Of a DNA stretch of 35,556 nucleotides, positions 1 to 35,556 are shown one piece after another (positions within the stretch are counted from its first letter, which is position 1; each line of letters opens with the position of its first letter). The DNA comes from Streptomyces chattanoogensis (GTDB lineage Bacteria > Actinomycetota > Actinomycetes > Streptomycetales > Streptomycetaceae). The position numbers were made by a program, and so were the translations under genes. The notes beneath the pieces were generated by a model, which ran no database searches, was not told the DNA's origin, and was given only the letters and a program-made list of their open reading frames with translations. The stretch spans positions 1 through 35,556 of the forward strand of contig NZ_LGKG01000176.1 in NCBI RefSeq assembly GCF_001294335.1, written 5' to 3'.

Positions 1-24
1 CTCGGAGATGTGTATAAGAGACAG
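1..24 (+). other. Illumina Nextera adapter remnant (not genomic)
   Basis: The first 24 bases match the 3' end of the Nextera read-2 adapter, ending in the 19-base transposase mosaic end (AGATGTGTATAAGAGACAG, positions 6-24). A Streptomyces chromosome would not contain this AT-rich piece by chance. It shows that position 1 is the end of an assembled contig with untrimmed adapter. Any reading frame running through it is an artefact. Bases 25-194 that follow are genomic-looking but hold no recognisable gene. Confidence 0.95.
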
Positions 25-194
25 CTGCTCGCACGTGCCTTCGGCAGTCGCCCCAACCGCCTTCCCCACCAGCCGCGTTGCCTGCCGCGTTACCTACCTC
101 GTCGCCGTCCTCGTCGCCTGCCGACCACGTCAGTATGCGGAGCGCGCACTTCGGCAGGCAACGCCTGTGGACAACTCTCGGGGCGCCCGCGAAA

Positions 195-225
195 CGGCCC
201 CCGGGAAAGATCTCCCCGGGGGCCG
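195..225 (-). terminator. Hairpin terminator after kdpC
   Basis: A perfect 11-bp inverted repeat (CGGCCCCCGGG at 195-205, its complement at 215-225) encloses a 9-base loop. It lies 18 bases beyond the kdpC stop codon on the minus strand. There is no T-tract, as is common for actinobacterial terminators. It closes the kdp operon, so kdpDE, if present beyond the contig edge, would probably not be transcribed mainly by read-through. Confidence 0.75.
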
Positions 226-243
226 CCCGCTGCGCCGGACCGC

Positions 244-906
244 TCAGCCCCGGCTCTGCGCCAGGTCCTTCAGCGCGATGTTCAACTCGAGGACGTTCAC
301 CCGCGGTTCCCCCAGGAATCCGAGGGTGCGGCCGTCGGTGTGGTCCTTGACCAGCTGCTCGACCTTGCCGGCGGGGAGGTGGTTCTCCCGGGCCACCCGG
401 GCCGCCTGCAGCCGGGCGTACTCCGGCGAGATGTCGGGGTCGAGACCGGACCCCGAGGACGTCACCGCATCCGCCGGCACCTTCGACTCCGGCACCCCGT
501 ACGTCGTGGCGACCCACTTCTTGCGCTCCTTCACCGCCTTGACGAGGTCGGTGTTGGAGGCGCCCAGGTTGGAGGCGCCGGAGACCTGGAGGTCGTACTG
601 CGTGTTGACGCCGTTGGTCTTGTTGCTGCCCAGTCCCGCCGACGGACGCGGCTGGAAGAACTTCAGGTCGGGAACCGGATTGCCGGCCTTGTCCGTGCCC
701 TTGTCGTAGCGCTGGCCGATCAGTGACGATCCGACGACCTTGCCGTGGGACGTCACCTCGGAGCCGTTGGCCTTGTCGTGGAAGGCAGCCTGCGCCACGC
801 CGGTGACCACCAGCGGGTAGATGACCCCGCAGATCACGGTCAGGACGAGCAGGGCGCGCAGCCCCGCCCCTATCAGCCGGGCGGTGTTGCTTACCGAGTT
901 GTTCAT
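244..906 (-). CDS. kdpC: Potassium-transporting ATPase subunit KdpC
   Basis: KdpC is the small accessory subunit of the high-affinity K+ pump KdpFABC; it has one membrane anchor and helps KdpB bind ATP. The protein (about 220 residues) begins with a short polar segment and a hydrophobic helix (about residues 8-35, ARLIGAGLRALLVLTVICGV), then the family pattern GSSLIGQ and FQPRPSA, and ends with the conserved region around GKVEQLVKDHT and RVNVLELN. It is the last gene of the operon, starting 19 bases after kdpB. The ATG at 906 is chosen by homology of the MNNSV start; a TTG at 915 lies nearer the AGGAG and cannot be excluded. A terminator hairpin follows. Confidence 0.96.
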   Translation of the reverse strand: MNNSVSNTARLIGAGLRALLVLTVICGVIYPLVVTGVAQAAFHDKANGSEVTSHGKVVGSSLIGQRYDKGTDKAGNPVPDLKFFQPRPSAGLGSNKTNGVNTQYDLQVSGASNLGASNTDLVKAVKERKKWVATTYGVPESKVPADAVTSSGSGLDPDISPEYARLQAARVARENHLPAGKVEQLVKDHTDGRTLGFLGEPRVNVLELNIALKDLAQSRG

Positions 907-925
907 GTCGGTCAACAGCTCCTAA

Positions 926-3067
926 TCAATTCAGCCCGGGGACGAGGGAGATGAGCAGATCGATGATCTTGATGCCGATGAACGGGGCGATCAGTCCGCC
1001 CAGTCCGTAGACGGCGAGGTTGCGCCGCAGCATCTTGTCGGCGCTGACCGGGCGGTACTGCACACCCTTGAGGGCGAGCGGCACCAGCGCGACGATGATC
1101 AGCGCATTGAAGATGATCGCCGAGAGGATCGCGGAGTTGGGGCTGGACAGCCGCATGATGTTGAGGGTGTCCAGGCCCGGGTAGGCCACCGCGAACATCG
1201 CCGGGATGATCGCGAAGTACTTCGCGACGTCGTTGGCGATGGAGAAGGTGGTCAGCGCGCCCCGGGTGATCAGCAGCTGCTTGCCGATCTCGACGATCTC
1301 GATGAGCTTGGTCGGGTTGGAGTCGAGGTCGACCATGTTGCCGGCCTCCTTGGCGGCCGACGTGCCCGTGTTCATCGCCACGCCGACGTCCGCCTGGGCC
1401 AGCGCGGGCGCGTCGTTCGTGCCGTCGCCGGTCATCGCGACGAGCTTGCCGCCGGCCTGCTCGCGCTTGATGAGCGCCATCTTGTCCTCGGGTGTGGCCT
1501 CCGCGAGGAAGTCGTCCACACCCGCCTCGTCGGCGATGGCCTTGGCCGTCAGCGGGTTGTCACCCGTGATCATGACGGTCTTGATGCCCATCTTGCGCAG
1601 CTCGACGAACCGTTCGCGCATGCCCTCCTTGACGACGTCCTTGAGGTGGATGACACCCAGGACACGCGGCCCGCGCTCGTCCTCCAGGGCGACCAGCAGC
1701 GGGGTGCCGCCGGCCTGCGAGATGGCGTCGGTCAGCTGCTGGGCGTCGTCGGCGACCTCGCCGCCGCGCTCCTTGACCCAGGTGATGACCGAACCGGATG
1801 CGCCCTTGCGGACCTTGCGGCCGTCGACGTCCACACCCGACATCCGGGTCTGGGCGGTGAACGGCACCCACTCGGCATCCACCAGCTCGCCCTGGTGGCG
1901 CTCGCGCAGCCCGTACTTCTCCTTGGCGAGGACGACGATGGAGCGGCCCTCGGGCGTCTCGTCGGCCAGCGAGGAGAGCTGGGCGGCGTCCGCGACCTCG
2001 GCCTCGGTGGTGCCGCGTACCGGCACGAACTCGGCGGCCTGGCGGTTGCCGAGGGTGATGGTGCCGGTCTTGTCGAGCAGCAATGTCGATACATCGCCTG
2101 CGGCTTCGACGGCGCGGCCGGACATCGCCAGGACGTTGCGCTGGACGAGACGGTCCATGCCGGCGATGCCGATGGCCGAGAGCAGTGCGCCGATCGTCGT
2201 CGGGATCAGGCAGACCAGCAGCGCGAGCAGCACGATCATCGGCTGCTCGGCGCCCGCGTAGATCGCGAACGGCTGCAGGGTGACGACCGCCAGCAGGAAG
2301 ACGATGGTGAGCGAGGCGAGCAGGATGTTCAGCGCGATCTCGTTGGGCGTCTTCTGCCGTGCGGCGCCCTCGACGAGGTTGATCATCCGGTCGATGAAGG
2401 TCTCGCCGGGCTTCGTCGTGATCTTGATGACGATGCGGTCGGAGAGCACCTTCGTACCACCGGTGACGGCGGAGCGGTCGCCGCCGGACTCGCGGATGAC
2501 GGGGGCCGACTCGCCCGTGATCGCGGACTCGTCGACGGATGCGACGCCTTCGACGACATCGCCGTCACCGGGAATGACATCGCCGGCCTCGCAGACGACC
2601 AGGTCGCCGATGCGCAGTTCGGTGCCGGGCACCTGCTCCTCGGACGTGCCGTCCGTGGACAGCCGGCGCGCGACCGTGTCGGTCTTGGCCTTGCGCAGGG
2701 TGTCGGCCTGCGCCTTGCCGCGGCCCTCGGCCACCGCCTCCGCCAGGTTGGCGAAGACGACGGTCAGCCACAGCCAGACGGCGATCGCCCAGCCGAACCA
2801 GTCCGAAGGGGACATGCAGGCGAAGATCGTGGTCAGTACGGAGCCGACCTCGACCACGAACATCACGGGGGACTTGACCATCACCCGCGGGTCGAGCTTG
2901 CGTATCGCGTCCGGGAAGGACTTGACCAGCTGCTTGGGGTCGAAGAGACCGCCGCCCACGCGGCCGTCGCCGGGCTTGTGCCCGCTGGGGACGTCCTGGT
3001 GCGGGGCGCGGGTCGGAGTGGCGGTGGACATGGAGCCGGGCTCCTCTGGTTTCACGGGAGCGGTCAT
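926..3067 (-). CDS. kdpB: Potassium-transporting ATPase ATP-binding subunit KdpB
   Basis: KdpB is the P-type ATPase subunit that drives K+ import through KdpA. The 713-residue product shows the actuator motif TGES (184-187), the phosphorylation motif DKTGTIT with the acceptor Asp332, the nucleotide-domain motif [10 protein letters not shown] and the hinge motif [19 protein letters not shown]. Hydrophobic membrane helices lie around residues 68-112, 245-300 and in the last 130 residues. The start is set by the ATGA overlap with the kdpA stop (translational coupling); an internal Met at residue 13 is an alternative. The N-terminal 40 residues are a polar Pro/Gly-rich extension. Length is slightly above the usual 680-690 residues because of this extension. 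Confidence 0.97.
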
Positions 3068-4740
3068 GACAGGCCCTCCGCCAGCGGCCCGAGGGCCAGC
3101 GCCGGGAAGTAGGTCAGACCGGTGATGATCAGGATCGTGCCGACGAGCAGCCCGGCGAAGAGCGGCTTCTCGGTACGGAGGGTGCCCGCGGTCTCGGGGA
3201 TCGGCTTCTGCTCGGCGAGCGAGCCGGCCAGGGCGAGCACGAACACCATCGGCAGGAAGCGGCCGAGCAGCATGCACAGGCCGATCGTGGTGTTGTACCA
3301 GGGGGTGTTGGCGTTCAGTCCGCCGAAGGCCGAACCGTTGTTGTTGGCTCCGGAGGTGAATGCGTACAGGACTTCGGAGAAGCCGTGCGAACCGGCGCCG
3401 ACGGCCTTGGTGTTGAGCATCGAGCTCAGCGCGTCGGGCAGCACCATGGATGCGGCGGTGAAGCCGAGCACCAGGGTGGGCGTGATGAGGATGTAGCAGG
3501 CGGCGAGCTTGATCTCGCGGGTGCCGATCTTCTTCCCGAGGTACTCCGGCGTACGGCCGACCATCAGGCCGGCGATGAACACCGCGATGATCGCCATGAC
3601 GAGCATGCCGTAGAGGCCGGATCCCACACCGCCGGGCGCAATCTCGCCGAGCATCATGCCGAGCAGCTGGATGCCGCCGCCGAATGCGGTGAAGGAGGAG
3701 TGGAAGGAGTCCACCGCGCCGGTGGAGGTGAGGGTGGTGGCCACCGAGAAGATCGAGGAGGCGCCGACGCCGAAGCGGGTTTCCTTGCCTTCCATGGCGG
3801 CGCCCGCGGCCTGCAGGGCCGGGCCGCCGTGGGCGAACTCGGTCCACATCATCAGCGCGGTGAAGCCGAGCCAGATGACGCCCATCGTGGCCAGGATGGC
3901 GTAGCCCTGCTTGACGTTCCCGACGAGCTTGCCGAAGGTGCGGGTCAGCGCGAACGGGATGACGAGGATCAGGAAGATCTCGAAGAGGTTGGTGAAGGCG
4001 TCGGGGTTCTCGAAGGGGTGGGCGGAGTTGGCGTTGGCGATGCCGCCGCCGTTGGTGCCCAGCTCCTTGATGACCTCCTGTGAGGCGTACGCGCCGCCGC
4101 CGGTCTGCTGCGATCCGCCCGCGAACTGGCCGACCTCGTGGATGCCGGAGAAGTTCTGGATGGCGCCGCAGGCGACCAGGACGAGGGCGCCGACGACCGC
4201 GAGCGGGATCAGCACGCGGACGGTGCCGCGCACGAGGTCGGCCCAGAAGTTGCCGAGTTCGCCGGTACGGGACCGGGCGAAGCCGCGGACGAGGGCGACG
4301 GCGACGGCCATGCCGGTGGCGGCGGAGACGAAGTTCTGCACCGCGAGGCCGGCGGTCTGCACGACGTGGCCCATGGCCTGCTCGCCGCTGTAGGACTGCC
4401 AGTTGGTGTTGGCGACGAAGGACGCCGCGGTGTTGAACGCCTGGTCCGGGCTGATCGACGCGAAGCCGAAGGACAGCGGCAGGCCGCCCTGGACGCGCTG
4501 CAGCAGGTAGAGGAAGAGCACACCCACCACGGAGAAGGCCAGGACGCCGCGCAGATAGGCGGGCCAGCGCATCTGGGCGTCGGCGTTGGCGCCGATGCAG
4601 CGGTAGATGATCTTCTCGATGCGGAGGTGCTTGGGGGAACTGTAGACGGCGGCCATGTAGTCGCCGAGGGGACGGTACGCCAGGGCCAGCGCCGCGATGA
4701 GCGCTATCAGCTGGAGCACGCCTGCGAGAACGGGACTCAT
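3064..4740 (-). CDS. kdpA: Potassium-transporting ATPase K+-channel subunit KdpA
   Basis: KdpA is the channel-like subunit that binds and selects K+ in the KdpFABC complex. The 558-residue product is hydrophobic throughout and carries family selectivity-filter segments: the NTNWQ region (111-115), TNGGG (229-233) and a later GANNNGS. Length is typical (about 555-560). The gene starts 7 bases after kdpF and its TGA overlaps the kdpB ATG by four bases. The whole operon is normally induced by low K+ or turgor stress through KdpDE; those genes are not seen in this window. Confidence 0.97.
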
Positions 4741-4747
4741 CTAGTGC

Positions 4748-4837
4748 TCAGAACCTCTCCGGGAAGACGAGGGCGAGGACCAGATAGCCGAGCAGGGCGA
4801 CGGCCACGATCAGTCCGACGATGTTTTCCACGGTCAC
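4748..4837 (-). CDS. kdpF: KdpF, small stabilising subunit of the K+ pump
   Basis: This is a 29-residue single-helix peptide starting with GTG: polar N-terminus (MTVEN), a hydrophobic helix containing GLIVAVALLGYLVLALV, and the family ending FPERF. KdpF is a 25-30 residue lipid-like subunit that sits against KdpA and stabilises the complex. It lies directly before kdpA and begins with a GTGA overlap with the stop of the preceding small gene. The second GTG at 4831 is an alternative start. Confidence 0.93.
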   Translation of the reverse strand: MTVENIVGLIVAVALLGYLVLALVFPERF

Positions 4838-4920
4838 AGCTTCGCCACCCCCTTGGCGACGAAAGCCACCAGCGCGAAGACCGCGAGCGTGGCGACGACG
4901 AAGGCCACGTCGGCCATCAT
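4834..4920 (-). CDS. Small single-helix membrane protein leading the kdp operon
   Basis: A 27-28 residue reading frame (start ATGATG at 4920/4917) encodes a short acidic N-terminus (MADVAF), one hydrophobic helix and a basic end (AKGVAKL). AGGAG lies 3 bases before the first ATG and 6 before the second, so the second (4917) is the more likely start. Its TGA overlaps the kdpF GTG. Its shape is like KdpF, and as I recall similar tiny peptides precede kdpF in other actinobacterial kdp operons, so it may be a second lipid-like subunit or regulator of the pump. That function is inference from position and topology only. Confidence 0.8.
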   Translation of the reverse strand: MMADVAFVVATLAVFALVAFVAKGVAKL

Positions 4921-4989
4921 GAGCTCCTAGACGGATGCGGAGGACAGGGCCCCCAAAGCAAAGCGCCCTTCCAGCCCCTCCCGACCGCC

Positions 4990-5039
4990 GTTGACGCCTC
5001 CCTTACGGCCATTAGCGCGCTGTTGACGGTTCTCTTACG
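4990..5039 (-). promoter_or_regulatory. Direct-repeat boxes upstream of kdp, candidate KdpE operator
   Basis: Two 18-bp boxes, GTTGACGCCTCCCTTACG (4990-5007) and GTTGACGGTTCTCTTACG (5022-5039), agree at 15 of 18 positions. Their starts are 32 bp apart, almost exactly three helical turns, which suits a dimeric OmpR-family regulator such as KdpE. They end 69 bp before the first gene of the operon. Read on the minus strand, a TAATGG that could act as a -10 lies between them (5014-5009). The KdpE assignment is inference from location. Confidence 0.55.
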
Positions 5040-5065
5040 CCGCGCGACCTGACCTGCACAAACGA

Positions 5066-5104
5066 CGATGGGCCGTACGCCCCTGGGGGGAGTACGGCCC
5101 ATCG
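5066..5104 (-). terminator. Hairpin terminator after the DUF3710 gene
   Basis: A perfect 13-bp inverted repeat (CGATGGGCCGTAC at 5066-5078, complement at 5092-5104) has a 13-base loop. It lies downstream of the DUF3710 stop and upstream of the kdp promoter region, insulating the two minus-strand operons. Confidence 0.8.
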
Positions 5105-5164
5105 CAGCCGTCACTATCAAGCCGCCGTCCGGCGCATGCACGCACCGGCACGGCCGCCGTGTGC

Positions 5165-5941
5165 CTAGCGGATCTCGGTGATCTCCGGTCCGCGCTCCAG
5201 ACGCTCCACGCCACCGCCGAAGCGCGACCCCTCGGCCGGCTCCTGCTGCACGCCGTCCGGCACCATCTGGGCGTCGTCCGGCAGCTTCAGGACGATCGGG
5301 TCGCGCGGCGCCATCGGCGCCTCGCCGCGGATGATCACGGTGTCCCGGAAGATGTGCTCCAGCACCCCGGCGGCCTGCGGCTGCACCGCGCCCTGGCCGG
5401 AGATCACCCCGCGCAGGAACCACCGGGGACCGTCGACGCCGACGAAGCGCACGACCTGCACACCGTTCGTCCCGTCCGGCAGCTGTACGGGGACCTGGGC
5501 CCGCAGCTCCCAGCCCAGGGGGCCCTCGACCTCGTCGATGACACCGCCCTGCTGGGTGATGCCGGCGGCGATCTCCTCGCGGACCTCGCGCCAGATGCCC
5601 TCGTTCTTGGGCGCGGCGAAGGCCTGCAGCTGTACGGCGCTGTCCTGCAGCACCACGGTCGCGGCGACGATGGCGTCACCGGCGACCTCCACCCGCAGCT
5701 CCATGCCCTCGACACCGGGCACGAACAGGCCGCCGAGGTCCACCCGGCCCTCGGCGGGGTCCTTGACCTCCGACGCGTCCCAGGGACCGTCGGGCCGCGG
5801 CGCGGGCGGAAGACCGATCCGCTGCTCGTCGGCCTCGTGCTCCCCGTCGGCGTCGCCGTCGCGCACAGTCGTCTCCTCGGCGAGCGCGGTGTCCTGCGCC
5901 GGCTCCTGACGAGCCTCGTTCTTCTTGCGACGTCCGAACAC
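5165..5941 (-). CDS. DUF3710 family protein
   Basis: The 258-residue protein has the actinobacterial DUF3710 pattern: a short basic start (MFGRRKKNE), an acidic low-complexity stretch to about residue 50, then a soluble domain with GPWDASEV, RVDLGGL, GIWREVREEI, GGVIDEVEGPLGWEL, RFVGVDGPRWFLRGVISG and DTVIIRGEAPMAPRDPI. The function of DUF3710 is not known. The gene is the last of a thioesterase-dut-DUF3710 operon; its GTG starts one base after the dut stop and has AAGGA about 7 bases upstream. No membrane segment or catalytic motif is visible. Linkage to dut recurs in actinobacteria, which hints at a nucleotide- or DNA-related role, but this is inference. Confidence 0.88.
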   Translation of the reverse strand: MFGRRKKNEARQEPAQDTALAEETTVRDGDADGEHEADEQRIGLPPAPRPDGPWDASEVKDPAEGRVDLGGLFVPGVEGMELRVEVAGDAIVAATVVLQDSAVQLQAFAAPKNEGIWREVREEIAAGITQQGGVIDEVEGPLGWELRAQVPVQLPDGTNGVQVVRFVGVDGPRWFLRGVISGQGAVQPQAAGVLEHIFRDTVIIRGEAPMAPRDPIVLKLPDDAQMVPDGVQQEPAEGSRFGGGVERLERGPEITEIR

Positions 5942-5942
5942 G

Positions 5943-6464
5943 TCACTGTCCTTCCCGGTCGGCAACGACCGATGCGTATCCATTCCCGCCCGTGGCGCCA
6001 CCCACCGCCGCGTGACCGCCGGTGGAACCGAATCCCCCCTCGGCCCGCGCCGAGCCGGGAAGTTCCGCCACCTCGTGGAAGCGCACCTTCTCGACCTGCT
6101 GGACGACCAGTTGGGCGATCCGGTCATATCTCTCGAACCGCACGCTCTCGCGCGGATCCAGATTGACCACGATCACCTTGATCTCCCCACGGTACCCGGC
6201 ATCCACCGTCCCGGGGGCATTCACCAGCGCCAGTCCGCAACGGGCGGCGAGCCCCGAGCGGGGATGGACGAACGCCGCGTACCCGTCGGGCAGCGCGATC
6301 GAGACCCCGGTGGGGAGCACCGCGCGCTCCCCCGGCGCCAGTTCGGCGGCCTCGGTGGTCACCAGGTCCACGCCCGCGTCGCCCGGGTGCCCGTACGACG
6401 GAACGGGCACGTCCGGGTCCAGCCGGCGCAGCAGCACATCCACCGGATGACGTACCTGGCTCAT
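5943..6464 (-). CDS. dut: Deoxyuridine 5'-triphosphate nucleotidohydrolase (dUTPase)
   Basis: dUTPase cleaves dUTP to dUMP and pyrophosphate, keeping uracil out of DNA and feeding dTMP synthesis. The 173-residue product has all five motifs of the trimeric family: AGVDL (30-34) with the metal-site Asp, PRSGLA (68-73), the uracil-pocket motif GTVDAGYRGEIKV (85-97), RIAQLVV (115-121) and the C-terminal EGGFGSTG (142-149) that closes over the phosphates. A 24-residue tail after motif 5 is Gly/Ala-rich. The ATG overlaps the TGA of the upstream thioesterase gene (ATGA). A dTTP-salvage gene (tdk) also occurs in this window. Confidence 0.96.
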   Translation of the reverse strand: MSQVRHPVDVLLRRLDPDVPVPSYGHPGDAGVDLVTTEAAELAPGERAVLPTGVSIALPDGYAAFVHPRSGLAARCGLALVNAPGTVDAGYRGEIKVIVVNLDPRESVRFERYDRIAQLVVQQVEKVRFHEVAELPGSARAEGGFGSTGGHAAVGGATGGNGYASVVADREGQ

Positions 6465-7063
6465 GGGTTCACCTCGAAGGCACGCGCGCGCTTGACCTGG
6501 TCCGGGTCGGCCATCGCCGCCTGGATCTCCTCGGCCCTGCCGTTGTCGATGAAGTGGTCGACCTTCACCTCGATGAAGACGGCCTCCGCGCGCACCGCGA
6601 CCGGGCCGTCGGGGCCGCCTATCCGGCCCTCGGCCGTCGAGTAGATCTTCCGGCCGTGCACCGCGGTGACCCGTGCGTGCAGGTGCAGCGCAGTGCCCAG
6701 CGGGACCGGCCGCACGAAGTCGGTCTCCAGCCGGCCGGTCACCGCGATCACCCGCAGCAGCCAGTTCAGCGAGCCGAGCGTCTCGTCCAGGGCGGTGGCC
6801 AGTACTCCGCCGTGCGCCAGGCCGGGCGCCCCCTGGTGGGCCTCCTTGACGGTGAACTCGGCCCGTACGCTCACGCCGTCGCCGGCCCGCGCCTCCAGGT
6901 GGAGGCCGTGCGGCTGGCCCGTACCGCAGCCGAAGCACCGGTCGTAGTGCGCGCCGAGGAGTTCTCCGGGCGCCGGCGCCTCCGGATGCCTCACCGGGGC
7001 GACGGCGTCCTCGGGCGGCGTCAGCCCCGGCCGCTCCGGCCTCGTTCTGTCAGTTCCACTCAC
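6461..7063 (-). CDS. PaaI-family hotdog thioesterase
   Basis: The 200-residue product has a PaaI/YbgC-type hotdog domain in its second half: an N-terminal CFGCG and GLHLEA strand, the central helix motif LAHGGVLATALDETLG with the His-Gly-Gly and acidic residue typical of acyl-CoA thioesterases, then ETDFVRPVPLG and GRKIYSTAEGRI. It probably hydrolyses an acyl- or aryl-CoA; the substrate cannot be read. The GTG at 7063 is chosen because it gives an N-terminus typical of the family and leaves a 58-bp gap to the divergent gene; frames further upstream would run into that gene. It is the first gene of a coupled operon with dut. Confidence 0.85.
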   Translation of the reverse strand: MSGTDRTRPERPGLTPPEDAVAPVRHPEAPAPGELLGAHYDRCFGCGTGQPHGLHLEARAGDGVSVRAEFTVKEAHQGAPGLAHGGVLATALDETLGSLNWLLRVIAVTGRLETDFVRPVPLGTALHLHARVTAVHGRKIYSTAEGRIGGPDGPVAVRAEAVFIEVKVDHFIDNGRAEEIQAAMADPDQVKRARAFEVNP

Positions 7064-7121
7064 GAGTGCAGACCCTACCCGCGCGCGTAACGGGCCCGTG
7101 CCGCCGTGCCAAGCTGGAGCC

Positions 7122-7565
7122 ATGCAGTCGTACGAAGAACGTCTCACCGCGCCCCGGTCCTGGTGGGTGATCGCCGCGCTGGTCGGCGTCGCCTGTGCCC
7201 TGATGCTGCTCCCGCTGGGGACGCTGCCGATGCTCGGCGGACTGATCGGCGGCGCGGCGCTCGCGGCGGTGGCGGTGAGTTCGTACGGCTCGGCGCGGAT
7301 CCGCGTGGTGGGCGACGCGCTGATCGCGGGCGACGCGAAGATCCCGGTGGCGGCGCTGGGCGAGGCCCGGGCGCTGGACGCGGACGAGGCGCTGGCCTGG
7401 CGTACGCACAAGGCCGATGCACGGGCCTTCATGCTGCTGCGGGGCTACATCCGGACCGCGGTGCGGGTGGAGATCACCGACCCCGGGGACCCGACGCCGT
7501 ACGCGTATCTCTCGACGCGGGAGCCGGAGCGCCTGGTGGCGGCGCTGACGGCGGTACGGGCCTAG
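7122..7565 (+). CDS. DUF3093 family membrane protein
   Basis: This 147-residue protein shows the DUF3093 pattern: MQSYEERLTAPRSWW at the start, two adjacent hydrophobic helices (about residues 15-50), then a soluble domain with VVGDALIAG, DADEALAWRTHKADARAFMLLRGYI and a C-terminal DPTPYAYLSTREPERLVAAL. The function is unknown. GGAGC precedes the ATG. It starts only 58 bp from the divergent thioesterase operon, so their promoters must overlap, and it ends six bases from the convergent gene on the other strand. Confidence 0.87.
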   Translation: MQSYEERLTAPRSWWVIAALVGVACALMLLPLGTLPMLGGLIGGAALAAVAVSSYGSARIRVVGDALIAGDAKIPVAALGEARALDADEALAWRTHKADARAFMLLRGYIRTAVRVEITDPGDPTPYAYLSTREPERLVAALTAVRA

Positions 7566-7576
7566 GGCTCCCTAGG
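7561..7576. terminator. Short palindrome between convergent stop codons
   Basis: CCTAGGGCTCCCTAGG is a 7-bp perfect inverted repeat with a 2-base centre. It contains the TAG stop of the plus-strand DUF3093 gene and the TAG stop of the minus-strand gene that follows. It may serve as a minimal bidirectional terminator, though a two-base loop is tight and the symmetry could partly reflect paired stop codons. Confidence 0.35.
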
Positions 7577-8390
7577 AGGCCGTCCCGTCGCGCTCCGCGT
7601 CCGGGAGGGCGTCCCACGGGACCTGTCTGCGGCGCAGGTCCGTGCGGATCTTTTCCGCGAGCCTTCCGGTGTCACGGCGGTTCATGAACGCGCCCACGGC
7701 GGCGCCCACCAGGAACGGCGTGAGGTTGGGAAGGTTGCGCAGCGTGCGCTTCATGACCTGCCGGCGCAGTTCGCGGCGCATCGGCACGCCGAGCGCGAGG
7801 GTGAGCGTGGCCGGGTCGGTGATCTCGATGCCCCGCTCCTCGGTCCATGACGTCAGCACGGCCATCGCGCGCTGCACGCGGCTCCCCGGGGGCCGCAGGC
7901 CGTAGACCTCGTGCAGCTCGGCGATCAACTTGAGCTCGACGGAGGCGACGCCGACGATCTCGGCGGCCAGCTCGTAGGGCATGGCGGGCGGTACGGGCAG
8001 CATCGCGGCCGCGCCCACGCCCGCACCGACGGTGGCGGTGCCCTTGCAGGCGCCCGCGACCAGCCGGTCGGCCAGTTCCTCGGGGGTCAGGCCGGGGAAC
8101 TGTGCGCGCAGCACGGCGAGGTCACGGACCGGGATCCGCGGGGCGGTATCGACGATCCGGTCGGCGACGGCGGCGGCGAGCAGTCCCGCGCGCAGTCTGC
8201 CGCCTTTCACGGCACCGTGGGCAGCCGTGGCCGCGAGCGAGGCCATACGGCCTCGCCCCTGCTGCGTGCCGGTCGTCCGCTCCGGGGGAAGGGCGGTCGG
8301 GTCGGCGGGCACGGGCGCGGTTTCCTCGCGTGATCGTGCGCCGGCCGCCGGGCCTTTCTCGCCCCTCGGGCCCTTACGGAACCGGTTCAC
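7572..8390 (-). CDS. Conserved hypothetical protein (EcsC-like features)
   Basis: The 272-residue product starts with about 55 basic, low-complexity residues, then a mostly helical Ala-rich domain. Recognisable segments are ADRIVDTAPRIPVRDLAVLR, a Gly/Ala-rich helix pair AGVGAAAMLPVPPAMP followed by ELAAEIVGVASVELKLIAELHEVYG, and a C-terminal RTLRNLPNLTPFLVGAAVGAFMNRR. The central Gly-rich hydrophobic hairpin and helix resemble EcsC-family proteins, but this is weak. The GTG at 8390 is chosen because it follows the stop of the DUF4193 gene by 23 bases; an internal Met at about residue 49 is an alternative. It is probably cotranscribed with the DUF4193 gene. Confidence 0.75.
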   Translation of the reverse strand: MNRFRKGPRGEKGPAAGARSREETAPVPADPTALPPERTTGTQQGRGRMASLAATAAHGAVKGGRLRAGLLAAAVADRIVDTAPRIPVRDLAVLRAQFPGLTPEELADRLVAGACKGTATVGAGVGAAAMLPVPPAMPYELAAEIVGVASVELKLIAELHEVYGLRPPGSRVQRAMAVLTSWTEERGIEITDPATLTLALGVPMRRELRRQVMKRTLRNLPNLTPFLVGAAVGAFMNRRDTGRLAEKIRTDLRRRQVPWDALPDAERDGTAS

Positions 8391-8413
8391 GCCCGCCACG
8401 GCGCGGACCGGCC

Positions 8414-8716
8414 TCAGGCTGCGCAGTCGCGGCAGATCGGCTGGCCGTTCTTGTCCTCCGCGGCGAGCTGGCTGCGGTGGTGGACCAGGAAGCAGCTCAT
8501 GCACGTGAACTCGTCCTGCTGCTTGGGCAGCACGCGCACCGCGAGCTCTTCGTTGGACAGGTCGGCGCCGGGCAGCTCCAGGCCTTCGGCCTGCTCGAAC
8601 TCGTCGACGTCGACAGCAGAGGCGGACTTGTCGTTCCGCCGCGACTTCAGTTCTTCGATGCTGTCCTCATTGAGGTCGTCATCGGTCTTGCGTGGAGTGT
8701 CGTAATCCGTAGCCAT
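8414..8716 (-). CDS. DUF4193 family protein, putative zinc-binding
   Basis: This 100-residue acidic protein matches actinobacterial DUF4193: start MATDYDTPRKTDDDLNEDS, a middle LELPGADLSNEELAVRVLPKQ, and a C-terminal pair of CxxC motifs (TCMSCFLVHHRSQLA and PICRDC) that form a likely zinc ribbon. The function is not established. A good Shine-Dalgarno (GGAGAG) stands four bases before the ATG. The upstream region of more than 500 bp holds no gene, so it probably has its own promoter there. Confidence 0.9.
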   Translation of the reverse strand: MATDYDTPRKTDDDLNEDSIEELKSRRNDKSASAVDVDEFEQAEGLELPGADLSNEELAVRVLPKQQDEFTCMSCFLVHHRSQLAAEDKNGQPICRDCAA

Positions 8717-9264
8717 TTCACTCTCCCCCTCTGGGTGTCTGCGGTGTCTCAGCGCTCGTAACGCGTGAGAGGCCGGACTTGTGCCCGACCTGAGGCGGAG
8801 ATTTTGCCTCACATCAAGGTCTGTTACTCAATCGACACCCAACCGCACCCCTGAAGAGGTGATCGGTTTGGATGGCGATCAGGACCGTACACGGTCCGAA
8901 AGTCGCACCTCGCGCAGCCCATCACGTGTACTTCCCGTGATCAGGCCCCCTGGAAACCCGGATTTTCCCGGCTTTCCACCAGGCGTTTTGATCACGCAGC
9001 GTAGATGGCCGGAAAATCGCGTCTGTGAGCGATCACACACGTCCGGGGCGCCGGGAGGACCGGCTGAATTCCGCGCAAAGCGAACTCGGGCGAAGGATCC
9101 TCGGTCACTCCCCTTCCCGTCAAACCGGAGGCGGGGCGATACCCGGCCTGCTGGTGGACGATCATGCGTACGGATGTCCGGAAGTGCCCGCGGGGCGGCG
9201 CAGTGTCCCCGGCGGCCGCACAGCCCCTCACGCAGCCCCTCGCACGGTCCCGCAGGCTGTCGCC
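8717..9264. other. 548-bp intergenic region upstream of the DUF4193 gene
   Basis: No coding frame here looks real. Visible signals are a hairpin TGAGGC/GCCTCA (8791-8811) in the probable leader of the DUF4193 gene, an operator-like near-palindrome at 8882-8897 and a second short dyad ATCACG/CGTGAT (8921-8941). The right part follows the 3' end of cutS. No clear -10/-35 pair stands out. Confidence 0.5.
8882..8897. promoter_or_regulatory. Operator-like palindrome
   Basis: GGACCGTACACGGTCC has 7-bp perfect arms around a 2-base centre. It sits 166 bp upstream of the DUF4193 start codon in an otherwise gene-free region, which suits the binding site of a dimeric regulator. No binding protein can be named. 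Confidence 0.35.
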
Positions 9265-10536
9265 TCACAGCGGCAGCACGACCCTCATCACCAGCCCGCC
9301 GCCCTCGCGCGGCTCGGCCGTGATGCTGCCGTCGTGGGCGCGCACCACCGAGCGCACGATGGACAGGCCGAGGCCCACGCCCTTGTCGCTGCCCGTGCGC
9401 TCGGTGCGCAGCCGCCGGAACGGCTCGAAGAGGTTCTCGATCTCGTAGGCGGGGACGACCGGGCCGGTGTTGGAGACGACCATGACCGCGCAGCCGGGCT
9501 GCGGCTCCGTGCTGACCTCGACCCACCCGTCCTCGGGGATGTTGTAGCGCACGGCGTTCTGGACGAGGTTGAGCGCGATCCGCTCGAGCAGGACGCCGTT
9601 GCCCTGGACGAAGACCTGCTGGCGGACCCCGCCCAGCGCCACGCCCTTGGCGTGCGCCTCCCCGCGGGTCTGGTCGACGGCCTGCGCGGCGACCTCGGAC
9701 AGGTCGACGGGTTTCTTGTCGACCACCTTGTTCTCGCTGCGGGCGAGCAGCAGCAGGCCCTCCACCAGCTGCTCGCTGCGTTCGTTCGTCGCCAGCAGCG
9801 TCTTGCCGAGCTGGGTGAGCTCGGGCGACGCGTCCGGGTCGGCGAGCTGGACCTCCAGCAGCGTGCGGTTGATCGCCAGAGGGGTGCGCAGCTCGTGCGA
9901 GGCATTGGAGACAAAGCGACGTTGTGCGTCGAAGGCCCGGTCCAGGCGGTCCAGCATCTCGTCGAAGGTGTCGGCGAGCTCCTTGAGCTCGTCGTCGGGC
10001 CCGCCCAGCTCGATCCGCCGGTGGAGATCGGAACCGGCCACCCGCTGCGCGGTACGCGTGATCCGCCCCAGCGGCGACAGCACCCGCCCCGCCATCGCGT
10101 ACCCGAAGGCGAACGCGACGAGGGTCAGGCCGAGGAGCGCCAGGAGGGAGCGGTTGAGGAGCGTGTTCAGGGCGTAGGCACGCTGCTGCTGGAGGCAGTC
10201 GGCGACCGCGCCGTTGAACTGCGGGACGTTGGTGACGCCGGACAGTCCCGGGCACGAGCTGCTGACGATGTGCAGTTCGGTCGCGCCCGTGATCTTGAAC
10301 GGGATCTGGTTGCCCTCGCTGAGCGTGCTGGCCGCGAGCATGTAGATGATCGTCAGCAGCACGATGCCGGCCATCAGGAACATGCCGCCGTACAGCAGCG
10401 TCAGCCGTATCCGGATCGTGGGACGCAGCCAGGGGAACGGCCGGACACTGACCGGCGGCCGGGGGTCCCAGGTCGGTTTGGGCGGGGTGGCGGGAGGCGG
10501 TGTGTGCGCCTTGGAGAAGGACGGCAGGGAAGGCAT
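9265..10536 (-). CDS. cutS: Sensor histidine kinase CutS
   Basis: CutS is the membrane sensor of the Streptomyces CutRS two-component system, linked to copper, secretion stress and antibiotic production. The 423-residue product has a Pro-rich cytoplasmic start, a first membrane helix (about 45-68), an extracellular loop (about 69-128), a second helix (129-149), a HAMP linker, the H-box NASHELRTPL with phospho-His214, the N-box with Asn327, NTGP (356-359) and GVGLGLS (386-392). The extracellular loop holds exactly two cysteines, Cys95 and Cys114, well placed for a disulfide-based sensor. The gene starts 6 bases after cutR. Symbol assignment rests on recognising the adjacent CutR sequence and the cutRS-hemH-sepH neighbourhood. 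Confidence 0.9.
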   Translation of the reverse strand: MPSLPSFSKAHTPPPATPPKPTWDPRPPVSVRPFPWLRPTIRIRLTLLYGGMFLMAGIVLLTIIYMLAASTLSEGNQIPFKITGATELHIVSSSCPGLSGVTNVPQFNGAVADCLQQQRAYALNTLLNRSLLALLGLTLVAFAFGYAMAGRVLSPLGRITRTAQRVAGSDLHRRIELGGPDDELKELADTFDEMLDRLDRAFDAQRRFVSNASHELRTPLAINRTLLEVQLADPDASPELTQLGKTLLATNERSEQLVEGLLLLARSENKVVDKKPVDLSEVAAQAVDQTRGEAHAKGVALGGVRQQVFVQGNGVLLERIALNLVQNAVRYNIPEDGWVEVSTEPQPGCAVMVVSNTGPVVPAYEIENLFEPFRRLRTERTGSDKGVGLGLSIVRSVVRAHDGSITAEPREGGGLVMRVVLPL

Positions 10537-10542
10537 CGCCGG

Positions 10543-11196
10543 TCAGATCCGGTATCCCGAGCCGGGGACGGTGACGATGACGGCGGGCTCGCCGAGCTTG
10601 CGGCGCAGCGTCATGACCGTGACCCGGACGACGTTGGTGAACGGGTCGGTGTTCTCGTCCCAGGCCTTCTCCAGGAGCTGCTCGGCCGAGACGACCGTGC
10701 CCTCGCTCCGCATCAGCACCTCCAGCACCGCGAACTCCTTGGGTGCCAGCTGGACCTCCTTGCCGTCGCGGAAGACCTCGCGGCGGTTGGGGTCGAGCTT
10801 GATGCCGGCCCGCTCCAGGACGGGCGGCAGGGCGACGGTCGTACGGCGCCCCAGGGCCCGCACCCGGGCGGTCAGCTCGGTGAACGCGAACGGCTTGGGA
10901 AGGTAGTCGTCCGCGCCGATCTCCAGGCCCTCCACGCGGTCGCTGACGTCGCCGGAGGCGGTGAGCATCAGGACCCGGGTGGTCATGCCCAGCTCCACGA
11001 TCTTGCGGCAGACGTCGTCGCCGTGCACCAGCGGCAGGTCGCGGTCGAGGACGACGACGTCGTAGTCGTTCACCGCGATCCGCTCCAGGGCGGCAGCGCC
11101 GTCGTAGACCACGTCGACGGCCATGGCCTCCCGGCGCAGTCCGGTGGCCACCGCATCGGCGAGCAGCTGCTCGTCCTCGACGACGAGTACACGCAC
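10543..11196 (-). CDS. cutR: Response regulator CutR
   Basis: CutR is an OmpR-type regulator of 217 residues, the same length as the described Streptomyces CutR. It has the receiver-domain acidic pocket (Glu7-Asp8), the phospho-acceptor Asp51 in VVLDRDLP, Thr79 and Lys101 (YLPKPF), followed by a winged-helix domain (about 120-217) with KEFAVLEVLM, TDPFTNVVRVTVMTLRRKL and the final GSGYRI. It is the first gene of the cutR-cutS operon. Its promoter should lie in the 351-bp region to the right. The sequence is not that of KdpE, despite the kdp operon nearby. Confidence 0.93.
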   Translation of the reverse strand: MRVLVVEDEQLLADAVATGLRREAMAVDVVYDGAAALERIAVNDYDVVVLDRDLPLVHGDDVCRKIVELGMTTRVLMLTASGDVSDRVEGLEIGADDYLPKPFAFTELTARVRALGRRTTVALPPVLERAGIKLDPNRREVFRDGKEVQLAPKEFAVLEVLMRSEGTVVSAEQLLEKAWDENTDPFTNVVRVTVMTLRRKLGEPAVIVTVPGSGYRI

Positions 11197-11547
11197 GTCG
11201 CTAGTCCTTCCTCAGGGCCCTCTTGGGCAGGGCGCAACAATCTCTCAGAGCCCTTCCATCCTGCCCCGAAGAGCCATAAACCGGCGGTAAGAGGGGGTGC
11301 GGAGGGGTGGAGGGCCGGTTGCAAGCCCGTGGCGGAGGGGCGTCCGGCGGGTGTCCGGTGCCCGGTGCGGCAGATTCCCTGCCGGCTTGAGGTTTCCGTG
11401 AGGTTTGCGGTGGGGAGGACGTCTGCACACCCGCGATCACGCCCTGTTGGCGTCTTGCGACGCGTGATCCACCGCAGGGACCACGCCGTGATCGACCCGC
11501 CCGTCGGCACACCCCCGTGCCACCGACCCACGACGAGGGGGCGCACC
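11197..11547. other. 351-bp divergent region between cutR and a small gene
   Basis: The region holds no convincing reading frame. It should contain the cutR promoter (leftward) and that of the 59-residue gene (rightward). Repeated GATCA-type words (around 11436, 11466 and 11488) are visible near the right end but no clear promoter hexamers can be assigned. Confidence 0.45.
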
Positions 11548-11727
11548 ATGGACGCGTTCACCGCAGGCATTCTGCAGCGCATAAAGAGCACCGAAGCCGA
11601 TCTGGACCAAGCCCGTAAGTCGGGCGACGATTTCCTCGCCGAGGTCGAGCAGGCAGAGCTCGAGGATCTGCAGCGCCTGGCGACCGAGCACGGCGTGCAC
11701 GTCGGCGCGGCCGGCCGCGTCGCCTGA
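11548..11727 (+). CDS. Conserved small helical protein (59 residues)
   Basis: The reading frame starts MDAFTAGILQRIKSTEADLDQ and continues with a charged heptad-like helix (EVEQAELEDLQRLATEHGV). GAGGGG stands about 7 bases before the ATG, and the frame ends just before a strong terminator, so it is a real gene. The composition suggests a short coiled coil. Function is unknown; it has no membrane segment or cysteine. Confidence 0.8.
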   Translation: MDAFTAGILQRIKSTEADLDQARKSGDDFLAEVEQAELEDLQRLATEHGVHVGAAGRVA

Positions 11728-11746
11728 GATCGGGCCTCCTACGAGC

Positions 11747-11786
11747 GGAGCGCCCCGGCACCGCAGGGCTGGTGCCGGGGCGCTCC
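11747..11786. terminator. Bidirectional hairpin terminator
   Basis: A 16-bp perfect inverted repeat (GGAGCGCCCCGGCACC at 11747-11762, complement at 11771-11786) with an 8-base loop lies between the convergent 59-residue gene and the inositol monophosphatase gene. It should stop transcription from both sides. Confidence 0.88.
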
Positions 11787-11814
11787 TGTGTGTCCGCAGG
11801 TCCTCGGGCAGGGC

Positions 11815-12648
11815 TCAGTCGTGCCAGGCGCCCAGCTCGTCCAGGAGGGGCTGCAGTTCGCCGAAGACGGCCGGGGAGGCGGCCACGGTCAGCTCCCCCG
11901 AGGCGGCCTGTCCGGGCCGGCCGCCGGTGAGCGCCCCGGCCTCCTGGGCGATCAGCACGCCGGCCGCCAGGTCCCAGGGGTTCAGGCCGCGCTCGTAGTA
12001 GGCGTCCAGCCTGCCGCAGGCCACATCGCACAGGTCGATCGCGGCCGAGCCGCCGCGCCGGATGTCGCGGACCTGCGGCAGCAGGGTGCGCACCACCTCC
12101 GCCTGGGCCGCCCGGCGCTCGGCGAGGTAGCCGAAGCCGGTGCCGACCAGTGCCTGGGAGAGCGGCGGCGCGGGCCGGTGACGGACGCGCTCGCCGTTGC
12201 GGAACGCGCCGCGGCCCCGTACGGCCTGGTAGGTCTCGCCGCGCATCGGGGCGGCGACCACGCCGACGACGGTCTCCCCGTCCTTCTCGGCCGCGATGGA
12301 CACCGCCCAGGAGGGCAGGTCGTAGAGGTAGTTGACGGTGCCGTCGACGGGGTCGATGACCCAGCGGACACCGCTGGTGCCCGCGATGCTGACGCCCTCC
12401 TCCCCCAGGAAGCCGTCGTCCGGGCGGTGCCCGGCGATGAAGCCGGTGATCAGCTTCTCGGAGGCGATGTCCATCTCGGTGACGACGTCGATGGGGCTGG
12501 TCTTGGTGGCGGCGACGCCCAGGTCGGCGGGCCGGCCGTCGCGGAGCAGCTCGCCGGCGCGGCGGGCGGCCTCCAGGGCCAGCTCCAGGAGCTCGTCGCA
12601 GAGGCTGTCGTCGGGCCGGGGGGCGTCGGGGTGCAGCGGGTCGGGCAC
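11815..12648 (-). CDS. Inositol monophosphatase family protein
   Basis: The 277-residue enzyme belongs to the Mg2+/Li+-sensitive phosphatase superfamily. It has the metal-binding GEEG (82-85), the signature WVIDPVDGTVNYLYDLP with Asp99 and Asp102, and the C-terminal motif NPWDLAAGVLIAQEAGA with the third metal Asp. Likely substrates are inositol-1-phosphate, histidinol phosphate or a related sugar phosphate; the sequence alone does not decide. The GTG at 12648 is chosen because AAGGAG lies five bases upstream. It is 106 bases downstream of the ferrochelatase gene in the same direction. Confidence 0.92.
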   Translation of the reverse strand: MPDPLHPDAPRPDDSLCDELLELALEAARRAGELLRDGRPADLGVAATKTSPIDVVTEMDIASEKLITGFIAGHRPDDGFLGEEGVSIAGTSGVRWVIDPVDGTVNYLYDLPSWAVSIAAEKDGETVVGVVAAPMRGETYQAVRGRGAFRNGERVRHRPAPPLSQALVGTGFGYLAERRAAQAEVVRTLLPQVRDIRRGGSAAIDLCDVACGRLDAYYERGLNPWDLAAGVLIAQEAGALTGGRPGQAASGELTVAASPAVFGELQPLLDELGAWHD

Positions 12649-12754
12649 GGTGCTCCTTGCTCGGGCGAGCGGTGGTCGGGGGCGGGCGGGGCGTAGGGGG
12701 CGGTCGTGGGGCCGGTGTGCGGGCTTGTGCGGGTGTTTCGGGGACCGCGGCGCC

Positions 12755-13909
12755 TTACGCCGGGGCCGGTGCGACCGGGCCCTCCCAGTCGGCGCCTGCG
12801 GCGGCCGGGCGCGGCGTCCGGGCGGGGCAGCAGCCGACGGGGCACAGGTCGTGGGAGGCGCCGAGGGCGCCCAGGGCGCAGCGCTCGGGGGAGCGGCCGC
12901 GCTCGGTCGCCGCGCGCTCCAGGAGGAGGTCGCGGACGGCCGCTGCGAACCGCGGGTCGGCGCCGACGGTGGCGGACCTGGCGACCGGCAGCCCCAGTTC
13001 GGCGGCCTTGGCGGTGGCCTCGGTGTCGAGGTCGTACTTGACCTCCATGTGGTCCGAGACGAACCCGATGGGGGCCATGACGACGGCGGAGGCACCCGCG
13101 GCGTGCACCGCCTCCAGGTGGTCGCAGATGTCCGGCTCCAGCCAGGGGATGTGCGGGGCGCCGCTGCGGGACTGGTAGACGAGCCGCCAGGGGTGCTGCA
13201 CGCCGGTCTCGGCGTGCACGGCGGCGGCGATCTCGCGGGCGACGTCCAGGTGCTGAGCGACGTAGGCGCCGCCCTCGCCGTCCTGGGTGTGCTCGTCGGG
13301 CGTGCCGGAGGTGTCGGCGGCGGCCGTGGGGATGGAGTGCGTGGTGAAGGCGAGGTGCGCGCCCTCGCGTACGTCCTGGGGCAGTCCGGCGAGCGAGGCC
13401 AGTACGCCGTCGATCATCGGGCGGACGAAGCCGGCGTGGTTGAAGTAGTGCCGGAGCTTGTCGACCTGCGGTACGGGCAGGCCCTCGCCCTGGAGGACGG
13501 CGAGCGCGTCGGCGAGGTTCTCGCGATACTGCCGGCAACCGGAGTACGAGGCGTAGGCGCTGGTCGCCAGGACGGCGATACGGCGGTGGCCGTCGGTGAC
13601 CATGGTGCGCAGGGTGTCGGTCAGGTAGGGCGCCCAGTTGCGGTTGCCCCAGTAGACCGGCAGGTCCAGCCCGTGTTCGGCGAAGTCCTTGCGCAGTGCG
13701 TCCAGCAGTTCGCGGTTCTGGGCGTTGATCGGGCTGACGCCGCCGAACCGGAAGTAGTGCTGACCGACCTCCTTGAGGCGCTCGCGCGGGATGCCGCGGC
13801 CGCGGGTGACGTTCTCCAGGAACGGGACGACGTCGTCCGGGCCTTCGGGACCGCCGAAGGACAGCAGCAGCAGGGCGTCATAAGGGCGGGGGTCGCACTG
13901 TTCGGGCAT
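12755..13909 (-). CDS. hemH: Coproporphyrin ferrochelatase
   Basis: This enzyme inserts Fe2+ into a porphyrin; in actinobacteria the substrate is coproporphyrin III, giving coproheme (CpfC). The 384-residue product has [10 protein letters not shown] at the N-terminus, the catalytic His191 in FTTHSIP and Glu289 in [10 protein letters not shown]. Cys124 ([10 protein letters not shown]) plus a C-terminal cluster Cys344, Cys356, Cys360 and Cys361 match the ligand layout of the [2Fe-2S] cluster described for mycobacterial ferrochelatase. A Pro/Ala tail of about 20 residues follows. The ATG at 13909 gives the usual N-terminus. A catalase or HemQ gene is not seen nearby. Confidence 0.95.
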
Positions 13910-14105
13910 GTTGCCGATCCTGCCACCCTTCCCCGGGCCACGGCGGCCGGACCCCCTGCGCGCCCGATGGACGGGCGGCGGGGAAAACGGGAGGCGACCG
14001 GCGAGCCGCCGCCCGTAAGCTGTATCGACGCCGGTCATTCCTTACCGGCTGCAGCGCTCGTCCTTCCTCACCGAATCTCGGTCCTCACCCGGCGGAGCAC
14101 CCCCG

Positions 14106-15368
14106 TTGCCCAGTCCCTACCGCGCCATATTCGGCCGCCCCGGCACCAAGTCCTTCTCCGCCGCCGGACTGCTGGGCCGGATGCCGCTGTCGATGATGGG
14201 CATCGGCATCGTCACGATGGTCTCCCAGCTGACCGGCCGTTACGGGCTTGCCGGGGCGCTGTCCGCGACGCTCGCGCTGTCGGCCGCCGTCATCGGCCCG
14301 CAGATATCCCGGCTGGTGGACCGGCACGGCCAGCGCCGGGTGCTGCGCCCGGCCACCCTGGTCTCCCTCGCCGCGGTAGCCGGTCTGCTGCTGAGCGCGC
14401 AGCAGCGCTGGGCGGACTGGACGCTGTTCGGCTTCGCGGCGTGCGTGGGCTGTGTGCCGAGCGTGGGGTCGATGATCCGGGCGCGCTGGGCCGAGCTCTA
14501 CCGGGGCTCGCCGCGGGACCTGCACACCGCGTATTCGTGGGAGTCCATCGTCGACGAGACGTGCTTCATCTTCGGCCCGATCCTGTCGATCGGGCTGTCC
14601 ACGGCGTGGTTCCCCGAGGCCGGGCCGCTGCTGGCCGCGCTCTTCCTGGCGGCCGGGGTGTTCTGGCTGACCGCGCAGCGCGGTACGGAACCGGTACCGC
14701 ATCCGCGCGAGCAGCACAGCAAGGGATCCGCACTGCGTTCGCCGGGGCTGCAGGTGCTGGTGGCGACGTTTGTGGCGACGGGAGCGATCTTCGGGGCGAT
14801 CGATGTGGTGACCGTCGCGTTCGCCGAGGAGGTGGGCCACAAGTCCGCGGCCAGCCTGGTGCTGGCCGTCTATGCGCTCGGGTCGTGTGTGGCCGGCGCG
14901 GTCTTCGGTCTGCTGCATCTCAAGGGGCACCCGTCCCGCCGCTTCGTGGTGGGGGTGTGCGCGATGGCCGTGAGCATGGTGCCGCTGCAGCTGGTGGGCT
15001 CGCTGCCGCTGCTGGCCGGCGCGCTGTTCGTGGCGGGGCTGTCCATCGCGCCGACGATGGTGACCACCATGGCGCTGATCGAGGAGCATGTGCCGCGGGC
15101 GAAGCTGACCGAGGGCATGACGTGGACCAGCACCGGCATGGCGGTGGGCGTCGCGCTCGGCTCGTCGGCGGCCGGCTGGGCCGTGGACGCCGGCGGAGCC
15201 GCCCGCGGCTATCTGGTGCCGGGCGCCGCGGGCGTACTGGGCGCGCTGGTGGCGTTCGCGGGGTACCGCAGGCTGCGCCCCGGGGCGACGGCTTCCGGGC
15301 CGGGCGCCCCGGTCGCCGGATCGGCGGTCCCCGCCGCCGTACGGCTGGACGACGAGCCGGTCGGGTAG
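14106..15368 (+). CDS. MFS transporter
   Basis: The 420-residue protein has about 12 hydrophobic helices in two halves of six, with a motif-A-like loop RLVDRHGQRRVLRP (about residues 68-81) between helices 2 and 3, and a more polar central loop (PVPHPREQHSKG). It is a secondary transporter of the major facilitator superfamily, probably an exporter; the substrate is unknown. The start is a TTG at 14106, about nine bases after GGAG, giving MPSPYRAIFGRPGTKSF. The gene is divergent from hemH across 196 bases. Confidence 0.88.
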   Translation: MPSPYRAIFGRPGTKSFSAAGLLGRMPLSMMGIGIVTMVSQLTGRYGLAGALSATLALSAAVIGPQISRLVDRHGQRRVLRPATLVSLAAVAGLLLSAQQRWADWTLFGFAACVGCVPSVGSMIRARWAELYRGSPRDLHTAYSWESIVDETCFIFGPILSIGLSTAWFPEAGPLLAALFLAAGVFWLTAQRGTEPVPHPREQHSKGSALRSPGLQVLVATFVATGAIFGAIDVVTVAFAEEVGHKSAASLVLAVYALGSCVAGAVFGLLHLKGHPSRRFVVGVCAMAVSMVPLQLVGSLPLLAGALFVAGLSIAPTMVTTMALIEEHVPRAKLTEGMTWTSTGMAVGVALGSSAAGWAVDAGGAARGYLVPGAAGVLGALVAFAGYRRLRPGATASGPGAPVAGSAVPAAVRLDDEPVG

Positions 15369-15574
15369 CCCGCTCGGACACGGGAATGCCCTCCGGCACC
15401 ACCCCTCCTGTTACCGCCGGTACGACATGTCCCGGAGCCGGGCGATTCCGGCCGATTCCTTGATCATGTGATTCCCGTCACCCCGCCTGGATGTCGTGTC
15501 GGTGACTGACATCATGCGCTGACACCAACGGCGGCCGGACTCGGCCCGCCCGCGCGGAGGGAGGGGACGTCACC

Positions 15575-16915
15575 ATGGCAGCCAGCGACGCCGTAGGCGG
15601 CTCGGGAGGGCGCGGACCCAGGGGGCCGTGGCGCAACTGGGCGGGCAACGTCACCGCCCGTCCCGCCCGGACCGTGGCCCCGGCGAGCACCGAGGAACTG
15701 GCGGCCGCCGTGCGGGCCGCCGCCGAGGACGGGCTGACGGTGAAGGCGGCCGGCACCGGCCACTCGTTCACCGCGGCGGCGGCGACGGACGGACTGCTGA
15801 TCCGCCCCGAGCGGCTGACCGGCGTACGCAAGGTGGACCGCGAGGCCGGGACGGTGACGGTGGCCGCCGGTACGCCCCTCAAGCACCTCAACGAGACGCT
15901 GGCCGCGCACGGGCTGTCGCTGGCCAACATGGGCGACATCATGGAGCAGACCGTCTCCGGGGCCACCAGCACCGGCACCCACGGAACCGGCCGCGACTCG
16001 GCCTCCATCGCCGCCCAGATCACCGCCCTCGAGCTGGTCACCGCCGACGGCTCGGTCCTGGTCTGCTCGGCCGGGGAGAACCCCGAGGTCTTCGACGCCG
16101 CGCGGCTGGGCCTGGGCGCGCTGGGCGTGATCACCGAGCTCACCTTCGCCGTGGAACCGGAGTTCCTGCTGACCGCCCGCGAGGAGCCGATGCCGTTCGC
16201 CGAGGTGACCGGCCGCTTCGATGAGCTGGTCGCCGAGAACGAGCACTTCGAGTTCTACTGGTTCCCGCACACCGGCAGCTGCAACACCAAGCGCAACAAC
16301 CGCAGTCAGGGCCCCGCCGCGCCGCCCGGGAGGATCAGCGGCTGGGTGGAGGACGAGCTGTTGTCCAACGGTGTCTTCCAGGTCGCCTGCAGCGTCGGGC
16401 GGGCCATACCGGCCGCCATACCGGGCATCGCCAAGATATCCAGCCGCGCACTGTCGGCCCGTACGTACACCGACATCCCGTACAAGGTGTTCACCTCGCC
16501 GCGGCGGGTGCGCTTCGTGGAGATGGAGTACGCCCTGCCCCGCGAGGCCGCCGTCACCGCGCTGGGCGCGCTCAAGGCGCTGGTGGAGCGTTCGGACTTC
16601 AAGGTGAGCTTCCCGGTGGAGGTACGCACCGCCCCGGCGGACGACATCCCGCTGTCGACCGCCTCCGGGCGGGACACCGTGTACATCGCCGTCCACATGT
16701 ACCGCGGCACGCCGCACGAGGCGTATTTCGCGGCCGCCGAGCGGATCATGACGGCACACGGCGGGCGCCCGCACTGGGGGAAGCTGCACACCCGTGACGC
16801 CGAGTATCTGGCCGACGCCTATCCGCGGTTCGGCGAGTTCACCGCGCTGCGCGACCGGCTGGATCCCGAGCGCCGCTTCGCCAACGGCTATCTCCGGCGC
16901 GTCCTGGGCGACTGA
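15575..16915 (+). CDS. FAD-linked D-arabinono-1,4-lactone oxidase-type oxidoreductase
   Basis: The 446-residue protein has an N-terminal FAD-binding domain of the vanillyl-alcohol-oxidase fold: RNWAGN, the segment AAGTGHSF with His63 as candidate for covalent flavin attachment, NMGDIMEQTVSGATSTGTHG, then LGLGALGVITELTF. The C-terminal ALO domain ends with the family HWGK motif (His400) and DPERRFANGYLRRVLG. Enzymes of this family oxidise aldonolactones or alditols and release H2O2 (L-gulonolactone, D-arabinonolactone and alditol oxidases); which applies cannot be told. A strong GGAGGGAGGGG precedes the ATG. Confidence 0.92.
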   Translation: MAASDAVGGSGGRGPRGPWRNWAGNVTARPARTVAPASTEELAAAVRAAAEDGLTVKAAGTGHSFTAAAATDGLLIRPERLTGVRKVDREAGTVTVAAGTPLKHLNETLAAHGLSLANMGDIMEQTVSGATSTGTHGTGRDSASIAAQITALELVTADGSVLVCSAGENPEVFDAARLGLGALGVITELTFAVEPEFLLTAREEPMPFAEVTGRFDELVAENEHFEFYWFPHTGSCNTKRNNRSQGPAAPPGRISGWVEDELLSNGVFQVACSVGRAIPAAIPGIAKISSRALSARTYTDIPYKVFTSPRRVRFVEMEYALPREAAVTALGALKALVERSDFKVSFPVEVRTAPADDIPLSTASGRDTVYIAVHMYRGTPHEAYFAAAERIMTAHGGRPHWGKLHTRDAEYLADAYPRFGEFTALRDRLDPERRFANGYLRRVLGD

Positions 16916-16926
16916 CGGTGACGGCC

Positions 16927-16973
16927 ACGGCCGCGGCGCGGCGGCCCTGGGTAGGGTGCCGGGCCGCGGCCGT
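16927..16973. terminator. Hairpin between convergent genes
   Basis: ACGGCCGCGGC (16927-16937) and its complement (16963-16973) form an 11-bp stem around a 25-base GC-rich loop that could pair further. It lies between the stop of the oxidase gene and the stop of the minus-strand membrane protein gene. Confidence 0.6.
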
Positions 16974-16999
16974 TGCGGATCCCGCCGGGACACACCCGG

Positions 17000-18037
17000 T
17001 CAGGAGGCATCGGGCTGCGGAGCCTGCTGCTCCCCGGCGGCGTCCGGGCCGGTCTGCCCACCCTGGCCCTGGCCGTCGGCCGAACCGCCGTCGCTGCCGC
17101 CGGTATCGCCGCCACCGTCGGAGGAGTGACCCGGAGACGGCCCGGTCGACGGGGACGTCCCGGGGTCCGGCGAGCTCTTGCCGCCGTCGGACGGGGTCGG
17201 CGTCGGCGACTGTGCACCGCGGCCGGACTCGCCGCCGGTGCCGGCGGAGCCGCTGGGGTCCGGGGACGGCCCGCCGGTACGGCCGTGCGTGTCGTTGCCG
17301 GTGGAGCGGCCCGGACCGGGCGCCTTGGGGCCGCTGGGCTGATGGCGCCCGCCGCTGCTGATGAGGTTGCTCAGCGTGGTGCCCTTCCGGCCGTCCGGGG
17401 TCTGCTGGGTGACCAGCTCCGTAGCGGTGACACCGCCCATCGCGAGCACGAAGACGGCGAGCGCGCCGAGCGCCGGCCGCTTCCAGCCGCGCAGCCGGGT
17501 GCCGTACGTCGTGGTGCTGACTTCCTCGGGCCGCCCGCCGCCGGCCCGCTCGTCCAGCCGCGGCACCAGCTGCGTCCGGTCGGCGGACCGGCCGCGGCGG
17601 TAGGCCTGGGCGGCCTGCGGGAGCGGTCGGGTGCGGTCCGTGGCGGGACCGGTGGTCCGGGCGGCGACGGCGGTGACGTCGTCCTGCGCGCCCTGTCTGT
17701 CGAAGGTCGGCAGCACCATCGTGCGCTGGGCACGGGCCACCGTCCCGGTGGTGGATCGAGGGTCGGTGGAAGGAAAGCGGCGCGGCTTCGGCCGGGTGGT
17801 GACCGTTGCTTCCTTGATCTGCTCGCCGGTGCGCCGGAAGAGATGCTGGAATATCGAGCCGCCGGTCGTGGCCACGACACTGACCAGACCCGCGCCGATG
17901 ATGGTTCCGTAGACGCCGAGCTGCCCCGCCAGATACGCGGCGACGGCCGCCGCGAGAGCACTGCCCGCGACCTGGGCAACGCTCAGGTCGATCCGCTTCT
18001 CCTTCTTCTTCCTGTCGGTTTCGGTTTCTTCGTCCAT
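17000..18037 (-). CDS. Membrane protein with long Ser/Pro/Gly-rich tail
   Basis: The 345-residue product has a basic, charged start (MDEETETDRKKKEKR), an Ala/Gly-rich hydrophobic stretch that could form two helices (about 25-65), a basic cytoplasmic linker to about residue 185, a third hydrophobic segment (ALGALAVFVLAMGGVTA) and then about 130 residues almost wholly Ser, Gly, Pro, Thr and Asp. The tail is probably outside the membrane in the wall. No enzyme motif is visible and the function is unknown. The ATG at 18037 is preferred (AAAGG six bases upstream) over a GTG at 18067 that lacks a ribosome site. Confidence 0.75.
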   Translation of the reverse strand: MDEETETDRKKKEKRIDLSVAQVAGSALAAAVAAYLAGQLGVYGTIIGAGLVSVVATTGGSIFQHLFRRTGEQIKEATVTTRPKPRRFPSTDPRSTTGTVARAQRTMVLPTFDRQGAQDDVTAVAARTTGPATDRTRPLPQAAQAYRRGRSADRTQLVPRLDERAGGGRPEEVSTTTYGTRLRGWKRPALGALAVFVLAMGGVTATELVTQQTPDGRKGTTLSNLISSGGRHQPSGPKAPGPGRSTGNDTHGRTGGPSPDPSGSAGTGGESGRGAQSPTPTPSDGGKSSPDPGTSPSTGPSPGHSSDGGGDTGGSDGGSADGQGQGGQTGPDAAGEQQAPQPDAS

Positions 18038-18549
18038 CTCCAACCTTTGATAGCCCCTTCCTTCCACCTTGCATGGAGAAGTGACCTTTTGGCGAAGGCG
18101 ATGGTTCCGATTCTGGAGATTGTGTGAACCTCACCACCTGTGACCACCGGTCACGGCGGTAGAGAGATCGACAAGGCGACCCGACTCGACTTCCGCACCA
18201 CAACTTCAGCGGCGCGGCGGTCCACTTCGGTGGCCCAAATGGAGTACTGTGGCGAGCCCTGGCCCGGGATCCCGTCCGGCTGCCCGGATCCGCGGGACGG
18301 GGCCCTGAAGACGGCACTCGGCCCGGGGCGCCGTCGCTCGGTACGGGTGATCGGTCACCGGGCACGCGGCATGGTCACCGAGCGTTACGACGCAAACCGG
18401 TAACCATGCCATAACGGCGTATCTTGGCCAAGCCTCGACACGCCGGGCAACTCGGCAATGTTGTGGCAGGCTGCACCCGGGCAGGCCACACTCGACTAGC
18501 GGAAGCAGCGACGCACGTGACGTCGGCAGGCACCACCCGGGAGGTCCCC
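18038..18549. other. 512-bp divergent region upstream of sepH
   Basis: No coding frame in this stretch looks real. It must contain the promoters of the minus-strand membrane protein gene and of sepH. The part at about 18050-18140 is unusually AT-rich for this genome (for example around 18081-18128), as expected for promoter DNA, but no hexamer pair can be fixed with confidence. Confidence 0.45.
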
Positions 18550-19638
18550 ATGCCCGAACTGCGTGTCGTGGCCGTCTCCAACGACGGCACACGGCTGGTG
18601 CTCAAAGCTGCGGACAGCACCGAGTACACGCTTCCGATCGACGAGCGGCTGCGCGCCGCGGTCCGCAACGACCGCGCCCGCCTGGGCCAGATCGAGATCG
18701 AGGTCGAGAGCCACCTGCGGCCGCGGGACATCCAGGCGCGGATACGTGCCGGGTCCTCCGCGGAAGAGGTCGCCCAGCTGGCCGGTATCCCCGTCGACCG
18801 GGTCCGCCGCTTCGAGGGCCCCGTCCTGGCGGAGCGCGCGTTCATGGCCGAGCGGGCCCGTAAGACTCCCGTACGGCGTCCCGGCGAGAACACCGGCCCG
18901 CAGCTCGGTGAGGCGGTCGCGGAGCGGCTGCTGCTGCGCGGCGCCGACAAGGACAGCGTCCAGTGGGACTCCTGGCGCCGGGACGACGGCACCTGGGAGG
19001 TGCTGCTGGTCTACCGCGTCGCCGCCGAGCCGCACTCCGCGACCTGGACGTACGACCCGCCACGCCGGCTGGTGCAGGCCGTGGACGACGAGGCGCGGGC
19101 GCTGATCGGCGAGGCCGACGACACGCCCGAGCCGAGCTTCCCGTTCGTACCGCGTATCGCGCGGCTGCCGCGCGACCGGCCGCTGGACCGCGCCCTGGAC
19201 CGCCAGATGCCGGACCGCGGCGAGCGGTCCGAACGGGCCGAGCGGGCGGCGCAGTCGGGCGGCGAGGACGGCGGGCCGCGGGTCGCCGAGGAGGCCACCG
19301 GCGAGCGCGACCGCGAGCGGGACTCGCTGACCAGCCTCCTGGAGGCGGTGCCGAGCTTCCGTGGCGACATGGTCGTACCGGAGACCGCCAAGGCGCCGCA
19401 GGGCGAGGAGGAGGCGGAGGAAGAGCTGGAGGAGCCGGCCGCCCCGGCAGCGAGCGCGGGCGCGGGTTCCGCGTACGCCGATGTGCTGATGCCGCGGGCC
19501 GTGGCCGGGCATCGTGACCGGCTGACGGGGACCACGGACCGGCAGGCCGAGGCGGACGGCGTACGACCGGGCCGCCGGGCCGCGGTGCCCAGCTGGGACG
19601 AGATCGTCTTCGGCACCCGGCGCAAGAAGCCGGAGTAA
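18550..19638 (+). CDS. sepH: Cell-division regulator SepH (DUF3071)
   Basis: SepH is an actinobacterial division protein that stimulates FtsZ assembly at septation sites. The 362-residue product has the conserved N-terminal DUF3071 domain (MPELRVVAVSNDGTRLVLK, then YTLPIDERLRAAVRNDRARL), a helix-turn-helix (SSAEEVAQLAGIPVDRVRRFEGPVL, about 76-100) and DSVQWDSWRRDDGTWEVLLVYR, followed by a disordered acidic linker from about residue 195. It ends with a short conserved segment RRAAVPSWDEIVFGTRRKK. GGGAGG lies five bases before the ATG. Its place near cutRS and hemH fits the Streptomyces core arrangement. Confidence 0.92.
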   Translation: MPELRVVAVSNDGTRLVLKAADSTEYTLPIDERLRAAVRNDRARLGQIEIEVESHLRPRDIQARIRAGSSAEEVAQLAGIPVDRVRRFEGPVLAERAFMAERARKTPVRRPGENTGPQLGEAVAERLLLRGADKDSVQWDSWRRDDGTWEVLLVYRVAAEPHSATWTYDPPRRLVQAVDDEARALIGEADDTPEPSFPFVPRIARLPRDRPLDRALDRQMPDRGERSERAERAAQSGGEDGGPRVAEEATGERDRERDSLTSLLEAVPSFRGDMVVPETAKAPQGEEEAEEELEEPAAPAASAGAGSAYADVLMPRAVAGHRDRLTGTTDRQAEADGVRPGRRAAVPSWDEIVFGTRRKKPE

Positions 19639-19652
19639 CGCCGCACGCCGTT

Positions 19653-19694
19653 GCGCAGGCGCCCGCCCCCGGCCCCGGGGGCGGGCGCCTGCGC
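19653..19694. terminator. Strong bidirectional terminator
   Basis: An 18-bp perfect inverted repeat (19653-19670 and 19677-19694) with a six-base loop GGCCCC separates sepH from the convergent sulfurtransferase gene. It is the longest perfect stem in the window. Confidence 0.9.
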
Positions 19695-19725
19695 GTGTCG
19701 GGAGCCGTACGGACCTCGGCGGGGC

Positions 19726-20565
19726 TCAGCCCGGCTGGGGGCCGGTGGCCACCGGGCGGGACGGGTCGCCCGACCATTCGCTCCAGGAACCGACGTACAG
19801 CGCGGCGGGGATGCCGGCCACGGCGAGGGCGAGCACCTGGTGGGCGGCGGAGACACCGGAACCGCAGTACACCCCGACCTCGGCGTCCTCGGTGGCGCCC
19901 AGTGACGCGAACCGCTTGGCCAGTTCGACGGCGTCGCGGAAGGTGGTGCCGCCGTCCACGACGTTCTCGGTCGTCGGGGCGGACACGGCGCCGGGGATAT
20001 GGCCGGCGACGCGGTCGATGGGCTCCACCTCGCCGCGGTAGCGCTCGGCGGCCCGCGCGTCCAGGAGGACGCCCCGGCGCGCCAGAGCGGCGGCGTCGTC
20101 CGCCGTCAGCAGCGGCAGCGCCCCCGGGACGGGTGTGAAGTCACCGGACTGCGGAGTCACTTTGTCGACACTCATGGCACCGCCGGACGCCTGCCAGGCG
20201 GCGAGGCCGCCGTCGAGTACGCGGACGTCCGGATGACCCGACCAGCGCAACAGCCACCAGGCGCGTGCCGCGGCCCAGCCCTGACCGCCGTCGTAGGTGA
20301 CCACCGGGCGGTCCGCGCGGACCCCGGCCGCCCGCATGGCCCCGGCGAAAACCGCCGGGTCGGGCAGCGGGTGGCGGCCTGCCGGACCGGGCGGGCCGGC
20401 CAGCTCACCGTCGAGGTCGACATAGACCGCACCGGGCAGGTGTCCGGCCTCGTACTGCGGGCGGCCGGGCGGGCCGCCGAGCTGGTAACGGACGTCGAGG
20501 AGCACCGGGGCGGCGGGCCCCGTCAACTCGCTCGCGAGTTCGGTAGCGGTGATGATGGCATTCAT
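19726..20565 (-). CDS. Thiosulfate/3-mercaptopyruvate sulfurtransferase
   Basis: The 279-residue enzyme has two rhodanese domains. The inactive first domain carries VLLDVRYQLGG and EAGHLPGAVYVDLD; the second carries GVLLDARAAERYRGE, VAGHIPGAVSAPT and the catalytic loop CGSGVSA with Cys234 as the persulfide carrier. A Gly-Ser-Gly-Val loop is closer to mercaptopyruvate-type than to classical thiosulfate-type enzymes, but specificity is uncertain. The ATG at 20565 is chosen because AAGGA lies eight bases upstream; an in-frame ATG at 20574 lacks spacing. Confidence 0.92.
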   Translation of the reverse strand: MNAIITATELASELTGPAAPVLLDVRYQLGGPPGRPQYEAGHLPGAVYVDLDGELAGPPGPAGRHPLPDPAVFAGAMRAAGVRADRPVVTYDGGQGWAAARAWWLLRWSGHPDVRVLDGGLAAWQASGGAMSVDKVTPQSGDFTPVPGALPLLTADDAAALARRGVLLDARAAERYRGEVEPIDRVAGHIPGAVSAPTTENVVDGGTTFRDAVELAKRFASLGATEDAEVGVYCGSGVSAAHQVLALAVAGIPAALYVGSWSEWSGDPSRPVATGPQPG

Positions 20566-20579
20566 GGGACTCATCCTTG

Positions 20580-20595
20580 CGTAGCGACAGCTACG
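20580..20595 (-). promoter_or_regulatory. Small hairpin in the sulfurtransferase leader
   Basis: CGTAGC (20580-20585) and GCTACG (20590-20595) form a 6-bp dyad with a 4-base spacer, just before the Shine-Dalgarno AAGGA of the minus-strand sulfurtransferase gene. It may be a protein-binding site or an mRNA hairpin. The rest of the 242-bp divergent region to 20807 shows no gene. Confidence 0.35.
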
Positions 20596-20807
20596 TAGAG
20601 AAGGCAGCGGCCCACCCTCCGTATGGCGGAGTTGGGCGAGTTGACGCCCCCAACGAACCGGATCCCGGCCAGCAAAACGGGCATTCTCCCCCGCGAACGC
20701 GCCAAGGACGGCGCGGCCGGGGCGCACAGCAGGTCACAGGGTGCGAGCATCTGCTCGGGCCCCGCGCCCGTCCCCCATGGCCACCATCCCGAGGCTCCGA
20801 GGAGTAA

Positions 20808-21590
20808 GTGACGATGACGACCGAGGCAGCGACTCGGCGGATGCCCGGCGCGCCCTGCTGGGTGAGCCTTCTGGCACACAGCCTGTCCGCGACGCAGGAG
20901 TTCTACGGCGCGCTCTTCGGCTGGGAGTTCCGTCCGGGACCGCAGCACTTCGGTCCGTACGCCCGGGCCTTCCTGGACGGGCGGGAGGTGGCCGGGGTCG
21001 GCGAACTGGCGCCCGACCGCCATCTTCCCGTCGCCTGGACCACCTATCTGGCGAGCGAGGACGCCGATGCCACCGCCGACCAGATCCGCTCCTGCGGCGG
21101 GACGGTGGCCGTCGGACCGCTGGACGCGGACGACGACGCGGGGCGGATGGCGATCGGTTCCGACCCCCAGGGCGCGATCTTCGGCATCTGGCAGGGCCGG
21201 TCGATGATGGGCACCGCGGTCAGCGGCGAGCCGGGCACCCCGGTGTGGAACGAACTGGTCACCCAGGAGACCAGCGTGGTGGAGCCGTTCTACGAACGGG
21301 TCTTCGGGTTCGAGGCGGAGCCCGTGGGTTCCGCCGACTTCGACTATCTGACCCTGCACATCAAGGGCCATCCGGTGGCCGGTATCCACGGGGTGGGCAA
21401 CGGCCCGCTGCGGGACCGCGGCCCGTACTGGATGACGTACTTCGCGGTCTCGGACACCGACGCGGCGGTGCGCCGGGTCACCGGGCTGGGCGGGCGGGTG
21501 CTGCAGCCGGCGCAGGACTCCGTGCACGGCAGGCTGGCGACGGTCGCCGACAGTGAAGGCGCCTCGTTCACGATCATCCAGAAGCGCTGA
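20808..21590 (+). CDS. VOC family protein with two glyoxalase-like domains
   Basis: The 260-residue protein consists of two vicinal-oxygen-chelate modules. The first (about 15-125) starts GAPCWVSLLAHSLSATQEFYGALFGWEF and ends DPQGAIFGIWQ; the second (about 140-258) starts VWNELVTQETSVVEPFYERVFGFE and ends DSEGASFTIIQKR. Such proteins include glyoxalases, dioxygenases and the mycobacterial Cfp30B type, so function is open. GAGGAG precedes both the GTG at 20808 and an ATG at 20814; either may be used. The gene ends 12 bases from the convergent tdk remnant. Confidence 0.9.
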   Translation: MTMTTEAATRRMPGAPCWVSLLAHSLSATQEFYGALFGWEFRPGPQHFGPYARAFLDGREVAGVGELAPDRHLPVAWTTYLASEDADATADQIRSCGGTVAVGPLDADDDAGRMAIGSDPQGAIFGIWQGRSMMGTAVSGEPGTPVWNELVTQETSVVEPFYERVFGFEAEPVGSADFDYLTLHIKGHPVAGIHGVGNGPLRDRGPYWMTYFAVSDTDAAVRRVTGLGGRVLQPAQDSVHGRLATVADSEGASFTIIQKR

Positions 21591-21602
21591 CGGACCACAC
21601 CG

Positions 21603-22140
21603 TCAGGGCGCGGTCCCTCGCGCTGCGTCGACCGGCAGGACGTCCGGGGAGAACGCGGCCGCACGGGCCGGTGGCGGAGGTCTGCCGACGGCGGTGATGA
21701 CGCCGGCACAGCACCTCGTAGCCCACCTCGGCCTGGGGGCGCGCCACATCGTCACCGGCATCACCGACCACATCGCCGACGACGACCCCCGCACCCTCCA
21801 CGACCATCCGGCCGTCGACGGTACGGGCATTGTGCGTGGCCCGGGCACCGCACCAGCGCAGCGCATCGACCTGCAACACCTCTACCCGGTCGGCGAGTTC
21901 CACCGGCCGCTGCGAGCCAGGGAAGAGCTTGCTGCGGACGTCGGTGGTGCTGCCGGACGCGAAGACATCGAGGCCGAGGTCGTCCACGACGCGGGCGAGC
22001 TGGTCGATCCGTTCGGGGGCGAGGAACTGCGCCTCGTCGGCGATGACGTAGTCGACCCGGCCGCCGGAGGAGAGCCGGCTGCATATCAGGCCCTGCAGTC
22101 CGCGGGCCGAGCGGTTGTGCTCGATCTGCAGAGCGAGGGG
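21603..22140 (-). pseudogene. tdk: Decayed thymidine kinase
   Basis: The minus strand encodes clear thymidine kinase fragments in order: LALQIEHNRSARGLQGLI, GGRVDYVIADEAQFLAPE (with the Walker B-like DEAQ), IDQLARVVDDLGLDVFA, TKLFPGSQR-like, WCGARATHNARTV, MVVEGA and YEVLCRRHHRRR. It is not functional as read. The ATP-binding P-loop (GTMDCGKST in the family) before LALQ is gone. About 38 residues are missing between GLI and the GGRVDY block (junction near 22080). The family FGITTDF reads as SGSTTDV. An extra G near 21669 shifts the frame, so the family ending ARAAAxSPDVLPV continues in another frame to a stop at 21603. Similarity fades upstream of 22140. Confidence 0.88.
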
Positions 22141-22363
22141 CCTTTTGCTTGAGTGTTCGCCATGTCCGGGTGGGCCTTCTGCGGCTCTCGGCAGAAACTG
22201 ACAACTCCATCGCGACCCCACGGTGTTGCTGCACCTGACGCAAGAACGGCCTGCGGGTCATCTCGGCCGAGCTCGGACCTCCGCCGAGTGCGTACGCGGT
22301 GAGCTCCGGCGCGCTGAAGGGGGGTTGGGCAGCGGTCGTCCGCACCGGGGCACGAACGGGCCG

Positions 22364-22383
22364 GGTACCGCCCGGGCGGTACC
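22364..22383. terminator. 20-bp perfect palindrome beyond the PBP gene
   Basis: GGTACCGCCCGGGCGGTACC is perfectly self-complementary. It lies about 30 bases downstream of the penicillin-binding protein stop on the minus strand, where a terminator is expected. The rest of 22141-22414 shows no gene. Confidence 0.55.
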
Positions 22384-22414
22384 GGGGAGCCCGTCCGCCC
22401 GCGTTCGCTCACGG

Positions 22415-24763
22415 TCACCGGCACTTGTGGTGGCGGCACTTGGGGCTCGTGATCGGGGCGTCCGGCGTGGGCGCGGGAGTGAGGGTCCCGCCCTTGCCGT
22501 TCTTGCCTGTTCTGTCGGTCCGGCCGGCCTTTCCGCCCTTGTTGGCGGGGGTGGTGGTCGGGGAGGGCTTGGGGGCGCCCGGTTCGTCGGTGCCGTGGCC
22601 GAGGGGGACGGGGGCGGGGAAGGGCGCGTCGGGGAGGCCGGCGAGGGCGTCGGTCATGTACTGGGTCCAGATTTCGGTGGGGATGTCGCCGCCGAACACC
22701 TTTTGCAGGCCGCCGACGCCCACCAGGGACTGGAGCTGGGGGTGGGCCGCGTCCTCGCGGAAGAGGACCACGGAGGTGGCCAGTTGGGGGGTGTAGCCGA
22801 CGAACCAGGCCGAATGGTAGTCGTCGGTGGTACCGGTCTTGCCCGCGGCTGTCCTGCCGAGGGCCTTGGCCTTGGTGCCGGTGCCCCGGGCTATGACGCC
22901 CCGGAGGACGTCGGTCACGTTGTCGGCGACGGCCGTCGGCAGCGCCCGTACGGGGGCGGGGGCGGTGAAGCCGGGGAGTGGGGAGCCGTTGTGGGTCACC
23001 TTGGTCACCGAGTAGGGGGTGGCCCGCATACCGGAGGCGGCGAAGGTCGAGTAGGCGCCTGCCATGCGAATGGCGCTCGGCGTCGAGGTACCGATGTAGA
23101 AGCCGGCGCTGGGGGCGGCGAGGCTGCTGTGGCGCAAGCCGAGGGCTTGCGCCGTCCCGGCCACGTTCCGGTAGCCGACGTCCTCTCCCAGTTGCACGTA
23201 CGGCGTGTTGACCGACTGCTCCATCGCCTTGCGCAGAGAGATGTGGCCCCAGCGCCGGGGGGTGTCGTTGTGCTGGTGGAGGAGGCCGGTGGGGTCCTTG
23301 TCGTCGGTGACGTCATTGCCCTGTTGGTCCTTGATCTTGATGCCGTCGTCACCGTTGAACTTGCTGGCCGGGGTGATCCGCGCCGGGGGCTCGCCGGGTT
23401 TCAGTACGGCCTGGTGCTGGAGCGCGGCGGCCAGGACGATGGGTTTGAACGTCGAGCCCACCGGGACGCCAGAGGTGTCGGCGTTGTCCGAGTAGTGGGC
23501 GTGGGCGTAGCCGGAGCCGCCGTAGACGGCGAGGATCCTGCCGGTCGTGGGATCGACCGAGGCGGCTCCGACCTGGACGTCCCGGTCGGCCGACCGGTGG
23601 GCGGGGTCGAGGCGTTGCGCGCGGACCTTGGCGACGGCCCTGGCCAGCTTCGCGGTCCGTTTCCTGTCGAAGGTGGTGTGTATCTGGTAGCCGCCCCTGC
23701 TCAGGCTGCTGTCGGTGATGCTCGGGTCGTGTGCCTGGGCGTACGACCGGGCGAGCTGGACCAGGGCGGTCTGGCCCGGGAGGCCCGAGCCGAGGGTCCA
23801 CTTCCTGGGTGCCGGGAATCCCGCGGCCGCGTACCGTGCCCGCTGCCCCGGCGTCAGCTTGCCGATCTTCACCATCCGGTCGAGCACCCAGGACCAGCGT
23901 GCCCGCGCCTTTGCCCTGGCCGTGGGGTCCGAGTCCGCGTGCTGGATGAGGCTCGGCTCGTTGACCGCCGCGGCGAGGAAGGCTCCCTGGCTCGCGTCGA
24001 GTTTCTGCACCGGAAGGCCGTAGTACATGCGGGCCGCGGCCTGGATGCCGTTGGCCTGCCGGCCGAAGAAGCAGGTGTTCAGATACCCCTGAAGGATCTG
24101 CTGCTTGCTCATGGCGGCGCCGATCTTGGTGGAGATCAGCAGTTCCTTGATCTTCCGCGAGACCGTCTGCGACGGGTCCAGGTAGGTGTTCTTGACGAAC
24201 TGCTGGGTGATCGTCGACCCGGACTGCACAGTGCCGCCCTCGGCCATGTGGGCGACGGCGCGGAGGATGCCCTGCGGGTCGATGCCCGGGTCGGTGTAGA
24301 AGGAGGCGTTCTCCGCGGCGATGAAGTCCCACCGCACGTCGGCGGGGACCTGTGAGAGCGGGACGTTCTGCCGGTTGACGCTGCCGTCGGTCGCCAGGAC
24401 CCTGCCGTCCGACCAGTAGTAGACGTTGTTCTGCAGCAGTGTCGAGGGGTTGGGGTCGGGGATGGTGACCGTGGCGTAGGCATAGCCGACGGCCGCCGCC
24501 GTGCCGCCGAAGAAGAACAGGAAGAGCGCCAGCAGTTGACGTATCGACGGCAGCCAGCGGCGCGGGCCCGTCCTGCCCCGGTGCGGGTAGTCGATCCACC
24601 GTCTCTTCTCCGGCCTCTTCTCCGGCGCCGTTCTCCGGGCACGGCGTGACGTGCCCGGTCCGGGGGGCCGGTGCCGCGAGGGGCGGTGGCCCGTGGTGCG
24701 GACATCCTCAGCAGGCGTGCCGCCACGGGACTGCTGCGACGGTCGGCGCCGGTGTCCGCTCAT
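22415..24763 (-). CDS. Class A penicillin-binding protein (transglycosylase/transpeptidase)
   Basis: The 782-residue enzyme polymerises and cross-links peptidoglycan outside the membrane. It has a basic Pro-rich cytoplasmic tail (1-72), one membrane helix (about 73-97), a GT51 domain (about 115-300) with catalytic Glu151 in AAENASFY and SGSTITQQ (181-188), and a transpeptidase domain with SxxK at Ser437-Lys440 (STFK), SxN at 517-519 (SVN) and KTG at 642-644. GT51 motif 1 reads EN instead of the common ED. The C-terminus is a Thr/Pro/Lys-rich tail ending KCRHHKCR. It is the last gene of the mat-like operon, which suggests that wall synthesis is coordinated with export of a surface polysaccharide. 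Confidence 0.93.
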   Translation of the reverse strand: MSGHRRRPSQQSRGGTPAEDVRTTGHRPSRHRPPGPGTSRRARRTAPEKRPEKRRWIDYPHRGRTGPRRWLPSIRQLLALFLFFFGGTAAAVGYAYATVTIPDPNPSTLLQNNVYYWSDGRVLATDGSVNRQNVPLSQVPADVRWDFIAAENASFYTDPGIDPQGILRAVAHMAEGGTVQSGSTITQQFVKNTYLDPSQTVSRKIKELLISTKIGAAMSKQQILQGYLNTCFFGRQANGIQAAARMYYGLPVQKLDASQGAFLAAAVNEPSLIQHADSDPTARAKARARWSWVLDRMVKIGKLTPGQRARYAAAGFPAPRKWTLGSGLPGQTALVQLARSYAQAHDPSITDSSLSRGGYQIHTTFDRKRTAKLARAVAKVRAQRLDPAHRSADRDVQVGAASVDPTTGRILAVYGGSGYAHAHYSDNADTSGVPVGSTFKPIVLAAALQHQAVLKPGEPPARITPASKFNGDDGIKIKDQQGNDVTDDKDPTGLLHQHNDTPRRWGHISLRKAMEQSVNTPYVQLGEDVGYRNVAGTAQALGLRHSSLAAPSAGFYIGTSTPSAIRMAGAYSTFAASGMRATPYSVTKVTHNGSPLPGFTAPAPVRALPTAVADNVTDVLRGVIARGTGTKAKALGRTAAGKTGTTDDYHSAWFVGYTPQLATSVVLFREDAAHPQLQSLVGVGGLQKVFGGDIPTEIWTQYMTDALAGLPDAPFPAPVPLGHGTDEPGAPKPSPTTTPANKGGKAGRTDRTGKNGKGGTLTPAPTPDAPITSPKCRHHKCR

Positions 24764-24782
24764 GGGCTCGGATCACTGTCCT

Positions 24783-24862
24783 CTCGGTACAACTCGGTAT
24801 AACTCGGTACGACTGAGTACGACTCGGTACGGCCCAGGACGGCTCAGTACGGCTCAGTACGA
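24783..24862. repeat. Decamer tandem repeat between GT2 and PBP genes
   Basis: Eight contiguous imperfect copies of a 10-bp unit (consensus CTCGGTACGA; variants include CTCGGTATAA, CTGAGTACGA and CTCAGTACGG) fill 24783-24862. They take up nearly the whole gap before the PBP start and run into the last codons of the deacetylase-GT2 gene. A period of about one helical turn means the same DNA face is repeated. Function unknown: a regulator array or replication slippage product. Confidence 0.8.
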
Positions 24863-27299
24863 CTGCGGTGTCTCGTGCGGTGCGGGCTGCCGGAAATCGT
24901 TGTGGGGTGGGGGCTGCCAGTAACCGTTGTGAGGTGGGGGCTGCGGAAGGCCGTCGTGCGGTTCCGGCTGGTGGAAGTCGGCGTACGGCGCCGGCTGCGG
25001 CAAGGTGTCGTACGGCGCCGGGTGCGGCAAGGCGTCGTACGGCGCCGGGTGCGGCAAGGCGTCGTACGGCGCCGGGTGCGGGGAGCCGGGATCCTGCGGA
25101 GGCAGGTCATGGCCGGGCGCCTCCGCGCCCACCGGGGCCCGGAGGCTGCCGTACCGCTCCATGCGCTGCCATCTCAGGCGGGAGCCCGAAACGGCGGTGA
25201 AGACGGACTGGATCACCACCAGGTACATCAGCTGCCGGTAGACGAACTGCTGCAACGGCAGGCTCCACAGCGGACCGGGCCGTTCCCCGTCCAGGCGGAA
25301 CGCGTACCGGCCCATCAGGAGTTGCAGCAGCAGGAAAGCCAGCCAGAGCCCGATGATCCGGACCGGGTCGAGGAAGAGCAGCCCGTACAGGGCGAAGATG
25401 TCCACGACGGGGGCGAGCAGGGGCAGCAGGACCTGGAAGAGGAGGAGGTAGACCAGGCCGCGGCGGCCGAGTTTCCCGGCGGCGCCGCGCTGCACCAAGG
25501 CGCCGCGGTGCTTCCACATCGCTTGCAGGGTCCCGTAGCACCAGCGGTACCGCTGCCGCCACAGGGCGTTCAGTGACGCGGGCGCCTCCGTCCAGGCCAC
25601 CGCGCCCTCCTCGTAGACCACACGCCAGCCGGCGCGGCACAGCGCCATGGTGAGGTCGGTGTCCTCGGCGAGGGTGACGTCGCTGACGCCGCCGAGGGCG
25701 AGCAGCGCCCGGCGGCGGAACGCGCCGACCGCCCCCGGGACGGTCGGCATGCACTCGGCGAGGTCGAACAGGCGGCGGTCGAGGTTGAAGCCGACCACGT
25801 ACTCGATGTGCTGCCAGCGGCCCAGCAGGCCACCGCGGTTGACGACCTTGGCGTTGCCCGAGACGCCGCCCACCCGAGGGTCGGCGAAGGGCTGCACGAT
25901 AGTGCGGACGGTGTCGGATTCGAAGACCGTGTCGCCGTCGACCATGACCACCAGCTCGCACGAGGCGGCGGCGAGTCCCGTGTTGAGCGCGGCGGGCTTG
26001 CCCGCGTTCTGCTGCCGGATCACCCGCACCCCCGGCAGGTGAAGCGACTCCACCAGGTCGGCGGTGCCATCGGTGGAACCGTCGTCCACCACGATGATCT
26101 CCACCGGATGGTCCGAAGCGAGCAGTGAGCGCACGGCCGCCTCGATCCCGGCGCTCTCGTTGTACGCGGGGACGATGACGCTGACCGGTTCGGTCACCGG
26201 CGGCCCCCAGGACCGGCCGCGGAGCCCCGTCCGCAGCCGCCGGTGCCGGCGGGCCGCGATCAGCACGACCGCCGCGCGCAGCACGCTGATCGCTCCGGCC
26301 GCGCACATCAGCACGCCGAGCAGCCACACGGTCCAGTCGCCGGCCTGGAGCAGCTCGATGAGGGCCACGCCCTGCAGATGGTCGCCGGGCCCGGCGGGCC
26401 GGACCGACGCGGCCATGCCGACCGAGGCTCCGACCGTGGCGAACCGGAAGCCCTGCGCCTTGAGCCGTGGGATCAGGGCGCTCAGCGCGGTGGCGGTCTG
26501 TGACCGGTCACCGCCGCCGTCGTGCATCAGCACGATCTGCCCGGCGTGGCCGTGGGGTGTGGCATGGGCGAGGACGCGGTGCACACCGGGCCGCTGCCAG
26601 TCCTCGGCGTCCCGTGTGGAGAGCACCGTGACATAGCCTTCCGTGTCCGCCTGCTTGAGGACGGACCAGTCGGCATCGTCCAGCGCGTCGTTCTGCGAGG
26701 AGTACGGCGGCCTGAGCAGTGCGGTGGTGACCCCCGCGGCGCCCGCCACCGCCAGCCAGCTGCGTCTCCCGCAGCTCCAGGGAACGCTGCCAGGGAGCGA
26801 TGCGGGCCAGGTCAGGATGGGTGAAGGTGTGGATGCCGATCTGGTGGCCCTCGGCGACGATCCGGCGGACCAGCTCCGGGTGGGCCACGACCTGCGTTCC
26901 GACGACGAAGAACGTCGCGTGCACACGGTTGCGGCGCAGTACGTCCAGGATGCGCGGCGTCCAGACGGGGTCGGGGCCGTCGTCGAAGGTGAGGGCGATG
27001 GTGCGGTCCCTGACCCGGGCGGTGTGCGCGGAGGTGGCGGCGTCCGCGATCACGGGGCCGCCGTGGGTCACCTGACGGGGGACCGCCTCGTTCCGTCCCC
27101 GGGCCCCGGTCACGGCGTCCGAGGTGATCCGGAACATGTGGTGGGTGTACCCCTGGAGCAGGAGGGCCGTCGACAGGGTCACCGCGAGCACGCTCAGCAG
27201 GAGCCAGTGGGCACGGGGTCTGAGCCGGCGGGTGCGGCCGTGGCGGCGGGCGGGAGCGTTGGGGTGTCGGCGGTCGGTCACGTCAGAGCCTTGGATCAC
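24854..27299 (-). pseudogene. Polysaccharide deacetylase-GT2 fusion (MatB-like), frameshifted
   Basis: The N-terminal part is a membrane-anchored NodB-type deacetylase: helix at about 32-50, TFDDG (104-108), HTFTH (157-161), then RPPYS and LMHDGG. After two membrane helices comes a family 2 glycosyltransferase with VIVPAYNE, VDDGSTDGT, VDGDT, EDTDL and QRYRW, then more helices and a Pro/His/Tyr tail. This layout is that of Streptomyces MatB, which with MatA makes a poly-N-acetylglucosamine that glues hyphae together. The frame breaks between HTFTH and RPPYS: GCCAGCCA at 26751-26758 is a 4-bp duplication, and removing one copy restores an exact 813-residue frame. As read, translation from the GTG at 27299 stops at 26508, losing the transferase. 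Its GTG overlaps the upstream TGA. Confidence 0.85.
24982..25089 (-). repeat. 27-bp coding tandem repeat
   Basis: Four near-identical 27-bp copies (starting at 24982, 25009, 25036 and 25063) encode the nonapeptide PHPAPYDAL and variants in the cytoplasmic tail of the glycosyltransferase. Degenerate copies continue towards the C-terminus (HQPEPHDGL, QPPPHNGY). The repeats keep frame, so copy number can vary without breaking the gene. Confidence 0.9.
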
Positions 27300-28102
27300 T
27301 TCACGCGCTTGTGGGACGAGCCGAGACCGCGCCCCTTGGAGGAGTGGGCGGGGGCGGCGGTCGTGGGGGGCCCGGATGGGGCCGCAGGGTCGGCGGAGGC
27401 TGTCGGCCGGCCGGTGGGGCCGGGGGTCGGTTGCGCCGCGGTGCCGGAGTTCTTCTGCGCCGCGGTGGGGCTCGCGCTCCGCGGCGAGCGTCCGGTGCCG
27501 GACGAGGGGTCGGGTGCGGTCGCCCTGGGTCTGGCCGAGTGCGCGGAGTCCGCGTGCGGGACGAACGGAGAGCTGATGTCGGGGCCGCCCAGCATCGTGC
27601 TGATCAGCACGGCGACATAGCCGCCGGCGGGGATCACCAGCAGCCGGGCGGCGCGGAGCACGCGGCGCTGGCGTCGCCCCGAGGAATCGACGAAGACGGG
27701 CCGTGCCGACTCGCTCTGGGGCGTGTCAGGTTCTGGCACGGGGTGGCCGGGCGCGTCGAACACCGGGAGCTGCGCTGTGTCGGATACCGGGTGCTGCTGC
27801 GTGCCGACCGCCGGGAACTGCTCTGTATCGAACACCGGGAGCTGCGCGGTGAGGACGTCACCGTGCGGGCAGTCCCCTGCCGTCGTGGCCTGCCCCGTCG
27901 GGTGCGCCCACTGCGCGGGCGCCACCCCGTTCCAGGCCGGCGAGGCCGTGTCGGTGGTGACGCCCGCGACGCCCCCTCCGTACTCGTGGCCGTAGGCGTA
28001 CTCCTGGCCATAGGCGGACTCGTGGCCGTAGGCATAGGTGTAGCCGGCGCCGCCGTACGGATCCTCGCCGTACACCGCTCCGCTTCCGTCCGTCCACCTC
28101 AC
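27296..28102 (-). CDS. Single-pass membrane protein, Tyr/Gly- and Pro-rich (MatA position)
   Basis: The 268-residue product has an N-terminal cytoplasmic part rich in Tyr, Gly and Glu with repeats of the type AYGHE (about residues 15-45), then two copies of TAQLPVFD, a basic segment (SGRRQRRVLRAARL), one membrane helix (LLVIPAGGYVAVLISTML) and an outer Ser/Pro/Thr/Ala-rich tail ending in a basic patch SSHKRVK. No enzyme domain is visible. It is translationally coupled (GTGA) to the deacetylase-transferase gene, the position of MatA in Streptomyces, so it may be a scaffold or regulator of the polysaccharide synthase. The GTG at 28102 has AGGAG nine bases upstream. Confidence 0.75.
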   Translation of the reverse strand: MRWTDGSGAVYGEDPYGGAGYTYAYGHESAYGQEYAYGHEYGGGVAGVTTDTASPAWNGVAPAQWAHPTGQATTAGDCPHGDVLTAQLPVFDTEQFPAVGTQQHPVSDTAQLPVFDAPGHPVPEPDTPQSESARPVFVDSSGRRQRRVLRAARLLVIPAGGYVAVLISTMLGGPDISSPFVPHADSAHSARPRATAPDPSSGTGRSPRSASPTAAQKNSGTAAQPTPGPTGRPTASADPAAPSGPPTTAAPAHSSKGRGLGSSHKRVK

Positions 28103-28564
28103 GAGTCGTGTCTCCTCTCCCGGCCGACCGACGCGGTCGCCCGCATGAAGAGAGCGCACTCGGCCGGAAGTGTTACACCCAGCCCCGCACGGGACGGACA
28201 GAGCCTCCGGAAAGGGGCGATCCAGACAGGTTCGTGCGGGGCGGCCGGGAGCCCGTGCGGTGGGGCTCCCGGCCGCCCGTCCCTCTCCCAGCCGCTCGCA
28301 GGGGGGAGTCAGCAGCAGCCCGGAGAGAGGTCCGGCGGTGCCGGCATCCGGCAGGTGTTCGCCCTCAGCCTGCGCGGTACCGACCCCGGTACTCAGCCAG
28401 CGCATGGCCGGCGCAAAACGTCACGCTGCTTCGGCGGCCGCACGGCCTGGGCTGCGGCAGCGACGTGCAGGGCCCCTGGCCGTCGTGACACTTTTGCGAG
28501 GGCGGACGCTGTTCCTCATGGGCCGTCGTTGCCACCGGAGCGCGGCGGACGACACGGACTCGCT
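28103..28564. other. 462-bp divergent region between mat-like operon and sigma gene
   Basis: No coding frame looks real. The region should carry the promoter of the polysaccharide operon (left) and of the sigma factor gene (right). On the plus strand TGACAC at 28486-28491 stands in a locally AT-richer stretch about 74 bp before the sigma start codon and may be part of a promoter; no convincing -10 follows. Confidence 0.45.
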
Positions 28565-29326
28565 ATGAACCCGGTGCGAACGAGGACAGTCTTGGGCCAG
28601 GTAGGGCAACCCCGGCGTGCAAAGACGTACGACGGGGAATTGGGCACAGCGGTTACGCAGGCCCAGGACGGCGACGAGGCCGCCTTCGCGGTGGCCTACC
28701 GGCTCGTGCAACCGGGCCTGCTCGGCTATCTGCACGGGCTGGTCGGCGAGGACGCGGAGGACGTGGCCTCCGACGCCTGGCTGGAGATAGCCCGCGACCT
28801 CGGACGTTTCAAGGGGGACGGGGCCGGGTTCCGCGGCTGGACCGCGGCCATCGCCCGGCACCGGGCACTGGACCATCTGCGCCGTCAGCGCGTGCGGCCC
28901 CGGGCCGGCGGGACCGAACAGGACCTGCTGAACCTGCCCGGACCGCACAACACTCATGACCAGGCTCTGGAATCCCTTTCCACGGAGCAGGCCCTGGAAC
29001 TGGTCCGCGGGCTGCCGCGGGACCAGGGCGAGGCGGTGCTCCTGCGGGTCGTCGTGGGTCTGGACGGTCCCGCCGCCGCACGCGTCCTCGGCAAGCGTCC
29101 GGGAGCTGTTCGCACGGCCGCCCATCGGGGCCTGAAACGTCTCGCCCGCCAGCTGGGCGTCGGCGGCAAGGCGGACGAGGGTGTGACGGAGGGGCTTCCC
29201 GAACGCTGGGGAAGTCGGAATGAACGACGAGGGCGACAGTGGACGGCCAGAAGGCGTCGGGGTCCGGCACCTCAACGAATCGAAACGGTCGGACAAGAAC
29301 GGAAGCGGACATGGGTGAACGGCTGA
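28565..29326 (+). CDS. ECF-type RNA polymerase sigma factor
   Basis: The 253-residue protein has sigma-70 region 2 (about 30-110: AQDGDEAAFAVAYRLVQPGLLGYLHGLV, EDVASDAWLEIARDLGRFKG, then FRGWTAAIARHRALDHLRRQ) and region 4 (about 140-195: ALELVRGLPRDQGEAVLLRVVVGLDGPAAARVLGKRPGAVRTAAHRGLKRLARQL). Such factors direct polymerase to a small stress or surface regulon. The final 50 residues are basic and unlike the family; they overlap the start of the next gene by 16 bases and may be a by-product of coupling. The ATG start has only a weak ribosome site (GGA). Confidence 0.85.
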   Translation: MNPVRTRTVLGQVGQPRRAKTYDGELGTAVTQAQDGDEAAFAVAYRLVQPGLLGYLHGLVGEDAEDVASDAWLEIARDLGRFKGDGAGFRGWTAAIARHRALDHLRRQRVRPRAGGTEQDLLNLPGPHNTHDQALESLSTEQALELVRGLPRDQGEAVLLRVVVGLDGPAAARVLGKRPGAVRTAAHRGLKRLARQLGVGGKADEGVTEGLPERWGSRNERRGRQWTARRRRGPAPQRIETVGQERKRTWVNG

Positions 29327-30129
29327 GCGGCGACGGAGCACCGGTCCGTCACCGGCATGGGCACCCTGACGGCAGCATGTCCGGCCCGGGGGAGGTGCAT
29401 GACTCCGCGACGCTGGAAACGGTGCTGGGCGCCGCCATCCGCACACACCGTCTCGATGCCGAGGCCGAGCAGCGGGCCCTGGCCGCCTTCCGGGCCGCCG
29501 CCCACGGCGCGGACGGGCGCCGGGCACGTACCCGGCGCCGGGACGACTGGCGGCCGCGCGAGGAGCGGAGTGTCCGGCGCCCGGCACGGATGACGTTCGG
29601 CATGGTGTTCGCCGGCCTCACCCTGGGCGGTGTCGCGGTCGCGGCCGTCGGTTCGGCCGGCTCGTCCACCGGCGGCGCCGGTACCGGCCGGGGGACCGCG
29701 CACCCCTCTGCGGTCGCCCCGGGCCGGCCGGGCGGTACGGCCTCGCCGTCGCCCTCCGGCCGCCCCGGCCCCACGGACCGCCCCTCCCCCGCCCAGGACA
29801 TCGAGGCCCACTGCCGCGCCTACAAGCAGGTCGAAGGGCGCGGCAAAGCACTCGATGCGACGGCCTGGCAGCGGCTCGTCGCGGCCGCCGGTGGAAAGGA
29901 CAAGGTCGCCGCGTACTGCTCCGAGCAGCTGACGCGGGCGACGGGCGCGCCAAGCGGGCCGGCCGACACGGGCAGACCCGGCAACGGCGCCGCGAACGCC
30001 GGCAACGGCACCGCGGGGAACGCCGGCGCCTCCGGCAACGGCACGCCCGACGCCAACCCCAGCAGCACGCACAACGCGACCGGGAACGGCCGGGCAGGCG
30101 AGGGGAACGTCGGCGGGAAGCACCAGTAG
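29311..30129 (+). CDS. Single-pass membrane protein, putative anti-sigma factor
   Basis: The 272-residue product has a cytoplasmic N-terminal part with a helical segment LETVLGAAIRTHRLDAEAEQRALAAFRAA, basic residues, one membrane helix (about 93-115, FGMVFAGLTLGGVAVAAVG), then an outer low-complexity Pro/Ser linker, a small globular part with two cysteines (AHCRAYKQVEGRGKALDATAWQRLV and KVAAYCSEQL) and an Asn/Gly-rich tail. Its start overlaps the sigma gene, the usual arrangement of a membrane anti-sigma or signalling partner. It lacks the zinc-finger HxxxCxxC, so the role is inferred from position. A GTG at 29239 is a longer alternative start. Confidence 0.75.
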   Translation: MGERLSGDGAPVRHRHGHPDGSMSGPGEVHDSATLETVLGAAIRTHRLDAEAEQRALAAFRAAAHGADGRRARTRRRDDWRPREERSVRRPARMTFGMVFAGLTLGGVAVAAVGSAGSSTGGAGTGRGTAHPSAVAPGRPGGTASPSPSGRPGPTDRPSPAQDIEAHCRAYKQVEGRGKALDATAWQRLVAAAGGKDKVAAYCSEQLTRATGAPSGPADTGRPGNGAANAGNGTAGNAGASGNGTPDANPSSTHNATGNGRAGEGNVGGKHQ

Positions 30130-30179
30130 CCCCGCGCCGGGCCCGGTCCGCGCCACGCGTCGGCAACGGCACACCGATC

Positions 30180-30218
30180 GGGCGCCTACCGGTAGGTGAG
30201 GGGTGGTGAGGGGCGCCC
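30180..30218 (+). terminator. Possible terminator after the sigma operon
   Basis: GGGCGCC (30180-30186) and GGCGCCC (30212-30218) form a 7-bp stem around a 25-base loop that contains TACCGGTA. It follows the putative anti-sigma gene by about 50 bases. Confidence 0.4.
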
Positions 30219-30253
30219 TGGCAACCGCCTCGTGAACCCGGGCGTCTGACTGG

Positions 30254-30282
30254 TTGACGGCAATGATCACGAGACGTATCGG
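30254..30282 (+). promoter_or_regulatory. Candidate promoter of the GPP34 gene
   Basis: TTGACG (30254-30259) is followed after exactly 17 bases by TATCGG (30277-30282). The expected transcript start near 30289 lies a few bases before the ATG at 30293, so the mRNA would be almost leaderless and would exclude the GGGGGA at 30280-30285 that otherwise looks like a ribosome site. The two readings conflict. Confidence 0.35.
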
Positions 30283-30292
30283 GGGACCGAGG

Positions 30293-30949
30293 ATGGCCAT
30301 CACGCTGGCCGAGGAGATCATGCTGCTCTCCCTGGACGATGAGTCCGGGGTGCCGGAGCAGCGGCAGGCGGCGGGCTGGGCCGTCGCGGGCGCGATCCTG
30401 CTGGAACTGGTCCTCACCGGGAGGGCGTCCGTCGAGGGCAAGTACCTCGAACTGACAGACAGGACGCCGACCGGTGAGCCGTTGCTCGACGGCCGAATGG
30501 CGCTGCTCGACGCCTGGCTGCGCGGCCGCGAGAAGCGCCGGGTAACGGACTGGCTGACCAAGGACCGGGGCAAGGCCGCCAACGCGGCCGTGGAAAGCCT
30601 GTGTGCGCGCGGCGTGGTCGTCGAGCAGCAGCACAGGGCCCTCGGCCTGTTCCTGACGCGCCGCTACCGCGAGGCCGACAGCACCCCCGAGGCGGAGCTG
30701 CGTCGGCGGCTCCGGGCCGTCGTCCTGGACGGCGCCGCCCCGGATGAGCGCACGGCGGGCCTCGTCGCCCTGATCCACGCCGCCAAGCTGCACCGCCTGG
30801 CATTCCCCGATGTCCCGCGGAGGCAGGTTGCCGACCGGATGGCGGAGGTCGCGTCCGGACAGTGGGCAGCCGACAGCGTTCGTGCCGCGATCCGTAACAT
30901 GCAAGGTGCCGTAGCCGCTGCTGCCGTTGCCGCCAGTGCCGCAAGCTAG
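30293..30949 (+). CDS. GPP34 (GOLPH3)-family phosphoprotein
   Basis: The 218-residue protein matches the bacterial GPP34 family: MAITLAEEIMLLSLDDESG at the start, GWAVAGAILLELVLTGRASVEGKYLEL, LLDAWLRGREKRRVTDWLT, SLCARGVVVEQQHRALGLFLTRRYREAD and a C-terminal RTAGLVALIHAAKLHRLAFPD. In eukaryotes GOLPH3 binds phosphatidylinositol-4-phosphate on Golgi membranes; the role of the many actinobacterial paralogues is not established, although lipid binding is plausible. An Ala/Val-rich tail ends the protein. GGGGGA precedes the ATG. Confidence 0.9.
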   Translation: MAITLAEEIMLLSLDDESGVPEQRQAAGWAVAGAILLELVLTGRASVEGKYLELTDRTPTGEPLLDGRMALLDAWLRGREKRRVTDWLTKDRGKAANAAVESLCARGVVVEQQHRALGLFLTRRYREADSTPEAELRRRLRAVVLDGAAPDERTAGLVALIHAAKLHRLAFPDVPRRQVADRMAEVASGQWAADSVRAAIRNMQGAVAAAAVAASAAS

Positions 30950-30989
30950 GCCGTCATCCGACCCACCGGACAGCCCCTGGCGCGAGTCG

Positions 30990-31016
30990 CGGCCCCGGAC
31001 TCCTCGTCCGGGGCCG
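30990..31016. terminator. Bidirectional hairpin terminator
   Basis: CGGCCCCGGAC (30990-31000) and its complement (31006-31016) form an 11-bp stem with a five-base loop TCCTC. It lies between the convergent GPP34 and MFS genes. Confidence 0.82.
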
Positions 31017-31162
31017 TTGGCGTGAGCGGCACGCGGGCTGACGCAGACTCAAGGTGCTTGTCTCCCCAGCGGAACGGGCTTCCATCCTGGTCTCTCCCCG
31101 GGGGGCGAGGCCACGATCTCGGAAAGCGCACCACGACGGCCTCGGCACGACGGCGTGGGCAT

Positions 31163-32467
31163 TCACTGCACACGTAGCTCCGCCGGTGACGGCAGAGCCG
31201 GCAGCCTGGTGACCGGGGACGCGAAGAGTCCGATCGCCACGGCGGCGGAGCCGATCGCCGCGACGGTCAGGGCGCCTTTGCCGCCGAGCGCGCCGGTCAG
31301 GAGACCGGCGGACAGGCCGCCGAGTGCGCCGCCGCCGAACAGCAGCGTCCGGAAAGCCGCGGTCATCCGCCCCATCATCGACGCGGGAGTGCTCGTCTGC
31401 CGGAGGCTGACGATGATGACATTGGCGACGCCGAGTCCCAGGTACGTGACGAAGAAGGACGCCACGCACATCGCGATCACCAGCCAGTCCGGTCCGGCGG
31501 CGGTGGCGAGTAGGCTCGGGCCGAGCAGCAGGGCCAACTGGGCCACCAGATAGCCGCGTCCGAGCCGGAACCGCTTGATCACCCGTCCGGAGATCAACGC
31601 GCCGATGAGTCCGCCCACCGAGGCCGTGGCGAAGATGCCACCGAGAACCGACGGGGCGAGATGCAGGTCATGTGTGCCGTGGAGCAGGAACATCGTCCAT
31701 ACGGTGATCATGGAGAAGTTGCAGCAGAACCCCACGAGCGCCAGCGCTCGCAGGATCCTGTCCCTCATGACCCAGCCGAGACCGTCCCGCAGCTCCGACC
31801 AGATGTGGCGGCGAGCGCCCTGCTCCGGACGCGGCTCGGGTGTGCGGATGAGCAGCAGGGAGATCACGGAGACCAGGTACGAGAAGGCGTCCACGATCAG
31901 TGCCGCCGGTGCGGTCAGCGCCGACACCAGGATGCCTGCCAGACCGGGCCCCGCCACATCCGCTGTGGAGGAGCTGACGCCCGTCTTCGCGCTCGCCTCT
32001 ACATAGTGACCGGGGTCGCGGACCAGGGTGGGGACGTACGACATCCAGCTCACGTCGAACAGCACCGACGCGACACCGACGGCGCAGGCGATGACCGTCA
32101 GGGTGACCATGCCGAGGGCGTCCGCCCAGTACAGGACGGGAACCAGCGCCAGCAGGACCATCCGGACCAGGTTCGCGGCGAGCATGACCCTGCGCCTGCG
32201 GACCCGGTCCACCCACACCCCGAATATCAGGGCGAGGCCGAGGTAGGGGACGAGTTGCAGGAACCGCAGCAGTCCCACCTGCTCGTCGCTCGCCCCGAAC
32301 GCGCGGATGGCGGTGAGGGGCAGCGCGAGGGTCGTCACCTGGGTGCCGAGCAGCGACACGGTCTCGCCCAGCCAGAACGTGAGGAAGTCCTTGTTGTGCC
32401 AGAGACTCCTGGATGAGTTTCCGGCAGCCGCCTCCGCGCCGGCCGCCGCCACCTGCGCCGATGCCAT
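31163..32467 (-). CDS. MFS exporter (MFS_3/EntS type)
   Basis: The 434-residue transporter starts MASAQVAAAGAEAAAG and has about 12 membrane helices, with FWLGETVSLLGTQVTTLALPLTA as helix 1 and the motif-A loop GVWVDRVRRRRVML between helices 2 and 3. Related members export siderophores, macrolides or other drugs. Its ATG shares one base with the stop of the aminotransferase gene (TGATG), so the two are translationally coupled and probably act on the same compound: synthesis or modification by the aminotransferase, then export. The substrate is unknown. Confidence 0.9.
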   Translation of the reverse strand: MASAQVAAAGAEAAAGNSSRSLWHNKDFLTFWLGETVSLLGTQVTTLALPLTAIRAFGASDEQVGLLRFLQLVPYLGLALIFGVWVDRVRRRRVMLAANLVRMVLLALVPVLYWADALGMVTLTVIACAVGVASVLFDVSWMSYVPTLVRDPGHYVEASAKTGVSSSTADVAGPGLAGILVSALTAPAALIVDAFSYLVSVISLLLIRTPEPRPEQGARRHIWSELRDGLGWVMRDRILRALALVGFCCNFSMITVWTMFLLHGTHDLHLAPSVLGGIFATASVGGLIGALISGRVIKRFRLGRGYLVAQLALLLGPSLLATAAGPDWLVIAMCVASFFVTYLGLGVANVIIVSLRQTSTPASMMGRMTAAFRTLLFGGGALGGLSAGLLTGALGGKGALTVAAIGSAAVAIGLFASPVTRLPALPSPAELRVQ

Positions 32468-33723
32468 CAGTGGGTCTTCTGCCCGTGCTCGGCGAGTGCG
32501 GCGACGGTTGCGGCGACCGCGTCGACCTCTTCCTCGGTGTTGTAGTAGTGCGGTGACAGCCGGAGGCACCAGTCGACGTCCTTGTCGTTGAAGTCGTACT
32601 GCGCGAACTCCCGGAAGCTCAGGGCAGAGTTGATGCCCTTCTCGTCCAGGGCCGTCTTGAACGGCTGCGGCTGCCAGCCCTCGACTCCGAAGGTGACGAG
32701 GGCCGCCGGGGCCGGGCCGCGGTCGAGGAGCCGTATGCCGGGGATGTCTGCCAGGTGGTCGCGCAGCCGGGCCGCCAGAGCGGGCGTCCGGCGGGAGATC
32801 GGCTCCAGGCCGACCCGAAGGGCGTAGCGCACGGCCGCCGCGCAGCCGAGCAGGGTGGCGTACGGGAACTCCCACTCCTCGAACCGTGCCGCGCTGTCCA
32901 CCGGCCGGTACGTGTCGGGCCCGACCCAACGGGCGCCGTACATGTCGATGAACAGGGGCTCGTAGCCCTCCTGCAGGACGCGGTCGGAGACGTAGAGGAA
33001 GCCCGAACCGCGGGGGCCGCGCAGGAACTTGCGGCATGTCCCGGTGAGCAGGTCGCAGCCGATCTCGTCCACGTCGAGCGCGTACTGCCCCACCGACTGG
33101 CAGGCGTCCACGAGGTAGAGCAGTCCCAGCTCCCGGCAGTGGCGGCCTATCTCGGCCACCGGCTGCACGAGGCCGGAATTGGTGGGCACATGCGTCGCAG
33201 CAACGAGGCGGGGGCGGCGGGACCGCATGAGCGCCGCCATGGCGGGGACGTCGACGCCGCTGCCGTCGGGGTGGTCGGGGGCGTGGACGATCTCGACGCC
33301 GAACCGTTTGCGCAGGGCGAGGAACGCGATCTGGTTGGAGATGAAGTCGTTGCGCGTGGTGAGGATGACGTCGCCGGCCCGGAAGTCGATCGCCGACAGG
33401 GCCTTGGTATACGCATGGGTCGCGCTGCCGGCGAAGGCGATGTTGCCGGGACCGGTGCCCAGGAGCTCGGCGATCGACGCGTAGAAGTCGCGGACCTGGA
33501 CCTCCCGTGCGGCGGAGGCTTCGTATCCGCCGATGCCCGCCTCCAGTTGGAGGTGATCGGTCATCGCCGCGAGGACCGGGCGGGCCACCAGGCCGCAGCC
33601 CGCGTTGTTGAAGTGGATGACCGACTCGCAGCCCGGGGTGTCGGCGCGCAGCGCCGCAATCTCCGCCGCCGTGTCGAGGAGCGATTCTCCAGCGGAGAGG
33701 AAAGCGTTACTCTGTTGTCTCAT
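32467..33723 (-). CDS. Class V (fold-type I) PLP-dependent aminotransferase/lyase
   Basis: The 418-residue enzyme has FNNAGCGLVARPV (38-50), GSATHAY (99-105), THVPTNSG, the cofactor-contact motif VDACQSVGQ with Asp206 and Gln209, and the Schiff-base lysine Lys232 in TGTCRKFLRGPRGSGFLYV. This is the family of cysteine desulfurases, isopenicillin-N epimerase and EgtE-type C-S lyases; the reaction is not evident. The second half ends with DWCLRLSPHYYNTEEEVD. The ATG at 33723 directly abuts the divergent regulator start and there is no room for a ribosome site, so a leaderless transcript is likely. An operon with the following MFS gene is clear. Confidence 0.9.
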   Translation of the reverse strand: MRQQSNAFLSAGESLLDTAAEIAALRADTPGCESVIHFNNAGCGLVARPVLAAMTDHLQLEAGIGGYEASAAREVQVRDFYASIAELLGTGPGNIAFAGSATHAYTKALSAIDFRAGDVILTTRNDFISNQIAFLALRKRFGVEIVHAPDHPDGSGVDVPAMAALMRSRRPRLVAATHVPTNSGLVQPVAEIGRHCRELGLLYLVDACQSVGQYALDVDEIGCDLLTGTCRKFLRGPRGSGFLYVSDRVLQEGYEPLFIDMYGARWVGPDTYRPVDSAARFEEWEFPYATLLGCAAAVRYALRVGLEPISRRTPALAARLRDHLADIPGIRLLDRGPAPAALVTFGVEGWQPQPFKTALDEKGINSALSFREFAQYDFNDKDVDWCLRLSPHYYNTEEEVDAVAATVAALAEHGQKTH

Positions 33724-33734
33724 GTCTGAGAGTA
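33708..33734. promoter_or_regulatory. Mirror-image -10 boxes for back-to-back leaderless transcripts
   Basis: TACTCT at 33708-33713 (plus) and the same hexamer on the minus strand at 33734-33729 flank a 15-base centre containing CATG, in which both start codons lie (plus ATG 33722-33724, minus ATG 33723-33721). Each hexamer ends 5-8 bases before its own start codon, the spacing expected when transcription starts at or next to the ATG. Each promoter then lies inside the first codons of the opposite gene. No standard -35 is obvious, which would suit activation by the encoded MocR protein. Confidence 0.55.
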
Positions 33735-35134
33735 GCAGTACTGAGGCACTGGTAGGGATACTCCGTACGGAGATCGACCGTCTCGCGCCCGGCGACCGGC
33801 TGCCCAGCAGCCGGGAGTTGACGGGGCGTCATGGTGTCAGCCCGGTGACGGTGTCGAGGGCGTTCGCCCAACTGGCAGCCGAGGGCGAGGTGGTCACCCG
33901 CCCGGGCAGCGGCACCTACGTCGCCCCACGCCGCGCCCGCTCGGCCGGCGATACACCGGACACCTCGTGGCAGGCAGTGGCACTCGCCGGGCGTGACGTC
34001 GATCCGGGCGCCGCGGACGGCCTTTCGGATGCGGTGCCCACGGGCGCGATCGCCATGGCAGGCGGCTATCTGCACCCCTCGCTCCGCCCGGAACGGGCGT
34101 TGAGTGCGGCGCTGGCCCGCGCAGCCCGCCGCCCCGGCGCCTGGGACCGGGCACCCGCCGCGGGCCTGGCGCCGCTGCGCGCGATCTTCGCCCAAGCGGC
34201 GGGAAGCGCCGTCGGCCCGGAGGATGTGCTGGTCACCGGCGGCGGCCAGGGCGCACTGTCGATGCTGTTCCGGGCGCTGGCCGCGCCGGGCAGCCCGGTA
34301 CTGGTGGAGTCGCCGACGTACCCGGGCGCGCTGGCCGCCGCCCGCGCGGCGGGGCTGCGCCCGGTGGCCGTTCCGATGGACGGCGACGGTATCCGCCCCG
34401 ACCTGCTGGCCGACGCCTTCGCCGTGACCGGCGCCCGGCTGCTGTACTGCCAGCCCACCTTCCACAATCCGACCGGCACCGTGCTCGCGCCGGCGCGCCG
34501 CCGCCAAGTCGTGGACGTGGCCCGCGCCGCCGGGGCGTTCCTCGTCGAGGACGACTTCGCCCGCCACCTCGGCCACGGCGGCCCGGTGCCTCTCCCCCTG
34601 GTCGCAGACGACCGCGACGGCACGGTGGTCCAGCTGACCTCACTGACCAAGCCGGCCTCGCCGAGCCTGCGCATCGGGGCGGTGATCGCCCGTGGACCGG
34701 TGATGCGGAGACTGCAGGGGATGCGCCGGGTGGACGACTTCTTCATCGCCAGGCCGCTGCAGGAGGCGGCCGTGGAGCTGGTGAGCACCCCCGCGTGGGA
34801 CCGGCATCTGCGCGCCCTTTCCACGCACCTGAGGGAACGTTGTGCGGTACTGGCCGGGACCATGGCGCGCGAACTGCCCGACTGGACTCCGACCCGGATC
34901 CCGGAAGGTGGCCTGCATCTGTGGGTCCAGCTCCCGCCCGGCCTTGAGGACTCCGGCGTCGCGGACGCGGCACGGGCCCATGGTGTGGCGGTCAACGCGG
35001 GCGCCCGCTACTTCCCGGCCGAGCAACCGGGCGCCTGTCTGAGGCTCGGTTTCGCGGCCTCGGAGAACCCCGCCGACCTCGCAGAGGGCGTCCGCCGCCT
35101 CGGCGCAGCGGCACGCGCGTGCGCTACGGCATGA
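33722..35134 (+). CDS. MocR-type GntR regulator with aminotransferase domain
   Basis: The 470-residue protein fuses an N-terminal GntR winged helix (about 5-70: DRLPSSRELTGRHGVSPVTVSRAFAQLAAEGEV and GSGTYVA) to a fold-type I aminotransferase-like domain (about 105-465). That domain keeps YCQPTFHNPTG (about 242-252), FLVEDDFARHL and the PLP lysine Lys310 in SLTKPASPSLRIG. MocR proteins sense PLP or an amine or amino acid bound as an external aldimine and usually control a divergent gene. Here that is the class V aminotransferase-MFS operon, whose start codon overlaps its own. Confidence 0.92.
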   Translation: MSESSSTEALVGILRTEIDRLAPGDRLPSSRELTGRHGVSPVTVSRAFAQLAAEGEVVTRPGSGTYVAPRRARSAGDTPDTSWQAVALAGRDVDPGAADGLSDAVPTGAIAMAGGYLHPSLRPERALSAALARAARRPGAWDRAPAAGLAPLRAIFAQAAGSAVGPEDVLVTGGGQGALSMLFRALAAPGSPVLVESPTYPGALAAARAAGLRPVAVPMDGDGIRPDLLADAFAVTGARLLYCQPTFHNPTGTVLAPARRRQVVDVARAAGAFLVEDDFARHLGHGGPVPLPLVADDRDGTVVQLTSLTKPASPSLRIGAVIARGPVMRRLQGMRRVDDFFIARPLQEAAVELVSTPAWDRHLRALSTHLRERCAVLAGTMARELPDWTPTRIPEGGLHLWVQLPPGLEDSGVADAARAHGVAVNAGARYFPAEQPGACLRLGFAASENPADLAEGVRRLGAAARACATA

Positions 35135-35487
35135 GGCAGGCACACCTTGTGCCCACCGAGCGGCGCCGTGCCGCCCTCGCCTGCCAGTTCCGCCCACTCA
35201 GACAGGTTGCTGCGCGGTCCACGGAAGCCTTTTCGGTGCCCGGTTCTGTGACTCCTGCCCACGACGCGAACCTGCGGCCAAGCGCACCCGCCGACGCCGT
35301 GCCCCCTATCGCCAGATCCCGCAGATGCATCGCATCAACACATCTGCTGTTCCGGCCACCCCGTGCTCCCCGTGTTCTCGCTGTCGCTGCGGCTTGGCGC
35401 CGCATGTGGCCAAGAAGATCCGGCAGATCATGACGCGCAGGGCGGCCTCTCCGAGCAGGGGTGCCGGCGCAGGTGCGCGTGCCTGCC
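35135..35487. other. 353-bp region with no recognisable gene
   Basis: Short frames exist on both strands but none has a ribosome site or a recognisable motif. The stretch lies between the stop of the MocR gene and the stop of tdk on the other strand (convergent). No strong hairpin was found by eye. Confidence 0.4.
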
Positions 35488-35556
35488 TCAGCCGGAGGTG
35501 ACCGGCAGCACGTCCGGCGACAGCGCTGCCGCTCGTGCCGCAGCGCTGGTCATCCG
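35488..35556 (-). CDS. tdk: Thymidine kinase, C-terminal end (partial)
   Basis: The last 22 codons of a minus-strand gene run off the right edge: RMTSAAARAAALSPDVLPVT followed by SG and TGA. This is the typical C-terminus of Streptomyces thymidine kinase, which phosphorylates thymidine to dTMP for salvage. The frame is open to the edge. The same ending, frameshifted, is present in the tdk remnant at 21.6 kb, so this is probably the working copy. Only 69 bases are visible. Confidence 0.82.
   Translation of the reverse strand, partial: RMTSAAARAAALSPDVLPVTSG

Follow-up and report, generated by a model that had tools for sequence, protein, structure and literature searches.

A MocR regulator gene and a divergent aminotransferase gene with both start codons on one CATG: a putative compact operator-promoter element conserved in actinobacteria

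Results

The MocR-aminotransferase locus

The window, the whole 35,556-nucleotide stretch of Streptomyces chattanoogensis DNA that was analysed, contains a gene for a MocR regulator and a gene for a class V aminotransferase which diverge from a single CATG, Table 1. An earlier sequence-only reading had described the two ATGs as overlapping without intergenic DNA, and this was borne out. The MocR ATG occupies 33722-33724 on the plus strand and the aminotransferase ATG 33723-33721 on the minus strand, an overlap of 2 nt. The same reading had noted TACTCT hexamers placed symmetrically at 5-8 bases from the starts. These were found 8 nt upstream of the MocR ATG (33708-33713, plus) and 5 nt upstream of the aminotransferase ATG (33734-33729, minus), and together they make a perfect 6+6 nt inverted repeat with a 15-nt spacer, centred on 33721 and offset by 1.5 bp from the centre of the CATG.

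Table 1. Features of the locus (window positions).
Feature	Position	Strand	Remarks
MFS transporter gene	31163..32467	-	overlaps aminotransferase gene end (TGATG)
Class V PLP enzyme gene, 418 aa	32467..33723	-	cysteine-desulfurase / EgtE-like superfamily, below EgtE cut-off
Third box GAATCGCTCCT	33677..33687	-	direct repeat of right arm, 23 bp deeper in aminotransferase gene
Right arm AGCGTTACTCT	33703..33713	+	-10-like element, putative MocR promoter and inverted half-site; aminotransferase codons 4-7
Shared CATG	33721..33724	.	MocR plus-strand start, aminotransferase minus-strand start; CATG in 166/167 homologous sites
MocR regulator gene, 470 aa	33722..35134	+	GntR wHTH and aminotransferase I/II domain
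Left arm TGCTACTCT	33729..33737	-	extended -10-like element, putative aminotransferase promoter and operator half-site; MocR codons 3-6

The regulator has the two domains that define its subfamily, an N-terminal GntR winged helix-turn-helix (PF00392, 4.7e-12, residues 13-67) and a C-terminal class I/II aminotransferase domain (PF00155, 4.9e-24, residues 154-460), and the lysine of its SLTKPA motif is invariant (8/8). Its scores all fell under the NCBIfam curated cut-offs for the characterised types YczR (241.6 against 487.4), PdxR (231.8 against 320), EhuR (177.1 against 480) and GabR (67.8 against 600). The aminotransferase scored below the curated cut-offs for EgtE (154.9 against 400) and SufS (125.2 against 475.1), which are of the same superfamily. 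At 43 of the 81 aminotransferase sites the gene is followed by an MFS homologue (tblastn, 1e-20). The MFS gene was rejected as an obligate part, the other 38 sites having no match at this threshold.

Conservation of the shared start

The aminotransferase alignment, of 80 rows, comprises the window and loci L030-L109 except L054. With L054 restored, 81 aminotransferase rows enter the counts over 167 sites. Loci L001-L008 have no rows of their own: L001 corresponds to the window, while L002, L004, L005 and L007 appear again among the named loci. The 167 leave out a second copy of the element in L170 and the loci L298 and L300-L302. L054 was considered as an exception and rejected, as its DNA shows the CATG element with an N-terminal insertion after it.

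The CATG is kept in 79 of the 80 homologous loci found via the aminotransferase, in each of 83 additional loci of the class that were retrieved through homology to the regulator, mostly with an EamA-like transporter gene on the opposite side, and in 4/4 loci found outside the class. A TANNNT hexamer precedes the partner ATG by exactly 5 nt at every one of the 167 sites and the MocR ATG by exactly 8 nt at 160, being missing on the MocR side at seven. The conservation check proposed for the CATG and the hexamers thus showed both to be kept at near-invariant spacing. A search of the loci examined for orthologues that start later and leave an ordinary intergenic region gave none. None of the 28 loci of another MocR family (YczR-type) has the element, nor does any of the 21 distant aminotransferase loci. 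The shared-CATG arrangement is conserved in many actinobacteria; it is the rule for a whole MocR family and no local oddity. Aminotransferase, MFS and EamA genes, unrelated to one another, were all found as partners of the element; the gene opposite MocR can be exchanged for an unrelated gene.

The exception among the 80 loci is Longispora (L095), which has TATG at its aminotransferase site and MocR elsewhere in the genome. At this site the left arm persists, as does the core AGCGCTA of the right arm, even though no MocR starts there, but the MocR-side TANNNT is without its final T. The relocated MocR has the complete CATG element, with an MFS gene on the other side. In this one case the start codon and the -10 are separated from the box, whose core is kept where the CATG and the last T are lost.

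A three-box element under selection at the DNA level

The hexamers belong to a longer conserved inverted repeat, with AGTGCTAYYNT or close to it on the left, a spacing of 15 nt and ANRRTAGCGCT on the right. Counted from the A of the partner ATG (position 0), the boxes span -16 to -6, +10 to +20 and +36 to +46, the third being 35-45 nt upstream of the MocR start. The inverted pair is clear; under a strict count at offset 23 the third box is present in 28 of 70 EamA-type and 13 of 81 aminotransferase-type sites (41/151), so that a clear third box is found in a minority of sites by this count. Constraint within the arms is among the strongest at the T, A and T of TANNNT, TG precedes the left-arm TANNNT in 157 of the 167 sites and the AGCGC ahead of the right TANNNT is conserved beyond the needs of a -10. 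Between -46 and +60 in the 80-row alignment the other highly conserved columns are those of box 3 or else -39, -27 and -20, which are first or second codon positions of MocR.

The arms run through both coding sequences. MocR codon 4 ends in A or T in 167/167 sites against 15.5 expected, and partner codons 5 and 7 do so in 167/167 sites each against 12.5 and 10.9 expected. These endings are fixed where about 6.5-9% would be expected, in genes with 92% GC3, therefore selection must act at the DNA level inside both reading frames.

Concerted change of the two arms was considered as the main proof and dropped in that role, as it is weak within the 167 sites. Arm-to-arm agreement was 7.68 of 12 against 7.47 for re-paired arms (sd 0.075, n = 167, kinship not corrected), only slightly higher. 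T occurs at -12 in seven left arms and its mirror base in 14 right arms, with both in five. It is retained in a supporting role, through the loci outside the class, 4/4 of which have GTTA in place of GCTA in both arms; two of these loci (L298 and L302) lack the last T of the MocR-side TANNNT.

Chance expectation was estimated from 1.2 Mb of a related genome. TANNNT falls exactly 5 nt, or exactly 8 nt, before 0.09% of its 17,778 ATG trinucleotides in each case. The 142 divergent gene pairs gave 27 formal CATG coincidences including the orthologue pair; no more than one of the others resembles a genuine shared start when position and score are weighed. These figures come from a crude gene caller, and the judgement is rough because codon scores are low for the true pair too. 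The uncertain coincidence besides the orthologue is at 141714 of block 2; the remainder were judged mostly internal or non-coding.

Promoter and leaderless features

No SD-like tetramer precedes the start on either side in any of the 167 sites, compared with 682 of 5886 random 14-mers. The sequence-only reading had proposed two leaderless mRNAs starting back to back, and this is supported in part, by the zero gap, by the missing SD-like tetramers and by the TANNNT within the opposite gene on both sides. The gaps of 5 and 8 nt fit less well, as TANNNT before ATG in the related genome is enriched at 6-7 nt and not at 5 or 8. A consensus -35/-10 scan of 33400-34100 found no pair.

Discussion

We consider it probable that the element is a compact MocR operator-promoter cassette with two facing promoters and back-to-back leaderless or near-leaderless mRNAs, in which MocR occludes both promoters. 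The geometry, conservation, DNA-level selection and partner exchange are established, and to these we add as inferred elements the transcription starts, MocR as the binder, the repression and the ligand. Two TANNNT promoters would face each other, each within the opposite gene, and the divergent mRNAs would start at the shared CATG or within a base or two of it, so that both messages would be translated leaderless or nearly so. Both -10 elements would then lie within the arms of the inverted repeat, with the third box repeating the right arm 23 bp further on. A MocR dimer most likely occupies the boxes and, as the operator would overlie both promoters, bound MocR would occlude the two together and repress its own gene and its partner. 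An amino compound on the PLP-fold domain might cause MocR to hold different boxes and so release the partner, here the cysteine-desulfurase-like PLP enzyme with a putative MFS exporter and elsewhere an EamA-type transporter. Two direct boxes and one inverted box, as found here, match the commonest predicted type of MocR operator (PMC5320631, section 9).

A more elaborate version is possible, though we hold it only tentatively. The cassette would be an ancient actinobacterial one and a ligand-set toggle, in which RNA polymerase on one promoter is kept from the other. MocR on the inverted pair would block both promoters, and its shift to the direct pair, the right arm and the third box, would select which of the back-to-back leaderless mRNAs is made. 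The element would also be portable, a new gene gaining MocR control by acquiring it as its first ~15 codons. Portability is suggested by the similar M(R/K)xxxSA starts of the aminotransferase, EamA and MFS partners.

Several alternatives bear on the occluding cassette. That the shared CATG is not the true start of one or both genes is very hard to believe. In the window a GTG lies 51 nt upstream of the ATG in the MocR frame, and alternative starts occur within 12 codons in 74/167 MocR frames and 14/167 partner frames. Against this, the window offers no further ATG, GTG or TTG until codon 46 of the aminotransferase frame or codon 33 of the MocR frame (upstream of the aminotransferase start the frame contains CTG only), the CATG is almost invariant and the single TATG is at the Longispora locus where the regulator does not start. 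A longer MocR from the upstream GTG is possible on the window alone but cannot be the general rule because the frame closes two codons upstream in L004.

If the arms were MocR boxes only, with promoters deeper in the opposite genes and mRNAs with leaders, then the off-optimum gaps, the empty -35/-10 scan and the five sites with TTNNNT in place of TANNNT on the MocR side would all be accommodated. We regard this as rather unlikely given the lack of SD-like tetramers before either start, the strong constraint on the T, A and T of TANNNT and the fact that the other conserved columns are box 3 or MocR codon positions. The converse, that the arms are conserved merely as two -10s while MocR acts elsewhere or on other genes, draws on the coincidence of the invariant positions with those of TANNNT and on the weak arm covariation. 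It is improbable because Longispora keeps AGCGCTA where no MocR starts and the last T is gone, the AGCGC block exceeds what a -10 needs, the right arm recurs as box 3 at a constant distance of 23 bp and the YczR-type MocR loci do not have the element. MocR might instead activate its partner while repressing its own gene. GabR is an activator of its targets (PMC6917764) and an anti-activator of PdxR is mentioned (PMC5320631). Activation is nevertheless unlikely here as all three boxes lie at or below the partner start, where binding would block and not recruit polymerase.

The known PdxR, GabR and TauR systems resemble the present pair in their MocR protein, divergent target, both box orientations and PLP-fold sensor. 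The present pair is unlike them in having no intergenic DNA, boxes and promoters within both coding sequences and a single CATG as both start codons. MocR box distances are usually whole helical turns (PMC5320631), whereas here they are 27 and 23 bp core-to-core. AnsR of Corynebacterium glutamicum, a GntR regulator of the FadR subfamily, is similar in its leaderless mRNA, its operator inside the first codons with repression at the start site and its conserved N-terminal residues in orthologues, but it controls one operon in one direction and no second gene begins on the same bases (PMC9145765). In the YczR-yczE pairs of Actinobacteria a MocR gene likewise diverges from the gene of a membrane protein, and conserved boxes are present; the intergenic regions of these actinobacterial pairs are, however, 27-274 bp (PMC4944035). 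In S. coelicolor 21% of primary starts are leaderless, with TANNNT promoters, a preference for AUG and frequent regulators, a pattern that the present pair resembles; the portion of that study drawn on here makes no mention of a shared start (PMC4895711). A literature search found no published report of a shared-CATG MocR arrangement.

Within about 45-60 bp the element combines regulatory sequence with two likely promoters and the opening codons of two proteins, and this register is maintained across much of a phylum. It could serve as a test bed for how MocR proteins choose inverted or direct boxes, for how facing promoters exclude polymerase from each other and for an operator that dictates protein N-termini and passes to new genes. 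An operator search limited to intergenic DNA could miss this MocR family.

In four of the YczR-type control loci (L274, L276, L278 and L286) a CATG in the regulator frame also opens an opposite-strand ORF of >200 aa. Three of these are taken for chance shadow ORFs in GC-rich DNA; that of L274, whose CATG lies 81 nt ahead of the point where the aligned regulator starts, could mark the genuine start of a partner gene.

Shared start codon in the window

The sequence-only reading had proposed that a MocR gene and a class V aminotransferase (PLP-enzyme) gene start on one CATG between two TACTCT hexamers, and both points were borne out. Both ORFs begin at that CATG (Table), and the hexamers lie where they had been placed, forming a perfect 6+6 inverted repeat with a 15-nt spacer. 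No alternative ATG, GTG or TTG occurs in frame in the window before codon 46 of the PLP enzyme or codon 33 of MocR. An MFS transporter gene lies downstream of the PLP-enzyme gene, their stop and start overlapping. Among the best 80 of 303 relatives the closest named one is the PLP enzyme of Streptomyces inhibens (95% identity), pointing to Streptomyces as the probable origin of this end of the window.

Table. Coordinates of ORFs and of the shared start codon in the window.
Feature	Positions	Strand	Remark
MocR ORF	33722-35134	+	470 aa
Class V PLP-enzyme ORF	32467-33723	-	418 aa
Shared CATG	33721-33724	both	start of MocR ORF and PLP-enzyme ORF
PBP1A-type gene	22415-24763	-	adjoins GT2/deacetylase ORFs
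GT2 glycosyltransferase ORF	24854-26926	-	
Polysaccharide-deacetylase-like ORF	26508-27299	-	

Conservation at aminotransferase loci

A survey of 199 genomes of the genus with the aminotransferase as query (1e-60) gave 29 matches in 28 genomes, of which 8, including the window, were close orthologues. MocR diverged from the same CATG in all 8; the remaining 21 matches (L009-L029) showed no MocR match and no copy of the element described below. The species collection was then scanned with the enzyme alignment and the best 80 of 303 relatives were taken, spanning 5 orders and 21 genera (Streptomycetaceae 33, Streptosporangiaceae 26, Pseudonocardiaceae 11, Micromonosporaceae 6, Kribbellaceae 3 and Nocardiopsidaceae 1). 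Since the search patterns lie within the enzyme body, this sample was not selected for the element. The CATG was kept in 79 of the 80 loci and a MocR match was found in 77. At L032 and L062 a contig ends 50-70 nt from the site and the MocR gene is thus out of sight. The sole CATG exception, L095 of Longispora albida, has TATG in a locus without a MocR gene.

MocR was also searched for across the genomes that carry three deviant loci. In Longispora it stands at another place in the genome and faces an MFS gene across a complete CATG element; the product of this MFS gene is similar to that of the window's third gene, the MFS transporter, and has an N-terminus (MRDKNSA...) like that of the aminotransferase. 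At the Longispora aminotransferase the TATG site no longer has the final T of the TANNNT on the MocR side, but the left arm and the right-arm AGCGCTA are kept. Longispora is one natural experiment, in which the start codon and the -10 have decayed while the box stayed. At L065 the MocR gene has been moved and inverted.

L065 and L170 both belong to Planotetraspora kaengkrachanensis, with the MocR gene inverted. Its aminotransferase retains the element plus a 20-aa remnant of the MocR frame, and its MocR gene retains an element of its own opposite a 28-aa ORF. At L059, from [Actinomadura] parvosata subsp. kistnae, a frameshift, either real or a sequencing error, disrupts the MocR frame after roughly 43 codons.

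Architecture of the element

Positions were numbered from the A of the ATG of the partner, the gene divergent from MocR, as 0. In aminotransferase sites the left arm (-16 to -6) reads A-S-T-G-Y-T-A-Y-Y-N-T, the CATG occupies -1 to +2, and the right arm (+10 to +20), A-N-R-R-T-A-R-Y-R-Y-T, is nearly the same half-site inverted. A merged set of 167 sites comprised 81 of aminotransferase type (including the window), 70 of EamA type, 15 with a short partner ORF and 1 with an MFS partner; these sites are mutually related, so the counts from them are not independent. CATG was present in 166. On the partner side TANNNT stands exactly 5 nt ahead of the ATG in 167/167, with TG before it in 157, and on the MocR side exactly 8 nt ahead in 160/167. 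The seven sites lacking the latter are L062, L095, L223, L237 and L259-L261, the last five of these having TT for TA (TTNNNT) with the left arm still TANNNT. SD-like tetramers (GGAG, GAGG, AGGA) at -18 to -5 were found before either gene in 0/167 sites, as compared with 682 of 5886 random 14-mers from the same loci. Covariation between the arms was weak across the 167 sites.

The right arm is repeated 23 bp further downstream as a third box. A strict 6-of-8 match peaked at offset 23 in 28/70 EamA-type and 13/81 aminotransferase-type sites, every other offset listed giving at most 2 sites; as the looser consensus GAANCRCTHCT the box is strong in the aminotransferase set.

Other partners and wider spread

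L173 and L174 are paralogous MocR genes with the element opposite EamA-type transporters (by Pfam for L173). Of 296 genomes from the class, 79 yielded 85 matches to the L173 regulator (1e-90), with identity down to 40%. All 85 regulators start on a CATG in their own frame (30/30, 53/53, the window and L008); in 16 of those 53 it lay 3 to 66 nt off the alignment-predicted start. Pfam returned EamA for 8/8 EamA-type partners tested, the other EamA labels being based on similarity of translations. The short partner ORFs (27-59 aa; L224-L236, L238 and L262) all come from one family, f18, and keep both TANNNT arms and the CATG intact; the short ORF may be a vestige or a leader peptide, or may be a sign that autoregulation is all that the element now provides. 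A sample of the phylum gave a match in 13/198 genomes, 4 of them outside the class. All 4 outside loci have the CATG, an EamA-like partner (judged by eye) and GTTA in place of GCTA in both arms; in L298 and L302 among them the TANNNT on the MocR side is missing its final T. Across these loci, partner genes have changed while the element was retained.

A second MocR gene with this CATG element (L195, G000:C57:17899-19329) is present in the genome that the window comes from and faces an EamA transporter.

Control family and rarity of the element

The element was found in 0/28 control loci of another MocR family, the YczR type (from 24/60 genomes; 23 loci above the YczR cut-off). Four of the 28 have a formal CATG that opens a long opposite-strand ORF. 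YczR intergenic regions in Actinobacteria are put at 27-274 bp in PMC4944035. In a FastTree tree of 119 full-length MocR proteins, in which the 12 YczR-type controls have long branches, one change separates these controls from the element-bearing rows, and placing all four labels, controls plus three partner types, takes three changes, the minimum. A single copy of the element, that at the orthologous pair, is present in 1.2 Mb from one relative; three shuffled versions of this sequence contained none. At most one other of the 142 divergent pairs there, crudely called, looks a true shared CATG.

In the YczR-type locus L274 the regulator start placed by alignment has, 81 nt upstream, a CATG that also opens a 227-aa ORF on the opposite strand; this could be another shared start, unrelated to the first.

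Selection on the DNA

Gene bodies have a GC3 of 92%, and expected numbers of A/T-ending codons were derived, amino acid by amino acid, from codon usage there. All 167 sites have A/T at the end of partner codon 5 (12.5 expected), partner codon 7 (10.9 expected) and MocR codon 4 (15.5 expected). The same holds for MocR codon 6 in 142/167 (11.5 expected) and, on the partner side, for codon 13 in 146/167 (21.4 expected) and codon 15 in 108/167 (6.2 expected). This codon usage shows selection at the level of the DNA. At the protein level the PLP enzyme is weakly conserved over roughly its first 20 residues, and alignment of distant PLP enzymes begins only at about residue 14-22.

Proposed mechanism

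Two promoters would face each other, their transcripts diverging at the CATG, so that a polymerase starting from either would have to pass over the opposing promoter. Relative to the partner A the boxes occupy -16 to -6, +10 to +20 and +36 to +46, and relative to the MocR A they occupy -19 to -9, -45 to -35 and +7 to +17. With the boxes so placed in both genes, occlusion of both promoters would be the simplest action of bound MocR. MocR would then keep both genes repressed as long as no amino compound is bound; export and degradation of such a putative compound would suit the partner types, which are EamA, MFS and a cysteine-desulfurase-like PLP enzyme. Two direct boxes and one inverted box are the commonest predicted MocR operator layout (32% of regulons) according to PMC5320631, which also states, citing Tramonti 2015, that apo-PdxR prefers direct and PLP-PdxR inverted repeats. 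For AnsR, an operator within the opening codons of a gene with a leaderless mRNA has been demonstrated (PMC9145765).

In the 1.2 Mb of the relative, TANNNT shows enrichment 6 and 7 nt ahead of ATG (0.24 and 0.26%), whereas gaps of 5 and 8 nt show none (0.09% each). From sequence, the 5- and 8-nt gaps would mean either suboptimal starts, 5' ends a base or two off, or hexamers partly kept as operator. No description of a shared-start, zero-gap MocR pair appeared in the titles or abstract openings of the literature matches listed, drawn from a library with few subscription papers or preprints; the RegPrecise tables may hold part of the CATG-element MocR family.

In a separate part of the window (22415-27299, minus strand), the GT2 glycosyltransferase and polysaccharide-deacetylase-like ORFs overlap in different frames and both give deacetylase matches, which may reflect a frameshift within a group of cell-wall or exopolysaccharide genes.
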